A stretch of 64,000 bases of DNA, taken from assembly GCA_902826615.1 (NCBI GenBank), contig CADEFN010000001.1, forward strand, positions 310,001-374,000, in the 5' to 3' direction. The translations under genes and the position numbers were made by a program. Source of the DNA: an uncultured Gemmatimonadota bacterium. Its GTDB lineage: Bacteria > Gemmatimonadota > Gemmatimonadetes > Gemmatimonadales > Gemmatimonadaceae. Below the pieces are notes generated by a model. That model was given only the letters and a program-made list of their open reading frames with translations, ran no database searches and was not told the DNA's origin. Shown here piece after piece: positions 1 through 64,000 of this stretch; the first letter of the stretch is position 1; each line of letters opens with the position of its first letter.

Positions 1-885
1 CAGACCGGCCCCATGCCGTATCGCTACCTCCCGCAGCAGCTGGTGGGCATCGATCCTCGCGCCCAGACCGAAGACCTGGGCGACGACGCTGTACGGGCCA
101 GCGGGTACGCTGTGGAAAATCTCAAGAAGGTGGTCCCCAATCTCGTCGCCTGGACCTCGAAAGACGGTGAGGATTTTACCGAACTGAACGAGATCTACGG
201 CGAGACGTTAGGCATGTGGAGTCAGTACATGGGCCACGTGGTCAACTGGGTGGGCGGTATGCGCGTGGAGCTCAAGACGGCGGAACAGGCGGGGGCCACC
301 TACGCCGTCGTACCGATGCCGCGGCAACGCGCGGCGCTCCAGTTTCTGGCTGACAATGCCTTTGCCACACCCACCTGGCTGGCAAATCCCGGCATTCTCT
401 CGCGACTCGGTCCTGCGCTCGGCCCCCTCTCGCTCAGCAACCGTCAGGCTGGAGTGCTCACCCAGCTCTTCGACCCACGACGTCTGGCTCGCCTGAGTGA
501 ATCCGAGTCTCTCGACCCGGTAAACGCGTACCCGCTCGCCACATATCTCGATGACCTGCGTCGGGCCGTCTTCACCGGTACCCCCGACGCAAATCGCCGG
601 CTGCTGCAGCGGGTGTATCTCGAGCGGCTCGAGGCGTTGATCGCCCCTCCTGCCGCCGGCCCAGCAGGGCCGGGCGGGGGTGGTGGCTTTGGTGGCCCGC
701 TGCCGCCATTGCTTACGCCGCCTAACGTGCGACGCACCGACATCACACCCCTCGCGCGTGCGCAGCTGCGAGCCATTCAGGCTGAAGCTCGGCGACTTAC
801 CGCCTCGGCGTCAGGAGTCAACCGGGCACACTGGTCCGATCTGGCCGACAGAGCAACAGCCGTGTTGGAGCGCGAGAGACGGTAG
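1..885 (+). CDS. Zinc-dependent metalloprotease, C-terminal part (DUF5117/DUF4953 type), 5' truncated
   Basis: The frame is open from base 1, so the gene begins outside the window and only about 294 C-terminal residues are visible. The stretch around FLADNAFATPTWL matches my memory of the conserved C-terminal part of met-zincin family DUF4953, normally found downstream of the HExxH catalytic site, which is not in the window. These proteins are large secreted or periplasmic metalloproteases. A Gly/Pro-rich linker (about residues 220-240) precedes a basic helical tail. The Leu codon at 208-210 is TTA and lies inside a CGTTAGGC motif. Convergent with terC, 22 bp apart. Family assignment is by recollection, without a catalytic motif to confirm it. 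Confidence 0.65.
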   Translation, partial: QTGPMPYRYLPQQLVGIDPRAQTEDLGDDAVRASGYAVENLKKVVPNLVAWTSKDGEDFTELNEIYGETLGMWSQYMGHVVNWVGGMRVELKTAEQAGATYAVVPMPRQRAALQFLADNAFATPTWLANPGILSRLGPALGPLSLSNRQAGVLTQLFDPRRLARLSESESLDPVNAYPLATYLDDLRRAVFTGTPDANRRLLQRVYLERLEALIAPPAAGPAGPGGGGGFGGPLPPLLTPPNVRRTDITPLARAQLRAIQAEARRLTASASGVNRAHWSDLADRATAVLERERR

Positions 886-907
886 AAAATCTGCCACCTG
901 CCGTCTC

Positions 908-1900
908 CTACGCCTTCCGCCGCTCCTTCATCACACTCGCCACCACCCCCGCCATCAGGATGAGCGCCACCATCCCCAGGAGATAGAAGTTGAAGTTCGG
1001 CCCGATGTACTCCTTGAGCAGATCGGCCAACAACATCTTGAGCCCTACCAGCCCCAGGATCGCCGACAGCGACACCTTGAGGTAGGTGAACTTCTCAATG
1101 GCTCCTGCCAGCGCAAAGTAGAGTGACCGCAGGCCGAGGATCGCGAAGACGTTGCTCGTGAACACGATGAACGGATCGGTCGTAATGGCGAAGATCGCCG
1201 GAATGGAATCGACCGCAAAAAGAAGGTCCGTCGTCTCGACCAGCACCAGCGCCACGGCAAGCGGCGTGAGGACACGCCGCCCATCCTGGATGATGGAAAA
1301 TTGCTGCTCGTGGTATGTGGGCGTGACCGGAAAGAAACGGCGTACCCACTTGATCACGACAGAGTCCCCGACCGCGTCCGCGTCTTCCTTTTGCACCAGC
1401 ATGCGCCAGGCCGTGATCACCAGAAAGGCACCAAAGAGATAAAGGATCCAGTGATACCTGGCGATAAGCGTCGCACCGAGAAGAATCATGGCGCCGCGCA
1501 TGACCAGCGCGCCCAGAATGCCCCAGAACAGCACCCGATGCTGATACTGAGCCGGCACACGCAGATACTGAAAAATCATCGCGATCACGAACACGTTGTC
1601 CGCGCTCAGTGATATCTCGATGATGTACCCGGTGAAGAACTTGACGGCGGCCAGTTGCCCGTCATTTACGACACCATCGAGTTTGTCGAGGTGGGTGCCC
1701 AGCCCCATCCACTGGTTCTCATAGGCCAGGAACACCAGGGCGTTGAAGCCGAGCGCGAGCACAAAAAGGCCTGCCGTAAAGGTCAGTGCCTCGCGAATCG
1801 ACACCACATGGGCGTGACGATTGAGCACGCCCAGATCGAGTGCCAGCACCACCAGCACGAAGGCGATGAACCCGCCCCAGGCCCACAGTTCAGGATTAAT
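908..1900 (-). CDS. terC: TerC/Alx family integral membrane protein, probable ATT start
   Basis: Multi-pass membrane protein of about 330 residues. It carries the two TerC acidic signatures, SADNVFVIAM in one helix and TTDLLFAVDSIPAIFA in another, with hydrophobic segments throughout. The family is tied to manganese homeostasis and metallation of exported proteins. The first ATG/GTG/TTG-type codon is GTG at 1858, but that cuts into the first helix. The frame continues upstream as INPELWAWGGFIAF, which looks like the normal family N-terminus, back to a TGA two codons before an ATT at 1898-1900. A GGAG (1908-1911) sits 7 bases before that ATT. I therefore place the start at ATT, a very rare initiation codon. 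A start at GTG 1858 remains possible. Confidence 0.8.
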   Translation of the reverse strand: MNPELWAWGGFIAFVLVVLALDLGVLNRHAHVVSIREALTFTAGLFVLALGFNALVFLAYENQWMGLGTHLDKLDGVVNDGQLAAVKFFTGYIIEISLSADNVFVIAMIFQYLRVPAQYQHRVLFWGILGALVMRGAMILLGATLIARYHWILYLFGAFLVITAWRMLVQKEDADAVGDSVVIKWVRRFFPVTPTYHEQQFSIIQDGRRVLTPLAVALVLVETTDLLFAVDSIPAIFAITTDPFIVFTSNVFAILGLRSLYFALAGAIEKFTYLKVSLSAILGLVGLKMLLADLLKEYIGPNFNFYLLGMVALILMAGVVASVMKERRKA

Positions 1901-2053
1901 GATTCAGCTCCACAAGCAGGGCGAGAGTGGCCGACGTCGGCCCTCCCGCGCATTCATCAGGGAAAGAGATGCAAAACTAGCGGGAAGGGGCGAGGAGAAG
2001 ACGACGACGTTTTCTCTATGCCTGAGAGAGGTTTCGCGAGCCACCAGCACTCC
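1901..2053 (-). other. terC leader / intergenic region
   Basis: About 150 bases separate the end of the ABC-F gene from terC. The minus-strand transcript would contain a CUCUCUCAGGCAUAGAGA segment near 2010-2030, able to form only a short hairpin, and a good GGAG Shine-Dalgarno at 1908-1911. I found neither a manganese (yybP-ykoY) riboswitch core nor a terminator. terC may be co-transcribed with the upstream ABC-F gene. Confidence 0.3.
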
Positions 2054-4000
2054 TTAACGCGAGGACCCTTCGACGGCTTCCATGGCTCGCTCCCATGCGT
2101 CCATAGCATTGGCGAGCTCCGCCTTGGCCGAGGCGAGCTCTTTAGTGAGCACCTCGATCCGTCCCCGGTCGCCCGGGTTGGTATACAACGCCGGGTCCGC
2201 GAGTTCGTTCGTGATCCTCGTAACCCGCTCGTCGAGTTCGTTCGCGCGTTGTTCAGCACGCTCGGCTTCGCGTTTCACATCCCGAGCGGAGGATCTCGTT
2301 TTGGCGTCCTCCTGCGTGCGGCGTCTCGACTCGGCCTTGTCCCGCTCGCGAGACGCGGCGGCCACCTGGTCGGCACGCGCCGTCGCGGCAGCGGCCTCGC
2401 GCTCACATAACTCCTCCCACTCCGCAAAATCGCCGTCGAACACACGCATGTGCCCGTCGCGCAGCTCCCACACCCGTGTCACCAGCTTGCGGAGCAACTC
2501 GCGGTCGTGGCTCACCAGGAGCACGGTGCCTTCATATGCCTCGATGGCATCTTCGAGTGCCTCGATCGACTCCACATCGAGGTGGTTGGTCGGCTCATCA
2601 AAGATGAGAAAGTTGGCGCCGTCCAGCATCATCATCGCCAGCGCCACGCGCGCCAGCTCACCACCGGACAGCGACGACGTCGCACGTTTCACTTCGTCGC
2701 CGGAGAACTGCACACGTCCGAGGTGTCCCTGAATGGCGCCCCGCTCCCACATGGGGCGGAGACCGGCAATGACATCATAGAGGGAACCGTCACGCGGTAC
2801 GTTGGCGAAGTCCTGCGTATACATCGCCGTCTGCACACCACCGCCTACCCGCACCTCGCCACCCGACACCTCGCGCGCCCCAACGATGGCGCGCAGCAAG
2901 GTGGATTTGCCGGTGCCGTTGGGCCCGATGAGCCCCACCACATCGCCACGCCGTACCCAACCCGTGAAAGGTTTGAGCAGCGTGCGGTCGCCCACCTTCA
3001 GTTCGGCGCGTTCGCACGACACCACCTGATCTCCGCCACGTTCGAGGGCGGTGAACCGCACCGACATCGCGGACTCGTCACCGGGTGGCGGTGACATGCG
3101 GGGGAGCCACTCCAGCCGTTTGCGACGCCCCTGCGCCTGCTTGGTGTTCTGCCCCGCGATATTGCGCCGAATGTAGTCTTCTTCGCGCGCGATGGCTTTG
3201 CTCTGTTTGGTAAAGGCACGCTGCTGCGACAACCGCCGCTCGATGCGCTGCGTGACAAACGACGAGTAGGAGCCCGTGTACGTGAAACCGGTGCAGTCCT
3301 CGAGATGGAGGACGTGGTCCACTACACGATCCAGAAACGCCCGATCGTGCGAGATGATCAGCTGTGTTTCGGACGACCCACGCAGGAACTCCTCGAGCCA
3401 ACGGGTGGTCTCGAGGTCGAGGTGGTTGGTCGGTTCGTCGAGGAGCAGCACATCGGCCGGAATCGCAAGCTGCCGAGCCAGGGCGACGCGGCCACGTTCC
3501 CCACCACTGAGATGCACTAGCGGTGTGTGTCGGGATTTGTCGGCGCCGAAGCCCAGACCCTCGAGTACCGCGTCCACTGTCGACGTGTAGGTGTAGCCCC
3601 CTTCGTGTTCAAAACGCTCGAGGTCGCGCGAATACCGCTCCAGTTGCGCCTTCGTCGCATGTTCCCCCGCCTCGGCCAGGGCATTGGCCTGCGTGGCGAG
3701 GTCAATCTCCAGCTCCATCAGGTCGCGGAACGCGTCGGCCACCGCGCCCCACACCGTGGTGGCGCCCGGAAACTCCCGGTGCTGGTCGAGCACGGCATAG
3801 CGGAGGCCCGGTGTCCGCGCGATGGAGCCCGCACTCGGAGTCTGCTGACCGGTCACAATCCGGAAGAGCGAGGTCTTCCCGGAGCCGTTTCGGCCAATGA
3901 TCCCCCACCGCTCGCCCGGTGCGATCGTGCAGGTGACGTCTTTCAGGATGGTGTCGGCCCCGTACTGGACGCCGACTCCCGACAGCGACATCTGCGTCAT
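2054..4000 (-). CDS. ABC-F family ATPase (Uup/EttA-like)
   Basis: Soluble protein of 648 residues with two ABC domains and no membrane segments, the ABC-F layout. Domain 1 has Walker A GRNGSGKTS (36-44), signature LSGGERGRV (about 165) and DEPTNHLDLE (about 190). A charged interdomain linker of about 80 residues follows. Domain 2 has GPNGTGKST (about 358), LSGGELARV (about 445) and DEPTNHLD (about 468). The C-terminal 110 residues are highly charged and predicted coiled coil, as in Uup. ABC-F proteins act at the ribosome or on nucleic acids during translation and stress; I cannot separate Uup-like from antibiotic-resistance subtypes here. It lies 13 bp downstream of the ArsC-like gene and is probably co-transcribed. 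Confidence 0.92.
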   Translation of the reverse strand: MTQMSLSGVGVQYGADTILKDVTCTIAPGERWGIIGRNGSGKTSLFRIVTGQQTPSAGSIARTPGLRYAVLDQHREFPGATTVWGAVADAFRDLMELEIDLATQANALAEAGEHATKAQLERYSRDLERFEHEGGYTYTSTVDAVLEGLGFGADKSRHTPLVHLSGGERGRVALARQLAIPADVLLLDEPTNHLDLETTRWLEEFLRGSSETQLIISHDRAFLDRVVDHVLHLEDCTGFTYTGSYSSFVTQRIERRLSQQRAFTKQSKAIAREEDYIRRNIAGQNTKQAQGRRKRLEWLPRMSPPPGDESAMSVRFTALERGGDQVVSCERAELKVGDRTLLKPFTGWVRRGDVVGLIGPNGTGKSTLLRAIVGAREVSGGEVRVGGGVQTAMYTQDFANVPRDGSLYDVIAGLRPMWERGAIQGHLGRVQFSGDEVKRATSSLSGGELARVALAMMMLDGANFLIFDEPTNHLDVESIEALEDAIEAYEGTVLLVSHDRELLRKLVTRVWELRDGHMRVFDGDFAEWEELCEREAAAATARADQVAAASRERDKAESRRRTQEDAKTRSSARDVKREAERAEQRANELDERVTRITNELADPALYTNPGDRGRIEVLTKELASAKAELANAMDAWERAMEAVEGSSR

Positions 4001-4013
4001 GACCGCGAACCCG

Positions 4014-4361
4014 TCATTTCCCGATCCATTGCTTCCAGGTGGGTTCGTCTGCGCCGATGGTCAGCTGATGCTGAAAGCGCACGAGCGGCGTTTTGAGCAG
4101 GAGCGGTTCTTCAGCCAACTTTTCGAGCCATCGCTCGTCCCCATACCGCGACGTCCCCAGGCCCAGCTCGGCGTAACGGCGTGAGTCGCGATCGATGAGG
4201 GCGGTCACGCCAAACTTCTGGGCAAAACGGCGGAGCTCGCCAAGAGCTGCGGCCCGCTCGTTGAGGTCCACGAAATGGGTCTTGATGCGCCGTTCACTGA
4301 AGAAGCGCAGGGCTTTTCGGGTGTCGGCGCTCTTTCGGGTGCCAAAAATCTGGACTTCCAT
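4014..4361 (-). CDS. ArsC/Spx-family thioredoxin-fold protein lacking the catalytic cysteine
   Basis: A 115-residue protein from ATG 4361; an upstream in-frame start at 4451 would overlap the divergent gene and add an unconserved tail. It opens QIFGTRKSADTRKALRFF, aligning with the start of arsenate reductase or Spx. The position of the nucleophilic cysteine (RCSKSREAL in ArsC, CxxC in Spx) is serine, and the protein contains no Cys at all. The rest (THFVDLNERA, FGVTALIDRDS) matches the family. It therefore cannot be a thiol-based arsenate reductase. Cys-less relatives of this kind exist in other bacteria with unknown function. Probably leads a small operon with the ABC-F gene. Confidence 0.75.
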   Translation of the reverse strand: MEVQIFGTRKSADTRKALRFFSERRIKTHFVDLNERAAALGELRRFAQKFGVTALIDRDSRRYAELGLGTSRYGDERWLEKLAEEPLLLKTPLVRFQHQLTIGADEPTWKQWIGK

Positions 4362-4431
4362 GTTCGGAGGGCCTGTCGGCTGGAAAACACCGGCTACCAC
4401 CGGGGGAGGAGCCGTGTCATTGTAATCGAGT

Positions 4432-5449
4432 ATGAGTGCATCTGCCGCCACCGCGGGACCCTACGTCCCCACCCCCTGGCTTCGAAACCGGCACCTCCAC
4501 ACGGTATGGGGTCGGCTCATGCGGCGAGCCCCGGAACTTCCATATAGGCGGGAGCGATGGGAAACCCCCGACGAAGACTTCGTCGACTTGCTGCGCCTCG
4601 ACGGGGCGTCGCCAGCACACCCCACGTTTCTCCTCCTCCACGGTTTGGAGGGCTCCAAACGTTCGCATTACATCGGGGGCACCCTGGCCCATGCGCAGAC
4701 CCGCGGCTGGCAGGCCAATCTTCTCTTTTTTCGCGGCTGCAGCGGGGAGATGAACCGGCAGAGCCGCTCCTACCACAGCGGAGAGACGTCGGACCTTGAT
4801 TGGGTCGTACGGCGTCTGCGTGCCGAGCGTCCGGACGCTCCCGTCGTGCTCGCCGGCGTTTCGTTAGGCGGGAATGTGCTGCTCAAGTGGCTGGGTGAGC
4901 AGGGAGAGGCCATTGCACCCTTTTGTCGCCGCAGCGACGGCCATCTCGGTGCCGTTCGACCTTGCGCGGTCCTCGCGACACATCGACTCGCACGCCACGT
5001 TTTACAGCCGACGCTTCTTGCGCACATTGCGGGCGAAGGCCATCGAGAAGGTGACCCGCTTTCCGGGACTCGCCGACAGCGGTGCCATCGCACGTGCCGA
5101 CAGTTTGTGGGCCTTTGACGACGCCTTCACGAGTGTCGCGCACGGATTCGCCGACGCGGCCGACTATTACCGGCGATCGAGCTCCATGCACTACCTGAGC
5201 GGCATCCGAGTGCCGACCCTCATGCTCAGCGCGGCAGACGACCCCTTTCATCCGCCCGAAATCCTCGATGAAGTGCGCGGCATCGCCGCCCGAAATCCCG
5301 CCCTCGTTCCCGAGTTTGTCGACGTGGGCGGGCACGTGGGTTTTGTGGAAGGGGCGCTGCCATGGCGCACAGGCTCCTATTCGGAACGCCGTCCAGTCGA
5401 GTTCGGTGTGCAACGGATGGCCTTGTCGCGGTCGCCGGGTACGCGATAG
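4432..5449 (+). pseudogene. YheT-type alpha/beta hydrolase, interrupted by a single-base frameshift
   Basis: The first frame (4432 to about 4920) gives the N-terminal half: PTFLLLHGLEGSKRSHY, FRGCSGEMNRQSRSYHSGE, and the nucleophile elbow GVSLGGN. It then runs into nonsense. The +1 frame from about 4915 continues with the expected AAATAISVPFDLA, the acid region LMLSAADDPFHPP and the catalytic-His region GGHVGF, ending at 5449. Removing one base from the run GCACCCTTTTG (about 4915-4925) restores one continuous YheT/EMBL-type hydrolase of about 338 residues. All three catalytic regions are intact, so this is either a very recent mutation, a sequencing or assembly error, or frameshifting in translation. 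Nucleophile-region Leu is a TTA inside CGTTAGGC (4863-4869). Confidence 0.8.
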
Positions 5450-5499
5450 GATCAGGGACCGTCTGGCGGGACGGCGCCCACACTCAGTCCCGGTTGCAC

Positions 5500-5772
5500 A
5501 TGTCCGACGCGGCGCTTTTTGTCCTGGTCTTCGTGGGGCTCTTCGTGCTCCGCATCATTGCCGCCACGGCCGTTTTTCTTGTGTTGCTACCCAAGGGTGA
5601 TCACTGCCAGCTCTGCGACACACCGACCGTTCGCGTGGAGTCGTGGTTTCTTGATCGGTGCATGCCCTGGTTCCGCAAGAGCTGGTGTCTCCGCTGCGGC
5701 TGGGTGGGCGTGATGCGCCGGGGTCCGCTCAGTGAACAGCCCGCCGTGCACAAGCCGGCTGCGCGCGGTTAG
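5500..5772 (+). CDS. Small membrane-anchored zinc-ribbon-like protein
   Basis: 90 residues from ATG 5500. An N-terminal hydrophobic helix (about 4-31) is followed by two CxxC pairs, C36-Q-L-C39 and C63-L-R-C66. These would form a zinc ribbon or rubredoxin-like knuckle on the cytoplasmic or periplasmic side. I do not recognise a named family. Longer upstream starts in the same frame lie inside the preceding hydrolase gene and are less likely. The stop TAG (5770-5772) overlaps the stop of the convergent gene by four bases (TTAG). Confidence 0.6.
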   Translation: MSDAALFVLVFVGLFVLRIIAATAVFLVLLPKGDHCQLCDTPTVRVESWFLDRCMPWFRKSWCLRCGWVGVMRRGPLSEQPAVHKPAARG

Positions 5773-6059
5773 GTCGCCGGCGTCATGGCGTACAGGGTGA
5801 GCCATTCTGGCCAGTTACCACTGAACTCGAAGAAGTCGTCAAAGTAGGTCAGTCCTGCCGCTTCGAGATCCGCAATCAGCTGTGGCACCGCGTCAACTTC
5901 GACAATCGGGCCCACGGCAATGATGGATTGCTCGACGCGGAACTCATCGGGTGTCAGGCCGAGCCGTTCGTCAAACGCCTGGCGGGTGAGCCCGGCACGT
6001 TCGAATGCGTCCTTGCGAATGAGGAGCGTGGGGTACTGAGACGGAATGGGAAGAGGCAT
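5769..6059 (-). CDS. Conserved hypothetical protein, 96 aa
   Basis: 96 residues starting MPLPIPSQYPTLL at ATG 6059, preceded directly by a run of G that may act as Shine-Dalgarno. Soluble mixed sequence with an acidic, aromatic C-terminal part (LTYFDDFFEFSGNWPEWL). No motif that I recognise. The frame is open up to 6143, but longer versions would overlap the mnmG start. It is divergent from mnmG (72 bp apart) and shares a TTAG stop-stop overlap with the convergent small membrane gene. Coding character is supported by clean third-position GC and a plausible protein sequence. Confidence 0.55.
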   Translation of the reverse strand: MPLPIPSQYPTLLIRKDAFERAGLTRQAFDERLGLTPDEFRVEQSIIAVGPIVEVDAVPQLIADLEAAGLTYFDDFFEFSGNWPEWLTLYAMTPAT

Positions 6060-6131
6060 CCCCCAAGATCGCCCGCGCGCGCCCATCCCGAAACGGCCTT
6101 CCCGCCAAGCTGCGTTCACTACTTTTCTCTG

Positions 6132-8072
6132 ATGGCCCAGCAACTCGAAGCCTCATTTGACGTCCTCGTGGTCGGAGCCGGTCACGCCGGCACCGAAGCC
6201 GCTGTGGCAGCAGCGCGCCTTGGTGCCCGCGTAGGTCTGGTCACGAGCGCCCTCGAGACCATCGGCCAGATGTCGTGCAATCCGGCCATCGGAGGCGTCG
6301 CCAAGGGAACCGTAGTGCGCGAGGTCGATGCGCTCGGCGGAATCATGGGCAGGGCCACCGATTTGGCCATGCTGCAGTTCCGCATGCTGAACCGCTCCAA
6401 GGGAGCGGCGGTCTGGGCCCCGCGGGCGCAGTGCGACCGGGGGCTGTATCGCCGGGCGGTGCGCAGGCTGCTCGAAGAGCACCCCTCCCTTTCCACCATT
6501 CAGGGCACGGTCGCTCGACTCCTTCTCGACGAAGGAAGCGGTGGTGTGTTGGGCCTCGAGACCCTCGAGGGTCGGCGGTTTGGCGCCAAGGCGGTGGTCA
6601 TCACCACGGGGACTTTCCTCCGCGGGCGCATCCATATCGGTACCGAAACCCGCATCGCCGGGGGTCGGGCTGGCGAGGGCTCCGCCGTCCACCTGGCTGA
6701 ACAGCTCGAGCGCGCCGGACTTACGGTCGCGCGCTTCAAGACGGGGACGCCTCCACGCATTGATGGGCGCTCGGTCGCGTACTCTGGGCTCGAAGAGCAG
6801 CTGAGCGAGGTCGATGCGTTCGACTACTCCTGGTCCCACTTTTGGGGGACTCCAAGGCGCCATCAAAGCGGCACTCGCCACCCTGAGCAGCTGCCGTGCT
6901 GGATTTCCTTCCTTGGCGAGCCCGGCAAGGCGATTATTTCCGACAACATCGGAAAGTCCGCCATGTATGGGGGTGCCATCGGCGCGCAGGGGCCGCGATA
7001 CTGCCCATCCGTCGAGGACAAGATCGTGAAGTTTCCGGCGGCGGAGCGCCACCAGATCTTTCTCGAACCCGAGGGGCACGATACCGCGGAGCTCTACGTG
7101 AATGGCATGTCCACCTCCCTTCCGGCGGAGGTGCAGCTCGACGTGTTGCGCACCATTCCCGGGCTGGAGCAGGTGCGCATGACGCGGGCCGGCTACGCCA
7201 TCGAGTACGACTACTTCCCCCCAACGCAGCTCGATCCGGCGCTGCAGGTGCGCGCAATTCGGGGTCTGTACTTCGCGGGACAGATCAACGGCACAACGGG
7301 ATATGAAGAGGCAGCAGGTCAGGGTCTCGTCGCCGGGCTCAACGCGGCGCGGCAGGTGCAGGATCGTCCCCCGATCGTACTGGGACGTGAGACGTCGTAT
7401 ATCGGGGTTCTCGTCGACGATCTCGTGCATCGTGGGGTGGACGAGCCCTATCGACTCTTCACGTCGCGTTCGGAGTTCCGCCTCACCGTCAGGCAGGACA
7501 ACGCTCTCCGACGCCTTTCCGCGATCGCTGCGGACGCCGGACTCTATCGTGGCGACGAGCAGGTGATGGTCGACCGGCGGCTTGCTGCCGAAGACGAAGC
7601 CCTCCGGTTGGCTGAGCAGGTGTCAATTTCTCCTGCCGCGGCCAGCCCGTTGCTCCAAGCCACCCAGAGCTCCGCCATCCCGCATCGTATGAAGGTCGTG
7701 GAGCTTGCCCGGAGGCAGGGTGTGGATCTCCGCGCCCTTTTTGCGGCAGCCGACGTCGGACAGGAGCTGCCCCTTGATGCGGTGGTCACGGCTGACCTGC
7801 AGATCAAGTACGCCGGGTACTTCGAACGTGAACGGCTGGCCGCGGAAAAGATGAAGCGGATGGGTGGCTTCTCTCTCGAGGAGTCGCTGCCTTACGCCGG
7901 CATGCGCTCTGTTTCTTTTGAGGCACGCCAGAAACTCGAACGAGTGCGACCGCGCACCCTGGCCCAGGCAGCCAGCATCCCTGGAGTGAGTCCCTCAGAC
8001 TTGCAGAACCTTGTGCTCGAAGTCGAGCGGTGGCGACGTGTTGCAGCCACCGTCGTCGAGCCGTCCTCATGA
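6132..8072 (+). CDS. mnmG: tRNA uridine-5-carboxymethylaminomethyl modification enzyme MnmG (GidA)
   Basis: 646 residues from ATG 6132. FAD-binding Rossmann start VVGAGHAGTEAAVAAARLG (12-30), the MnmG signatures SCNPAIGGVAKG and IEYDYFPPTQLD, and the C-terminal helical MnmE-binding region (IKYAGYFERE, IPGVSP) are all present. With MnmE (also in this window) it installs cmnm5 on U34 of certain tRNAs using FAD, NADH, methylene-tetrahydrofolate and glycine or ammonia. Length is typical. The rsmG (gidB) gene often found next to it is not here. The next gene starts two bases after its stop. Confidence 0.97.
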   Translation: MAQQLEASFDVLVVGAGHAGTEAAVAAARLGARVGLVTSALETIGQMSCNPAIGGVAKGTVVREVDALGGIMGRATDLAMLQFRMLNRSKGAAVWAPRAQCDRGLYRRAVRRLLEEHPSLSTIQGTVARLLLDEGSGGVLGLETLEGRRFGAKAVVITTGTFLRGRIHIGTETRIAGGRAGEGSAVHLAEQLERAGLTVARFKTGTPPRIDGRSVAYSGLEEQLSEVDAFDYSWSHFWGTPRRHQSGTRHPEQLPCWISFLGEPGKAIISDNIGKSAMYGGAIGAQGPRYCPSVEDKIVKFPAAERHQIFLEPEGHDTAELYVNGMSTSLPAEVQLDVLRTIPGLEQVRMTRAGYAIEYDYFPPTQLDPALQVRAIRGLYFAGQINGTTGYEEAAGQGLVAGLNAARQVQDRPPIVLGRETSYIGVLVDDLVHRGVDEPYRLFTSRSEFRLTVRQDNALRRLSAIAADAGLYRGDEQVMVDRRLAAEDEALRLAEQVSISPAAASPLLQATQSSAIPHRMKVVELARRQGVDLRALFAAADVGQELPLDAVVTADLQIKYAGYFERERLAAEKMKRMGGFSLEESLPYAGMRSVSFEARQKLERVRPRTLAQAASIPGVSPSDLQNLVLEVERWRRVAATVVEPSS

Positions 8073-8073
8073 G

Positions 8074-10104
8074 GTGAACACCTCCGATAACCGGCCGCAA
8101 CAGAACCGGACCTCCGTAGCCGGCTGTGTTGCGGCCGCTGTGGTGGGTGTTTTCGGCTTCCTCCCTATCGTGAATTGGGTGCCGGGAGGACGCCAGGTGG
8201 GCTGGTACTCTCCCGTGGCATCGCAGTGGATGACCGGCACTCTCATCGCCGTCGGCATTGGGGCGGTAAGCGCCATCCTTGGGCGCCGCTGGCAGCCCTC
8301 AGTCACACCCTGGCGTTCCCTCGCTCGTCTGGCGTCACTGCACCCCGCGCGCACCGGTGTGCTGCTGGGATCCATCGCGTGCTTGTTGTATTCCCTGGTG
8401 GCGCTCAAGGTCTTTTCGGGCGTACCGCTGCACCTCGACGAGATCTCTCAAGTTGTCCAGGCGCGAATTTTTGCCACTGGGCGCCTGTATCTCGAATCCG
8501 GCAACACTCCGGAGTTTCGCAGTCTGCTGCACGTCCTCGACGGCGAGGGAAAGTGGTACGCGCAGTTCCCTCCCGGCGGACCACTGATGCTGGTGCCCGG
8601 CGTACTGCTCGGGGTCTCGTGGCTCTCCGGGCCGGTCATGGGCGCGCTGAGTGTCGCGCTCTTCTGGGGCGTCGTGCGTCGTCTTGTGTCGTCACCACAG
8701 GTGGCGTTAGGCGCCGCGATCCTCTTTGCACTCACGCCCTTTGTGGTATTCATGTCGGGCTCCCACATGAATCATGTGGCGGCGCTCCTCTGGGTGCTGG
8801 TCGCTGCGTATGCGGTGGCTCGTCTTTCAGAGAAGGAGGATCGCCAGGTCCTCTGGGCTTTGCTCCTGGGCTTCGCACTGGGAATGCTTGCGGCCACTCG
8901 GCCCGTTGATGCGGTGGCATTTGCGCTCCCTGCCGGGGTCTGGATGTTGTGGCGCGCTCGTGTTGGGGCCAATCGAGTGGCCGAGCTGCTCGTTTCGGGC
9001 GTCGGCGTCGCATTGCCCGTGGGTGCGCTGCTTCTCTACAACCAGGAGACCACGGGGTCGGCCTTTCTCTTTGCGTACGAGAAGTTGTGGGGCTCAGAGC
9101 ACGGACTCGGATTTCATCAACCACCCTGGGGTGAGGCACACACGCCCGCTCGGGGACTCGAGCTGATCAGTCTCTACTTCCTTCGGCTCCAGACCTACCT
9201 CTTCGAGACACCGGTTCCGTCGCTGCTCTTTGTGGCGGCTGCGCTGCTGGTCGTCCGGCTGCGATCGGCGGTGGAGCGTATGTGGCTCGCGAGCGCCGCA
9301 TTGCTGCTGGTGTTGTACTTCCTCTATTGGCACGACGGCTTCTACCTCGGCCCCCGCTTCGTCTACCTGCTTACTCCTTTTTGTGTGCTGCTGGTGGCAC
9401 GCGGACTTGGGGAGATGGGTGAGGTGATTGCGTCGTCGGACGTTCGTCGTGGCGTGTGGGGCACGGTGGCCGCTAGCGCCGTCATGGCCGCCGGGCTGAA
9501 CGTTCCTGAGCGAACAGGTCAGTATCGCGCCGGGCTTTCCATCATGCGGCAGGATCCTGTTGCGGTCGCGCAAGCGGCGGGGGTCACGAACAGCCTGGTT
9601 CTCGTGCGGGAGAGCTGGGGGGCGCAACTCGTGGCGCGCTTGTGGGCACTCGGGGTCAGCCGCGGTGCAACCGAGGGCTTGTATCGCACGGTCGATGCGT
9701 GTGCGCTCGACGAGTCGATTTCCGCGCTCGAGCGCGATGGCACACGCGGACTCGCCGCCGAGGGGGTGTTGCGGGGTCTTGCCGCCGACTCTGCGCGTCT
9801 CGTTTCCAGTCCATGGTCACCCGACGGCAGTGAGCGTGCGTTGCCGGGCCGCGCCTATGGCGCAACGTGTCAGTCGCGAATCACCGAGGACCGCATCGGC
9901 TTCACCATCTTCGCGCCACTACTCGTACGCGATTGGGGGACCAACGTTTTTGCGCGTGATCTGCACGCGCGCGATTCCGTCTTGTTTGCGAGTCATCCTC
10001 AACGGCCGGTGTTTCTGCTGCGGTCTGCCAGTGCTGAGCCTGGCGCCCCATTGGTGTTGATCCCTGTAAGCCGGGACTCGGCCCAGGCTTCGTGGGCTAA
10101 ATAG
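8074..10104 (+). CDS. GT39-like (PMT/ArnT superfamily) integral membrane glycosyltransferase
   Basis: 676 residues from GTG 8074, two bases after the mnmG stop. About eleven hydrophobic segments in the first 480 residues, then a soluble C-terminal domain of about 190 residues. The first periplasmic loop has the acidic pair HLDE followed by QARIFATGRLYL, the usual catalytic position in GT-C family 39 enzymes that use lipid-linked sugars. Acceptor and donor cannot be told from sequence. A membrane protein of unknown function with the same fold is the alternative. The Leu at 8707-8709 is TTA within CGTTAGGC. Confidence 0.7.
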   Translation: MNTSDNRPQQNRTSVAGCVAAAVVGVFGFLPIVNWVPGGRQVGWYSPVASQWMTGTLIAVGIGAVSAILGRRWQPSVTPWRSLARLASLHPARTGVLLGSIACLLYSLVALKVFSGVPLHLDEISQVVQARIFATGRLYLESGNTPEFRSLLHVLDGEGKWYAQFPPGGPLMLVPGVLLGVSWLSGPVMGALSVALFWGVVRRLVSSPQVALGAAILFALTPFVVFMSGSHMNHVAALLWVLVAAYAVARLSEKEDRQVLWALLLGFALGMLAATRPVDAVAFALPAGVWMLWRARVGANRVAELLVSGVGVALPVGALLLYNQETTGSAFLFAYEKLWGSEHGLGFHQPPWGEAHTPARGLELISLYFLRLQTYLFETPVPSLLFVAAALLVVRLRSAVERMWLASAALLLVLYFLYWHDGFYLGPRFVYLLTPFCVLLVARGLGEMGEVIASSDVRRGVWGTVAASAVMAAGLNVPERTGQYRAGLSIMRQDPVAVAQAAGVTNSLVLVRESWGAQLVARLWALGVSRGATEGLYRTVDACALDESISALERDGTRGLAAEGVLRGLAADSARLVSSPWSPDGSERALPGRAYGATCQSRITEDRIGFTIFAPLLVRDWGTNVFARDLHARDSVLFASHPQRPVFLLRSASAEPGAPLVLIPVSRDSAQASWAK

Positions 10105-10525
10105 TCTCGGACTGCGACGAAATACGTCCGCTGTTGGCACGAGGCAAACACCCCGCCCGAAAGTGCGGTTCTGGGTCCTGCCCGGGTGTTAGCAGGCTGC
10201 CCAGGCAGTTGGGTCTGTTCGTGGCGCAGCGTTGACCTGGTTGGCGGGAGGTGACGACCCGTTCGGGGGCCTGTGTTGGCTAGTGCCTGTTTAGTGTCTT
10301 TCTGATACTAAATCTCCAACCCCGACAGCTCCGTCAGTGGCTTTTGATCGGATGGTGGCATCGTGATACTGAAGCGGGCGGCTGCGGAGTCGGCGATCCA
10401 TCGGCAGGAGTCACGGCTTGCGAAGGCCAGGTCGCTCAAGTCGTCGGTACCGCTCGGGGTCAGCGTGGCACGTGGCACGCCCGGACCTCTTGCTTGAGTC
10501 ATGCCCCGTGCGGCTCGCTTCACGA
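10105..10525 (+). other. Non-coding stretch upstream of parS/parA
   Basis: About 420 bases with no convincing gene on either strand. The 150-codon minus-strand frame across 10308-10769 is cysteine- and arginine-rich and reads through parS and parA, so I reject it. The segment near 10290-10315 (gtttagtg...atactaaatc) is locally AT-rich and could hold a promoter, but no clear -35/-10 pair stands out. No terminator hairpin with a T-run follows the membrane protein gene. Confidence 0.4.
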
Positions 10526-10541
10526 CGTTCCACGTGAAACA
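10526..10541 (+). promoter_or_regulatory. parS: parS centromere site 1
   Basis: CGTTCCACGTGAAACA matches the near-universal bacterial parS 16-mer (TGTTCCACGTGAAACA) at 15 of 16 positions, including the central palindrome CCACGTG. It is the ParB nucleation site, 150 bp upstream of parA. Confidence 0.93.
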
Positions 10542-10574
10542 AGCTGGGTATCGGCGGCCTACCCATCGGCGCTG

Positions 10575-10590
10575 TGTTTCACGTGGAACA
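10575..10590 (+). promoter_or_regulatory. parS: parS centromere site 2
   Basis: TGTTTCACGTGGAACA is an exact match to the consensus parS, in the opposite asymmetric orientation to site 1 and 33 bp from its end. The pair marks the segregation centre about 24 kb from dnaA, and ParB binding here could also repress parA. Confidence 0.97.
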
Positions 10591-10690
10591 TCCCGCTGGC
10601 TGGCACCCCTGCCACGGACACCACATATTCCCGCCCCCCGTTCTGCGCCGCCACCTCCCATCCCAGTGAGCACCACAAAGTGAGTACCCC

Positions 10691-11479
10691 TTGGGCCGTG
10701 TAATCGCGATTGCCAATCAGAAGGGTGGCGTAGGCAAGACCACAACCGCTGTGAACCTCGCCGCCTCACTCGCGGCCGCCGAACAGCATGTTCTCCTCAT
10801 CGACGCCGACCCCCAGGGAAATGCCACCTCTGGTGTAGGCGTGCTTCCTGAACACATCGCCTCTACGATCTACGAGGTCCTGCTCGGCGACGTGCCCATC
10901 AGCGAAGCGCTCGTGAAGGAGGTCATCTTCAAGAAGCTCGACATCCTCCCGGCAACACCTGACCTGGCCGGCGCAGAGGTGGAGCTTGTCGACGTGACTC
11001 AACGCGAGCAGCGGATGCATGCTGCCATTCAGCCCCTGATCAACGAATACGACGTAATCCTGATCGACTGCCCCCCTTCTCTCGGGCTCATCACCCTCAA
11101 CATGCTGGTGGCGGCTGACACGGTACTCATCCCACTTCAGTGCGAGTACTTCGCACTCGAAGGGATCAGCCATCTCATGAAGACCATCGAGCTCGTCCAG
11201 CGCGCCCTCAACCCAAAGCTCCGCCTCGAAGGGGTCGTCCTCACCATGTACGACGCTCGACTCAACCTCTCTCGGCAAGTTGCCACAGACGCCAGAGAGC
11301 ATTTTGGCGACATGGTCTTCCAATCGGTTATTCCACGAAACGTCCGCCTCGCCGAGGCGCCCAGCTTCGGAAAACCGATCATCACCTACGATATTGCGTC
11401 GGTCGGGTCAGCAGCCTATGTGGCCTTGGCAAAAGAAGTTATAGAGCGCCAGCAAACGTATGTTTCTCGGCCCGAGTGA
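10691..11479 (+). CDS. parA: Chromosome-partitioning ATPase ParA (Soj)
   Basis: 262 residues. The start is TTG at 10691, giving [19 protein letters not shown] with the deviant Walker A motif, the normal ParA N-terminus; no ATG fits. Walker B-like [12 protein letters not shown] and the ADP-binding C-terminal part are present. ParA forms ATP-dependent gradients on the nucleoid that move ParB-parS complexes. It lacks the extra N-terminal HTH of plasmid type Ia ParA, so it is the chromosomal kind. Followed by parB after 60 bp; two parS sites lie upstream. Confidence 0.96.
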
Positions 11480-11539
11480 TCCGGATGAGCGCTCATTGTT
11501 TCCACAACTTCTACACATTCCACATTGGCGGGCCCTATC

Positions 11540-12496
11540 ATGACTGAGAAGCCAAAACGTCTCGGTCGAGGACTGGGCGCGCTCATAAGTGCCGCCAATA
11601 CGCCCGCTCCCGCGGTTCCATCTGAAAGCGCTGAGCCCCAAGCCCAGCCGGCAGCGCCTCCAACGCCATATCAGCTGATCCCGGTCGATCAGGTTCAGCC
11701 GAACCCGTATCAACCACGCCGCTCCTTCAAGCCAGAAGAGCTCTCCGAGCTTGAGGACTCCCTGCGTGCCTCCGGTCTCCTCCAACCCATATCGGTTCGC
11801 CCGGTCGACCAGGGGCGCTTTGAGCTGATCGCCGGCGAGCGCCGCCTTCGCGCCGCTACCCGCCTGGGCTGGACCAGCATCCCCGCCATCGTGAAAGAGC
11901 TCGACAACCGCGAGATGCTTGTGCTCGCCCTCGTCGAGAATCTTCAGCGTTCCGACCTCAACCCGATCGACGAAGCGCTCGGCTACGAGCGACTGATGGC
12001 GGAGTTCGGCCACACGCAGCAGCAGGTCGCCGACGCGGTCGGGAAAGACCGCTCCACGGTGGCCAACATGCTCCGTGTGCTCACCCTTCCAGAGGGCATT
12101 CGTGCCCTCGTGCGCGACGGACGAATCTCGTTAGGTCACGCCAGGGCCCTGCTGGCCCTCACGGGTGAACGATCGATGATTGAGGTCGCCCGCCAGATCA
12201 TCGACCAGCAGCTGAGTGTGCGCGAGGTCGAACGGATGGCAGCCGACCAGCGGCCGGCGAAAACAGGGGCGACGCCGGGCCAGACGAAGGGTCGGCAGCG
12301 CGAACCACGAACCAGCTCCTCGGACACAGCAGAACTTCGCCGCCTTACCGAGCTTCTGCGCCGACGACTCCAGACCGATGTAAAGATCGAGCTGCACGGC
12401 GACTCGAGGGGAACTGTCGCCCTGAGCTTCTTCTCCACCGATGACTTGCATCGTCTCCTCGAACTGGTGCTCGGCACGCGTCTCGACATCCTCTGA
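11540..12496 (+). CDS. parB: Chromosome-partitioning protein ParB (Spo0J)
   Basis: 318 residues from ATG 11540 (MTEKPKRLGRGLGALI, the usual ParA-interacting basic N-terminus). The ParB/Srx CTPase domain has IPVDQVQPNPYQPRR and the CTP-binding box GERRLRAA. The central HTH (TQQQVADAVGKDRSTVANMLR) binds parS, and the C-terminal 60 residues are the dimerisation domain. The linker between HTH and C-terminus is Gly/Thr/Arg-rich. It spreads from the parS sites just upstream of parA and loads SMC. A TTA Leu codon sits in CGTTAGGT at 12129-12136. Confidence 0.96.
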   Translation: MTEKPKRLGRGLGALISAANTPAPAVPSESAEPQAQPAAPPTPYQLIPVDQVQPNPYQPRRSFKPEELSELEDSLRASGLLQPISVRPVDQGRFELIAGERRLRAATRLGWTSIPAIVKELDNREMLVLALVENLQRSDLNPIDEALGYERLMAEFGHTQQQVADAVGKDRSTVANMLRVLTLPEGIRALVRDGRISLGHARALLALTGERSMIEVARQIIDQQLSVREVERMAADQRPAKTGATPGQTKGRQREPRTSSSDTAELRRLTELLRRRLQTDVKIELHGDSRGTVALSFFSTDDLHRLLELVLGTRLDIL

Positions 12497-12535
12497 GAGA
12501 TTGGGTTCTTTTGATAGCCCTCATTCCCCCAAACC

Positions 12536-12970
12536 ATGTCCATCTTCAACAAGCCCGGCGACCGGCCCGCCACCCGTCTCGATGCACCTCCGCCCGAAGG
12601 TGCCATGTCTGTCGTCGGCGCCGGCATGCGCATCATGGGTGACGTCGAAAGCAATGGCATCATCAAGGTCGAAGGGACAATTGATGGCACTGTGAGAGGC
12701 GCCCGACAGGTCCTGCTCGGCCGGTCGGGGGTGATCAACGGGGATGTTCACGCCGGCGACGCCGTGGTCGGTGGCAAGATCGTGGGTGCAATCATCGCGT
12801 CCGACCGGGTTGAGATCCAGGCCACGGCTTCTGTCGAAGGTGACATTTCAACTCGAAGCATCGTGGTCTTCGAGGGTGGCTCGATCAACGGCTCAGTCCG
12901 GATGGGTGAGGGCGCACGACAGGCAAGCACTTCGTCCCACCCCCCAATCCGCCTCGCCGCTGACCACTAG
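12536..12970 (+). CDS. Bactofilin (polymer-forming cytoskeletal protein)
   Basis: 144 residues with the DUF583 beta-helix core (about 25-125), repeated hydrophobic/glycine turns (VVGAGMRIMGDV, VEGTIDGTV, INGDVHAGDAVVGGKIVGAI, VEGDISTRSIVVFEGGSINGSV) and short disordered tails, the typical bactofilin form. Bactofilins self-assemble without nucleotide into membrane-associated filaments. It follows parB by 39 bp in the same direction. In Myxococcus, bactofilins scaffold the ParABS system, so the linkage suggests a segregation or polar role here. No membrane segment of its own. Confidence 0.93.
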   Translation: MSIFNKPGDRPATRLDAPPPEGAMSVVGAGMRIMGDVESNGIIKVEGTIDGTVRGARQVLLGRSGVINGDVHAGDAVVGGKIVGAIIASDRVEIQATASVEGDISTRSIVVFEGGSINGSVRMGEGARQASTSSHPPIRLAADH

Positions 12971-13021
12971 GGGGCTGCGTTTGGAGTCGCGTCCAGATTG
13001 GCCACACGCGATCTTTCCTCC

Positions 13022-14038
13022 ATGCGCATTCCCCTCCGTACCATCGGCCGAGTTCTGGCTGCCGCAGCTTTTGTTGCCTGCGGCGATCCAAAGCCCACAA
13101 ATGACGTCGGCCAGAACTCCCCGGCGTTCAAGGTTGCCCTCCTCACACCCGGCCCCATCTCCGACCAATCGTGGAACGGAGGTGCGTACGCGGGACTGCT
13201 CCAGCTGCGCGACTCTCTTGGCGCCGAGGTCAGTCACGTCCAGACAAAGACGCCCGCTGAATTCGAAGAGAACTTCAGGCAGTATGGTGCGCAGGGCTAC
13301 CGAGTCGTGTTCGGGCATGGCTTCGAGTTTCAGGACGCCGCCGTCCGTGTCGCCCCCGACTATCCAAATACGCTGTACATCACCACCTCGGGGAGCACCA
13401 CCGGACCCAACCTGGCGGGGATCCGCTTTGCCTTCGAGGAGCCGTCGTACATTGCCGGAGTGATTGCCGCCGGCATGACAAAGAGCAAAAAACTGGGAGC
13501 CATTGGCGGGACCGAACTTCCTCCCGTCAAGGCCAGCTTCGAGGCCTTCACCGCCGGCGCACGGAGCGTGGACCCCACTATTGAAGTGGCGGTCTCCTAC
13601 CTCGGCAACTGGGACGACGTCGCGGCAGGTAAGGAGCAGGCCCTGGCCCAGATCGCTCGCGGAACCGATGTCATCTTCCAGAATGCCGATGCCGCCGGCC
13701 TTGGTGTCTTTCAGGCCGCTCGTGAATCCCGCAAGGCGTGGGTCATCGGATCGAACGCCGACCAGAACAGTATTGCGCCCGAAGTGACGTTAGGCAGTGT
13801 GCTCATCGACCTCCCGCTCGCCTTTCTCACCGTGGGCCGCGAAATTCGCGACGGCACATTCACCCCGCGCGTCATTGCACTTGGCACGAGCACCGGGGTG
13901 GTGCGCCTGGTGGTCAACCCTGCCGCGCGTGACAAGATTCCCGCTGCAGTGCTGCAACGCGCGGACTCGATCACGACCGCCATTGCCGGAGGCACCTTGC
14001 AGGTCCCGGTGGCCTCTCGCGACTCGTCGGCCCGTTAG
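13022..14038 (+). CDS. BMP-family ABC transporter substrate-binding lipoprotein
   Basis: 338 residues from ATG 13022. A short signal peptide ends in the lipobox-like AFVAC (Cys near 22). The mature part carries BMP/Med family marks: VALLTPGPISDQSWN, VVFGHGFEFQDA, YPNTLYITTSGS and DVIFQNADAAGLGVFQA. Characterised family members (PnrA, BmpA, NupN) bind purine or other nucleosides for import. It heads an operon with its ATPase and two permeases. The gene ends in CGTTAGGC, with the TAG of the motif serving as stop; an inner Leu codon at 13790 also uses the motif. Confidence 0.9.
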   Translation: MRIPLRTIGRVLAAAAFVACGDPKPTNDVGQNSPAFKVALLTPGPISDQSWNGGAYAGLLQLRDSLGAEVSHVQTKTPAEFEENFRQYGAQGYRVVFGHGFEFQDAAVRVAPDYPNTLYITTSGSTTGPNLAGIRFAFEEPSYIAGVIAAGMTKSKKLGAIGGTELPPVKASFEAFTAGARSVDPTIEVAVSYLGNWDDVAAGKEQALAQIARGTDVIFQNADAAGLGVFQAARESRKAWVIGSNADQNSIAPEVTLGSVLIDLPLAFLTVGREIRDGTFTPRVIALGTSTGVVRLVVNPAARDKIPAAVLQRADSITTAIAGGTLQVPVASRDSSAR

Positions 14039-14042
14039 GCAG

Positions 14043-14816
14043 ATGATCACGGCCCGGGCGCTTGCCGATCATCTCGACACCCTCCTCGGTGTGCCGGGAT
14101 TTCCAGACTACCCACCCGCGCTGAATGGTCTGCAGCTCGATCACCGGGGGCCCGTACGTCGTGTGGCCACCGCCGTCGACTTCTCGCGCCAGACCATCAC
14201 CGCCGCCCGCGACGCCGGAGCGAACTTCCTGGTCCTGCATCATGGCATGTTCTGGGGCGGAAACCAGCGGCTCACCGGAGCGGCATTCGGGCGTCTGCAT
14301 GAACTGATCACTCAGGACATCGCCGTCTACGCGGTGCACCTTCCACTGGATGCCCACGAAACGCTCGGCAACTGCGCGCTCATGGCGAAGGCTGTGGGGC
14401 TCCAGCACACCGCACGCTTTGGTGACTACCAGGGAGTGAAGATCGGCGTCGCCGGAGAGTGTGATCTGCCGACGTCGGAGCTGCTGGCTCGTGCGCGAGT
14501 CTTTTCCGCCGCGCTCGGCGGTGAGGCGAGGGCGTCGGCGCTGGACCCCGAGCGGCGAACCCGACGCTGGGCCGTCATCACCGGCGCCGGGGCCGATAGT
14601 GGCACCATCCGCGAGGCCGCGACGCGCGGCATCGACACGCTCATTGTTGGCGAAGGCGCACACCACACCACGGTCGACGCCCCCGAACACGATCTCGCGA
14701 TCATCTACGCTGGCCACTACGCCACCGAAACCCTCGGCGTGCAAGCACTCGCACACCACATCGGGCGGGAGTGTGGAGTACCAGCGGAGTTCTTGTTTCT
14801 CCCCACGGGTTCGTGA
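14043..14816 (+). CDS. Nif3-like dinuclear metal-centre protein (YbgI family)
   Basis: 257 residues from ATG 14043, four bases after the binding-protein stop. Family marks are the N-terminal YPPALNGLQLD, the metal-site LVLHHGMFWGG, AVHLPLD, and the C-terminal GEGAHH with IYAGHYATETLGV. Nif3/YbgI proteins form hexameric toroids with two metals per subunit; their role is not settled (GTP cyclohydrolase-like fold, possible hydrolase). Its place inside a nucleoside-type importer operon, with a 4-bp GTGA overlap to the ATPase gene, hints at a purine-related hydrolase role, which is inference. Confidence 0.9.
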   Translation: MITARALADHLDTLLGVPGFPDYPPALNGLQLDHRGPVRRVATAVDFSRQTITAARDAGANFLVLHHGMFWGGNQRLTGAAFGRLHELITQDIAVYAVHLPLDAHETLGNCALMAKAVGLQHTARFGDYQGVKIGVAGECDLPTSELLARARVFSAALGGEARASALDPERRTRRWAVITGAGADSGTIREAATRGIDTLIVGEGAHHTTVDAPEHDLAIIYAGHYATETLGVQALAHHIGRECGVPAEFLFLPTGS

Positions 14817-16246
14817 CCTTCGCCCTCGAGCTCCTGGACATCTCCAGGCGGTTCGGCAATGTGGTAGCGCTTCGCGACGCACAGCTGCAGGTGCGAGCTG
14901 GTACGGTGCATGCCGTCCTGGGTGAGAACGGCGCCGGCAAGACCACACTCATGCGGGTCGCCTTCGGCCTTGTAGCGCCTGACAGCGGTCGTATCCTTCG
15001 GGCGGGCCGTCAGCTGACGATCCGCAACCCTACCGATGCTCTGCAAGCCGGGATCGGGATGGTGCATCAGCACTTCACGCTGGTCCCGGCGATGACAGTG
15101 GCCGAAAATGTGGCCCTCGGAATGGCTGGGCGCTTTTCCGCTCGTCAGGCGCGTGATCGTGTCATCGAACTGGGAGAACGCACCGGACTCCCCGTGGCGC
15201 CTGACGACCGCGTCGAGGTGCTGCCCGTGGGGGCGCAGCAACGCGTGGAGATTCTCAAGGCCGTGGCGCGTGACGTGGAGGTGCTGGTACTGGACGAACC
15301 GACCGCCGTGCTGGCCCCCGATGAGGTGGAGGAACTCCTCGCCTGGATCCGGCGCTTTGCGACAGGCACGCGTGCCGTCGTGCTCATCACACACAAGCTG
15401 AGAGAAGCATTGTCGGTGGCCGACGACGTCACCGTGTTGCGCGCGGGGCGCACCGTCTATCAATCCGCCGCTGCTGCGACCACGCAGGACATGCTGGTGA
15501 CGGCGATGCTTGGCTCCACCCCCGGAAACACGTCAGCGCCACCGGCCCAGGCGCCGCCCGACTCGCCTGTCGTCTTGCAGCTGCGCGGTGTGAATGTGCG
15601 TGCCGCCACCGGACCGGGCCTGCACGACGTCTCGTTCTCCGCACGCGCTGGCGAACTCCTCGGTATAGCAGCAGTGGAAGGATCAGGGCAGGCCGAGTTG
15701 CTCCGTGTGTTGGCGGGACGGCTGCACGCCGAATCCGGAACCGTACAGCGACCACAGGAGTGTGCCTTCATCGCGGAAGATCGGCATCGCGATGGCGCAG
15801 TTCTGGACTTCACCCTCGTCGAGAACGTGGCACTCCGGGGATTAGGGAGTGCCCGAGGTCTGCTCGATTGGGGCGCTCTCGAACGGCGCACCACTGCGTT
15901 GATGGGCACCTTTGACGTGCGCGCGCCTGGTGCAGCCACACCCATTGGCGCGCTTTCGGGCGGCAACCAACAAAAGCTCATCCTCGCTCGAGAACTGGAG
16001 CCCCTGCCCTCGGTGGTAGTCGCCGAGAATCCCACCCGTGGGCTGGATGTACAGGCCACAAGCGAAGTGCATCGGCGCTTGCGCGCGGCCGCAGCGGCAG
16101 GTGCTGCCGTGGTGGTGTACTCCAGCGACGTCGATGAAGTCCTCGACCTGGCATCCCGCGTGGTCGTGATGCACAACGGGCGACTGCTCGAGGTTCCGAA
16201 CGATCGTGTCACCGTGGGACGCGCCATGCTTGGAGCGTCATCGTGA
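14813..16246 (+). CDS. BMP/sugar-type ABC transporter ATPase (double NBD)
   Basis: 477 residues from GTG 14813 (GTGA overlap with the Nif3-like stop). The two fused ATPase domains are of the RbsA/YufO kind. Domain 1 has Walker A GENGAGKTT and VLVLDEPTAVL. Domain 2 has a degenerate Walker A (VEGSGQAEL), signature LSGGNQQKLILAREL and AENPTRGLD. That asymmetric pattern is normal for the CUT2/BMP class. It powers the two permeases encoded downstream, with the lipoprotein at 13022-14038 as substrate receptor. Confidence 0.93.
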   Translation: MTFALELLDISRRFGNVVALRDAQLQVRAGTVHAVLGENGAGKTTLMRVAFGLVAPDSGRILRAGRQLTIRNPTDALQAGIGMVHQHFTLVPAMTVAENVALGMAGRFSARQARDRVIELGERTGLPVAPDDRVEVLPVGAQQRVEILKAVARDVEVLVLDEPTAVLAPDEVEELLAWIRRFATGTRAVVLITHKLREALSVADDVTVLRAGRTVYQSAAAATTQDMLVTAMLGSTPGNTSAPPAQAPPDSPVVLQLRGVNVRAATGPGLHDVSFSARAGELLGIAAVEGSGQAELLRVLAGRLHAESGTVQRPQECAFIAEDRHRDGAVLDFTLVENVALRGLGSARGLLDWGALERRTTALMGTFDVRAPGAATPIGALSGGNQQKLILARELEPLPSVVVAENPTRGLDVQATSEVHRRLRAAAAAGAAVVVYSSDVDEVLDLASRVVVMHNGRLLEVPNDRVTVGRAMLGASS

Positions 16247-17439
16247 CGCCCGCAGCTCGACAGGTGGGATTGATCACCGGCACAGTGGTGCTGGGCATGT
16301 CGCCCTGGTTCAGCGCCACGGTGGTCGCGGGTGCCATGCGTGCCGAGTGGCAGATGAGTGCCGCCGCCGCGCTCTGGCTGACGCTGGCCGTGCAGGGCGG
16401 GTTTGTGGCCGGCTCCCTGGTAAGTGCCATCTGGTTGCTGAGTGACCGATGGCAGGCTCACCGGCTGGCAGGTGGGTGCGCCGTTGTTGCCGCGGCTGCC
16501 ACCGCCGCACTGACGCTGCCGGGAGTTGGGCCGATGAGCGCGATCGCCCTGCGCTTCGTGGCGGGCGCTGCGCTCGCCGGGGTGTATCCCCCGGCGATCA
16601 AACTTGCGGCAGGGTGGACCCAACGCCGCCGCGGCCTGGCGATTGGCGCACTCGTGGGCGGCATCTCGTTAGGCTCGGCAGCCCCGCATCTGCTGCGACT
16701 CGGCGTGCCGATGAGTGCGTGGCGAGAGGTGCAGTGGCTCGCGGCCGGAAGCGCTCTGGTGGCCGCCGTATTCTTTCTGCGTTTCGTGCGACCGGGACCC
16801 TGGCAGGCCCCGTCTGCCCCGTTCAGCTCCAGGGCACTTCGTCAGGTTCTGGGAGATCGTCGTGTCATGCTGGCCACCGGTGGCTATCTCGGGCACATGT
16901 GGGAGTTGTACGCGATGTGGAGCTCCATCGGCGTGTTCTGGAGCGTGGTCGCAGCTGAACGATCGTGGGGATCGTGGTGGGCGCCCTTGCTCGCCTTTGT
17001 CACCGTTGGCGCAGGAGCAGCTGGCTCTCTTTGGGCTGGTGTTGTTGCTGACCGGGTTGGGCGCGCGCGAACGACCATCGTGGCCATGGGTTTGAGCGGT
17101 GCTTGTTCCCTGATGATCGGTCCGCTGCACATGGCACCAGCCGTCCTCCTGGTCGGGCTGGCCATCGTGTGGGGCGCAACGATTGTGGCAGACTCGGCCC
17201 AGTTTTCGGCGTCAGTCACCGAGTGGTCCGATAGCGCTTACGTCGGCACGGCTGTCACCATCCAGACCGCACTCGGCTTTCTCCTTACAATGGTCACCAT
17301 CGGACTCGTGCCACGCTGGGTGGAAGCATGGGGCTGGCAACGCGCCTACATGCCGCTGGCACTGGGACCTGTGCTGGGCATTTTGTGCATGGCGCGGTTG
17401 CGCCACCACGAACGTGTGCGCACCCTGGCGATGAGCTGA
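16243..17439 (+). CDS. Major facilitator superfamily transporter
   Basis: 398 residues from GTG 16243 (GTGA overlap with the ATPase stop), twelve hydrophobic segments, and an MFS loop 2-3 like stretch (WLLSDRWQAHRLAGG) plus ADRVGRAR in loop 8-9. Substrate cannot be read from the sequence; the CynX/NarK-like style (WFSATVVAGAMRAEW) suggests a small organic anion or nucleoside-like compound. It is inserted between the ATPase and permease genes of an ABC importer, seven bases before the next start, so it is probably co-expressed with it. Confidence 0.85.
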   Translation: MTPAARQVGLITGTVVLGMSPWFSATVVAGAMRAEWQMSAAAALWLTLAVQGGFVAGSLVSAIWLLSDRWQAHRLAGGCAVVAAAATAALTLPGVGPMSAIALRFVAGAALAGVYPPAIKLAAGWTQRRRGLAIGALVGGISLGSAAPHLLRLGVPMSAWREVQWLAAGSALVAAVFFLRFVRPGPWQAPSAPFSSRALRQVLGDRRVMLATGGYLGHMWELYAMWSSIGVFWSVVAAERSWGSWWAPLLAFVTVGAGAAGSLWAGVVADRVGRARTTIVAMGLSGACSLMIGPLHMAPAVLLVGLAIVWGATIVADSAQFSASVTEWSDSAYVGTAVTIQTALGFLLTMVTIGLVPRWVEAWGWQRAYMPLALGPVLGILCMARLRHHERVRTLAMS

Positions 17440-17445
17440 GGTATC

Positions 17446-18507
17446 GTGGCGGCCCCTGACACCACTCGCACATTTCGTTCGCAGAGCCTCATGACCGGGG
17501 CCGCGCTCGTCGCACTGGTTGTTCTGTTGTTGTGCGGTCTCCTCGCCGTCAGCGGATATGACGTTGGGAAGGCCCTGACGGCTCTGGCTCGCGGAGCCGC
17601 GGGATCACCAACCATCTTTGCATCGTCAACGCTGGTGCGAGCCACGCCACTCTTGCTGTGTGGACTCGCCGTAGCGCTCGCCTTTCGCGCGGGGATCGTG
17701 AATATCGGCGCCGATGGTCAGCTCCTGGCCGGTGCCACCGCAGCGACTGCGCTCGCCCTCGCCTTTCCTCGGGCGCCAGCCCTCCTCGGCGTTCCTCTGG
17801 TACTGGCCGGTGGAGCGCTGGCGGGAGTGTTGTGCGCCATGGTCCCTGCCTGGCTGCGACGGCGTTTCGGTGTACTCGAGGTGATCACCACCATCATGAT
17901 GAACTTCGTGGTTCTCTACCTCGTGGGATATCTCGTGCGTGGGCCACTACAGGAACCCTCGGGCATCAATCCACAGTCGGCGACCCTGAGTGAGGCGTAC
18001 CGGCTTCCCTTCGTCGTGCCCGGCACGCGATTGCATGCCGGTTTTCTCATCGGTGGATTGCTCGCCGTCGCACTCGCCTGGTATTTGCGCCGCACCGCCG
18101 GCGGTTTCCGGATTCGTGTCATTGGGGCAAACCCTAACGCGGCGGCCGTGGCTGGCCAGGTGAACGTTCCGGTCACGGCAACCCGTGTCTTTCTGGCAAG
18201 TGGCGCGCTGGCGGGACTTGCCGGTGCCGTGGAGGTCACGGGCGTGACGATGGCCCTCTACGAGAACCTCTCTCCGGGCTACGGATTCTCGGCCATCGCG
18301 GTGGCCCTGCTCGCGAATCTCAACCCGTTAGGGGTGATACTGAGCGCGACCTTTCTCGGCGCCCTGACCGCTGGGGCGGCAGCCATGCAGCGTGAAGCTG
18401 GTGTACCGTCGGTGCTGGTGTCCGTCATCGAAGCTGCTGTGATTCTCGGAGTGTTGGCCTCGCGCGTGGTGATTGCCCGTCGCGCTCGATTGCGGAGTGC
18501 CCTGTGA
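17446..18507 (+). CDS. ABC transporter permease, BMP/nucleoside type (first subunit)
   Basis: 353 residues from GTG 17446, with about nine to ten hydrophobic segments and the BPD_transp_2 marks FRAGIVNIGADGQLLAGA and EVITTIMMNFVVLYLV, as in YufP/NupP permeases. It pairs with the following permease (GTGA overlap at 18504) to form the membrane channel of the importer. One Leu codon, in NPLGVI, is TTA in a CGTTAGGG context (18327-18334). Confidence 0.93.
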   Translation: MAAPDTTRTFRSQSLMTGAALVALVVLLLCGLLAVSGYDVGKALTALARGAAGSPTIFASSTLVRATPLLLCGLAVALAFRAGIVNIGADGQLLAGATAATALALAFPRAPALLGVPLVLAGGALAGVLCAMVPAWLRRRFGVLEVITTIMMNFVVLYLVGYLVRGPLQEPSGINPQSATLSEAYRLPFVVPGTRLHAGFLIGGLLAVALAWYLRRTAGGFRIRVIGANPNAAAVAGQVNVPVTATRVFLASGALAGLAGAVEVTGVTMALYENLSPGYGFSAIAVALLANLNPLGVILSATFLGALTAGAAAMQREAGVPSVLVSVIEAAVILGVLASRVVIARRARLRSAL

Positions 18508-19421
18508 CAGATGCGCTCACTGCCTTCCTGGAAGCCACTGTGCGGACGGCGACTCCGCTGGCGCTCGCCGCCGTTGGCGAAACCGTCGCTGAACGCGCCG
18601 GCGTCATCAACGTCGGGCTCGAAGGCGCACTCATCGCCGGTTGTCTGGGTGCGGTGGCTGGCGCGGGACTCGGAGGGGTGGCTGGTGGTGTCGTTGGTGG
18701 ACTGGCGGCCGGTCTCCTGGTCGCGCTCATCTTCGGATGGTTTGTTGTCGAACTCGGGACCGACCAGATCATTGCGGGCACGGCACTCACGGTGGGAGCC
18801 TATGGGGCAACCGGTGCCATCTATCGCGAAGCGTTTGGTCCGGGCGGTGCAGCGCTGTCCATTCCCGCGCTGTCGGTGCTACCCATTCCGGGGCTCGCGA
18901 GCATTCCCGTCGTTGGGCCCGCGCTGTTCGCCCAGCCCATTCTCACCTACCTGCTTTATTTCGTTGTTCCCGTCATCTGGTGGTGGATGTTCCGGACCAG
19001 TCATGGTCTCTCGCTGCGAGCCATTGGGGAATACCCACCCGCGGCAGAAGCGGCGGGCGCTCCGGTGCGGCGCCTCCGCTGGATTGGGGTGCTGACGAGC
19101 TGCATGTGTGGCGGACTGGCCGGGGCAACCCTGGCCATGCAAGTGGGGACGTTTTCCGAGCAGATGTCCGCGGGCCGCGGTTTTATCGTGCTAGCCATTG
19201 TCGCGCTGGGCCGGTGGACACCACTCGGTGCCGCGCTGGCGGCACTGCTGTTTGGTGGGGCGTCGGCGCTGCAGTATCGCTTCCAGGCATCGGGTGCCGA
19301 CGTCCCCTATCAGGTGTTTCTGGCCCTTCCCTACCTTGTCACTCTTCTGGTGCTCGCCGGGGGATTCGGGCGATCGCGCGCGCCTGCCGCACTTGGCCGG
19401 GCGATTGGAGACAACCGTTAG
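18504..19421 (+). CDS. ABC transporter permease, BMP/nucleoside type (second subunit)
   Basis: 305 residues from GTG 18504. Shorter permease of the YufQ/NupQ type with ERAGVINVGLEGALIAG, the equivalent of the coupling-region signature of the first permease, and about eight hydrophobic segments. It completes the five-component importer operon 13022-19421. The stop TAG lies in CGTTAGGC (19416-19423), and the convergent lipoprotein gene ends four bases later. Confidence 0.93.
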   Translation: MTDALTAFLEATVRTATPLALAAVGETVAERAGVINVGLEGALIAGCLGAVAGAGLGGVAGGVVGGLAAGLLVALIFGWFVVELGTDQIIAGTALTVGAYGATGAIYREAFGPGGAALSIPALSVLPIPGLASIPVVGPALFAQPILTYLLYFVVPVIWWWMFRTSHGLSLRAIGEYPPAAEAAGAPVRRLRWIGVLTSCMCGGLAGATLAMQVGTFSEQMSAGRGFIVLAIVALGRWTPLGAALAALLFGGASALQYRFQASGADVPYQVFLALPYLVTLLVLAGGFGRSRAPAALGRAIGDNR

Positions 19422-19425
19422 GCGT

Positions 19426-20364
19426 TCAGCATCCTGCGTAGGGGCTGACCCACGACATCGTCCAGCGGCCATCGGTCTGCCTCGTCAGCAGACCATACAC
19501 CACGCCATCGCCGAGATACCTGGCGAGTAAAGCCACAGGTTGCGAGCGGCCGCGCCAGGTTCCGGCGGTCAGAATCTCGATGGACTCCAGACTCTCCTCG
19601 CCACCAACCATCCTCGACGAAAAGGCCAGCCGCATGTTCCGCGGTCCCGTGCTGTCCTGCTCGGCGATCAGGACAAGCTGCTCGTGCGTTGGGCTCGCTT
19701 CCTGGTTCAGCGATCGCACCACTTCAGCCAGTATGGTTCGCCGCTCTGATGACACACTGAGCAACCAGGCTCGGCGCACCACGAAGGGGATGCCCTTCAG
19801 CGCATCAGTAGTGTCGCCAGGCGCACCCGACGCCATCCGCGCCACGTCTCGCGACAGCCGCGCCGAGTCCGCCGCTGACAGGCCGGCGATCGAGTCAATC
19901 GGCACCGGATCAAAGCGCTCCTTGGCAAAGGCGACACTCCAGGCAGTTGAGTCGGTCACCCCTCCGAGACGCACGGCGCGCCAAGCCGAGCAGTCCGTCG
20001 GCGTGTTTGCCTCAAGCACACCACTTACCGAGGCCGACCCCACCCGACGTCCCAGCTGAAACAGGTCAAATGAGAGTGTGCGCTCCGGTCCGGGCTGGAG
20101 CCGAACGGTATCAAGCTCGGTCGTGCTGTCGAGCGACGGGACAATCACATTCGCCATCGTCCCGGTGGCGCTCATGACGAGAAAGACCGGCCCGCCGGCC
20201 GAGTCCCACGCAGAGGCGACCGGTGGTGCGGGTTCTGTAACGGCTGTGTCCGGTAGCGGGGGCGTTACCGCAACCGTATCCTTCGCGCCGACGTTCGCTT
20301 GACGATCGCAGGCGCACGCCAGCAGCAGGTATCCTACAACCACGCATCTGGCGACCTGTCTCAT
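19426..20364 (-). CDS. Hypothetical lipoprotein
   Basis: 312 residues. The N-terminal signal ends in a lipobox (LLAC, Cys17), followed by a Thr/Pro/Val-rich spacer (about 25-50) typical of surface lipoproteins. The mature part is rich in beta-type residues with no recognised family motif. It begins upstream of and divergent from the MFS gene at 20416 (51 bp apart) and converges on the importer operon with only four bases between stops. Function unknown. Confidence 0.75.
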   Translation of the reverse strand: MRQVARCVVVGYLLLACACDRQANVGAKDTVAVTPPLPDTAVTEPAPPVASAWDSAGGPVFLVMSATGTMANVIVPSLDSTTELDTVRLQPGPERTLSFDLFQLGRRVGSASVSGVLEANTPTDCSAWRAVRLGGVTDSTAWSVAFAKERFDPVPIDSIAGLSAADSARLSRDVARMASGAPGDTTDALKGIPFVVRRAWLLSVSSERRTILAEVVRSLNQEASPTHEQLVLIAEQDSTGPRNMRLAFSSRMVGGEESLESIEILTAGTWRGRSQPVALLARYLGDGVVYGLLTRQTDGRWTMSWVSPYAGC

Positions 20365-20415
20365 GCCGATGAATCTGGGACGACCGACTCTGGCGTCAAC
20401 GGCGCGGAGCTGCGA

Positions 20416-21795
20416 ATGAGCTCTCCGCCAAGAAAGTCAGTACTGGCCCGGATTGGCCTCGATCGGCCCGAACTGCGCGCCTGGGCCATGTACGACTGGG
20501 CGGTGTCGTCATTTCAGACGACGATTCAGGTGGCGGTCTTCCAGATCTTCTTTGTCAGCGTCGCGGCCGGTCATCTCGACAAGGCCGCCGGTACCGCAGC
20601 CTGGGCGTCCGTTAACGCAATCTCGGCTGTCCTCGTCGCCGTGCTGTCGCCGGTTCTCGGCGCCATTTCCGATGTCGCTGCCGCCAAGAAGAAGATGCTC
20701 GGCGTCTTCATGGTACTGGGTGTGTCAGCGTGCGCTGGGATGTTCTTTGTCGATCGTGGGGAGCTGACCTTCGCCTCGTGGCTGTATGTGCTGGCCACCA
20801 TAGGTGCGACCGCGAGCGTTGTGTTCTATGAGGCGCTTTTGCCGCACCTCACACGTCCCGATGAAGTCGATCGCGTGTCGAGCGCCGGCTATGCGCTCGG
20901 ATACGTTGGCGGTGGACTCCTTCTGGCCATCAACCTGGCCTGGATTCTCTCGCCTGCAACTTTTGGTTTGCCAAGTGGTGAGGGGTTGAGCGAACGCGCG
21001 CAGACCCTGCCGGCGCGCCTGGCGTTCCTCTCGGTGGCGGTGTGGTGGCTGGTGTTCTCGTGGCCCATACTCCGACGGGTGAAGGAGCCCCCGAAGTTGC
21101 TGGAGTCCGACGAGTCGTCGGGGGCCTCGGGCTTCTTCACCATTGTCATCGCGCCGTTTGTTCGGCTGGGTGAGACCATCCGCACCCTGCGCTCCTTCAA
21201 ACATGCCTTCCTGATGCTGGGAGCGTTCCTCGTGTACAACGACGGAATCCAGACCATCATCCGCATGGCAACCGCCTATGGAACCGAAATCGGGATCGGA
21301 CAGGACAGTCTGATTGTCGCAGTGCTCATCGTGCAGTTTGTGGGCATTCCATTCGCATTCCTCTTCGGAATGCTGGCCGGCCGTATTGGTGCCAAGACGT
21401 CGATCTTCATCGGGCTGCTGGCTTACACCGGCATCTCCATCGTGGGCTACTTCATGCAGTCGGCGCGTGATTTCTATCTCCTCGCCGGAATGGTCGGCAT
21501 GGTGCAGGGTGGCACACAGGCACTCAGCCGGTCGCTTTTTTCGAGCATGGTCCCGGCGCACAAATCCGGTGAGTTCTTCGGCTTCTACTCCGTCTTCGAA
21601 AAATTCGCCAACGTCTTCGGGCCCCTGCTCTTTGCGGTGACCATCTGGGCCACTGGTAGCAGCCGCGCCGCCATACTGGGTGTGATTGCCTTTTTCGCCG
21701 TCGGCGCCTGGATCCTGAGTCTGGTGGACGTGGAAGCGGGACGCCGTATGGCCCGCGATGCCGAGCGTGACCTGCTGGCAGCAGAGAAGAGTTAG
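20416..21795 (+). CDS. MFS transporter, UMF1 (Atg22-like) family
   Basis: 459 residues from ATG 20416, with GGAG seven bases upstream. Twelve hydrophobic segments; the opening ELRAWAMYDWAVSSFQTTI and the mid-part SSAGYALGYVGGGLL and MVQGGTQALSRSLFSSMVP are hallmarks of the UMF1 family, related to the vacuolar amino-acid effluxer Atg22. Substrate in bacteria is unknown. The stop TAG lies in AGTTAGGC. The acyltransferase gene starts two bases later. Confidence 0.9.
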   Translation: MSSPPRKSVLARIGLDRPELRAWAMYDWAVSSFQTTIQVAVFQIFFVSVAAGHLDKAAGTAAWASVNAISAVLVAVLSPVLGAISDVAAAKKKMLGVFMVLGVSACAGMFFVDRGELTFASWLYVLATIGATASVVFYEALLPHLTRPDEVDRVSSAGYALGYVGGGLLLAINLAWILSPATFGLPSGEGLSERAQTLPARLAFLSVAVWWLVFSWPILRRVKEPPKLLESDESSGASGFFTIVIAPFVRLGETIRTLRSFKHAFLMLGAFLVYNDGIQTIIRMATAYGTEIGIGQDSLIVAVLIVQFVGIPFAFLFGMLAGRIGAKTSIFIGLLAYTGISIVGYFMQSARDFYLLAGMVGMVQGGTQALSRSLFSSMVPAHKSGEFFGFYSVFEKFANVFGPLLFAVTIWATGSSRAAILGVIAFFAVGAWILSLVDVEAGRRMARDAERDLLAAEKS

Positions 21796-21797
21796 GC

Positions 21798-23153
21798 GTG
21801 TTGTACGCACTGCTTCGGGCGGTGGCAGGGATCGCCGTGCGGTGGTACTACCGGGCGGTGGAGGTCGAGGGACTCGATCGCATACCGGCAGATGGTCCGG
21901 TGATTCTCGCGGCCAACCACAACAACGCCCTCGTGGACGCGCTGGTCGTGGCGACGGCCGTCAGTCGCGAAGTCCGGCTGACCGCCAAGGCCACACTGCT
22001 CGACAACCCGCTCACGCGTGTCGTGGTCCGTGCGGTGGGAGTCATTCCGCTGCGTCGCGCCTCCGATGAAGCGCGGGCCGGGGGAACCGCTGATGCATCC
22101 CGCAATCAGGGAGCCTTTGATCTGGTGGTCGCGACGCTCGCCGACAACGGCATGCTCCTCATTTTCCCCGAGGGCAAGAGCCACAGCGAACCCGAGCTTG
22201 CGCCCTTGCGATCGGGTTGCGCACGCATGGCGTTGCAGGGAATCGACGCCGGTATTCCATCGGTGTCCGTTGTGCCACTCGGACTGACCTTCGAAGCCAA
22301 GGGCCGTCCGCGCTCCCGTGTGTTCCTCCACGCTGGGATGCCCATTCGTGTCACGGCCGAATCGGCGCATGTCGCAGAGCCCGTCGATACGCTGACGGCC
22401 CTGCTCGAGGAACGCATGCGCGCGGTAACCCTGAACTTTCCCACGAGTGCCGATGCAGAGCGCGTGATGAGTCTCGCCCGCCAACTGAGCCGAGTGATGG
22501 ACGAGACTCGCCCTCTGTCGAATCCGGACACTCCCTTTGCCGACGTCGTGGCCACGGCACGGCAGCTCGAGAACGTCCGGCGAATACTCCCGTCCCTCCC
22601 GGCGAACACCCATTCGCGCACCATCGAGATACCCGAGCGACTCGACCGGCTACAGCGTGAAGCGCAGTCGCTCGGAGTGCCACTTGGCGAGCTGACCATG
22701 GCGACCTCGCGTCGCGCCGGGGCCTGGTTCCTCGTTCGTGAGCTTCTCATCGCAGCCGTATGCGCCCCAATAGCATGGTGGGGACGTCTCAATCACTGGC
22801 TTCCGCTTCAGTGTGCACTCTGGCTTGGCCGAAAAACGTCCCGCAATCCCGACGATCCGGCCATGCACACGCTCGTCGCCGGAGTCATCATCGTCGTCTT
22901 CACCTACGTGCTCATCACGTTCGGAGTCTCGCGCGCTTTCGGTTGGGGATGGGCAGCTCTCTATCTCGCTTCGCTCCCCGCAGCAGCATCACTCGACTTC
23001 TGGTTCAGAGACCGATTCCGAAGAGCAGTGCAGCGCGCCCGTGGCTACCTCGCTCTGCGCCGACATTCAGAGCGCGCCAGAGCACTCATTGAGGAGCGTG
23101 ACGCGCTGATTCGTGAAGTGCGATCCGTAGGGAGTCAGCTCGCAGACGCTTAG
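21798..23153 (+). CDS. GPAT-type lysophospholipid/glycerol-3-phosphate acyltransferase (PlsC domain)
   Basis: 451 residues from GTG 21798. The acyltransferase motif I is ANHNNALVDAL, with H41 and D47 five residues apart (HX5D) rather than HX4D, as in fungal-type GPATs and some bacterial homologues. Motif III is FPEGKSHSEPELAPLRSG. The C-terminal third has at least two membrane helices (about 315-400) and a basic helical tail. Likely acylates glycerol-3-phosphate or lysophosphatidate at the inner membrane. It directly follows the UMF1 gene and shares a TTAG stop overlap with the convergent gene. Confidence 0.85.
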   Translation: MLYALLRAVAGIAVRWYYRAVEVEGLDRIPADGPVILAANHNNALVDALVVATAVSREVRLTAKATLLDNPLTRVVVRAVGVIPLRRASDEARAGGTADASRNQGAFDLVVATLADNGMLLIFPEGKSHSEPELAPLRSGCARMALQGIDAGIPSVSVVPLGLTFEAKGRPRSRVFLHAGMPIRVTAESAHVAEPVDTLTALLEERMRAVTLNFPTSADAERVMSLARQLSRVMDETRPLSNPDTPFADVVATARQLENVRRILPSLPANTHSRTIEIPERLDRLQREAQSLGVPLGELTMATSRRAGAWFLVRELLIAAVCAPIAWWGRLNHWLPLQCALWLGRKTSRNPDDPAMHTLVAGVIIVVFTYVLITFGVSRAFGWGWAALYLASLPAAASLDFWFRDRFRRAVQRARGYLALRRHSERARALIEERDALIREVRSVGSQLADA

Positions 23154-23443
23154 CGCCGAGGGGGCAGGAACCGGCCGACCAGGTCCCAGTGCCAGGCTTC
23201 TCGTCGGCTTCCGGATCGTGGGTCCTTGAGGGGTTTGTACTGCAGGCGGGACTCGGGCAACCCGACGTGGTCGCCGTACGCGAGCAGGCGCACGCGATCC
23301 GTCGAGACCAGGTGCGCCATGGCCGTTCCCTTCCACACATGCCGATGTAACCACAAACCCCCGCTCATCGCGTGGATCATTCCATCGCGACGACGGGGGA
23401 ATTCGAAGTAGGCTAGGTAGTCATCCAGCGCTTCGGGTGTCAT
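23150..23443 (-). CDS. Conserved hypothetical protein, 97 aa (possibly DUF4031-like)
   Basis: 97 residues. Central part WKGTAMAHLVSTDRVRLLAYGDHVGLPESRLQYKP resembles, from memory, the DUF4031 pattern of a Trp/Arg stretch, AHL.S, then a cofactor-free GLP turn, but the match is loose. The C-terminus REAWHWDLVGRF is Trp-rich. No signal or membrane segment. The stop codon overlaps that of the acyltransferase gene (TTAG shared). Function unknown. Confidence 0.5.
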   Translation of the reverse strand: MTPEALDDYLAYFEFPRRRDGMIHAMSGGLWLHRHVWKGTAMAHLVSTDRVRLLAYGDHVGLPESRLQYKPLKDPRSGSRREAWHWDLVGRFLPPRR

Positions 23444-23462
23444 GACCCGAAGTTACAGCGGT

Positions 23463-23852
23463 CTACTGACAGGCGATCAGACCTTCAATCGTCGCAGGAG
23501 CAACCGCGGGAGCGCCACCGATAAAGAGAGCGCACTGGATGGGATACGCCTGAGGATGCGTGACCACCGCTGACCAGCCACCCGGGTTCGCCGTACCGAA
23601 CGTGAACGTCACACCCGGCGAGGGCTGGAAGTTGAGCGCGGCCATGCTCGAGGTGTACGTGTTGGCCTCGTAGTAGTAGGCCTCCTGAGCGGTCGCCATG
23701 TTGCGCATGTCAGACCGAAGCGCGGCCGCGTTGGCCTTGCCCTTCGTATTCTGGAACTTTGGCACGGCGAAGGCGGCGAGGATACCGATGATCACGACGA
23801 CCATCAACAGCTCGATGAGTGTAAATCCGGTTCTCGATTTGCGCTGGCGCAT
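23463..23852 (-). CDS. Type IV pilin / prepilin-like protein
   Basis: 129 residues from ATG 23852, with AAGG about eight bases upstream. Class III signal RTG|FTLIELLMVVVIIGILAAFAVPKFQ: prepilin peptidase would cut after the Gly, leaving N-methyl-Phe1 and Glu5. The globular part has two Cys near the C-terminus (QCALF, IACQ) that may form the D-region disulfide. Length and form fit a major pilin or pseudopilin (PilA/GspG-like). No other pilus genes lie nearby, so it is an orphan locus. Confidence 0.9.
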   Translation of the reverse strand: MRQRKSRTGFTLIELLMVVVIIGILAAFAVPKFQNTKGKANAAALRSDMRNMATAQEAYYYEANTYTSSMAALNFQPSPGVTFTFGTANPGGWSAVVTHPQAYPIQCALFIGGAPAVAPATIEGLIACQ

Positions 23853-24069
23853 GGTGAGCACCTTGACGACGGTTCAGAGAGAGAGTTCAGTACGTTTCCG
23901 ATCAGGTGGAAGGGCAATGCCGGGGCCGTCAGGATTGCCGATTCGTAACTGATTGCTGGACAACCAGTTGACGAATTGGCCGTGAGCCAGGTCACGGAGA
24001 CTTGTTGCGTCGAATCGCCCCGACCAGCGCACTCTGCAATCCGGACTGCCCGCCCGGTCCCCCCAGCAC

Positions 24070-26961
24070 CTAGTGCTTGGCGTCCACCCAGTTTGGGCCT
24101 TGGCCGATGTCCACAACGAGGGGGACCGACAGCGAAGCGGCCTCTTCCATTTCGCGCTTCACCAGCCCCGAAAGTTGGGCGAGTTCGCCCGTCGGAACTT
24201 CAAAGACCAGTTCGTCATGGACCTGCAGGAGCATGCGGCTCTTGAGCCCCTCCTGCTGCAGTCGGGAGTGTATCCGGATCATGGCGATCTTGATCAGGTC
24301 AGCGGCCGATCCCTGGATGGGGGCATTTGTGGCGACCCGTTCGCCAAAGGCGCGCATGTTGAAGTTCTTTTCCTTGAGCTCCGGGATGTAGCGGCGACGG
24401 CCAAAGATGGTCTCCACGTAGCCATTGGCCCGCGCAAAGGTGACCATCCCATCCAGGTACTCCCGCACGCCTTTGAACCGCTCGAAATACGTGCTGATGA
24501 ACTCCTTCGCCTCAGCATTGCTGATTTTGAGCTGGCGTGAGAGGGCGTGAGCCCCCTGTCCGTAGATGGTCGCGAAGTTGATGGTCTTGGCACGCCCACG
24601 CATTTCGCTGGTGACCGTCTCAACGGGTACACCGAAGATGATGGCTGCCGTTTCGCGGTGAATGTCGCCCCCGGAAGCAAAGGCCTGCACAAACGCGGGG
24701 TCCTGCGATAGATGCGCCAGCAAACGCAGTTCGATCTGTGAGTAGTCCGCTGCGACGAGGGTGCACCCCTCGACCGGCACAAAGCCGCGTCGGATGTCGC
24801 GGCCCAGCTCGCGGCGGATCGGGATATTCTGGAGGTTGGGGTCGCTCGAAGACAAGCGACCAGTTGCAGCCACCGTCTGGTTGAACGATGTGTGCAGCCG
24901 ACCGTCACGTGGAAGGACCAGCGCCGGCAAGGTGTCGAGATAGGTGGACTCGAGTTTGGCCAGCTCGCGGTATTCCATCAGGAGACCCGGAAGGTGGTGG
25001 CCCTCCTCGGCGAGCTCCTGAAGGACCGTGGCGTCGGTTGAAGCACCGGTCGCCGTCTTCTTTCGCACCGGGAGCTGGAGTTTTTCAAACAGAATCGTGC
25101 GCAGCTGCGGGTTGGAGTTGATGTTGAAGGTCTCGCCCGCCTCAACGTAGATCTCCTGCTCCACGCGTTCACGTTCGCGCTGGAACCTGGTCTTGAGGGA
25201 ACGGAACCAGGTGAGGTCGATGGCAACGCCCGCCCATTCCATGTCTGCCAGCACGGACACAAGGGGACGTTCGATCGTTTGGTAGAGTTCCTCCATGCCG
25301 CTGGCCCTGAGCTGTGGCTCCAGCTCTGCGACGAGTCGTGCGGACATGGCCGCTACGGTGCCGGCGAACGTGGCCGCTATTCCCGGCGGCACAACGTCAA
25401 ATGGCAACTCCTGCTTTCCCTTGCCACGCAGCGCTTCGTGCGTGGGAAGAGCGGCACCACCCAGAAACTCCGGTACCAGGAGTTCGAGCGCGTGCGACCG
25501 CCGCCCCGGATCAAGTACGTAGCTCACCAGCATGCTGTCGAAGGCGGCGCCATTGAGCGCCACTCCTTCGGAACGCAGCAGCAGGAGCGCCCACTTGAGG
25601 TTGTGCCCATGTTTCGGCACCGCAGCATCCTCCAGCAGGGCACGCAGCGGCTCCATTTCCGCGCTGGTGAGAGGGGGCAGGTTGGTTGTCGAGGCGTGCG
25701 CACCATTGGCAATCGCCTGCGCGGCGAGACTGGTGCCACCGGGCCCGCGTGCCGAACCAGCGTCCAGCAGAAGGTCACCCTGTGGTGGCTGCCACACCCG
25801 ATGACCAAACGGGAAGTACCAGGCGCGCGACGGAGAGATCGCAATCGTCATTCCGCACAGACGGCTCCGCAGCGGATCCTGCGACTCGCCCAGCCCGGCG
25901 GTCTCGAGATGCAGCGTGAATTTCCCAGCCGCTCGCGCAGCCGATACCGCCGCACCAACCGTGGCGATGTCGGTCACCAGCGTGCATTCCACCGGAGTGC
26001 CGGCAGGAGGGACTAAGTCGGAAGAGCCGGACGCCTGATCCACGGCGTCGGGCGCCGCATCGAGGGTGCGAAGCAACGAGGTGAACTCCAGCTCCAGAAA
26101 GAGCTGGCGGAGCCGGTTCACATCGGGCGCGGCGCTCTTGAACTGCTCGGGCTCGAGGGTGACCGGGACATTGTCTCGAATGGTGACTAATTCCTTCGAC
26201 AGACGAGCCTGATCGGCAAAGGCGAGCAGCGCTTCACGGGGCCGCTTCTTTGTCACCTCTCCCGCCCTCGCCAGGATGTTCTCGAGGTTGCCGAACGACG
26301 CCACGAGCTCTGCCGCAGTTTTCTCACCCACGCCGGGTACCCCCGGCACGTTATCCGACGAGTCGCCGAGCAGTGCCAGGTAGTCGGTCACGAACTCCGG
26401 AGGAACACCAAGCCGCTCGCCACCATTTTCGACACTGACCCACTGCTCTTCGACACTGGCCGGGCCACCTCTGCCGGGATTGAGAAGCCACACTCCCGGT
26501 TGCACGAGTTGCTGGAAGTCCTTGTCGCCAGAAACAATGACGACGTTGAGCCCTCGGGCTCTCCCTTCGCGCGCGAGCGTTCCGATAACATCATCGGCCT
26601 CGAATCCCTCGACCGCAACGACAGGAACGTGGTAGGCATCGAGTAACTGCTGAATGCGTCGCAGGCCCTGATCAAAATCGGCCTGGAGCTCTTCGCCGAG
26701 CTTTTCCCGTGTTGCCTTGTACGCCGGATACACTTCGTGCCGGAATGAACTGCCGGCATCGTGCACCCAGGCCAGATACTCGGGCTGATGTTTGTCGCGC
26801 AGCCGTTGCAGGAAGTTGACGACGCCCCACGCCGCCGAGGTGTTCTCGCCGCGGGCGGTCCGCAGCGGCCGGGAGAGCAGCGCAAAAAACGCCCGGTAGA
26901 TCAGGGCATACCCATCGACGAGATAGAGCGTCGGGCGGGACGGCGGGACAGCAGCGGGCAC
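24070..26961 (-). CDS. polA: DNA polymerase I, proofreading domain apparently inactive
   Basis: 963 residues from GTG 26961. The 5'-3' exonuclease domain (1-300) keeps LVDGYALIYRAFF, EADDVIGTLA and GDSSDNVPGVPGVGEKTA. The polymerase domain keeps motif A DYSQIELR, motif B RAKTINFATIYG and motif C VHDELVFE. The middle 3'-5' exonuclease domain is present in size, but the catalytic acids are changed: HLE at 351-353 instead of DTE, NLKWA at 454-458 instead of NLKYD, and V536 in place of the YxxxD aspartate. It should fill gaps and remove RNA primers without proofreading, like Taq and Bst enzymes. CGTTAGGC lies 12 bp upstream of the start. Confidence 0.96.
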   Translation of the reverse strand: MPAAVPPSRPTLYLVDGYALIYRAFFALLSRPLRTARGENTSAAWGVVNFLQRLRDKHQPEYLAWVHDAGSSFRHEVYPAYKATREKLGEELQADFDQGLRRIQQLLDAYHVPVVAVEGFEADDVIGTLAREGRARGLNVVIVSGDKDFQQLVQPGVWLLNPGRGGPASVEEQWVSVENGGERLGVPPEFVTDYLALLGDSSDNVPGVPGVGEKTAAELVASFGNLENILARAGEVTKKRPREALLAFADQARLSKELVTIRDNVPVTLEPEQFKSAAPDVNRLRQLFLELEFTSLLRTLDAAPDAVDQASGSSDLVPPAGTPVECTLVTDIATVGAAVSAARAAGKFTLHLETAGLGESQDPLRSRLCGMTIAISPSRAWYFPFGHRVWQPPQGDLLLDAGSARGPGGTSLAAQAIANGAHASTTNLPPLTSAEMEPLRALLEDAAVPKHGHNLKWALLLLRSEGVALNGAAFDSMLVSYVLDPGRRSHALELLVPEFLGGAALPTHEALRGKGKQELPFDVVPPGIAATFAGTVAAMSARLVAELEPQLRASGMEELYQTIERPLVSVLADMEWAGVAIDLTWFRSLKTRFQRERERVEQEIYVEAGETFNINSNPQLRTILFEKLQLPVRKKTATGASTDATVLQELAEEGHHLPGLLMEYRELAKLESTYLDTLPALVLPRDGRLHTSFNQTVAATGRLSSSDPNLQNIPIRRELGRDIRRGFVPVEGCTLVAADYSQIELRLLAHLSQDPAFVQAFASGGDIHRETAAIIFGVPVETVTSEMRGRAKTINFATIYGQGAHALSRQLKISNAEAKEFISTYFERFKGVREYLDGMVTFARANGYVETIFGRRRYIPELKEKNFNMRAFGERVATNAPIQGSAADLIKIAMIRIHSRLQQEGLKSRMLLQVHDELVFEVPTGELAQLSGLVKREMEEAASLSVPLVVDIGQGPNWVDAKH

Positions 26962-27027
26962 GGGAGATCATCGTTAGGCGTGGGCACAACGGACCAGCCG
27001 AATCCTACTGCCACACCCCCACTCCCG

Positions 27028-27062
27028 GAAACAACAAACCGCCTGCTGAACGGCAGGCGGTT
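27028..27062 (-). terminator. Rho-independent terminator of the cold-shock gene
   Basis: On the minus strand a perfect 10-bp stem (AACCGCCTGC / GCAGGCGGTT, 27037-27062) with a six-base loop is followed by TTTGTTGTTT. It sits 27 bp after the csp stop and before polA. Confidence 0.88.
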
Positions 27063-27088
27063 CGGGAGGACGTTGCGTCGGGGAAACG

Positions 27089-27289
27089 TCAGGCGCGCAT
27101 CACATTGCTGGCGTGCAAGCCCTTGGCACCTTGCAGCACCTCGAACTCGACTTCCTGGCCCTCTGCGAGGGTTTTGAAGCCATCCATCTGAATGGCGGAG
27201 AAATGAACGAAGACATCCTCGCCACCCTCCTGTTCAATGAAGCCGAAGCCCTTCGCGTCGTTGAACCATTTGACCTTCCCCCTAGCCAT
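27089..27289 (-). CDS. Cold-shock protein (CspA family)
   Basis: 66 residues from ATG 27289, preceded by AAGGAGG at ideal spacing; an upstream in-frame start would add six unneeded residues. RNP1 KGFGFI and RNP2 VFVHFSA, single OB-fold cold-shock domain. Acts as a single-stranded RNA/DNA chaperone. It has its own sigma70 promoter, a leader of about 65 bases (as usual in csp mRNAs) and its own terminator, so it is monocistronic. Confidence 0.97.
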
Positions 27290-27362
27290 TGCGCCTCCTT
27301 CAGTCATGACCGCGTGCCGATCGCCGCGCGATGAGACGAGCCGGGATGACCCGTGGGCGCCC

Positions 27363-27391
27363 TATATAGAATCTGGTGGTATGACTGTCAA
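27363..27391 (-). promoter_or_regulatory. Sigma70 promoter of the cold-shock gene
   Basis: On the minus strand a perfect -35 TTGACA (27386-27391) is separated by exactly 17 bases from TATATA (27363-27368). Transcription would begin near 27356, giving a leader of about 65 bases. Confidence 0.88.
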
Positions 27392-27418
27392 GATTCGTGT
27401 GTTCTTGGGTCCTGGACC

Positions 27419-28834
27419 TTACTGGATCATTACACGCCGCGCCGTCGCCTCGAACTCGGTTTCCGACGAAAGCGTCATCCGCCAGCGACCGAATCCACTC
27501 TGATCGACAAAGAAGACAGTCAACCGGTGTTGACGGTACTCCCAATACTCTGAGCGTCCCCGCTGGCTCAAATCGGTCGTGTTCGGCTGCAGAATCTGGT
27601 CAGGCGTACCCAGCGCGACAAAGACACGACCGCGGTCGGTGAGCCACCCTGCCCCACCCTCTTCCCGGAAGCGCAGGTTGGCCTGGTTGATCCGCCCGAA
27701 GTATTCACGCAATCCTTCGTGAATCGGGGTCTGCGGCACGGGATCCGAATCGCGCACAAATGCCGCCCACAAGGCGGCGCGTTGTTCGGCAGGTGCATCC
27801 CGCATCGCTTGCAACCGTGGTGCGCTGACATAGTACCTGAGATAGTCGAGCATCTCGGTGAACGATGCCACGGGCAGGTCTTCGCCGAACGCAATGAACA
27901 GGGGCGCCTGCAGGGTGTCGCTGCCACCAACCCGATTGACCCGAGCCAGCATCACACCAACCCCGAGCTTCATCAGTGGAATGTTCACGACCCCGGTGAA
28001 GAGACCCGCCCCGGCTTGCCGGGTGAGGGTCAGCGAGTCGGACCACAGCACGTTAGGTGCCCCCTCGGGCCGCACCTGGACCTGCACAGGGAAAGCAGGT
28101 CCGCTCCCATACCCCTCGATGTACACCGGCAGTATGCTGTCGCGTCCAAACACGGAGGTCGACCGTGGCGTCGCGATGATACGTGGAAGTGAGTCGCGGG
28201 TCACACGCGGTGTCGCCTCGTAGAACGCCACGGGGGACGACACCGAGCCCTCACCAAACCGCGGCACGCCAATCGTCGCTTCGATGGCGCTCCCGTTGCT
28301 CACCGAGTCGCCGCGTACGCTCAGCCTGATGTCGTACATGCCCGGTGCCAGCGCCACGATGCGACGGAAGAGCACACTCTCGTCGGTCCGCTGCGTCTCG
28401 CGGAACGCCAGCACTCGGATTGTCTCATCGCTCGAGAGGGATCGCACCGTTTCGGTGCCACGCTTCACATCGAGCGCCAGCCGGTAACCGCTCTTGTAAC
28501 GGTCCCCCTCGCGCGAAAACCGGAGCGCACGATTGGCCAGTGAGACGGTGAGGACCATCAATGTGCTGTCGGAATTCCGGCCCGCAAAGAATGCCAGACT
28601 GCCCGTAAACGGAGTTTCGCCGGCCTCTGCCAGCAAGCCGAGGCGCCGGTACAAGCCAACAGCATCGTTCTGAATGGGCACACGGCGGCTTGAAGCACCT
28701 CCCGTCGTGGCCGTCGCTGGCTGTGGCCCAGGTGCACTACCTGGTGGACCGCCACGGCCACCACCGCCGCACCCTGCAAGGGTGGCGAGCATGACTAAAA
28801 CGGTGGCCGAGTAACGAAATGTGGGCTTCCTCAT
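27419..28834 (-). CDS. GWxTD-domain lipoprotein
   Basis: 471 residues with a lipoprotein signal (VMLATLAGC, Cys near 22) followed by a Gly-rich stretch. The C-terminal part contains the motif that names the family, GWLTDRGRVFVALGTPDQIL, and the usual end SEYWEYRQHRLTVFFVDQSGFGRW. GWxTD domains occur in secreted proteins of Gemmatimonadota, Acidobacteriota and relatives; biochemical function is unknown. The middle region is beta-rich. Divergent from the kinase gene across 118 bp. Confidence 0.88.
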   Translation of the reverse strand: MRKPTFRYSATVLVMLATLAGCGGGGRGGPPGSAPGPQPATATTGGASSRRVPIQNDAVGLYRRLGLLAEAGETPFTGSLAFFAGRNSDSTLMVLTVSLANRALRFSREGDRYKSGYRLALDVKRGTETVRSLSSDETIRVLAFRETQRTDESVLFRRIVALAPGMYDIRLSVRGDSVSNGSAIEATIGVPRFGEGSVSSPVAFYEATPRVTRDSLPRIIATPRSTSVFGRDSILPVYIEGYGSGPAFPVQVQVRPEGAPNVLWSDSLTLTRQAGAGLFTGVVNIPLMKLGVGVMLARVNRVGGSDTLQAPLFIAFGEDLPVASFTEMLDYLRYYVSAPRLQAMRDAPAEQRAALWAAFVRDSDPVPQTPIHEGLREYFGRINQANLRFREEGGAGWLTDRGRVFVALGTPDQILQPNTTDLSQRGRSEYWEYRQHRLTVFFVDQSGFGRWRMTLSSETEFEATARRVMIQ

Positions 28835-28952
28835 GAATACCGACGCGCTGAGGTGGCTCAGGCGGAGTTACGCCTGTCTCGAATAATACCCCCAGACTCC
28901 TGCCTTCCCTACTTCCTTGCTGCCCTCTACCTCGGCCATTAGGTTCGCCCGC

Positions 28953-29876
28953 GTGTCAGAGAACTTTGAAGGCCGGGACCTGGCAGGCTATTCACTTCAG
29001 CAGCTGGTTGGTGAAGGGGGTACTGCGGTCGTCTACCGCGCCACCCATCCCAATCACGGAACCGTCGCCTTCAAGCTCCTCCGGCCCAAGCTGCGGCAGG
29101 AGAAGACGGCGGTGGCACGTTTCACCCGCGAAGCCGAGTTCGGCAAACGCGTGGTGCACCCCAATGTCATTCGCACCATCGAGATAGGCCAGATCGACGG
29201 CCTGCATTATCTCGTCATGGAGTGGTCGACGGGCGAGCTCCTCGAGAAGTACGCCAAACGCAAAGCACCGCTCCCGCCTGAGGAAGTGGCCAGGATTCTC
29301 GAGCAGATGGGCGCAGCGGTCCACGCGGCTCACTCTGCCGGCATTGTGCATCGCGATCTGAAGCCCGACAACGCCATGTACGACCCCGAAACGGGAGTGC
29401 TCAAGCTCCTTGATTTCGGCATCGCCGCGGCGACCGACACCCGACAGGACGAACGACTCACGCGGGCCGGATACTTCGTCGGGACGCTGATGTACGTGGC
29501 CCCGGAGGCGCTGTCCGGCGAACTCGTGACACCCGCCGCCGACCAGTACTCACTGGCCACGATCGCGTACTTCCTGCTCACCGGTGCACTGCCCTATCTG
29601 GCCAAGTCGCCCCGGGAGATGTTCACCCAGCTGCTGTCACAGCCGCCGATTGCGCTCAACAAGGCCCGTGCATCGCTCGAGTTTTCGCCGGCCATCGAGC
29701 GAGCGGTCATGAAAGGTCTGGCCCGCCAGCCCGCCGAACGTTATCCCGATGTAGTCGCCTTTACCGGCGGGCTGTGCGAGGCACTGCGTGCCGCGCCGGC
29801 CGAGGCGGCGGAGCCAGTTCCCGAGGGCGATCAGGGCGGCATTTTCTCGCGTGTGCGCGGGCTTTTCAAACGTTAG
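28953..29876 (+). CDS. Soluble Hanks-type serine/threonine protein kinase
   Basis: 307 residues from GTG 28953. All kinase subdomains are present: glycine loop GEGGTAVVY (20-28), Lys41, HRDLKPDN (133-140), DFG (154-156), VAPEAL and DQYSLATIAYFLLTG. It ends after a short acidic/basic tail with no membrane helix or sensor domain, so it is cytosolic. pyrE starts ten bases after its stop, suggesting one transcript; whether it controls pyrimidine metabolism is inference. The stop TAG lies in ACGTTAGGC. Confidence 0.95.
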   Translation: MSENFEGRDLAGYSLQQLVGEGGTAVVYRATHPNHGTVAFKLLRPKLRQEKTAVARFTREAEFGKRVVHPNVIRTIEIGQIDGLHYLVMEWSTGELLEKYAKRKAPLPPEEVARILEQMGAAVHAAHSAGIVHRDLKPDNAMYDPETGVLKLLDFGIAAATDTRQDERLTRAGYFVGTLMYVAPEALSGELVTPAADQYSLATIAYFLLTGALPYLAKSPREMFTQLLSQPPIALNKARASLEFSPAIERAVMKGLARQPAERYPDVVAFTGGLCEALRAAPAEAAEPVPEGDQGGIFSRVRGLFKR

Positions 29877-29886
29877 GCGGCTGACC

Positions 29887-30441
29887 GTGTCTTCCCCCTT
29901 GGCCGCCATGCTGGCCGCACGCAGTGCCCGTCGTGGCGACTTTGTCCTCGCCTCGGGACGTCGGTCGACCCTGTATATCGACGCCCGGCTCACCACCATG
30001 AGCCCCGACGGCCTGGCCCTCATCGGCCAGCTCGGACTCGCGGCCGTGCGGGAACACTTTCCGCAGGCCACCGCCATTGGTGGACTCACGTTAGGCGCCG
30101 ATCCCGTCTCGTACAGCATCGCCAGGGAGAGTGCCGGCACTACACATCCCTTGCGTGCCTTTACCGTGCGCAAGGAAGCCAAGGCCCATGGAACCGGACG
30201 GCTCATCGAAGGTCCCTTCCAGGTGGGCGATCGCGTCGTGGTCATCGAGGATGTCATCACAACCGGTGGATCCGCGCTTCGTGCCATAGAAGCACTCCGG
30301 ACGGCTGGAGCGGAGATTCTGGGCGTGCTGGCCGTCGTGGATCGTGAAGAGGGTGGTCGCGAGGCCCTGGAATCCACTGGCGCGGCTGTCGTCTCCCTTG
30401 CACGGGCGAGCGAGGTGGTACCCCTCATTCCCGAAGCCTGA
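29887..30441 (+). CDS. pyrE: Orotate phosphoribosyltransferase
   Basis: 184 residues from GTG 29887. The PRPP-binding motif VVVIEDVITTGGSALRAIEAL and the catalytic-loop stretch VRKEAKAHGTGRLIEG (conserved Lys residues) are present. Converts orotate and PRPP to OMP in de novo pyrimidine synthesis. Second gene after the kinase. A Leu TTA lies in CGTTAGGC (30089-30096). It converges on the AraC-type gene with three bases between stops. Confidence 0.95.
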   Translation: MSSPLAAMLAARSARRGDFVLASGRRSTLYIDARLTTMSPDGLALIGQLGLAAVREHFPQATAIGGLTLGADPVSYSIARESAGTTHPLRAFTVRKEAKAHGTGRLIEGPFQVGDRVVVIEDVITTGGSALRAIEALRTAGAEILGVLAVVDREEGGREALESTGAAVVSLARASEVVPLIPEA

Positions 30442-30444
30442 CCT

Positions 30445-31389
30445 TCACGTTTCCAGCAGGATCTCTGCGGGTCTCGGGCGTCGCCCCCCACGAGTGGAAA
30501 TCAGGGGATCAAAGCTTTGCCAGCGCTCCCGGTGTGCCAGCACCAGATCGTCGCGCAGACGCTGGAGCATGCCGCGACTGTCAAAGCGGCGGCGGAAGTC
30601 TGCTGCGCTGAGATCGAGTGTTGTTCGCACATGTCGGCCGAACGATTGTGCCGACGAGTACTCGAGTTGCATGGCGATGTTCGCGATGGATAGCCCGGGA
30701 TTTTCAAACATCCGGGCCGCGAAGATCAGGCGTGCGTAGTTGAGAAACCGGCGCGGTGGTGGGAGCTCGGCACGAAAGAACCGGCTCATCAGGGTGCTTG
30801 GGAGGATCTGGAGCCCGCTGGCCAGAATGTGGATTCCTCCACTTTGTGGTGCGACGGAAAAGAGTACCTCGAAAAACCGTCGTGCTCCCGGAGGCGCTGT
30901 GGCCAGGTCTCGATGAATGTGGGCAACGGCGAGCTGGCCGATTTCCGTGGTGTGCTCGCGCGCCAGCAGGTCGCGCAGTTCCCGCCAGCCAGTCGGCTCC
31001 CGCACATCCACGAGCGTGCGTATCCCGCACTGCCCAAGCGTGAGGACGGCACGGGCCGTGCCTTGATCGAGCTGTGAGATGAGCGCGACGGTGGGAATCT
31101 GCGGGAACTCCCGCACCACGCGTGCGACCCGCGTCACTTCACTCGAATAGCGGCAGAAGGCCGTTGAGACGATGACGGCCCTGGCACGCTGGCCCCGAAG
31201 GTCGCGCAGCACATCATCGATGGTGTCACGATGGGTGGCGGCAAACACTCCGTTGCCGGCGGCGTCCAGCCGCAGGCGTTCGTCCCGGGTGAGCATGGTG
31301 GTGACTGGCGGTGCCGTGAAGCTGTTGCGACCGAACATCTGACCGTCCGCGCGAGGAGTGGCCGCAAGATCAGCCGCTGCGTCACGCAC
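30445..31389 (-). CDS. AraC-family regulator with receiver-like N-terminal domain
   Basis: 314 residues. The last 110 residues form the AraC two-HTH domain (RLIFAARMFENPGLSIANIAMQLEY, then SAQSFGRHVR and DFRRRF). Residues 35-150 look like a Rossmann-type response-regulator or PleD-like fold (RARAVIVSTAFCRYSS, VALISQLDQGTARAVLTLGQCGI) but lack a clear phospho-acceptor pattern, so this is a pseudo-receiver at best. It could also start at a later Met (residue 18). Target unknown; it converges on pyrE. Confidence 0.8.
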   Translation of the reverse strand: MRDAAADLAATPRADGQMFGRNSFTAPPVTTMLTRDERLRLDAAGNGVFAATHRDTIDDVLRDLRGQRARAVIVSTAFCRYSSEVTRVARVVREFPQIPTVALISQLDQGTARAVLTLGQCGIRTLVDVREPTGWRELRDLLAREHTTEIGQLAVAHIHRDLATAPPGARRFFEVLFSVAPQSGGIHILASGLQILPSTLMSRFFRAELPPPRRFLNYARLIFAARMFENPGLSIANIAMQLEYSSAQSFGRHVRTTLDLSAADFRRRFDSRGMLQRLRDDLVLAHRERWQSFDPLISTRGGRRPRPAEILLET

Positions 31390-31463
31390 GCATCAGCTCA
31401 TGACGCCTGCGGCTCCATGGTGATGGGGCTCACCACACATCCGTGGACACGTTGTGGGGTCGC

Positions 31464-31469
31464 TATATT
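31464..31469 (+). promoter_or_regulatory. -10 element of the RNase P RNA gene
   Basis: TATATT lies ten bases before the inferred 5' end of rnpB in the context GTCGCTATATTG. No TTGACA-like -35 is visible at 17 bases. The same CGCTATATT string recurs before holA (48722-48730). Confidence 0.55.
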
Positions 31470-31479
31470 GCCATTGTCA

Positions 31480-31866
31480 GGCCGACGCTGGCCGGATGAT
31501 CGCGGGTGTCACTCCTTCGGGAGGAATGCCCGAGGAAAGTCCGGGCTCCATTGGGCAGGTTGCCAGGTAACTCCTGGACGGACGACGCAAGTCTTCCGAT
31601 GGACAGTGCCACAGAAAACAAACCGCCAGCAATGGTAAGGGTGAAACGGTGGGGTAAGAGCCCACCGCAGTCCTGGTAACAGGGCTGGCTCGGTAAACCC
31701 CAGCCGGAGCAAGGCCAAGTAAGCGGCGAGAGCGCCCAACTCGACCAAGACGCCGCGGGTAGGCTGCTGGAGAGTGCGAGCGATCGTACTCCTAGAGGAA
31801 TGATCATCCGGCATTGCAGCGATGCAGTGCCGACAGAACCCGGCTTACAGGTCAGCGTCGTGCCTG
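31480..31866 (+). ncRNA. rnpB: RNase P RNA, bacterial class A
   Basis: The 5' conserved block GAGGAAAGTCCGGGCTC (about 31532-31548), the middle GGTAAGGGTGAAA and CCACCGCAG blocks, and the 3' block ACAGAACCCGGCTTACAG (about 31833-31850) are all in order. Ends were set by helix P1: GACGCTGGCC (31484-31493) pairs with GGTCAGCGTC (about 31850-31859), and next to it GGATGATC pairs with GATCATCC as P2. About 387 bases, usual size. It is the catalytic RNA for tRNA 5' maturation; the protein partner rnpA lies 4 kb to the right. Confidence 0.96.
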
Positions 31867-31898
31867 GCACTCCCTTTTCTGCAGCTCTTTTCCGCTGG

Positions 31899-32696
31899 AT
31901 GCAAACGACGTTTTGCACGGCGGTGCTGCTTGCTGCATGTACCCCGCCGCGGGTGAGCCCACCCCCTGCTCTTCCCGTTCCCGACACAGTCGTGCGCGAA
32001 GTGCCGCGACCGGTGGAGCGAACTTTTCCCAGTCGCGTACCCCGAGCAGCCAACGCATACGACCTGACGTGGAGTGTCCTCAGCACTGACTCAGCGGGGA
32101 GTCGTCGTGATAGCTCCCAGAGTGCGGTGCTCCTGACCCTGGTTGGCGAGGACGCTGCGAGTTCGCCGGTACGGTTTCACCCGATTGCCACCAGACTCCA
32201 GACAGATAGCGCGAGAACGGATACCCTGACGGTTTTTGAAGTACGTCAGGACGGCGCGGCTTTTCGCACTGACGGTACGACGTGCGACCGAGCGGGACGC
32301 GTAGACGTCTCTCCACTCCTCCTTCGGCACGTGGTTGTCCGCTCAGCGTCACGTTGGCCCGTGTCGGATACTCTCAGCTATTCGACGTGCGTGTCAGGCA
32401 TCCCGGTGACCGTGAGCGCAAATGTCACCTGGGACGCACCCCAGCTTCAGGACACGCTCTTTCTGCAGGACGTGCGAATTACCGGACGACTTCGTTCGGA
32501 TTCAACGCGTAAGCTCCCCATGCGGATGGATGGAGAGATCGCGAGTCGGGCCGTACTCCGGATTCATGCATCCGGAGTGGTTCAGCAGGCAGAAGGTCAG
32601 ACCACTCTGCACCTGGTGGCACAGGCAAACACCATCCGCCAGGTGGTGAATCAGGTGCTCGCGTTCCGCGGCAGTCTCCGCCTTGGGCCCCAGTAA
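31899..32696 (+). CDS. Hypothetical lipoprotein downstream of rnpB
   Basis: 265 residues from ATG 31899; the frame stays open upstream to 31800, but that part is RNase P RNA. The signal peptide MQTTFCTAVLLAAC ends in a lipobox, followed by a Pro/Val-rich spacer. The mature part is beta-rich, with many Ser/Thr and no known motif. It starts only 33 bases after the rnpB 3' end and may share its transcript. It converges on dnaN with 13 bases between stops. Confidence 0.72.
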   Translation: MQTTFCTAVLLAACTPPRVSPPPALPVPDTVVREVPRPVERTFPSRVPRAANAYDLTWSVLSTDSAGSRRDSSQSAVLLTLVGEDAASSPVRFHPIATRLQTDSARTDTLTVFEVRQDGAAFRTDGTTCDRAGRVDVSPLLLRHVVVRSASRWPVSDTLSYSTCVSGIPVTVSANVTWDAPQLQDTLFLQDVRITGRLRSDSTRKLPMRMDGEIASRAVLRIHASGVVQQAEGQTTLHLVAQANTIRQVVNQVLAFRGSLRLGPQ

Positions 32697-32709
32697 GCCC
32701 CAGGAGCGA

Positions 32710-33816
32710 TCAATCCACCAGTCGTAAGGGCATGACGAGGCACATGTACTTGCCGCTGTCAGCCCAGGCTTCTGGCTCGATTGTCGCCGCCCGCTCCGGA
32801 TGCTTCAGCGTGAAGCGAATCTGTTCAGTTGGCATGTACCGGAGGATCTCGAGGAGGTAGACGCCATTGAAGCCGATATCCATGGGGTCACCTTCGTACC
32901 TGACCGGGATTTCGTCCTGACCTTCTCCTAGGTCCGGTGTCTGAACAGAGAACTTCAGGATCGCACTGTTAAAGCTGAGCTTGACTCGATGCGTCTGGTC
33001 TGAGGCCACCACTGACATTCGCTTGAGCGCACTCAGAAGCTCAGCTTTGTCGATGGTCGCCAGTCTGTCGTTGTCACGTGGAATGACCTGATCGTACGGC
33101 GGGTACGGCCCTTCAATCAGGCGCGTGTAGACCGACACAAAAGGAGACCTGAAGGCGAGGTGGTTTTCCCCGCGAGCAATCTCCAGCTCTTCGTCTGCCG
33201 GAAAGAGCTTTCGTACCTGCTCGAGTGCTTTCGGCGGAATGATGAAGTCCGCTTTGGTGCCACCCTCGAACGGCTGCTCCATCTTGGCGAGACGATGGCC
33301 ATTGGTCGCCACCATTCGCAGCGTGTCTTCGCGCACCTCCCACAACACGCCGTTCAGGATTGGCCGGCTTTCCTCGACAGATACGGCAAATGCCGTGTGG
33401 GAAATCAGCTGCTGAAGCTGACCTGACTTGACTCTCCAGGCGCTCTTGAAGTCCACCGATGGAAAAGCCGGAAATTCATCCTTGGGTAGACCAAGCAGTT
33501 TGAACTTCGACTTGCCACACTCCAGGACAATCCGCTGTTCACCCATCGCAGACAGTTTGACCGGGCTCGGCGGGAGCTCGCGAACGATCTCGCTCAGTTT
33601 CCGGGCTGGTACCGTAATCCCGCCACCTGTCTCCACGTCGGCGGCAACCTCCATCGAAACACTGATGTCGAGGTCAGTCCCGGAGATCCGCACTCCTCGA
33701 TCGGTGGTCTCAAGCAAGAGGTTTCCGAGGACGGGGAGCGTGGTCTTCGACGGAACCGCCGCTGAGACTGCGACGAGTGCTTCTTGGAGCTTCTCACGAC
33801 TGATGGTAAGACGCAT
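32710..33816 (-). CDS. dnaN: DNA polymerase III beta subunit (sliding clamp)
   Basis: 368 residues, normal size. N-terminal MRLTISREKLQEAL, the domain 2 stretch VVATNGHRLA, and the C-terminal YMCLVMPLRL are characteristic. It forms the ring-shaped processivity factor for replication and repair polymerases. No Shine-Dalgarno is visible before the ATG. Lies downstream of dnaA across a 125-bp AT-rich gap. recF and gyrB, which often follow, are absent. Confidence 0.98.
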   Translation of the reverse strand: MRLTISREKLQEALVAVSAAVPSKTTLPVLGNLLLETTDRGVRISGTDLDISVSMEVAADVETGGGITVPARKLSEIVRELPPSPVKLSAMGEQRIVLECGKSKFKLLGLPKDEFPAFPSVDFKSAWRVKSGQLQQLISHTAFAVSVEESRPILNGVLWEVREDTLRMVATNGHRLAKMEQPFEGGTKADFIIPPKALEQVRKLFPADEELEIARGENHLAFRSPFVSVYTRLIEGPYPPYDQVIPRDNDRLATIDKAELLSALKRMSVVASDQTHRVKLSFNSAILKFSVQTPDLGEGQDEIPVRYEGDPMDIGFNGVYLLEILRYMPTEQIRFTLKHPERAATIEPEAWADSGKYMCLVMPLRLVD

Positions 33817-33941
33817 GGAGAACTGGAGAGGATGGTGAAACCAGGACCGACGAGTAGTGCCTTACTGCTTTGTATCTAAGATGATATAGAAAGAGAAACA
33901 GATAACAGCGATAGGCGTGTTGAAGATGTGGAAAAGGCCTT
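33817..33941. other. oriC: Candidate replication origin (oriC), dnaA-dnaN intergenic region
   Basis: This 125-bp gap is by far the most AT-rich stretch nearby (about 33861-33915: runs such as tttgtatctaagatgatat and aaacagataacag). It holds a DnaA-box-like TGTGGAAAA (33927-33935), and a consensus TGTGGATAA lies at 34028-34036 inside dnaA. Two more TGTGGAAAA boxes lie on the other side of dnaA. By eye the plus strand is C-rich to the left and G-rich to the right of this zone, as expected at a bidirectional origin. The dnaA-rpmH gap is the alternative. Confidence 0.5.
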
Positions 33942-35318
33942 TCAGCTGGTCAGCTCTCTCTTTGAAGCCTGTAGCTTCTGCTGAAAAACGCTATCTCTTT
34001 GTAACTGCTCTGCCGCACGCTCGAGGCTGTGGATAACTGTCGAGTGATCCCGATTGCCGAAGGCCTCCCCGATACTCACCAGGTGCATTCCCAGAAGTTC
34101 TCGACACAGAAACATGGCTGCTTGCCGGGGAACTGTCAGCGTCTTTGTGCGGACTTTGGACCTCAACGCTTCCGCTGAAACGCCCCACTGCTTGGCGACT
34201 GCGCTCTGGATTCGATCGACAGTTATGGCAGGAACTTCTTCGAGCGTCTGACCGTCCAGTGAGCGTCGCAGCTTGTCTCTCAGCGCTTCCTGCGCGACCG
34301 CGACGGTAATCTCTCGCCGCTTGAGTGAGGCATACGCCAGCAAACGAATGACCGCACCTTCGAGTTCGCGCACATTGGAGCGAATGTGCTCCGCGAGAAA
34401 GCGAATCACGTCGTCCGAAATTGCACGCTGGAGCTGATCGAGTTCGGACTTCTTCCGAAGAATGGCAATTCGAAGCTCGAGATCGGGTTGCTCAATATCA
34501 GCAACCATGCCCCACTGAAAACGGGATACCAGGCGTGCCTCGACAGAGCCGAGTTCCTGAGGGTGGCGATCGCTGGTGAGAATGATCTGACGGCCAGCTT
34601 CGTACAGCGCGTTGAACGTGTGAAAGAACTCTTCCTGAGTGGCCTCTTTTCCTTTGAGGCTATGCACGTCGTCGACGAGAAAGAGATCGCACTCGCGAAA
34701 ACGCCGCCGAAAATCAGGCATGCCGTTTGACTTGAGTGCGCCGATGTACTCGTTGGTGAACTGCTCCGCGCTCAGATAGATGATGCGCTGCCCATGATTC
34801 TTCCGGTGCAGCTCATGCGCGACGGATTGCATGAGATGCGTTTTTCCCAGCCCAGTGGCGCCGTAAATGAACAAGGGGTTGAACATCTGCCCGGGCGCAT
34901 TGGAAACAGCCAGTGCCGCCGCGGCCGCGACCTCATTGCTCTTGCCTACCACGAAGTGGTCGAAGGTGTAGCCCGCGCTGAGGGCCGGCTTCTGAACCGG
35001 CGTGGCCGTTGCTGGAGAATTCTTCGGTGGCGAGAAGAGATCGATCTGGCCTGTGCGCTGTTGCCGCTCCTCATCCGCGCGAAACACGACTTCACACGGC
35101 TGGCCGAGGGCAATGGGGGAAATACCGGCCAGGAGGGCTGCGTGCTTCTTGTCATTCCAGTCTACGGCAAACTGGTCCGCGACTTTCACGGTCAAGCGGC
35201 TGCCTGTAAACTCTTCTGGAACAGCAGGTTCCAGCCATGTGCGGAACGTCTGTTCCGTCACTCTATCCTTCGCGACGCGCAGGAGTCGATCCCAGGCTTC
35301 CGAAGGAGAAAGGTCCAT
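33942..35318 (-). CDS. dnaA: Chromosomal replication initiator DnaA
   Basis: 458 residues from ATG 35318 (MDLSPSEAWDRLL). The frame runs upstream to 35450, but that covers the promoter and DnaA boxes. Domain I is N-terminal; a short variable linker (about 85-110) is domain II. The AAA+ domain has GATGLGKTH (about 155), LFLVDDVHSL and SRFQWGMVADI. The C-terminal DNA-binding domain has GNRDHSTVIHSLE, which reads DnaA boxes. It melts oriC and autoregulates. Divergent from rpmH. Confidence 0.98.
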   Translation of the reverse strand: MDLSPSEAWDRLLRVAKDRVTEQTFRTWLEPAVPEEFTGSRLTVKVADQFAVDWNDKKHAALLAGISPIALGQPCEVVFRADEERQQRTGQIDLFSPPKNSPATATPVQKPALSAGYTFDHFVVGKSNEVAAAAALAVSNAPGQMFNPLFIYGATGLGKTHLMQSVAHELHRKNHGQRIIYLSAEQFTNEYIGALKSNGMPDFRRRFRECDLFLVDDVHSLKGKEATQEEFFHTFNALYEAGRQIILTSDRHPQELGSVEARLVSRFQWGMVADIEQPDLELRIAILRKKSELDQLQRAISDDVIRFLAEHIRSNVRELEGAVIRLLAYASLKRREITVAVAQEALRDKLRRSLDGQTLEEVPAITVDRIQSAVAKQWGVSAEALRSKVRTKTLTVPRQAAMFLCRELLGMHLVSIGEAFGNRDHSTVIHSLERAAEQLQRDSVFQQKLQASKRELTS

Positions 35319-35325
35319 GAGTGGC

Positions 35326-35334
35326 TGTGGAAAA
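35326..35334 (-). promoter_or_regulatory. DnaA box 1 upstream of dnaA
   Basis: TTTTCCACA on the minus strand, one mismatch from TTATCCACA. It lies in a 12-base string CTGTGGAAAAGT repeated exactly 35 bases further on. Located between the dnaA start codon and its -10 element. Confidence 0.65.
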
Positions 35335-35345
35335 GTAGGGGGGAG

Positions 35346-35374
35346 AACGTAGGCCCGGCCTGTGGAAAAGTCAA
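35346..35374 (-). promoter_or_regulatory. Candidate dnaA promoter with a DnaA box in the spacer
   Basis: On the minus strand TTGACT (35369-35374), 17 bases, then TACGTT (35346-35351). The DnaA box TTTTCCACA at 35361-35369 overlaps the -35 and spacer, so DnaA binding would block it: a classical autorepression layout. The -10 is imperfect. Confidence 0.55.
35361..35369 (-). promoter_or_regulatory. DnaA box 2 upstream of dnaA
   Basis: Second copy of TTTTCCACA, same orientation as box 1 and inside the candidate dnaA promoter. Together with the copy at 33927 it makes three copies of this box flanking dnaA, so this variant may be the preferred box here. Confidence 0.65.
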
Positions 35375-35405
35375 CATCACGGGGAAGCGAGCAAGGCGTA
35401 AGCCG

Positions 35406-35434
35406 TTGACAGACAACAGGTAACGGTCTATGCT
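35406..35434 (+). promoter_or_regulatory. Sigma70 promoter of the rpmH operon
   Basis: TTGACA (35406-35411), a 17-base spacer, and TATGCT (35429-35434), about 48 bases before the rpmH start. It drives rpmH-rnpA-yidD and probably yidC. Confidence 0.82.
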
Positions 35435-35482
35435 TCCCCTCCTTGTGCACGAATCTGAAGTCGATCGTTTGGAGACCTTTGA

Positions 35483-35644
35483 ATGGGCAAGCCTACATAC
35501 CGTCCTCGGAACAAGCGCCGAATCCGCACCCATGGATTTCGGGCACGCATGGCCACCCGATGGGGACGAGCAGTACTGAGCCGGCGTCGAAAGAAGGGAC
35601 GGAAGAGCTTGACGGTAAAGCTTCCTTCGAAGTACGCCGCATAG
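35483..35644 (+). CDS. rpmH: 50S ribosomal protein L34
   Basis: 53 residues from ATG 35483, with GGAG about eight bases upstream. Very basic: [17 protein letters not shown] and [18 protein letters not shown] are the L34 signature. Start of the conserved rpmH-rnpA-yidD-yidC cluster next to the origin. The N-terminus is a few residues longer than the E. coli form, as in many phyla. Confidence 0.97.
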
Positions 35645-35647
35645 TCC

Positions 35648-36001
35648 TTGAGGTATCCACGTGCGGCGAGAATCACTCGGCGCCAGGACATCGACAGGAT
35701 CCGCAAAGAGGGAAGGACTCTGAAGACGAGTTGTTTCGTCGTTCGCACGAGTTCTTCCTCTTTTTCGTTTATGCGAGTGGGCGTTGTGGTGCCCAAGTTC
35801 GGCCATACATCGGTGGAGAGGAATCTGCTGAAGCGAAGGCTGCGCGAGCTCGTTCGCGAGTTTGTGTTGCCGCTGCGAGGGAGCTGCGATGTGGTGATCT
35901 GGGCGATGCCATCTGCGTATCGTCAGAACTTCAGCCAGCTCTCGCTGACTCTTCAGTCCGTACTCCATCGTATGGGAGACTGTCACATGACGGTCACCTG
36001 A
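35648..36001 (+). CDS. rnpA: Ribonuclease P protein component
   Basis: 117 residues with a probable TTG start at 35648, three bases after the rpmH stop: the family N-terminus YPRAARITRRQDIDRIRKEGR begins straight after. The RNR motif region is SVERNLLKRRLRELVRE. It binds the rnpB RNA encoded at 31480-31866 and helps it bind pre-tRNA. It abuts yidD with no gap. Confidence 0.93.
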   Translation: MRYPRAARITRRQDIDRIRKEGRTLKTSCFVVRTSSSSFSFMRVGVVVPKFGHTSVERNLLKRRLRELVREFVLPLRGSCDVVIWAMPSAYRQNFSQLSLTLQSVLHRMGDCHMTVT

Positions 36002-36211
36002 ATGCGTGTTCTTCTGGTAAGCCTGGTACGGGGCTATCAGCTTTTCCTCGGCCCACTGCTACCAGCCTCCTGTCGATATTTCCCCTCGTGCTCGCAATAC
36101 GCCATCGAAGCACTCGAACGGCACGGAGCATGGCGAGGTGGAGTGCTCACCCTCAAGCGACTCGGACGTTGCCACCCATTTCGACCAGGTGGATTCGATC
36201 CGGTACCCTGA
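36002..36211 (+). CDS. yidD: YidD membrane protein insertion efficiency factor
   Basis: 69 residues, ATG directly after the rnpA stop. VSLVRGYQLFLGPLLPASCRYFPSCS, YAIEALERHG and the C-terminal RCHPFRPGGFDPVP are the DUF37/YidD marks, including conserved Cys. Amphipathic membrane-associated protein that assists YidC. Confidence 0.97.
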   Translation: MRVLLVSLVRGYQLFLGPLLPASCRYFPSCSQYAIEALERHGAWRGGVLTLKRLGRCHPFRPGGFDPVP

Positions 36212-36226
36212 CCTGCTAAGCCGAGT

Positions 36227-37876
36227 ATGGAACGAAGGACGATAGTCGGGCTGCTTCTGATCGTCGCGGTTTTCCTCATCACACCGCGGTTGTTTCCCAC
36301 AGCACGCAATGCGGCTGTTCCGCCGAAGGGCGCAAAAGTCACTGACTCGGCGACGGTGAGCCAACCCGCGGCAACGCCCGCGACGGCATTGCCGCCGGCG
36401 GCTGCGGTGACGATCGACACCGCTGCACCTGCCTCTGTACCAGCGGCGACAGCAACCCTGGTGGAGCTCAAGGACGCGCTCAGCACATCGGTGTTCAGCA
36501 CAGCCGGTGCACAACTCGAGCGTGTGGATCTGCACGGCTACAAGGCGCTGGACAAGACGGAGCGCAACGTCGCTCTGACGAGCGGCACGACACCGCTGTT
36601 GTCGTATCGGCTCCTGACCGGGGCAGATACCACGGTGCTGAGCAGGTACGTCCTTACGGCGTCTACGCAGGGAAAGGTGACGACGTTTGAGGGCCCTGCG
36701 GGTTCGAATCAGGTGCGTATCGCCTACACGATCGTGCCGGACTCCTTCGTGACCAGAGTGGCCGGCACGGTCAGCACGAGCAGCGGAAGTGCTGCATCGG
36801 GTTATGTGCTGGTGGATCTCCCGCAAACGTTCCGCTCATTTGAGGCGGACACGGCGGCCGACCAGACGGCCTTTGCGTATGCCGTAAAGCCCGGAGAGCG
36901 CAGCGCGGAAGGTGTACCCTTCGGGTCGCTCGATCCGGGAGAACGCAAGGTCATTGCCGGTCCGGTCAGCTGGGCGGTGGCGAAGAGCAAGTACTTCATG
37001 CTCGGCGTGTTGCCCGATTCCGGCAGTACGCAGTTTGCCGAAGCGCAGATGGTTGGGGGAGCGCGTACCTCACGGACGGCCACTCGGGCTCAGGGCACTC
37101 TTGTCGCGCGTCTTTCGCCACAGGGCACCTTTTCGTTCGATCTCTATACTGGCCCGCAGCAGTACAATCGCCTGAGAGCCCTGGGTCGTGATTTCGAGAA
37201 CTCGAATCCCTACGGGGGCTGGATGCAGGGCGTGGTGCAGCCGTTCGCCACCATCGTGATGAAAACATTGCTTTGGATGAAGAGCACCCTCGGCTGGGGA
37301 TACGGGTGGTTGCTGGTGCTCTTTGGCGTGATCATCCGGCTGGCCATGTGGCCCCTCAACCAGGGTGCCATGCGGACGACGATCAAGATGCAGCGCATTC
37401 AGCCGGAGCTGAACGCCATTCAGCAGAAGTACAAAGGGGACCCGCAGAAGCTGCAAACGGAAATGATGCGGGTGTATGGCGAGCACAACATGAGTCCGTT
37501 CAGCGCCTTCGCCGGGTGTTTGCCCCTGTTTCTCCCGATGCCGATTCTGTTTGCGCTGTTCTTCGTCTTCCAGAATACGATCGAATTCCGTGGTGTGCCC
37601 TTCCTCTGGCTCGCCGACATTTCGCTCAAGGATCCGTTCTACATCGTGCCCCTGCTGATGGGCGCCTCGATGTTTGTGCTGTCATGGATAGGTCTGCGCA
37701 ATTCGCCGCCGAACCCGCAGGCGAAAATGATGGCCTATGTGATGCCGGTGATGATGACGGTGCTCTTTGCCAACTGGGCGTCGGGGCTCAACCTCTACTA
37801 TGCGGTGCAGAACGTCGCAGCGCTTCCCCAGCAGTGGCTGATTTCGAACGAGAGGGCTAAAGCGGGGAAGAAGTAG
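36227..37876 (+). CDS. yidC: Membrane protein insertase YidC (Oxa1 family, Gram-negative type)
   Basis: 549 residues. N-terminal anchor (6-23), a Thr/Pro/Ala-rich spacer, a large periplasmic beta domain (about 65-340), and the five-helix Oxa1 core starting near [24 protein letters not shown] (conserved hydrophilic-groove Arg) with [27 protein letters not shown] text. The periplasmic domain shows a Gram-negative cell plan. It inserts inner-membrane proteins with or without SecYEG. Confidence 0.97.
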
Positions 37877-37913
37877 GGCGGTGACGGGGGGCGATCCAGC
37901 GCGGCCGGGGGTC

Positions 37914-39263
37914 ATGCAGATACGTTCGGACACCATTGCGGCCATCAGTACCGCGCCCGGAAGGGGAGCTCTGGCGGTGGTGCGTGTGAGTGGCAACGAC
38001 GCCCACCACATTGTGCAGCCCCTCTGCGCGCGCTGGCCTTCGGAGCCGCGCACCTGTCTGCGCACCACGCTCCGAGATGCCAGCGACCTTCGCGAGGTCG
38101 ATACGGTGCTGGTTACCCGCTTCGATGCGCCGGCCTCATACACGGGCGAGGCAATGGCGGAGATCTCGTGTCATGGTGGCACGGTGGTGTCTCACGAGGT
38201 GCTGGCACTGCTGATCTCGCGCGGTGTCCGGCAAGCGGAGCCAGGGGAATTCACCCAGCGAGCGGTACTCAACGGGAAACTCGACCTGTTGCAAGCCGAG
38301 GCCATCGGCGATCTGATCGACGCCGCCACCAGTGCACAACGTCGGGTGGCCACGGCACATCTGCATGGCGGGCTGACGCGAAGAATTGCCGCACTGCGGG
38401 AGATCTTTCTCGACCTCGAGGCGCTCCTTGCCTACGACGTGGACTTTCCCGAGGAAGACGATGGACCCATTGCCAGGGAGCGGATTGACGCCGCGGCGGT
38501 GACCGCGCTCGAAGCGATTGGCACCCTGCAGGCAACGGCACCACTCGCGGAGGTCATTCGCAGCGGGGCCGTGGTGGTGATTGCCGGAGCCCCTAACGCG
38601 GGGAAGTCGTCACTGTTCAACGCGCTGCTGGGGAGTGAGCGGGCCATCGTCACGGAGATTCCCGGTACCACGCGTGATGCACTCGAAGCCGTTGTGGAAC
38701 GCGTGCCTTGGCCGATTCGGCTCGTCGACACCGCTGGCCTGCGAGATACCGCTGATCGGCTGGAGCGGCTCGGGATCGAGATGAGCGAGCGGCACCTCAA
38801 GTCGGCACATCTGGTACTGGCCTGCGCGACCACCGCCCAGGAGATGATGCAAACGCGTGAGGGAGTGAGCGCGCTCACGGCCTCACCCATCCTCTCGGTC
38901 TACACCAAGCACGATCTTCAGCCCGATCTCACGGTGCCCGCGGACTCAGTGGCGGTGTCGGCGGAAGATGGAAGTGGACTGACGGCCTTACTCACCGCGA
39001 TTGAAGGCATTCTCGGGGAGACCCTGGGCTCACTTCCAGTTGATGGCGCGGTGCTGACGCGAGAGCGACATCGCATTGCGCTCGACAGAGCGGCGAGCGA
39101 GCTCCGGGCTTTTCAGTCTGCGTGGAAAGAGCAGAGGTTGCCTGCCACCATTGCCGCCGTTCACATCCGGAGCGCCGTGGCGGCACTCGACGAACTCATC
39201 GGGTCAATAGACGTGGAGCACGTCCTGGCCCGAGTGTTTCAGTCGTTTTGTGTGGGGAAGTAA
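37914..39263 (+). CDS. mnmE: tRNA modification GTPase MnmE (TrmE)
   Basis: 449 residues from ATG 37914 ([22 protein letters not shown]); a GTG at 37881 would add eleven residues absent from homologues. The THF-binding N-terminal domain has [21 protein letters not shown] domain: [22 protein letters not shown]-terminal FCVGK supplies the conserved Cys. Partner of MnmG (6132-8072) in making cmnm5U34 in tRNA. Stop abuts the convergent DUF2268 gene with no gap. Confidence 0.97.
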
Positions 39264-40202
39264 TCAGGCCGTGGCAGCCGCAGAGGCGCCGCGACCGACG
39301 ATCTCTTCGGCTGAGGCGCGAACTGCCCAAGCCAACCCATGGCGCTCCACAGCGGCTTCGACCATGCGCGCTCCCATGTAGTAGCCTGAGCGCTCTGGCA
39401 CGACGAGGCGATCGATCGTTCTGGTGTCTTCGCTGGTTCCGCCGAGGAGGTACCGCAGCCTGAGTCCCAGGGCACGCTGATCGAGCGCTGGCTGAATGGC
39501 GCGTGAGAGATTGGGTTCGAGTTCACGCACCCGGGCGTACTGCCGACGGCCATATCCGTAGTACTCCCACGCCGCGTGACCGGGTGAGAGCTGCCGCGAG
39601 GCAGTCACAGCAAGTCCTTCGTTGACGAGCAGCTCGCGGAGGGAGGCGCTTCGGCCGGTCTCCCAGTAGGAGTAGTATCCGTCGGCGGCGTCGATGAGTG
39701 CGCGCATTTCGCTGCGACTGGACGGCGACGTGTACCGCATGACGTGTACGATTTCGTGCGCGAGCCAGAGCGGAATGAGTTCGGGATCGAGACCCAGCCC
39801 CTGAGTTTCCGGGTTTGAGACACCGGTGAAGTGCTCGAGACAGACAAAGGCGGTGCCTCGGCCGGCAACCACGAGCTCACCAGCGTTCGCGCCGCCCACT
39901 CCCACCATGAGCACGACGTCGAAGTCCACATCGGCCCCTAACAAATCGGCGCAGCGCTGTTCCGTCTGTCGTGCGAGGGCCACCACGTCGGTACGTTCGA
40001 GCATCGCGCGCAGGTCCGACCGATCGGCGTAGGTCGTCATGCGGATCACGTCAACGAAGTGCTCGCTTTCGGGATCGAAGACGTAGTTGTTCCAGTACGC
40101 TGCCAGCCGTGCGCGATTTGCCTCGTAGTACTGCTGATATGCCGCCACGCGATCCGCGCTGTTCAGGACTGCAAAAAAGTCCGGAATCAGATTGATGAGC
40201 AT
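39264..40202 (-). CDS. DUF2268-type predicted zinc protease
   Basis: 312 residues, no clear signal peptide or membrane helix. Contains HEIVH (AHEIVHVMRY, an HExxH zinc site), followed by an acidic residue-bearing helix (LLVNEGLAVTAS: the Glu could be the third ligand), and the C-terminal ERSGYYMGARMVEAAVER, which resembles DUF2268 predicted Zn-dependent proteases. Substrate unknown. A Leu codon here is TTA in TGTTAGGGG. A sigma70-like promoter lies 48 bp upstream. Confidence 0.72.
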   Translation of the reverse strand: MLINLIPDFFAVLNSADRVAAYQQYYEANRARLAAYWNNYVFDPESEHFVDVIRMTTYADRSDLRAMLERTDVVALARQTEQRCADLLGADVDFDVVLMVGVGGANAGELVVAGRGTAFVCLEHFTGVSNPETQGLGLDPELIPLWLAHEIVHVMRYTSPSSRSEMRALIDAADGYYSYWETGRSASLRELLVNEGLAVTASRQLSPGHAAWEYYGYGRRQYARVRELEPNLSRAIQPALDQRALGLRLRYLLGGTSEDTRTIDRLVVPERSGYYMGARMVEAAVERHGLAWAVRASAEEIVGRGASAAATA

Positions 40203-40515
40203 TTCGTGGGGCGCAGGGTGGCGGCGCAGGCGGACAACGGTCGGGCCGGAATGTAGTTCGCCACGTGATTGCGAACAAGACAGAACTTCGCAGGTAATTT
40301 CTGCCGGTGAAGAGCGAACAAGTCGGAGTGCGCCGCGCCCTCAGCCTGGTGCTGCGGACTTCGCCGAGTGAATGTCGGCTGATCGAGGCGGGTTCGGCCG
40401 ATCGCAGGTTTCGGTGATGGCCACGCATCCAGCAACCGCCCCAATCAGCCGAGTGGTCCGCGACGACCCCATGGCCGTGGGCCGCAGACGGCCTAACGAT
40501 GTTCCCTCGCGCCGC
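40203..40515. other. Intergenic region between upp and the DUF2268 gene
   Basis: 313 bases without a convincing gene. It holds the candidate promoter for the DUF2268 gene (40250-40278), one CGTTAGGC on the minus strand (40491-40498) and a weak 6-bp inverted repeat around it (ggccgt...acggcc) that has no T-run and so is a poor terminator for upp. Nothing else seen. Confidence 0.45.
40250..40278 (-). promoter_or_regulatory. Candidate promoter of the DUF2268 gene
   Basis: On the minus strand TTGTTC (40273-40278), 17 bases, TACATT (40250-40255), about 48 bases before the start codon. Both boxes are imperfect. Confidence 0.4.
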
Positions 40516-41166
40516 TCAGCGGGTGCCGAACAACCGGTCCCCAGCATCACCGAGCCCGGGGAGGATGTAGCCGTTGGCGTTGAGCTCCCGGTCTAGTGCT
40601 GCACAGAAGATGTGCACATCGGGATGTGCCGCCTGAAGCCGCGCGACTCCTTCGGGTGCCGCCACCAGGCACAGCAAGCGGACCCGTGATGCCCCGACAC
40701 GTTTGAGGGACGCAATCGCTGACGCCGCGCTCCCACCGGTGGCGAGCATGGGATCCAGAATCAGGAAGTCCCGCTCGGGCGCGTCGGCTGGCACCTTGAA
40801 GTAGTAGTCGACAGGCTCGAGTGTATCGTGGTCGCGATACAAACCGATATGTCCCACGCGCGCTGAGGGCACCAGGCGCAGCACACCGTCGACCATGCCA
40901 AGCCCGGCGCGAAGGATGGGCACCAGGGTGAGCTTCTTGCCGCTGACCTGCCATCCGTCTGTCCGCTCGAGCGGTGTCTCGACCGGAGCGGGTTCGAGCG
41001 AGAGATCGGCCGTGGCCTCGTAGGCCATGAGCATCGCGATCTCGTCGACGAGTTCCTTGAAGACCTTTGTTGGCGTGGCGCGATTGCGCAGCAGCGTGAG
41101 TTTGTGCGCAACGAGGGGATGCGCGACGACCGTGAGGTTGGGAAAAGCGCGCGCGGTGGTGGGCAT
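40516..41166 (-). CDS. upp: Uracil phosphoribosyltransferase
   Basis: 216 residues from ATG 41166; an earlier in-frame start at 41214 would extend into the divergent gene. Marks: [26 protein letters not shown], and the PRPP loop [13 protein letters not shown], with the C-terminal [16 protein letters not shown] uracil-binding region. It salvages uracil to UMP. Together with pyrE it gives the region two pyrimidine PRTases. Confidence 0.97.
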
Positions 41167-41216
41167 GTCGGCCAAAGTACTATCTTCGCAGCCATCAGCA
41201 ACCGGAATCCGCATTC

Positions 41217-42608
41217 ATGGAAATCACGTTCGCCGGAGCAGCGCGGGAAGTGACCGGCTCATGCCACCTCGTGCACACAGGTGGCCGCACCATCGCCCTC
41301 GACTTTGGTCTCTTTCAGGGGCGGCGCTCGGAGTCGAACGCGAAGAACCGAAAACTCCCACTCGACGTGGACCGCATTGACGCGGTGGTGCTTTCCCATG
41401 CCCACATCGATCATGCGGGGCGGCTACCGCTCCTGGCCAAAGAGGGCTACCGCAATAAAATCTGGTGCACGCCGGCAACGCGCGACTTGAGTGCTTTCAT
41501 GCTGGCGGATGCCGCTCACATTCAGGAGAAGGACGCCGAATTTCTGGCTCGGCGCGGAAAGGAACATGCCGAGCCGTTGTACAGCATCCGGGATGCTACT
41601 CGCACGATCGAGCTGATGATCGGGCTCCCGCTGCACACTCCGATGGAGATCCTGCCGGGGATTCGGCTGACCTTCCACGAGGCCGGGCACATTCTGGGGA
41701 GCGCCGCCGTCACGCTGGAATGTGAGGAAGGTGGGCGCACCATCCGGGTGATTTTCTCGGGGGACATTGGCCGGGACGGACTCCCTATCATCAGGGATCC
41801 GGAGCCACCCCCGGGCGGAGCCGATGTGGTGATTGTGGAGAGCACCTACGGCAATCGCGATCATCCGAGTGTGGAAGATGCCAAGGCGAACCTCGCCACG
41901 GTGGTTACCGACACGGCCGCCAGGGGAGGGAAGGTGCTCATCCCGGCATTCGCGGTCGGTCGCACGCAGGAGATTCTGTACGAACTGCACGAACTGGCGC
42001 GTGCCGGACGGATTCCCGAGATCCCGATCTTCATTGATTCTCCGCTCGCGATCAACGCGACGACGGTCTTCGAGGCGCATCCCGACCTGTTCGACAAAAG
42101 CGAGGCGCTGATTCGGCAGACCGATCGGCTCTTCCGCTTCGATCTGGTGCGCTACACACGTGAAGCCGCGGAGTCGAAGGCGCTCAACACGATGCGTGGG
42201 CCCATGGTGGTGATTGCCGCGTCGGGGATGGTGGAGTCGGGTCGCATTCTGCATCACCTCGCACACGGGGCGTCGGACCCGCGCAACACGGTGCTGATCG
42301 TCGGCTTTCAGGCGGAGCACACGTTAGGCCGGCGCCTGGTGGAGCGTCAGCCGGTCATCAAGGTGCATGGGGAGGAGATTCCGCTGAAGGCCAACGTAGC
42401 GATCATCAATGGTTACAGCGCACACGCCGATCGCACGGGTCTGCGTAGCTGGATGCACCGCGTGCGCGACGGGGGGTCGCGCCCACCGCGGCACGTGTTC
42501 CTCGTACATGGCGAAGCCACGGCCCAGGATGCCTTTGGAGCGACACTGGCCGGCGACGGCTTCCCGGTGGCGATCCCCGAAGCTGGCGAGACGAAGGTGA
42601 TCAGCTAG
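41217..42608 (+). CDS. Metallo-beta-lactamase / beta-CASP RNase-like protein (CPSF73/KMT-type)
   Basis: 463 residues. The MBL core has HAHIDHAG (61-68), FHEAGHILGSA and FSGDIGRDGLP. The beta-CASP insert has ESTYGNRDHP and FAVGRTQEILYEL. The C-terminal RNA-specificity part has HTLGRRL, INGYSAHADRTGL and VFLVHGE. This arrangement matches bacterial CPSF-like exonucleases (as TTHA0252) that degrade RNA. Leu in HTLG is a TTA in ACGTTAGGC. Divergent from upp, 50 bp apart. Confidence 0.93.
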   Translation: MEITFAGAAREVTGSCHLVHTGGRTIALDFGLFQGRRSESNAKNRKLPLDVDRIDAVVLSHAHIDHAGRLPLLAKEGYRNKIWCTPATRDLSAFMLADAAHIQEKDAEFLARRGKEHAEPLYSIRDATRTIELMIGLPLHTPMEILPGIRLTFHEAGHILGSAAVTLECEEGGRTIRVIFSGDIGRDGLPIIRDPEPPPGGADVVIVESTYGNRDHPSVEDAKANLATVVTDTAARGGKVLIPAFAVGRTQEILYELHELARAGRIPEIPIFIDSPLAINATTVFEAHPDLFDKSEALIRQTDRLFRFDLVRYTREAAESKALNTMRGPMVVIAASGMVESGRILHHLAHGASDPRNTVLIVGFQAEHTLGRRLVERQPVIKVHGEEIPLKANVAIINGYSAHADRTGLRSWMHRVRDGGSRPPRHVFLVHGEATAQDAFGATLAGDGFPVAIPEAGETKVIS

Positions 42609-42635
42609 GCCGCTGCATCCGCGCCGCGGTGGCGA

Positions 42636-42641
42636 TATAGT
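42636..42641 (+). promoter_or_regulatory. -10 element giving a probable leaderless mRNA
   Basis: TATAGT ends seven bases before the GTG start of the next gene, so transcription would start at or next to the start codon. No Shine-Dalgarno is needed or seen. No good -35. Confidence 0.45.
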
Positions 42642-42648
42642 ACGCAGG

Positions 42649-43254
42649 GTGAAGAGCCTTTCGCGCCTACTGTTGCGGTTCCTTGGCGTCGTGGTGCTGG
42701 GGTGGGCAATCTGCGTGGTTGGGGTGATCCTGTGGGGGCAACGAGAGGCCACGCATGAGGCCGATGCCATCGTTGTTCTTGGAGCCGCCCAATACGCCGG
42801 GCGTCCATCGCCGGTGCTGCGGTCGCGGCTCGATCACGCCTATGACCTGTGGAAAGCGGACATGGCGCCTCGCCTGATCCTCACCGGGGGACAGGGGAAA
42901 GGAGACACGATCAGCGAAGCCGAGGTGGGTCAGCGGTATCTCGCCCGTCAGGGGGTTCCGACACGTGTCATGATGCTGGAAACCCGGGGGCGCAGCACCG
43001 AAGAGTCGCTGGCGGCCGTGGCGGTGCTGGTGAAGGAGGCCAAACTGCGCGAAGTGATTCTGGTGAGTGATCCCTTTCATATGCTCCGGCTGCAATTGCT
43101 CTCGTGGCGGCTCGGTGTGCGCGCGGCCTGTTCTCCCACGCGCACGAGCCCCATCGCGGACAACCCGATGGAAACTGCGTCGCATGTGCTCGGGGAGTCG
43201 GTGAAGGTACCGGCAACATTGCTGTTGTCCGCATGGCGCACGATCCGCTCATGA
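42649..43254 (+). CDS. ElyC/SanA/YdcF family protein (DUF218)
   Basis: 201 residues from GTG 42649. One N-terminal membrane helix (about 7-29), then the DUF218 domain with ADAIVVLGAAQ, RSRLDHAYDLW, LILTGGQGKGDTISEAEVG, and SDPFHMLRLQL. Relatives act at the envelope (ElyC in peptidoglycan/lipid-carrier homeostasis, SanA in envelope permeability). Faces the periplasm by analogy. Overlaps the next gene by ATGA. Confidence 0.88.
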   Translation: MKSLSRLLLRFLGVVVLGWAICVVGVILWGQREATHEADAIVVLGAAQYAGRPSPVLRSRLDHAYDLWKADMAPRLILTGGQGKGDTISEAEVGQRYLARQGVPTRVMMLETRGRSTEESLAAVAVLVKEAKLREVILVSDPFHMLRLQLLSWRLGVRAACSPTRTSPIADNPMETASHVLGESVKVPATLLLSAWRTIRS

Positions 43255-43862
43255 GGACCGTGATCTCGCTGCTGCTCGCGCTTGGCCTCGCTGGACCGCT
43301 GGCCGCGCAGGCTGGAAGCCCGGTGCTGCTGTTCCAGCCAGGGATGATGACCGCGGATTTTGTCTCGGTGGACGATGGCGAACCGGCCACCACGGGATTC
43401 AACCTGCGCTTTGCCACGGTAGTGCCAACGTCGCAGCGCTGGCTGACGCTGATTGTGGGCGCCAATGTCACCCCGTACGGCACCAGTGGTGCGTCGCGCC
43501 GCAACACCAACACGCCACAGCTCTTTGTCGGCAATGTCTTCCCGGTGCTCACGTCGGGTCATACGGCGGGATGGCTGAGTGTGGACGTGCCCCTGCTGCT
43601 GACGTACTCGTTTGGCGGAGGAGGCGAGCGCAATCTCCGCGTGTATGGACGTGATGTGGTGGTGGAGTCGGCGGTGACGCTGCACCTCGGGCAGAAAATC
43701 CTGCGCGCCTTTGGCGGCCCCCTGTCGCGTGTACGCGCGTATGCCCTCCTGGACCAGACGCTGACGCCCAACCGCAACCTGGCGCAGCGCATTGATCGCT
43801 TCAATCCCGTGGCGTTCTACGGAATAACCGTTCCGTTCGGCACCAGTCGCAACTCGCCCTGA
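43251..43862 (+). CDS. Hypothetical exported protein
   Basis: 203 residues from ATG 43251, overlapping the DUF218 stop. Signal peptide (MRTVISLLLALGLAGPLAAQ, cleavage after AAQA or nearby). The mature part is rich in alternating hydrophobic/polar strands (TAGWLSVDVPLLLTYSF, VVVESAVTLHLGQ, AYALLDQTL), suggesting a small outer-membrane beta-barrel. No family recognised. Possibly co-transcribed with the DUF218 gene and the following M16 peptidases. Confidence 0.65.
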   Translation: MRTVISLLLALGLAGPLAAQAGSPVLLFQPGMMTADFVSVDDGEPATTGFNLRFATVVPTSQRWLTLIVGANVTPYGTSGASRRNTNTPQLFVGNVFPVLTSGHTAGWLSVDVPLLLTYSFGGGGERNLRVYGRDVVVESAVTLHLGQKILRAFGGPLSRVRAYALLDQTLTPNRNLAQRIDRFNPVAFYGITVPFGTSRNSP

Positions 43863-43879
43863 CCTCTTTCCTTGCTGTC

Positions 43880-45160
43880 GTGCACCTCCCGCTGACACAT
43901 CACACGCTGCCTAACGGGCTTCGGGTTACCATCTCCGAGGATCACACCGCACCCGTCGTGGCGGTGAATCTCTGGTATCACGTGGGCAGCGCCAACGAAC
44001 GCCAAGGGCGCACCGGGTTTGCGCATCTCTTCGAGCACATGCTCTTCCAGGGATCGGAACATGTCGGGGCCAATGAACACTTCGAGCTCGTGCAGCGCGC
44101 GGGTGGCACGCTGAACGGTTCCACGTGGCTGGATCGAACGAACTACTACGAAACAGTGCCATCACATCAGCTGGCCCTGGCCCTCTGGCTGGAGGCCGAC
44201 CGAATGGGGCGCTTGCTGCCGGCGATGACGCAGGAAAAACTCGACAACCAGCGCGATGTCGTGAAAAACGAACGTCGATGGTCGGTGGACAACCAGCCCT
44301 ACGGCACGTGGTGGGAGCGGTTACCAGCGCTCTCGTTTCCTTCCGAACATCCATACCATCACAGCCTGATCGGATCGTTCGAGGACCTGGATGCGGCGTC
44401 GCTCGACGACGTGAGCGAGTTCTTTGCGACATGGTACACACCAGACAATGCCGTGCTCTCCATTGTGGGAGATGTGGAGACGGCCGAGGCGCTCCGCCTG
44501 GTGACCGAATATTTCGGTGCGATCCCGCGAGGGAAAAATCGTCCCGCTCTGCCCCCCATGTCGGTACCCGCGCGATTTGGCGAGTGGCGGCGGGAAGTGG
44601 TCCACGATGAGGTGATGGTGCCACGCCTCTTTCTGGCGAGTCGCTGCCCGGTGTTTGGTACGGCTGCGGCTGCCGTCGGCACGATCACGGCGGCGGTGCT
44701 GGGATCGGGCAAGGGAAGCCGACTGCAGGAGCGACTGGTGCGCGGGCAGCAGGTGGCGAGTAGCGCAGTGGCGTTCACCTTCGACCTCAGTCGGGGGAGC
44801 GACCTCTTCGTACTCGACGTCACGGCCCATGCTGAGGTGAGCGCCGAGGCACTCGAAGGGGCCGTTGTGGCAGAGCTGGATCGGCTGAGAACCGACGGCG
44901 TGACGGAGGCTGAAGTGCAGCGCGCGGTCACACTCACGGCGACAGAGTACGTCACGAGCATGCAGTCCGTGCAGTCGCGCGCCGATCGGCTCTCACAGTT
45001 CGCAACGCACGTGGGAGACGCGGCCGCAATCAATACCCAGGTAGACCGGTGGCGTGCGGTGCGTGCGGAAGACGTGACGGCCTTTGCCCGCGAGTGGTTG
45101 GGGCCCGACAACCGCGCGTCGTTGCTGTATGTCCCGCGTGAAGTAGCGGAGGTTGCATGA
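43880..45160 (+). CDS. M16-family zinc peptidase, catalytic subunit
   Basis: 426 residues from GTG 43880. Inverted zinc motif HLFEH (49-53) with the downstream acidic ligand region (VVKNERRW). The second half is the non-catalytic M16 repeat. No signal peptide, so the protein seems cytosolic, unless the next subunit carries export information. Overlaps the companion gene by ATGA (45157), the usual paired arrangement of bacterial MPP-like proteases. Motif GCCTAAC occurs at 43909-43915. Confidence 0.92.
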   Translation: MHLPLTHHTLPNGLRVTISEDHTAPVVAVNLWYHVGSANERQGRTGFAHLFEHMLFQGSEHVGANEHFELVQRAGGTLNGSTWLDRTNYYETVPSHQLALALWLEADRMGRLLPAMTQEKLDNQRDVVKNERRWSVDNQPYGTWWERLPALSFPSEHPYHHSLIGSFEDLDAASLDDVSEFFATWYTPDNAVLSIVGDVETAEALRLVTEYFGAIPRGKNRPALPPMSVPARFGEWRREVVHDEVMVPRLFLASRCPVFGTAAAAVGTITAAVLGSGKGSRLQERLVRGQQVASSAVAFTFDLSRGSDLFVLDVTAHAEVSAEALEGAVVAELDRLRTDGVTEAEVQRAVTLTATEYVTSMQSVQSRADRLSQFATHVGDAAAINTQVDRWRAVRAEDVTAFAREWLGPDNRASLLYVPREVAEVA

Positions 45161-46491
45161 CCGCGCCCGTCAGGCCAGGCGCATCGACGCCGCGAAGCTT
45201 CAGCTTTCCCGCAACCGTCGAACATCGGCTGAGCAACGGACTGCGCGTGTTGTGCGCGCCACTCCGCCGACTGCCAGCGGCCACCATCGTATTCACGGCG
45301 AATGCCGGAGCAGAGCAGGAGGAGGCGTCGTCAGCTGGGGTGGCGTCCCTTGCGGCGCAGAGCCTCGCCGAAGGCACACTCAGACTCGGCGCGAATGAAC
45401 TCGTCACCGCATTCGAGTCACTGGGAGGTGAGCTGGGAAGTGGCGCAGACTGGACCCACGCCGAGTGCGGCGTCACGATCCTTACGCCACAACTCGAAGC
45501 GGCGATGCGGTTGCTGGGCGAAACGGTTCGGGAACCGGCCCTCCCTGGCGATGGTGTCGTTCGGTTGCGTCAGGAGCGATTGAGTGAACTCCTCCAGCAG
45601 GAGGCAGAGCCGCGGGGGCAGGCCGACGACGCATTCTCGGTCGCCTGTGTCGGAATGGGTACGAGGGACGGCCTGCCACTGGGTGGCGACAAGCTGACGG
45701 TCGCGAAATGCACTCCGGAGTTGGTGCGTTCCTTCCACCGGGCACACTATGTCCCGGATGGCGCACGCCTCGTTGTGACGGGTGATGTGTCGCCCGATGA
45801 GGTCTTTCGTCTGGCCGAGTCGGTGTATGGCGGGTGGCACGGTACCGCGGTGCAGGGCACAGCCGCAACACCAGCGGCTGCACCTCCGTCAGGCGGCGTT
45901 CAGGTGATGGATCGAGCCGATGCACCACAATCCGAACTGCGGATCGGGCATGTCAGTGTCGCGCGCACACATCCCGATTTCTACGCGCTCTCGATTGCCA
46001 ATGCCATTCTGGGCGGCTTGTTCAATTCGCGCATCAACATGAATCTGCGCGAGGCACATGGATACACCTACGGCGCCTTTTCGTCGTTTGACTGGCGGCG
46101 TCACACCAGCGTGTGGTCGGTGTCGACGGCGGTGAAGAGCGAGGTGACCGTGGCTGCCGCGCAGGAAGTACTCAACGAAATTGCCCGCTTTCGCCAGGAG
46201 CCGGTGAAGGCCGACGAACTCTCGCTGGCCCGCGACTATCTGGTGGGAGTTTTCCCCCTGCGTTTCGAAACAACCGCCGCCATCGGTGGTGCCATAGCGG
46301 CACGAGAAGGGTTTGGCCTGAGCGCGGACTACTACGACACGTACCGCGAGCGCATGTCGGCGGTCACCATCGACGATGTGCATCGGGTGGCCCGTACACA
46401 CTGGCGTCCGGAGTTGCTGCAAATCGTGGCGGTCGGCAACGCGGCGGAAATTCGGGAGCCGCTCACCAGCCTCCTGGAGCGGACCAAATGA
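45157..46491 (+). CDS. M16-family peptidase-like protein, non-catalytic subunit
   Basis: 444 residues. M16 fold marks are clear (HRLSNGLRVLCAP, FESLGGELGS, LREAHGYTYGAF, and the flanking GGLFNSRINMNL), but where HxxEH should be it reads GVASLAAQSLAEGT, so no zinc site remains. It keeps the R/Y substrate-binding region (RINMNLREAHGYTYG). With the preceding catalytic subunit it would form a heterodimer like mitochondrial MPP. Overlaps the NUDIX gene by ATGA. Confidence 0.92.
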   Translation: MTAPVRPGASTPRSFSFPATVEHRLSNGLRVLCAPLRRLPAATIVFTANAGAEQEEASSAGVASLAAQSLAEGTLRLGANELVTAFESLGGELGSGADWTHAECGVTILTPQLEAAMRLLGETVREPALPGDGVVRLRQERLSELLQQEAEPRGQADDAFSVACVGMGTRDGLPLGGDKLTVAKCTPELVRSFHRAHYVPDGARLVVTGDVSPDEVFRLAESVYGGWHGTAVQGTAATPAAAPPSGGVQVMDRADAPQSELRIGHVSVARTHPDFYALSIANAILGGLFNSRINMNLREAHGYTYGAFSSFDWRRHTSVWSVSTAVKSEVTVAAAQEVLNEIARFRQEPVKADELSLARDYLVGVFPLRFETTAAIGGAIAAREGFGLSADYYDTYRERMSAVTIDDVHRVARTHWRPELLQIVAVGNAAEIREPLTSLLERTK

Positions 46492-47039
46492 AGCGGCCCT
46501 ACACCGAGCAATCACGTCGTGTCTACAGTGGCAGGACCATCAGTGTGGATGTCGACGATGTGCGCTTTCCCGATGGGCGCGTGGGACCACTGGAAATGGT
46601 GCGTCACCCCGGCGCCTCAGCGGTTATTCCATTCCTGTCGGATCCCACTGGCCCTGACCCCGAAATCCTGCTCATCAAGCAGTTCCGGTATGCGGCGGAG
46701 TCTTTCTTGTACGAGATCCCGGCCGGCAAGCTGGATGGGGGCGAGGACCCGCTTGTGTGTGCCGCGCGCGAACTGGAAGAAGAGGCGGGTTGCACGGCGG
46801 AGCGGATCGAACACCTGATCACGATCTACACCACTCCCGGCTTCACCGACGAGAAGATCCATCTCTACATGGCCACCGGATTGACGCGTGGCGCAACCGC
46901 CCATGAGGCCGACGAGTACATCGAGATCAAGAAGGCCCCCCTCAGTGAAGTACTCGACATGATCAAACGCGGGGAAATGGTCGACGGGAAGTCGATAGTC
47001 GCGATTCTGTACGCGGCGGGCTTCAGGCTGGGCGTCTAG
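46488..47039 (+). CDS. NUDIX hydrolase, ADP-ribose pyrophosphatase type
   Basis: 183 residues from ATG 46488. NUDIX box GKLDGGEDPLVCAARELEEEAGC is complete (Gx5Ex7REUxEExGU). The N-terminal strand swap region (YSGRTISVDVDDVRFPDGR) and KQFRYAAESFLYEIPAGKLD follow the ADPRase/NudF pattern. Likely splits ADP-ribose to AMP and ribose 5-phosphate. Last gene of the M16 pair operon. Confidence 0.92.
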   Translation: MKRPYTEQSRRVYSGRTISVDVDDVRFPDGRVGPLEMVRHPGASAVIPFLSDPTGPDPEILLIKQFRYAAESFLYEIPAGKLDGGEDPLVCAARELEEEAGCTAERIEHLITIYTTPGFTDEKIHLYMATGLTRGATAHEADEYIEIKKAPLSEVLDMIKRGEMVDGKSIVAILYAAGFRLGV

Positions 47040-47297
47040 GGGTTTGTTCCGCTGGCGTGTCCACTTTTCGACCAGACGCAAGCCGGAAGTGTCCCAAGTA
47101 GAGGACGGCCGGTTTGAAAAGGTGGATCTCGACGCACAGGGGAGGCGGGCTAAGTGGGCTTGAGCAAACCATTTAGAGACTTCAGGCGTACCAACGTCGA
47201 GCGGGGCACAAGGCATGCCCCTCAAGGTTCCGCGGACGAGGCCGACCTGAGTTCAGTGGTCGGCTTCGGGACCGAAGCCCACGACGGAGAGAATCAC
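47040..47297 (+). other. Long leader of the sigma-factor gene with two exclusive hairpins
   Basis: 258 bases. GCCGACC (47241-47247) can pair with GGTCGGC (47258-47264), and GGCTTCG (47262-47268) with CGAAGCC (47273-47279). The two hairpins share 47262-47264, so only one can form. The second ends seven bases before the Shine-Dalgarno GGAGAG (47286-47291). No clear promoter seen. Confidence 0.4.
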
Positions 47298-47939
47298 ATG
47301 ACTGACGCAGCCTTCAAAACCGCCACGACATTGTCGGCGGGTGCGGCCGTCAGAGAGCAGTTGCGACGTGCCGATGATGCTGGTGTGGTGACCGCATTCC
47401 TTGGTGGCGAAGAGCGCGCCTTCCAGGAGCTGGTGGACCGCTATCAGACCCGACTGCTCAACTTCATCTATCGGACGATTGGCGATCGTGAGCGCGGGGA
47501 AGACCTCGTCCAGGAAGTCTTCATCCGGGTCTACCGGCACCTGCATCGGTTCGACCGGTCGAAGAAATTCTCCACGTGGATTTACACCATCGCCTCGAAC
47601 CTGGCGAAGAACGAACTGCGCAACCGCTCGCGAAACCCGCTGGTGCTTTTCCAGACCATCAGAAAAACGTGGCAGGACGATGATCGCCCGCTTCAGTTCG
47701 AGGATCCCAATGGGCGTCCCGACGACCTGTTCCGGAAGCGCCATCTTCGCGAGCTGGTGGAGCTGTCCGTGGGCCGACTTCCCGAACACCACCGACAGGT
47801 TTTCATCCTGCGTGAACTCGAGGGCAAGTCGTACGAGGAGATCGCTGAAATCACCGACTGCAACCTTGGTACGGTGAAGTCGCGGCTGAACCGGGCGCGT
47901 AACGCCTTCGCCTCGATCATCGGACCGGCGCTAGGGTAG
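47298..47939 (+). CDS. ECF-type (RpoE-like) RNA polymerase sigma factor
   Basis: 213 residues from ATG 47298 with GGAGAG at six-base spacing; the frame is open to 47154, but the Shine-Dalgarno and family length favour the inner start. Region 2: FQELVDRYQTRLLNFIYRT and DLVQEVFIRVYRHLHRF, with FSTWIYTIASNLAKNELR. Region 4: LPEHHRQVFILRELEGKSYEEIAEI and GTVKSRLNRAR. The next gene encodes its probable anti-sigma factor. Confidence 0.95.
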   Translation: MTDAAFKTATTLSAGAAVREQLRRADDAGVVTAFLGGEERAFQELVDRYQTRLLNFIYRTIGDRERGEDLVQEVFIRVYRHLHRFDRSKKFSTWIYTIASNLAKNELRNRSRNPLVLFQTIRKTWQDDDRPLQFEDPNGRPDDLFRKRHLRELVELSVGRLPEHHRQVFILRELEGKSYEEIAEITDCNLGTVKSRLNRARNAFASIIGPALG

Positions 47940-48129
47940 CAGGCGGCTCCAGCGAGCAGGATTCACAGGGGTCACGGCGAAAGTCGTGGCCCTTCGGTCG
48001 TTCTGGGCGTCCTGGAATGGGGAACCGGGACTTACCGAGGGATTGCACTGCGGTTAGCCTCACGGACCTCTGGAACCGCGATGCCTTGGCGGGTTACGAG
48101 AGGCATCCGAACACCCGGACAACCCGTAG

Positions 48130-48702
48130 ATGGACTGTCGTTTTTATCGCAAGAATCACGTTGCCTTTGTTGATGACACCCTCCCGGGTGTCGACGTGGT
48201 CCGTATGCAGCTCCACCTTGCCGAATGCGAAGTATGCGCGGGGTGGGATCACCGGGTTCGGCGCAGCCTGATGCTGGTACGAAGTCACCTGGGTGAAATC
48301 CAGCCTTCCGAAGGCTTTCGCGGCCGACTCGACGAGCGTTTGGCGCACGAACGAAGCCGGATCGCGGTGCCGCCGCGCATGTTCACCCTCGGCGGTCGCA
48401 CAACGGTTGGTGTGCTGGGTCTCGCGCTGGCGTCCGTTTCCTTTGCCTATGTCTCGCTTACGGGCGGCAGCCAGTCAGAAGCAGCTGAGCTCGTACGTCT
48501 CCCCGCGGTGACGACGTACAGCCAATTCCGGGGCGAGCGGAACGAGCAGGCGAACGTGGACGCGACCCCTGCTTTTGTGGCGTCGGTGTCTTCGGGAATG
48601 GCCATTCTTCCGGCGTTGATGCTGGCCGATGACATGGTGAGCGCCGACGTGTCGCCAACGCTGGTGCAAGCGGTCAGTCTTTCGGGTCCGGGCTCGCGCT
48701 AG
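48130..48702 (+). CDS. Zinc-finger anti-sigma factor, membrane-anchored
   Basis: 190 residues. N-terminal ZAS motif H29-x3-C33-x2-C36 (HLAECEVC) with an upstream Cys3; a membrane helix (about 90-108: TVGVLGLALASVSFAYVSL); then a short extracytoplasmic domain. Form and place, 190 bp after the sigma gene, fit an anti-sigma that holds the ECF factor until a redox or envelope signal frees it. The pairing is inference from context. Confidence 0.85.
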   Translation: MDCRFYRKNHVAFVDDTLPGVDVVRMQLHLAECEVCAGWDHRVRRSLMLVRSHLGEIQPSEGFRGRLDERLAHERSRIAVPPRMFTLGGRTTVGVLGLALASVSFAYVSLTGGSQSEAAELVRLPAVTTYSQFRGERNEQANVDATPAFVASVSSGMAILPALMLADDMVSADVSPTLVQAVSLSGPGSR

Positions 48703-48724
48703 GGTGGGTTGTGCCGGGGCGCGC

Positions 48725-48730
48725 TATATT
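48725..48730 (+). promoter_or_regulatory. -10 element before holA, probable leaderless start
   Basis: TATATT in GCGCTATATTCCGCG ends nine bases before the holA ATG, leaving almost no leader and no Shine-Dalgarno. The CGCTATATT string is the same as at rnpB. Confidence 0.5.
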
Positions 48731-48739
48731 CCGCGCCCT

Positions 48740-49789
48740 ATGGATGCCCGGGACGTACGCGCCGTGCGCGCCGCGATAGACAAAGGAACCTTTGCGCCAG
48801 CGTACTACCTGCATGGCGATGACGAGCAGCGCAAGGATACCCTGATGCGCGAGCTGATTGCCGGCGTGGTCGATTCCGCCATGCGTGACTTCAATCTCGA
48901 TTCGATGCGTGGGGGCGAGGTGGATGTGGAGCGTCTCGAATCGATGCTGCACACCCCGCCGATGATGGCGGCACGGCGGTGTGTGGTCGTGCGTGACACC
49001 GGGTCGCTCAAGAAAGAGGCCCGCACCTCGCTGGAGAAGTATCTGGAGCACCCGTCGCGCGACACGGTCCTCATCCTCGTCGCGTTGGCTGGCACAAAAG
49101 AAGAAAAGCCTTTTGCGACGCTGGCCGTGCCGGTTGCGGTGGCCCCGCTCGGCGAGCGCGAACTGGCGGAGTGGCTCGTGCAGCAGGCGCACGAGCTGCA
49201 TCAGGTCACGCTCACCGCCGACGGGGCCGCGACGCTCATCGAACTGGTCGGGAATGCCTCGGTCCAGCTCACGCAGGAGCTCGACAAACTGGCCAGCCAC
49301 TCTGGTGGCCGGCCGGTGGACGCCGAGGCCGTGCGGTCGCTGGTGGGTGAACGGCAGGGAGAAACGTTAGGCGATCTGCTGGATCGTGTGGCGGCCCGTG
49401 AGCTGCCGGCGGCGCTCGCCCTGGTGGAGCCCATTCTCGCTCTGCCGAAGAACAACGCGGTCAGTGTCATCATGGCGCTCACCGTACAGACGCTGGCCAT
49501 GCAGTGGGGGCACCTGGCGCGTACGCGCGGGCTCCCCGTCCATCAGCTCGAACGCGAATACTTCGGGCTGCTCAAGGAGACGGGCGCATTTCCCATGCGG
49601 CCGTGGGGGGAGGCGACCAAGTGCTGGTCGAAACACCTGGGACGCTGGAATGGCCCGGCCCTCTCTGCGGCGGTGCGAGCGCTCCAGCAGGCCGACCAGG
49701 CGTCAAAAGACACCCGACTTTCGAGTGATGTCCAACTTCTTTCCACGCTTCTGTGCGCGATGTGCGCACCGGTGTCCCGTGCGGCATAA
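48740..49789 (+). CDS. holA: DNA polymerase III delta subunit
   Basis: 349 residues from ATG 48740. YYLHGDDEQRKDTLMREL at the start, FNLDSMRGGEVDVERLES, RRCVVVRDTGSL and a C-terminal helical collar fit HolA (DNA_pol3_delta). It opens the DnaN clamp as part of the loader. Leu in ETLGDL is TTA in ACGTTAGGC (49365-49372). The next gene starts inside its last eleven bases, coupling them. Confidence 0.92.
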   Translation: MDARDVRAVRAAIDKGTFAPAYYLHGDDEQRKDTLMRELIAGVVDSAMRDFNLDSMRGGEVDVERLESMLHTPPMMAARRCVVVRDTGSLKKEARTSLEKYLEHPSRDTVLILVALAGTKEEKPFATLAVPVAVAPLGERELAEWLVQQAHELHQVTLTADGAATLIELVGNASVQLTQELDKLASHSGGRPVDAEAVRSLVGERQGETLGDLLDRVAARELPAALALVEPILALPKNNAVSVIMALTVQTLAMQWGHLARTRGLPVHQLEREYFGLLKETGAFPMRPWGEATKCWSKHLGRWNGPALSAAVRALQQADQASKDTRLSSDVQLLSTLLCAMCAPVSRAA

Positions 49790-50648
49790 GACCCTCGTCT
49801 TCGGGTTCGCCCTGCTGCTGGCGCAGCCACTGGCCGCCCAGGCAAACGATTCACTGCTGGTGCGGGTTCAGCAGCTGGTCAACGCCGGGAGCCGCGACGC
49901 CGCCCGGGCGCTGGCTGACTCGGCGCTCCTGGTGCGGACCATCGGCACGTCGCAGTACGCGGAAGCACTCTATGCGCGCGGGGTGGCCACTGCCGACGCG
50001 GTCTCGGCGGAGCGCGACTTCCTGCGGGTCAGCATCGAGTATCCTTTTTCCCCGCGGGTCGAAGAGGCGCTCCTGATGGTGGCGCAATTGCGCCAGGCGC
50101 GTGGTGACCGCGCCGGTGCACGCGCGCAGTATGAACGCCTGCTACGCGAGTTTCCACGCGGGCCACAGGCCGCTCGCAGCGCATACTGGGCGGGGCGGCT
50201 GGCACTCGACGATGGCGATCTCTCACAGGGATGCACCTCACTCTTCCAGGCGAGTGAACGGGTATCGCGCGACGACGTGGAGCTGCGCAACCAGATCGAG
50301 TATCTGCGTCGGCGGTGCATGATGCCGGGCGCTGGTGGGGGTGGTGGTACTCCGGCCTCGCGTGACAGCACGCCAACTCGTCCGACAAACACTCCAGAAC
50401 TGGAGGCTCCCGAGGCCACTGCTGGCGAGTTCAGTGTGCAGGTGGCGGCCTTCCAGCGAAAGCGCGATGCCGATGCTTTGGCGTCGCGGCTCAAGGCACG
50501 AGCGTTCCCGGTGCGGGTGGTGGGCACGCGGGCGCCCTACCGAGTGCGTGTGGGCCGATACCCTACCAGGGCAGATGCGGTTGCCGCACAAGGACGCATG
50601 GCCCGCGCGAAGGTGAAGGGCATCGTGGTGGACGCCGAGCCGAGATGA
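49779..50648 (+). CDS. Exported TPR/SPOR-domain protein
   Basis: 289 residues from GTG 49779. Signal peptide (KTLVFGFALLLAQPLAAQA), tetratricopeptide-like helices (about 25-180: FPRGPQAARSAYWAGRLAL), a Gly then Thr/Pro/Ala linker, and a C-terminal SPOR domain (about 217-289, EFSVQVAAFQRKRDADALASRL) that binds denuded peptidoglycan, usually at the septum. Likely periplasmic, with a role in cell envelope or division. Overlaps mutS by ATGA. Confidence 0.88.
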   Translation: MRHKTLVFGFALLLAQPLAAQANDSLLVRVQQLVNAGSRDAARALADSALLVRTIGTSQYAEALYARGVATADAVSAERDFLRVSIEYPFSPRVEEALLMVAQLRQARGDRAGARAQYERLLREFPRGPQAARSAYWAGRLALDDGDLSQGCTSLFQASERVSRDDVELRNQIEYLRRRCMMPGAGGGGGTPASRDSTPTRPTNTPELEAPEATAGEFSVQVAAFQRKRDADALASRLKARAFPVRVVGTRAPYRVRVGRYPTRADAVAAQGRMARAKVKGIVVDAEPR

Positions 50649-53290
50649 GTCGCGAAGGCACCCCCCTGATGCAGCAGTACCGGGAGATCAAGGGACGGCA
50701 CCAGGATGCCATCCTCCTGTTCCGGATGGGGGACTTCTACGAGATGTTCTACGAAGACGCCGAAGTGGCGTCGCGTGTGCTCGGGCTCACCCTGACCAGC
50801 CGCAACAATGGCGGGGCCGCCGACGTGCCCTTGGCCGGTGTGCCGGTGAAAGCGGTGAGCGACTACTTGCGCCGTCTGGTGCATCATGGCTTCCGGGTGG
50901 CGATTTGCGAGCAGGTCGAGGACCCCAAACTGGCAAAAGGCATTGTCCGGCGCGAAGTGGTGGAGACCATCACGCCCGGGGCCGCCTTTGCTGACGACTT
51001 GCTGGAAAGCGGGCGCAACAACTTTCTGTGCGCCGTGCAGCAGTCCGGGGAGCACTTTGGCGTGGCGGCGGCCGACCTTTCCACCGGAGCCTTCCACCTG
51101 TCGCTCACCGACGCGCGTGATGTTGACGGGGTGCTGGCCCGGTTTTCTCCGAGAGAAGTGCTGCTGGCCCGTGGCGCGGCGCCGCTGGACGGGAGTGTCG
51201 CCCGGGCGGTAAACGGGGCACTCGTGACGGAGCGCGATGCGTGGGAGTTTGACCCGGAGCTGGCCCGCGAAGAACTGGCCCGACATTTTGCCGTGCACGC
51301 TCTCGATGGTTTGGGAATCGGGAGTGATGCCGGGCCAGCGGTGGGGAGTGGTGGGGCGCTGCTGCGCTATTTGCGCGAACTGCAGCCCGCAGGGCTCCCA
51401 CAGCTGGCGCGCCCGATACTGGAGCGCACCGGGGGCATCATGCCGCTCGACGAGATGACACGCCGCAACCTCGAGCTGGTCGAGTCACTCCGCGGTGAAC
51501 CGGATCAGCCCAATGGTCGCGCATCCGCCGAACGGGCAGGGACGCTGCTTGGCGTGCTCGATCGCACCCGCACCGCGATGGGGGCGCGTCTGCTGCGGCA
51601 ATGGCTGCTGTCACCCCTGACGGACGTGGCGGCCATCGAGGAACGCCTGGAAGTGGTGTCTGCCTTTGTGGGGCGTCCGGTGGAACGGGAGCAGCTGCGT
51701 GAGGCCCTCGATGACGTGCGCGACGTGGAACGCCTGGCTGGCAAGACCGCGGCGGGCCGGGCCACTCCCCGCGACGTGGGGGCACTGGGCAGTTCGTTAG
51801 GCATGCTGCCACAGGTGCATCGGGCGGCGGAGGCGGTGGCGGGCGGAGGGTGGCTTGCCCTGCTCGTGGCGTCCTGGGATTCGTGCGAAGACCTGGCCCG
51901 AGACATCAGCACCACACTGGTGGAGCGCGCCCCGCTGGGAATTGGTGAAGGCGACACCATCCGGCCCGGTGTGGACGCCACCCTCGATGAGCTGCGCGCC
52001 CTGCGCGATGGCGGCAAGGACTCGATTGCGCAAATCCAGGCCGCCGAACGCGAACGGACCGGGATTGCGTCCCTCAAGGTTGGCTACAATCGCGTCTTTG
52101 GGTACTACATCGAGATCAGCAACGCCAATCGGAACCTTGTCCCCGACGACTACCAGCGGCGCCAGACCCTGACCGGTGGTGAGCGGTATGTGACACCAGC
52201 GCTCAAGGAGTACGAAGAGAAGGTGCTGACGGCGACGGAGCGCATCGAGGTGCGTGAGCGCGAGCTCTTCGAAGCGCTGCGGCAACGTATCGGTAGCGCC
52301 ATCCGTCGGCTGCAGGCGGTGGCAAGCCGTGTGGCTCATCTCGACGTGATGGCGACACTCGCCGAAGTGGCCAGCGCCGAACGGTATGCCCGGCCGGAAA
52401 TTTCAGACGGGTTCGATCTGGAGATCCACGGGGGCCGGCATCCGGTGGTGGAGCGCATGATGCCGCGCGACAAGTTCATTCCCAACGACGTCGTGCTCAC
52501 CGATGCGGCTCGGCTGATTGTGCTGACGGGCCCCAACATGGCAGGTAAGTCCACGATCCTGCGTCAGATCGGGCTCATTCAGCTCATGGCGCAGGTGGGG
52601 AGTTTTGTGCCGGCGACCCGTGCCCGACTGGGAATCGTGGACCGGCTGTTTACGCGCGTGGGTGCGAGCGACAACCTGGTGCGCGGACAATCCACCTTCA
52701 TGGTGGAGATGGCCGAGACCAGCGCCATCCTGCACACCGCGTCGCGTCGCAGCCTGGTGCTGCTCGACGAAATCGGGCGAGGTACCTCGACGTATGACGG
52801 GGTCTCGATCGCCTGGGCAGTGAGTGAACACCTGCATGACCAGGTGGGCTGCAAGACCGTGTTTGCCACGCACTATCACGAACTCACGCAGCTGGCCGAC
52901 GAACTACCGCATCTGCGGAACTTCAACGTGGCGGTCCGCGAGGCCGGGGAGCAGGTGCTCTTTTTGCACCGGCTGCAGCCCGGAGGTGCGGACCGGTCGT
53001 ACGGGATCGAGGTGGGTCGCCTGGCGGGACTGCCGACCGCCGTGATTGCCAGGGCGCGGCAGGTGCTCCGGTCGCTCGAGGGTGAGCAGCTGGCGGCCGC
53101 CCTCCAGGCGGGGGGGGCGCGGAAGCGCGATCACGCTCGTCAGTCCCCAGCCACGCCGCAGCTCACCCTTTTCACCATCGATCCGCATCCAGCCGTGGTG
53201 CGGCTGCGCGACCTCGATCCCAATACCATGACCCCACTCGACGCCCTGCGGCTGATGGACGAACTGGTCCGCATGGCGAGAGAGGGGTAA
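50645..53290 (+). CDS. mutS: DNA mismatch repair ATPase MutS
   Basis: 881 residues. Mismatch-reading GDFYEMF (Phe31 and Glu33), connector and lever domains, clamp, Walker A GPNMAGKST (about 629), FMVEMAETSAILHTA, DEIGRGTSTYDG, and the ATPase His in FATHYHEL. Full-length MutS1 with a C-terminal dimerisation region. Recognises base mismatches and recruits MutL, which is not in the window. A Leu TTA lies in TCGTTAGGC (51794-51802). Confidence 0.98.
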   Translation: MSREGTPLMQQYREIKGRHQDAILLFRMGDFYEMFYEDAEVASRVLGLTLTSRNNGGAADVPLAGVPVKAVSDYLRRLVHHGFRVAICEQVEDPKLAKGIVRREVVETITPGAAFADDLLESGRNNFLCAVQQSGEHFGVAAADLSTGAFHLSLTDARDVDGVLARFSPREVLLARGAAPLDGSVARAVNGALVTERDAWEFDPELAREELARHFAVHALDGLGIGSDAGPAVGSGGALLRYLRELQPAGLPQLARPILERTGGIMPLDEMTRRNLELVESLRGEPDQPNGRASAERAGTLLGVLDRTRTAMGARLLRQWLLSPLTDVAAIEERLEVVSAFVGRPVEREQLREALDDVRDVERLAGKTAAGRATPRDVGALGSSLGMLPQVHRAAEAVAGGGWLALLVASWDSCEDLARDISTTLVERAPLGIGEGDTIRPGVDATLDELRALRDGGKDSIAQIQAAERERTGIASLKVGYNRVFGYYIEISNANRNLVPDDYQRRQTLTGGERYVTPALKEYEEKVLTATERIEVRERELFEALRQRIGSAIRRLQAVASRVAHLDVMATLAEVASAERYARPEISDGFDLEIHGGRHPVVERMMPRDKFIPNDVVLTDAARLIVLTGPNMAGKSTILRQIGLIQLMAQVGSFVPATRARLGIVDRLFTRVGASDNLVRGQSTFMVEMAETSAILHTASRRSLVLLDEIGRGTSTYDGVSIAWAVSEHLHDQVGCKTVFATHYHELTQLADELPHLRNFNVAVREAGEQVLFLHRLQPGGADRSYGIEVGRLAGLPTAVIARARQVLRSLEGEQLAAALQAGGARKRDHARQSPATPQLTLFTIDPHPAVVRLRDLDPNTMTPLDALRLMDELVRMAREG

Positions 53291-53309
53291 ACAGGGGAGA
53301 TTCCCTGCT

Positions 53310-53744
53310 ATGCCTGTTACTCCCGCCCGTCGTCTCGTCGTTATGGCTCTTGCTACCACCGCGCTTGCCGGGTGTGAGCAGGTCAAGAGCACCTTCGCCT
53401 CCCTCCGTGGGTCCGACAACAGCCCGCCGGATTCCCTGCCGCAGCTCCTGAACGATTCGCTCCCGTTCGACTATCCCATTGGTCTCTACCTGCAGCTCAT
53501 CGACGACTCCGTGACCCTGCGTCTCCACGTCGATCAGTTCGGGCGGCCTGTGCCGGAGAGCACACGGGTCGAGGTGCACGCCAAGTATCCGCAGTTTGAT
53601 ACCGCGGCCGTCGACGGGGCGCGCGAGCTTTTGTTCAGGCCGGCCATTCGCAAGGGCAAGGAAATTCCGTACACCGTGTTATTTCCCATTCAGTTCAAGG
53701 TGCCGCTGCTGCCCGTGGTGCCCAAAGACTCCACCAGCCAGTAG
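53310..53744 (+). CDS. Small lipoprotein with TonB C-terminal-like domain
   Basis: 144 residues with a lipoprotein signal (MALATTALAGC). The mature part (about 60-135) follows the TonB C-terminal pattern: DSVTLRLHVDQFGRPVPES, then DGARELLFRPAIRKGKEIPYTVLFPIQF. Such stand-alone TonB-like domains are common in Gram-negative envelopes; with no transmembrane energy-transducing helix, it is not a working TonB. Sits between mutS and ddl. Confidence 0.7.
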   Translation: MPVTPARRLVVMALATTALAGCEQVKSTFASLRGSDNSPPDSLPQLLNDSLPFDYPIGLYLQLIDDSVTLRLHVDQFGRPVPESTRVEVHAKYPQFDTAAVDGARELLFRPAIRKGKEIPYTVLFPIQFKVPLLPVVPKDSTSQ

Positions 53745-53755
53745 GGACACTCCGC

Positions 53756-54763
53756 GTGCGAATCACGGTCTTGTTAGGCGGAACCTCATCGGAGCGCGAC
53801 GTGTCACTGGCCTCGGGGCTGCGAATGGCCGATGCCCTGCGATCGCGTGGCCACGACGTGACCGCCATCGACACGGCGTACGGCCCGCTGAGTGCGGCAG
53901 AGGAGCAGGCCATGCTCGCCGGCTCGATTATGCGGACGGTGCCCCCCGATGTGCAGGCTTTGGTGAGGCTCGAGCGCTCCATGCCCGAGAAACTCGGCGC
54001 GATCCCGGCGTCGGATGTCGTGCTGCTGGCGCTGCATGGCGGCCGTGGGGAAGACGGGACCATTCAGGCGATGCTCGACCTTGCTGGCGCGGTGTACACG
54101 GGCAGCGGTCACCTGGCGAGCGCCCTGGCCATGGACAAGGACCTCTCGAAGCACCTCTTCCGTGCGGCGGGAGTGCCCACGCCAGACTGGCGCATGGCGC
54201 CGGTCGATAAGAACGATGTAATGGTCAACCTGCGGTACCCGTGCATCGTGAAGCCCTCGAAACAGGGGTCGACCGTTGGGTTGTCCCTGGTGCGGGCTTC
54301 TGACGAACTGCAACCGGCGATCGACCTGGCGGGTCAGTACGATGACGAGGTCATGGTGGAGCAGTTCATCGCGGGTCGAGAGCTAACCGTTGCGATTCTC
54401 GGTGATGAGCCGTTACCGGTTGGTGAAATCATCCCCAAGCACGAGCTGTACGACTATGAGTGCAAGTACACACCGGGGATGGCACGCGAGGTGTTTCCAG
54501 CTGAGCTCGCTCCAGAGGAAACGCGCCGAGTGCAGGAACTGGCGCTGAAGGCCTTTCGGGCGCTCAAGCTCGAGGGATGCGCCCGGATCGACTTCAGAAT
54601 GAGCGCCGACGGGGAGTTTTATTGCCTTGAGGCCAATACTCTTCCGGGAATGACGCAGTTGAGCCTGGTGCCGCAGGCCGCGGCGGCGGCGGGCATCTCG
54701 TTTCCGGAGCTGTGCGAGCGTATTGTGACGCTGGCAACGCAATCACGAGGATCAGGAGTTTGA
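53756..54763 (+). CDS. ddl: D-alanine--D-alanine ligase
   Basis: 335 residues from GTG 53756. LLGGTSSERDVSLASG at the N-terminus, ALHGGRGEDGTIQAMLDL, CIVKPSKQGSTVGLSLV, EQFIAGRELTVAILG and the metal-binding EANTLPGMTQLSLVP are all DdlB features. Joins two D-Ala for peptidoglycan precursor. The serine/Tyr-type subclass relevant to vancomycin was not judged. Leu in LLGGT is TTA within TTGTTAGGC. The next gene starts three bases after the stop. Confidence 0.96.
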   Translation: MRITVLLGGTSSERDVSLASGLRMADALRSRGHDVTAIDTAYGPLSAAEEQAMLAGSIMRTVPPDVQALVRLERSMPEKLGAIPASDVVLLALHGGRGEDGTIQAMLDLAGAVYTGSGHLASALAMDKDLSKHLFRAAGVPTPDWRMAPVDKNDVMVNLRYPCIVKPSKQGSTVGLSLVRASDELQPAIDLAGQYDDEVMVEQFIAGRELTVAILGDEPLPVGEIIPKHELYDYECKYTPGMAREVFPAELAPEETRRVQELALKAFRALKLEGCARIDFRMSADGEFYCLEANTLPGMTQLSLVPQAAAAAGISFPELCERIVTLATQSRGSGV

Positions 54764-54765
54764 CG

Positions 54766-55425
54766 ATGGGGACAACACCACCGCTCACAGCCGCGCTCGC
54801 TGGCGTGCCCATGGGCATTCAGCGACAAGGGGTGTGGGCGGGTCGCCGCCAGCTCTTTATACGGTTTGCCGGACCGGCGGAAACGGCGACCATGTACAGC
54901 GCAGACGCGCTGGCGCGGGAGCTCGTCCGAGGGCTCGAGCGCTCGGTGGTCCACTCGCTGTGTATTGCCGGGCGGGATGCCCTCGCCAACAGCGAATACC
55001 TGCTGGCGGCGCTCAAACAGGTGGCGGGCAAGGCGCCGGTGATGGCCGATACTGATGGACAGCGTCCCGAATCCATCGCCGTTTTGCATCCGTACCTGCA
55101 GATGGTGCAGGTCACGGTTGATCCCCCGGCGAGCACCTCGGGGATGGAGCGCGTAAAGGAGACGTTGATGGCAGCCGCGCGAGTGGGGTTGGCGCACTCG
55201 CTGGTGGTGGCGGGCACGGACGAAACCAGTGACGCCGATTATTTGCAGATCGTCGAGCTGGCGCGGGGAGCGAGCCCGAAGGTGGAGGTGGTCCTGCATC
55301 CCGGACCGGCAGCGGAAAAGGGACTGCTTGAACGCCGATGGAGTGTCTTGCTGGAGCATGCGATGGCGCGTCACCCGGATGTTCGCCTGGTGAATCGGCT
55401 CGCGGGTCCGGCGACCGTTCGATAG
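54766..55425 (+). CDS. QueE-like protein without iron-sulfur cysteines
   Basis: 219 residues from ATG 54766. GIQRQGVWAGRRQLFIRFAG (17-36) is the shape of the QueE (7-carboxy-7-deazaguanine synthase) N-terminus, but the CxxxCxxC that should follow is PAETATMYSADAL, with no cysteine. Later segments still track the QueE barrel: a region like TGGEP (AGRDALANSEYLLAAL), then VMADTDGQRPESIAVLHPYLQMVQVTVDPP for the ETNG/SVDIKPP parts. So it looks like a radical-SAM barrel that lost its cluster. queF lies 1.3 kb downstream. Function unknown; a distant TIM-barrel enzyme is the alternative. Confidence 0.6.
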   Translation: MGTTPPLTAALAGVPMGIQRQGVWAGRRQLFIRFAGPAETATMYSADALARELVRGLERSVVHSLCIAGRDALANSEYLLAALKQVAGKAPVMADTDGQRPESIAVLHPYLQMVQVTVDPPASTSGMERVKETLMAAARVGLAHSLVVAGTDETSDADYLQIVELARGASPKVEVVLHPGPAAEKGLLERRWSVLLEHAMARHPDVRLVNRLAGPATVR

Positions 55426-55493
55426 GCCACGGAACAGAACCCTGCGCCGGGCGATAGATATACACGCAGTCCCTGCTGTTCCTGTCGAGCCCC

Positions 55494-56414
55494 ATGGCCC
55501 TTTCCTTCTCTGACGAACTCGAGCCACCGCGCCTGACACGCGCCGTGCAGTGGTTGATCGCCATCAACGTGGCGATCTACTTCCTGCAGCTCACGGTCGT
55601 TGGGGAGCGCAACATGCTGCCGGCGCTCGGCTTCCAGGCCGACGACCTGTCGCACTCGTGGTGGACGATTGTCACCTACATGTTCGTCCACCAGGGGTTC
55701 TGGCATCTCGCGCTGAATCTCTACACGCTCTACATCTTTGGCCCCCGAGTGGAGCACGCGTGGAGCGCGGGTGAGTTTACCAAGTTCTACATCGTCTCCG
55801 GGTTGGGCGGGTGGCTCTTCCACCTGATTTTTGCCCGAGACTCGCTGCTGGTGGGTGCCTCGGCGGCCATTTATGGCGTGACCCTGGCGTACGCGACCAA
55901 CTGGCCCGATGACGAGGTCCTGCTGTTTGGGGTGCTCCCCATCAAGGTGAAGTGGCTTGTCGCGCTCCTGGTGGGCGTCAACCTGATTGGCGGCATGGCG
56001 GCGGCGGGTCCGGGGAGCGGGGTGGCATACCTCGCGCACCTTGGCGGTCTGGCGGCGGCGGCGCTGTATCTGCGCTCGGCGGGCACCGGCGCGAGCCTCG
56101 ACCGGCTGAAGCAGCATGTGTCGTCGATCCCGGATCACCCCGATGAGCCACAACGCGCCGTGCCACGCTCCACGCGTTCGCGCGAGCAGCGCGGTGGGAT
56201 CGACGAAATCGTGGCCCGCAGCAATGCGGCGGTCAGCCGCGCCGAGCAGCAGCAACAGCCCACACCGCCGCCGGTGCGTGCCGACGTGGCCACCCGATCG
56301 GGCGACCTGGACGCAGTGCTCGACAAGATCTCGCAACACGGCATCGACAGTCTCACCTCGGGCGAGCGCCGTCTGCTGGAAGACATGTCGCGGGAGCTGC
56401 GAGACAAGAGCTGA
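55494..56414 (+). CDS. Rhomboid-family intramembrane serine protease
   Basis: 306 residues. Six-helix rhomboid core with FWHLALN (69-75), the nucleophile GASAAIYG (Ser123) and the catalytic His182 in AHLGG. The last 110 residues form a soluble acidic/basic tail with a Gln run (EQQQQP) and a helical end. Cleaves membrane proteins within the bilayer; substrate unknown. Confidence 0.93.
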
Positions 56415-56773
56415 GGCTCGGCGTCGTGCAGTGCGGAGCGCCACAGGCGCACCGCAGGTCTCGGCTCGTTAGGCAGGGTGCATGCCGGCAGATGTCTCAG
56501 GCCGCGCGCCCGCACCGGACACCCGAGCAATCGCCATCCCGAAAAAAAGAGCCCCCCGGAGTTTACCCGGGGGGCAGTGCCGCCACGCCGTTCTCGCGGC
56601 GGCGCACGACCAACGCAAAGCGTCGGTCTGAAAGAGAAGGTACGGCGCGGGTCAGGAGGTGTCCATACCATCCGGCCATCTGCCCTGAGGACGCGGCGTC
56701 GGTGCGGGCGCAACAGGTACTTCCGGGCGAGGGCGAGTTGAACGTCGTGGGGCGAGGCGTCACATTCCGTCCC
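56415..56773. other. Gene-free region between rhomboid and queF
   Basis: 359 bases. It holds one CGTTAGGC (56467-56474) and the strong minus-strand terminator at 56542-56575. A 70-codon minus-strand frame (56563-56775) begins with an ATG that overlaps the queF ATG and ends with its TAA in the terminator loop. It has no Shine-Dalgarno and an unconvincing composition, so I do not call it a gene. No tRNA or riboswitch was recognised. Confidence 0.4.
56542..56575 (-). terminator. Orphan rho-independent terminator, minus strand
   Basis: Perfect 9-bp stem GCCCCCCGG / CCGGGGGGC (56551-56575) with a seven-base loop; on the minus strand it is followed by TCTTTTTTT. No minus-strand gene is known upstream of it for more than 2 kb, so it probably ends an unannotated transcript. 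On the plus strand no T-run follows. Confidence 0.8.
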
Positions 56774-57166
56774 ATGCCAAGACCAGACCTGCTGGAAACC
56801 TTCCCAAATCCTTACCCTGCACGGGACTACGAGATTCACATGACGTGTCCCGAGTTTACGTCGCTCTGTCCCCTTGGAGGGATAGAGACGGACGCCGCCG
56901 AGCTCGAGCTGCTCAAGGGAGGCGCTCCGGACTTCGCGACGATCAACGTGACCTACGTGCCGGACGAGCTCTGCATCGAGCTGAAGAGTCTCAAGCTCTA
57001 CTTCTGGAGCTTCCGGAACGACGGAATTTTCTACGAGCGTGTCGTGAACCGGATCCTCGATGACCTCTCGGAGCGAGTGAAGCCGCGGTGGATGCGAGTG
57101 GAAGGCGACTTCAATGTGCGCGGTGGGATCAAATCGGTGATACGCGCCGAGGTGGGGGGGAGGTAG
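56774..57166 (+). CDS. queF: NADPH-dependent 7-cyano-7-deazaguanine (preQ0) reductase
   Basis: 130 residues from ATG 56774. EFTSLCP with the catalytic Cys32, [23 protein letters not shown] and [19 protein letters not shown] are the QueF signature. Type I (unimodular) length. It makes preQ1 for queuosine. Odd: 14 extra residues (about 36-49, [14 protein letters not shown]) lie between the catalytic Cys and PDFATI, where homologues have only about four. Stand-alone gene. Confidence 0.95.
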
Positions 57167-57248
57167 GCAGGGAGGCGAGACGCGACAGAGGGAAGGCAAC
57201 GCCGGCGACAGGTCGGGCGCTGAGACAATTCACGGGAGCGGAGCAGGG

Positions 57249-58766
57249 ATGCTGAGGGATCACAGAGGACTCATGGCACTTGCCGCACTCGGCACACTGG
57301 CCCTGGCGTGCGCGCCTAACGCGCCGATGCAAACAGGGGCAGGCACCGACAACCTCCCCGCCCTTTCTGCCATTCGGGGGGAGGACCTGCAACGCGACAT
57401 TGCCGCTCTGGCTGGTGATGCCATGCGCGGGCGTGAGGCTGGTACCCTCGACGAACTCCGTGCCTCCGGGTGGCTCGTGGAAAAGATCCGGGGCATCGGA
57501 CTGCAGCCCGCAGGCGAGGATGGCACGTACTACCAGTGGTGGAATATCCGGCGCATCCGTCTTTCAGATGCGTCCATGGTCTCGGTGGCGGGTACGACGA
57601 CCGCGATGTGGAAGGACGTCGTGGTGACCACACCCACCGACGTGACCCTCGACCTTCCCATGGTCTACGTGGGAAATGCAACAGACGCCGAGCTGCAGGG
57701 GGTGGACCTGACCGGGAAGGCGGTGGCGGCGTCGCTCGTGGCTCCGCCCAATCCTCCGGGACGCGGCCTCTCGCTCGCGAGCTGGCGCTACGCCACCACG
57801 GCGGTGCGCGCCCAGAGTACGCGACTCCTCGCGCGCGGCGCATCGGCCGTGGTATTGGTGGCTGACTCCCTGGCGGAAACGGGGATGCCGTTCTACGCCG
57901 CCAATGCGGCCCGTGGCACCTACGGTCTGGACTCCAGTGGTGCGGCCACGCGTCCACGCCGCACTCCTCCCGTGCTCCTCGTGCGGCAGTCCATGCGTAG
58001 TGCAGTCCAGGGGCGCGACGTGCGTCTCAAGCTCGCCCTCACTACCGAGAGTTTTGTGTATCCCTCGGTCAATATCATCGGGGTGGTGAAAGGCACCAAT
58101 CCCGCGAAAGCCAACGAGTATGTGTTGTACAGTGCGCACCAGGATCACGACGGGGTGCGATTCCCCGTGAATGGCGATTCGATCTGGAACGGTGCCGACG
58201 ACAACGCCACGGTGAGCGTGGCCCTGATGGCCATCGCGCGCGCCTTTGTAAAGCAGCCCGGCGAGCGACCTGCCCTGTTTGTGTGGCATGGCGCCGAGGA
58301 GCGGGGCCTGCTGGGAAGCCGCTTTCATGCCGCGCATCCCATGGTACCCCGCGACCAGATCGCCGCCGTGCTGAACGCTGACATGATCGGGCGCAATCAC
58401 CCCGACAGCGCCAGCTTGCTAGGCGTGCAGCCTCCGCATCGGAACTCCACTGACCTCGTGCGCATGGCCCTGCGTGCCAACGAGCTGACCGGACGCTTTA
58501 CACTCGATTCACTGTGGGACCGGCCCACACATCCGGAAGGGTGGTACTTTCGCAGTGACCACCTCCCGTACGCTCGGCTCAATATTCCGGCGGTGGAGTA
58601 CTCCACCAACCTGCACCCCGACTATCACACACCCGCAGACGAGTGGCAGCGGATCGACATCGCCAAACTCACCCGGATGACGCAGTGGATGTACGCGACG
58701 GGGTGGTTGGTGGCGAATGCCGACAAACGACCAGCCCTCGATGCGGGGTTCAAGCTCGAGCGATAG
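57249..58766 (+). CDS. M28-family metallopeptidase lipoprotein
   Basis: 505 residues with a lipoprotein signal (LGTLALAC). Domain order: N-terminal helical part, a PA domain-like insert (about 120-230), then the M28 zinc core: SAHQDHDG, NGADDNATVSV, HGAEERGLLGS, NADMIGRN and DYHTPADEW, which supply the two-zinc ligands and the Glu base. Probably an aminopeptidase anchored at the outer membrane or periplasm. CGTTAGGC lies antisense at 57314-57321. Confidence 0.93.
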   Translation: MLRDHRGLMALAALGTLALACAPNAPMQTGAGTDNLPALSAIRGEDLQRDIAALAGDAMRGREAGTLDELRASGWLVEKIRGIGLQPAGEDGTYYQWWNIRRIRLSDASMVSVAGTTTAMWKDVVVTTPTDVTLDLPMVYVGNATDAELQGVDLTGKAVAASLVAPPNPPGRGLSLASWRYATTAVRAQSTRLLARGASAVVLVADSLAETGMPFYAANAARGTYGLDSSGAATRPRRTPPVLLVRQSMRSAVQGRDVRLKLALTTESFVYPSVNIIGVVKGTNPAKANEYVLYSAHQDHDGVRFPVNGDSIWNGADDNATVSVALMAIARAFVKQPGERPALFVWHGAEERGLLGSRFHAAHPMVPRDQIAAVLNADMIGRNHPDSASLLGVQPPHRNSTDLVRMALRANELTGRFTLDSLWDRPTHPEGWYFRSDHLPYARLNIPAVEYSTNLHPDYHTPADEWQRIDIAKLTRMTQWMYATGWLVANADKRPALDAGFKLER

Positions 58767-58778
58767 CTGGCGCGGGCG

Positions 58779-60428
58779 CTAGAAGGGGATTTCGCTCTCG
58801 AAGGTGAGATCGGCGCCTGTTGCGGGGTGGGCGAACTGCAGGGAGGCTGCGTGCAACATGAGTCGCTGGCTTTCGTCAGGGGCCACGCGTCCATACAGCC
58901 GATCGCCGACGATAGGCGCGTTGAGACCAAGCGGGTGTGACGCGTGTACCCGGAGCTGATGGGTGCGACCGGTGAGTGGTGTGAACTCGACGCGTGTTCG
59001 CTGATCCTGGCGCGCCAGCACCCGATAGTGCGTTACAGCGTCCTTGCCATGGAGTGGATCGTGGAGTTGACGTGGGCGATCGTCGAGATCAACGCGCAGG
59101 GCGAGGTTTACGGTGCCCTCATCCTGCGGTAACAAGCCCTCAAGTAACGCAACGTAGCGTTTGGTGATCCGTCGCTCTGCGAAATAGCGCTGCAGTGCAA
59201 CAAAGGTGTCCTGATCCTTCGCCGCCACCAGAAGGCCCGAGGTGTCGAGGTCGAGCCGATGGACGAGCAGAGGACCAGTGGCGTGCGGATGAAGCGCACG
59301 CAACCGCGTGAGCACCGAGTCGTGCAAGTGAGCACTCCGTCCCGGTACCGACAGCAGCCCGCACGGCTTGTCGACAACCAGAATCCAGTCGTCTTCAAAC
59401 ACCACGTGCAACGCAGAGTCGAGAACGCGTGCTCCGCCGTGCACCGGTGCTGCTTCGACAACAAGTCCGTCGAGCATGTGTGCGAGGATGGGCGCACACT
59501 TGCCACGACAGGCCGCGTAAAAAGCCCCGGAGCGCCGATCGACGGTGCGAGGGGGCGACCCCCACCAGAACTCCGCGAGGGCAACTGGTTGAAGCCCCAG
59601 GGCGTAGGCGTGGGCGAGCAGCCTGGGCGCCGCACAATCACCTGCGCCACCGGGCGGCTCGTCCGGGGAAAAGATGGCGCGCAGGCTCTTGAACTCACCG
59701 CGAGCGCTGCGAAAACCGTACGTGTTCTGGATGCCGCGCAGGAGTTCGCCGGAACGGTGTGCGCGGTGTCTCTGGATGGCCTCATGCGCGGCTATCGCCA
59801 CTCGCAGTTCAGCGTCGATCGGCGCTCGCTCCTCGAGTTGTGCCGCGATGAGTGCCCGGCGTTCGGCTTTGTCGCGGCGGCTTTCCTGCTCCAGCTGGTG
59901 CAGGGCATCAGGTCCCGCTCCTCGCGCGCGCTCGAGTTTCCGCCGTTCGCGCGCAGCCCGGTGACGCAGCCGCATCGCGTCCTGCTCCTCTGCCTGACGA
60001 GCGCGGAGCGTGGAGTGTCGGGCCTCGAGTTCCGCTCGGGCCTGCAGGAGCGTGGCTTCGTGTTCCTTGAGCGCGGTCATCTCGGACTCACCGGGCACCC
60101 ACACGGCATTTCGCGTGGCGACATCGAACGTGGGAGGGGCCCAGCCCTCGATGCGCCACTCGCCACCCAGTGTGCCCGAAAAGCCACGCAGGTACCCAAC
60201 CCGACCGGCAGGGTCGGTGACGACGAGTACCCCGAACATCTTGCCGGCGCCGGCCGCGTGGAGCCCCCAACCTTCCGCAGCAGGCGACCCCAGCAGCGAC
60301 ATCACCTCCTCGGCGGCCCGCCGAGCGAGCGGGTGCACGGTGCGCGCGAAGGGCGATGGGAACGTCTCCGGACGATCAGTGGCGTCGGGAGTAGAAAGAA
60401 AGGGAATCACGCGTGGCAGTCGAGGCAC
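58779..60428 (-). CDS. RluA-family RNA pseudouridine synthase with large N-terminal domain
   Basis: 549 residues. The C-terminal 215 residues are an RluA-type synthase (ILVVDKPCGLLSVPG, catalytic Asp in HRLDLDTSG, TGRTHQLRVHASH). The N-terminal 330 residues have GKMFGVLVVTD, GYLRGFSG, a long charged coiled coil (about 120-230), and GAGDCAAPRLLAHAYALG, FWWGSPP, FYAACRGKCAPILAHML. This two-part arrangement recurs in several phyla (from memory, e.g. Vibrio and Bacteroides). Converts uridine to pseudouridine in rRNA or tRNA; target site unknown. Confidence 0.9.
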   Translation of the reverse strand: MPRLPRVIPFLSTPDATDRPETFPSPFARTVHPLARRAAEEVMSLLGSPAAEGWGLHAAGAGKMFGVLVVTDPAGRVGYLRGFSGTLGGEWRIEGWAPPTFDVATRNAVWVPGESEMTALKEHEATLLQARAELEARHSTLRARQAEEQDAMRLRHRAARERRKLERARGAGPDALHQLEQESRRDKAERRALIAAQLEERAPIDAELRVAIAAHEAIQRHRAHRSGELLRGIQNTYGFRSARGEFKSLRAIFSPDEPPGGAGDCAAPRLLAHAYALGLQPVALAEFWWGSPPRTVDRRSGAFYAACRGKCAPILAHMLDGLVVEAAPVHGGARVLDSALHVVFEDDWILVVDKPCGLLSVPGRSAHLHDSVLTRLRALHPHATGPLLVHRLDLDTSGLLVAAKDQDTFVALQRYFAERRITKRYVALLEGLLPQDEGTVNLALRVDLDDRPRQLHDPLHGKDAVTHYRVLARQDQRTRVEFTPLTGRTHQLRVHASHPLGLNAPIVGDRLYGRVAPDESQRLMLHAASLQFAHPATGADLTFESEIPF

Positions 60429-60532
60429 GTCACTGGCTCAATGTATCAACAGCAGCTGTGGCGGACATGTGTGGCCGAGGAGCGAAGGCAGGCGTAGCTT
60501 CAGCGCTCAGTCACTTTTCCGGAGCGTAGTCG

Positions 60533-61357
60533 ATGACCAGACGAACTGTTGTGGCGCTCGCCCTGGCCCTCGGCGCCGCGCCGTCGGCTGCCCAGTCGGT
60601 GCAGTACAAGTCACTGGAGGGAGTGGAATACCGATCGCAGCCCGACACCGGGGCCATTGCGCGTGCGGAAGCGGCGCTCAAGGCCGACGCCGGCAATGTG
60701 CAGAAGGTGATCGCGTTAGGTGTGGCCCAGTCGGGTGTTCGGCAGTTTCGCGAAGCGATCGCGACGTTCACCACGGGACTCACGCGATGGCCGAACGAGG
60801 TCATGCTCTATCGGTGGCGTGGGCATCGGTATCTCTCGGTACGGGAGTTTGACAAGGCGGCTGCCGATTTTGCGCGCGGGTTCGCCCTCGACAGCACCAA
60901 CTACGGCGTGCTCTACCACCTGGGTGTCGTGCGGTTCGTGAAGGGTGACTTTGCCGGGGCAGCCGATGCTTTCCGGCGCGCGCAGCCGCACGCACCCGAT
61001 CCCGGTGAACTGGCGGGATCGACCGACTGGCTCTGGATGTCGCTGGCACGGGCGGGGCGAATGCGAGAGGCGACTGCCATGCTGGCTCGCCGACCGGATT
61101 CGCTCAAGACCACGGTAGCCTACGCCCAGCGGCTCAGGCTCTATCGTGGTGAGATTGGCCCGGAGGCCGTGATCACTGCAGCCGACACCGTCGATGTGCA
61201 GGTGGCGACCCTCTCATTCGGCCTCGGAAACTGGTACCTCGTGAAGGGTGACACGGCGAAAGCGCGCACGTACTTCGAACGTTCGGTGAAGTCGGGAGGA
61301 TGGCCCGGCTTCGGGTTTATCGTGTCCGAGGCGGAGTTGCGTCGCATGCGGCGTTAG
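60533..61357 (+). CDS. Exported TPR-repeat protein
   Basis: 274 residues with a signal peptide (VVALALALGAAPSAAQS). Several TPR units follow (FREAIATFTTGLTRWPNEVMLYRWRGHRYLSV, FDKAAADFARGFALD, YHLGVVRFVKGDFAGAADAFRRA). Periplasmic scaffold, partner unknown. Leu in ALGVAQ is TTA in CGTTAGGT, and the stop TAG lies in GCGTTAGGC (61352-61359). Confidence 0.82.
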   Translation: MTRRTVVALALALGAAPSAAQSVQYKSLEGVEYRSQPDTGAIARAEAALKADAGNVQKVIALGVAQSGVRQFREAIATFTTGLTRWPNEVMLYRWRGHRYLSVREFDKAAADFARGFALDSTNYGVLYHLGVVRFVKGDFAGAADAFRRAQPHAPDPGELAGSTDWLWMSLARAGRMREATAMLARRPDSLKTTVAYAQRLRLYRGEIGPEAVITAADTVDVQVATLSFGLGNWYLVKGDTAKARTYFERSVKSGGWPGFGFIVSEAELRRMRR

Positions 61358-61383
61358 GCATCACCGTGGCACCGATCAGCTGG

Positions 61384-63288
61384 TCATGGTGCCCTGGCTG
61401 CGCCGCCGGCGGGCACGACCGACAACACAACCGCTGAGCGGTGGAGCGGACCATGGTGGATGGACGTGTGCGCCGTGATCGGGTCCTTCTCGTTGTAGTT
61501 GGGGCCGCCCGTGTTGAGGTTCCGCTCGTACACCGGGAATGAGCTGCTGACAATCGAGATGCGGATGCGATGACCCGCTTGAAAAGTGTTGCTGGTCACG
61601 AGGGGCGGCATTTCGACCTGATACGTCTTCCCGGCCTCCATGAACACCGGCGCATCGTAGCCATTGCGCCAGCGCAAACGGAGCGCCTGCTCGTCAAGAT
61701 TGAAGGCTTTTCCGTCGGGGTGGACGTCGACGAGTTTCACCATGAGATCGGTGTCCTTCACGTCAGACGACACATGCAGCGTGACCTTCACCGGCCCCGT
61801 CACATCCATCGCCGCGGTGAGCGGCTCGGACGTGTAGACCAGGACATCGGGCCGCGATTGCATCTTTGACTGATCGAATGAGCCCGGCACTGCGGCGCTG
61901 AAGCAGCAGACTTGTCCACCCACGCTGGGTGTGGGATTGAGGGGATCGTAGGTGTAGGTGTCCTTCGTCAGCCGTTTAGGGGGCTGCAGGACGAGACGCC
62001 CATTGCCGTTGAGCGTATTGGCGCTGCCATCGCTGTCGAGGTAGAAAGTCGTGGGACGCGCCTCGCGGGGCGGCCATGCGTCGTACATGCGCCAGGATTT
62101 CGCCCCCATGTTGTACACCCGCACCTTCGGCTCCTTCTCGATGCCGTTGTCGAGGCCTTTGAGCCAGCGATCGTACCAGCGGACCAGGAAGCCCGTGTAG
62201 TCAAAGCGCGCATCACCCATGTCACGCTCGCCCACCACGGTGTGCTCGGTCTCCATGCGCCCCATCATGCAGTGCGCTGTTGGGGCGATGATCATGAAGG
62301 TGTTGTCGCGGGCGAGCTGTGTGGCGGCGTTCTTTGTCTGATACTCGAACATGGCCATGTTCGGCCCGGTGGACACGTCGTACCAGGCATTGATGTACAG
62401 CGCCGGCGCTCCATTGCGGTCGCCCTCATTGCCGAACTCGATGGTCTTCCAGCGCGGGTCGTTCATCGGCCACGTGAGGAAGTCGTCCAGGTCACTCGGC
62501 GCAGACCCGATGTCGCGGTTGATGCGATTGACCGGGAGTGTCCAGACCACCGAGTCGAAGTTCACACGGGAAATCGTCTCTGGCTCCAGGTTCCACGCCT
62601 TGTTGATGCGCAACATCTGCTCACGAGTGAGCCCGGCGGGAAACGAGGGTTTGTACTTGTAGCCCGAGCCGTGATACCAGGACAGCCAGAGATTCTGGAA
62701 GACGCCACCGCGAAAGTGATTCCCCATTTCGTTGTACGGTCCCATGCGGCCGATTCCGGCACCCGCACTGCGTGGCACTGCGGCCGCGAAGGCGGGATGA
62801 TGCATGGCGTTCATCCGGTGCTGTTCTTCGGCGCTCGACGAACATCCTAGCGCGCCGATTTTGCCGTTGGACCACGACTGTTTCGAGAGCCAGTCGATGG
62901 TGTCGTACGAGTCGGGGCCTGAACCGCCCAGGTAGGTGTAGGTGCCCTCGGAGAAGTAGCGACCACGGACGTTCACATACGCAAGCGCGTAGCCGTTCTC
63001 CAGGAAGGCCTGGTTTTCGGCAATGGCTGCATTAAACAGGTAGGGGTAGAAGGTGAGAATCGTGGGGAGATTCTGACGCGGCCGGTTCTTGGGGAAGTAG
63101 AGCGAGGCGTTGAGACGTACCCCGTCGCGCATGGGGATGCGCACCATGTCTTCCCGATCGACCTGTGTGGCAAAGTACTGCGCCACCGGATTGGGACGCT
63201 CTTGAGCCGCTGCCGTTGGTGCGGCGATGGCGATCAGGCCCACGCATCCGATGATGCGCGCGGGAAGACAGCGGGCGAAAGGCAGCAT
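61384..63288 (-). CDS. CocE/NonD family alpha/beta hydrolase (peptidase S15 type), exported
   Basis: 634 residues with a signal peptide (IGCVGLIAIAAPTAAAQ). S15/CocE domains: IPMRDGVRLNASLYFPK, NVRGRYFSEG, SYDTIDWLSKQSWSNGKIGALGCSSSAEEQ (the nucleophile Ser in GxSxS), then a C-terminal jelly-roll (XPD domain) with HIRISIVSSSFP-like text. Probably a secreted acyl-peptidase or esterase: Pro-specific dipeptidase or ester/amide hydrolase activity is known in the family. Converges on the TPR gene. Confidence 0.9.
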   Translation of the reverse strand: MLPFARCLPARIIGCVGLIAIAAPTAAAQERPNPVAQYFATQVDREDMVRIPMRDGVRLNASLYFPKNRPRQNLPTILTFYPYLFNAAIAENQAFLENGYALAYVNVRGRYFSEGTYTYLGGSGPDSYDTIDWLSKQSWSNGKIGALGCSSSAEEQHRMNAMHHPAFAAAVPRSAGAGIGRMGPYNEMGNHFRGGVFQNLWLSWYHGSGYKYKPSFPAGLTREQMLRINKAWNLEPETISRVNFDSVVWTLPVNRINRDIGSAPSDLDDFLTWPMNDPRWKTIEFGNEGDRNGAPALYINAWYDVSTGPNMAMFEYQTKNAATQLARDNTFMIIAPTAHCMMGRMETEHTVVGERDMGDARFDYTGFLVRWYDRWLKGLDNGIEKEPKVRVYNMGAKSWRMYDAWPPREARPTTFYLDSDGSANTLNGNGRLVLQPPKRLTKDTYTYDPLNPTPSVGGQVCCFSAAVPGSFDQSKMQSRPDVLVYTSEPLTAAMDVTGPVKVTLHVSSDVKDTDLMVKLVDVHPDGKAFNLDEQALRLRWRNGYDAPVFMEAGKTYQVEMPPLVTSNTFQAGHRIRISIVSSSFPVYERNLNTGGPNYNEKDPITAHTSIHHGPLHRSAVVLSVVPAGGAARAP

Positions 63289-63429
63289 CGAGATCTCTCA
63301 CATGGCCAAGGTCAGCGGGAGAAGCAACGACCGGAGTGACCCCTCGGCAAGTCGGGGGCGTGACGGCAGCGCTCCTGTGCCCTTGGCGGCGGCGCGCGCG
63401 TCTTTCTGGAGAACCCCAGGGGAGACGTC

Positions 63430-63852
63430 ATGAGCACCGTGTTGTGGGCAAACGTGCTGGAGGGAGGAAATGTCCGGTCGGATCAGGTCGATCGCTACGC
63501 GCTGTACAAGCACGGTGAGAAGCTCGACTCGATTACCCGATCGCTCGGCCTTCCCTCATTTCTCGGCATCTGTGACACCACCGATGCGCGCTTCAACACG
63601 AGCGACGACGACCTGCCCCCCGGAGTGGAGTCGACGAGCGAGGTGATGGCCAGGGAAGGCGTCTGGATGGACGCCGCCAGCGCCGCCGGCTACCTCGGAA
63701 AAATCCTCGCCCACGTGCGTGAACAGAAAACACGCTTCGGATTGCTCAGTAACCAGCACGACGAGGTCGTACAGGAGCTCACTGAGGTCAGCGAGTTCGT
63801 GACGCAACATGCCGGCGCGGCCGAGAAGTTCAACTTTTCGGTGGTCATGTAA
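63430..63852 (+). CDS. Conserved hypothetical protein
   Basis: 140 residues from ATG 63430, with a GGGGAG run about six bases upstream. Soluble, acidic protein: VLWANVLEGGNVRSDQVDRYALYKHGEKLD, then SFLGICDTTDARFN and a helical C-terminal half. No known motif or signal. Possibly co-transcribed with the DUF1905 gene 52 bases later. Confidence 0.65.
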   Translation: MSTVLWANVLEGGNVRSDQVDRYALYKHGEKLDSITRSLGLPSFLGICDTTDARFNTSDDDLPPGVESTSEVMAREGVWMDAASAAGYLGKILAHVREQKTRFGLLSNQHDEVVQELTEVSEFVTQHAGAAEKFNFSVVM

Positions 63853-63904
63853 TGTCTGCGGGCAGTTGAAGGGGCGGCTTTCCCCCTGAAGATTTCCGCG
63901 TGAG

Positions 63905-64000
63905 ATGAGCGCACGCCGGAAGTCATCAACGGAATCACCGGCCCACGGGGTCACCTTCAAGGCCGTCCTGTTTCGGTATCCCGGCAAGGGAGGGTGGCAT
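63905..64000 (+). CDS. DUF1905-domain protein, 3' truncated by window end
   Basis: Only 32 codons from ATG 63905 are visible. After a basic start, TFKAVLFRYPGKGGWH matches the DUF1905 N-terminus (F.A.L.RYPGKGGW). DUF1905 proteins are small and often come with a YdeI-type domain; function unknown. The gene runs past the window. Confidence 0.7.
   Translation, partial: MSARRKSSTESPAHGVTFKAVLFRYPGKGGWH

Follow-up and report, generated by a model that had tools for sequence, protein, structure and literature searches.

Proteins with a radical-SAM barrel are usually identified through their cysteines. Those of QueE, the described protein closest to the one reported here (structures 5tgs/5th5 from B. 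subtilis, 6nhl from E. coli and 4njg from B. multivorans; models TIGR04508 and TIGR03365), are arranged as CxxxCxxC or Cx14CxxC in the loop that bears the cluster, and QueE also carries a SAM-binding GGEPL motif and an ETNGT motif. The same barrel occurs in pyruvate formate-lyase activating enzyme and the NrdG2-type activases. To our knowledge, the nearest known case in which a QueE barrel does other work is the part that E. coli QueE plays in cell division. There the barrel has a task beyond queuosine: E. coli QueE is reported to block septation, and queuosine synthesis is not required for this (PMC11142719).

Here we describe a genuine but unannotated protein from the Gemmatimonadaceae that descends, with the cluster lost, from the branch to which QueE and the activases belong. 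The family is of interest as a case of radical-enzyme repurposing. A conserved and strictly placed example would allow one to ask by what route the fold of a radical enzyme acquires non-radical functions, and it counsels caution against annotation from fold or N-terminal motif alone. In a literature search that covered few subscription journals, none of the matches listed deals with a QueE-like family that lacks the cysteines.

The locus and the family

The gene lies in a window of 64,000 nucleotides, the whole stretch of DNA that was analysed, and the features given below with window coordinates are on its plus strand. The frame runs from an ATG at 54766 to a stop codon at 55425 and encodes 219 amino acids (54766..55425); the assignment as a Cys-less protein with a QueE fold draws on the open reading frame, a predicted model, and structure and profile comparisons. 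AGGAG, a sequence resembling a ribosome-binding site (54754..54758), stands 7 nt upstream of the ATG, and the stop codon of ddl, which encodes D-alanine--D-alanine ligase (53756..54763), precedes the ATG by 2 nt. The next gene on the 3' side specifies a rhomboid-family intramembrane protease (55494..56414) and is followed by queF (preQ1 synthase, QueF-II; 56426..57166), so that the order in the window is mutS (assigned from sequence), an ORF that falls slightly short of the TonB_C model cut-off, ddl, the Cys-less gene, the rhomboid gene and queF. The position in a ddl operon about 1.3 kb from queF, as described in an earlier note on this DNA, is upheld: within the ORF beginning at 56426, residues 120-242 are matched by the QueF model. 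This ORF, the longest for queF, appears to begin more than 100 codons too early; by estimate, queF probably starts near 56770.

On its own the window protein had no match at E≤1 among the Pfam and NCBIfam models, and of the 15 places that Radical_SAM matched in the source genome none is the Cys-less gene. The missing Pfam match says little, because the genuine QueE of the same genome likewise has none at 1e-5. A protein that carries no Pfam or NCBIfam name, from a superfamily recognised by its cysteines, does indicate that annotation can miss cluster-free descendants.

A survey of the same bacterial family found a match in 77 of 179 genomes (46 of the 105 of good quality), one of which, G033, holds only a remnant. 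The Cys-less form seen in the window is therefore a conserved one: 76 proteins were aligned, leaving out the G033 remnant and second fragments in G009 and G124, and all are free of Cys in the loop. The alignment has 19 invariant columns and a mean column identity of 54%. Four relatives lie in Gemmatimonadetes / Gemmatimonadaceae MAGs. Across 395 sampled genomes of the phylum there were 61 with a match, of which only G215 (E 0.01) does not belong to the bacterial family. This match was rejected as chance; it overlaps a 191-aa ORF that, judged by eye from a motif, we take to be shikimate kinase-like.

Fold and ancestry

The earlier note had proposed a QueE-like barrel with a QueE-like N-terminus, and structure prediction bears this out. 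The AlphaFold2 model built from the 76-protein alignment displays a radical-SAM-type barrel (pLDDT 92.3, pTM 0.89), a QueE-type barrel rather than an unrelated fold, and the protein has the length of QueE. Foldseek comparison with the PDB placed B. subtilis QueE first (6.6e-6), followed by NifB and viperin; AroD and other TIM barrels of the non-radical kind appeared from 2.2e-4. VIA-align likewise ranked QueE (5tgs) at the top, with a Z score of 18.2, 199 residues aligned, an rmsd of 2.8 Å and 17% identity; pyruvate formate-lyase activating enzyme (16.2), E. coli QueE (14.9), NifB (14.7) and B. multivorans QueE (14.3) came next, and the best non-radical barrel, homocitrate synthase, reached 11.5.

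Profile comparison with hhalign is consistent with the structural data. The match to QueE (1.3e-8, probability 95.6) spans 83 columns of the N-terminal half and is followed by NrdG2 (1.2e-6, probability 90.8), a set of three B. subtilis-type QueE (6.9e-4) and a PflA-like set (0.0089), compared with 0.026-0.56 for four controls that are not radical-SAM proteins (Ddl, rhomboid, QueF and MutS). The QueE set of the protein's own lineage aligned over 20 columns only (4.5e-4, probability 33). Fold and profile scores for the activases are thus lower than those for QueE, although the order of the QueE and NrdG2 E-values is an unfair contest because the QueE alignment is far deeper (94 rows plus 3, against 6 rows). 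Of 80 viral QueE loci, 63 passed the motif filter.

Searches with the 76 members one by one point to the same superfamily. Pfam Radical_SAM (PF04055) matched 40 members at E≤5 with a best value of 2.9e-7, the next family matching 14 (best 0.0056). Ten members were examined singly; in five of them Radical_SAM matched at E≤0.05, and these matches set in at profile position 25-31, which presumably lies just behind the cysteines. At E≤5 the NrdG2 models matched 11 members (best 0.0047) and the QueE models one each (TIGR04508, best 0.071; TIGR03365, best 0.19), with no NCBIfam QueE model over its cut-off anywhere in the family. A PDB search by sequence profile gave only weak matches to methionine synthase (best 0.047). 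Among viral proteins, the best named fold matches are activases and QueE-like proteins; by sequence, none of 119 pattern matches was confirmed as a homologue, and PHROGs yielded nothing clear, the best being an unnamed family (4/76, 0.0036) and the QueE-like phrog_2076 matching 2/76 (0.34).

The fold, the profile comparison with its controls and the Pfam Radical_SAM matches make descent of the Cys-less family from the radical-SAM superfamily solid, and the fold itself is almost certainly derived from the QueE/activase branch. QueE is the likely nearest ancestor branch, but more of the members, taken one at a time, match NrdG2 models than QueE models. A chance resemblance of the N-terminus to QueE was ruled out by the fold match together with the controlled profile comparison.

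Replaced motifs and proposed function

The loss of the iron-sulfur cysteines, which the earlier note had read from the window protein, holds for the whole family. The window protein contains a single Cys, C66, outside the loop that bears the cluster cysteines in QueE, and the corresponding AG(x)AETATMY loop has no Cys in any of the 76 members, so that the cluster cysteines are absent throughout. Eleven members lack Cys entirely, and the most frequent Cys column of the alignment is occupied by Cys in 27/76. The N-terminus reads GIQRQGVWAGRRQLFIRFAG-PAETATMY, where the QueE of the source genome has TLQGEGAQSGRPAVFCRFSGC...CxxC. The full signature, IQRQGVWAGRRQLFIRF-AGPAETATMY, occupies codons 18-44 (54817..54897). 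Its frame Q-x2-G...G-R...F-x-R-F-A/S-G is shared with QueE and its second half replaces the QueE cluster loop; G22, W24, G26, R28, Q29, F34, A35, A38, E39, T40 and A41 are invariant. Within the replacement loop, E/P-A-E39-T40-A41-T-M-Y44, the four residues A38 to A41 therefore never vary, and a helix begins directly behind it at residue 46, as judged from the model and the alignment. The C-terminal end is GLR-like, as it is in the source genome's own QueE.

Two further QueE motifs have counterparts at their aligned places. The profile alignment puts GRDAL (codons 69-73, 54970..54984) at the site of the SAM-binding GGEPL and DTDGQRP (codons 95-101, 55048..55068) at that of ETNGT. Across the family the first reads G69-R70-D71-(P)-L, with P at the fourth position in 54/76; a GGEP-type motif does not occur at this place, which holds GRD in 72 members, GGD in 4 and GGE in none. 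The second reads D95-x-D97-G98-Q-R100-P101, and VMxDTDGQRPE of the family aligns with LDTNGTRPE of NrdG2, an activase that differs, as QueE does, in having the cluster. PMC11142719 names Q13, E15 and R27 as substrate residues of E. coli QueE. By alignment, the place of the Q (Q19) is kept in 74/76 members and that of the R (R33) in 71/76, with K in the other 5, while the E is replaced (Q in 45/76, L in 12/76, and others). All of these motif correspondences come from alignment rather than from structure coordinates.

Our preferred reading, held with moderate confidence, is that the protein is a non-radical, predicted ligand-binding descendant of the QueE/activase branch that is made together with Ddl. 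The small partial barrel of this branch would have been retained, while the Fe-S loop would have been swapped for the AETATMY loop with its constant AETA, GGEP for GRD(P) and ETNGT for DTDGQRP. Without a cluster, reductive cleavage of SAM should be impossible, so the protein would not be a CDG synthase; radical-SAM chemistry is very probably lacking. The old QueE pocket would now hold another small molecule. Binding of such a ligand is somewhat favoured by the family-specific substitutions at the places of the QueE cofactor and substrate motifs. Made with Ddl, the protein would then serve as a cytoplasmic ligand-binding partner, a sensor or a non-redox enzyme of the Ddl or envelope step.

It is doubtful, though conceivable, that the protein is an outright non-radical enzyme, as the earlier note also considered, whose old barrel has gained a new reaction, perhaps a metal- or phosphate-dependent one that uses E39, D71, D95, D97, R100 and H178. 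The conservation of these residues speaks for such a role (E39, D71 and D97 invariant, D95 in 69/76, R100 and H178 each in 75/76), and two of the motifs that contain them stand where QueE has GGEP and ETNGT. However, conserved residues show no significant enrichment at the pocket side, where the barrel strands have their C-terminal ends, whether near-invariant residues (17/54, p 0.21) or charged and amide residues (8/25, p 0.32) are counted; this also weighs against the ligand pocket of the preferred reading. Moreover, no known active-site motif was recognised, and the members examined singly give only weak Pfam Radical_SAM matches.

Linkage to ddl and deazaguanine synthesis

In all 76 loci ddl lies directly upstream of the Cys-less gene. 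With starts taken as the nearest Met, the two frames overlap by at least 1 nt in 53/76; in about ten rows, where the first codon so chosen is an unusual one, the gaps are approximate. The rhomboid gene was found in 73/76; two of the misses are at contig edges and one locus, L068, is without it. Downstream queF is present in 64/76, several misses reflecting contig ends (65/76 matched at E≤1e-4, from which an unconfirmed match in L073 was dropped). In 20 fetched ddl loci that lack the Cys-less gene, ddl is followed by the rhomboid gene (16), queF (3) or the end of the contig (1), and 19 have no space for the gene before rhomboid or queF. As queF is close to ddl in 17 of these 20 loci, it is a neighbour in the operon regardless of the Cys-less gene. 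Conversely, in two members of genus g5 (G015 and G018) queF adjoins queE and the Cys-less gene remains with ddl. The Cys-less gene thus tracks ddl, and not queF or queE. In the same genus, G016 resembles G015 and G018 in having queF beside queE and outside the ddl-rhomboid operon.

The place beside ddl is nevertheless inherited along with the operon, and the coupling may thus say little about function. That the protein acts with Ddl or with cell-wall precursors is a tentative guess from the linkage. The most specific form of the idea is rather unlikely as it stands: throughout the clade and in step with Ddl, the QueE barrel would have been turned to the cluster-free sensing or enzymatic conversion of a peptidoglycan-precursor metabolite, with the AETA, GRDP and DTDGQRP motifs standing in for the Fe-S/SAM site. 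In genus g32 (for example G138:C1:3000500-3001282) Ddl matches the Ddl of the window only from about residue 80, its N-terminal part being divergent or missing.

The search for a genuine queE at another locus of the source genome found one at G000:C5:123349-123978. It is of the Cx14CxxC type, scores 331 bits against TIGR04508 and lies between queD (PTPS) and queC. With this ordinary queC-queE-queD cluster in the source genome, the Cys-less protein was rejected as a replacement for QueE: it coexists with the true enzyme and, unlike queE, its gene is not with queC or queD. Since the cysteines needed by QueE are lost and a normal QueE coexists, the protein probably does a different job. QueE itself is far commoner, occurring in 164 of 178 genomes of the bacterial family (161 over the model cut-off), and a comparison of match lists shows QueE without the Cys-less gene in roughly half of the genomes of this family.

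Genome G106 (scored 100% complete, in 280 contigs) retains an intact Cys-less frame, with 50 of 54 near-invariant positions kept, while a genome search detected none of QueC, QueE and QueF. In its sister G107 (81% complete), which like G106 belongs to genus g22, the same three enzymes were undetected; the ddl locus was not found there either, so this genome says nothing about the Cys-less gene. Both keep TGT and may salvage queuosine, and a tie of the Cys-less gene to salvaged queuosine is accordingly compatible with G106. The queuosine-precursor transporter PF02592 was found in neither of the two, nor in any other of the 10 genomes searched. Seven other genomes (G029, G094, G109, G145, G135, G017 and G034) contain the gene and gave no QueE match, but they are 61-92% complete and all have QueF (two also QueC), and no inference was drawn from them. 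Genomes with the gene, without it, or with it and no detectable preQ1 pathway provide material for comparison.

These data bear on the proposal of a pseudoenzyme with a regulatory or assisting part in deazaguanine synthesis, which might for example pair with QueE or QueF. The QueE-like fold, the frequent downstream queF and the retention of Q19 and R33 at QueE substrate places speak for it. Against this stand the presence of queF near ddl in most loci without the gene, the separation of queF from the Cys-less gene in G015 and G018, the G106 case, and the many genomes that have QueE alone. The earlier note had suggested a regulator or a chaperone for this pathway; neither idea is supported, as the gene follows ddl, and G106, albeit one genome, speaks against either role toward QueE or QueF. 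The tie to deazaguanine synthesis is weak, the protein is quite probably unnecessary for the pathway, and a deazaguanine pseudoenzyme appears improbable.

A dedicated regulator of division or the envelope that evolved from QueE, in the manner of the moonlighting E. coli enzyme, would fit the unbroken linkage to ddl and has a precedent in the control of division by E. coli QueE independently of catalysis. However, in that study the division role is lost in C31A, in C35A and on deletions in E45-W67, and these cysteines and the E45-W67 insert are missing from the Cys-less sequence and model. The same study states that BsQueE, the best fold match here, does not cause filamentation (PMC11142719). 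Such a regulator is distinctly improbable, and the ligand-binding descendant made with Ddl remains the preferred reading.

Conservation and history

The view that the gene is decaying and functionless draws on its absence or reduction in several genomes of one genus, but is contradicted by the frames of the 76 aligned loci, none of which holds a stop (L064 being cut by a contig end), by the column identity of the family and by dN/dS values of 0.13-0.19, and is extremely improbable. The dN/dS values, obtained against six relatives at dS 0.95-1.55, near saturation, indicate purifying selection.

G022, G030 and G036, of the same genus as G033 with its remnant, lack the gene, which is thus dispensable in that genus. 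In a Ddl tree of 81 rows, whose root is not known, presence of the gene needs 6 changes compared with 17.3 in shuffles, while the starred branches force only 2; the input was Ddl of at least 240 aa, obtained from 61 of the 75 gene-bearing loci and from 19 of the 20 that lack the gene. The tree, the remnant and the absences within one genus make mostly vertical descent with repeated loss likely. No Cys-bearing intermediate was seen between ddl and the next gene in the 20 fetched loci that lack the gene, nothing scoring below a profile E of 1.6 and one of these loci ending behind ddl.

In L165, L166 and L167 (G030, G036 and G022, respectively) the Cys-less gene and the rhomboid gene are both gone between ddl and queF. 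The remnant L091 (G033:C106, frame 4969-5241) joins residues 3-48 to residues 194-219 in one 91-aa frame, which still lies between ddl and the rhomboid gene.
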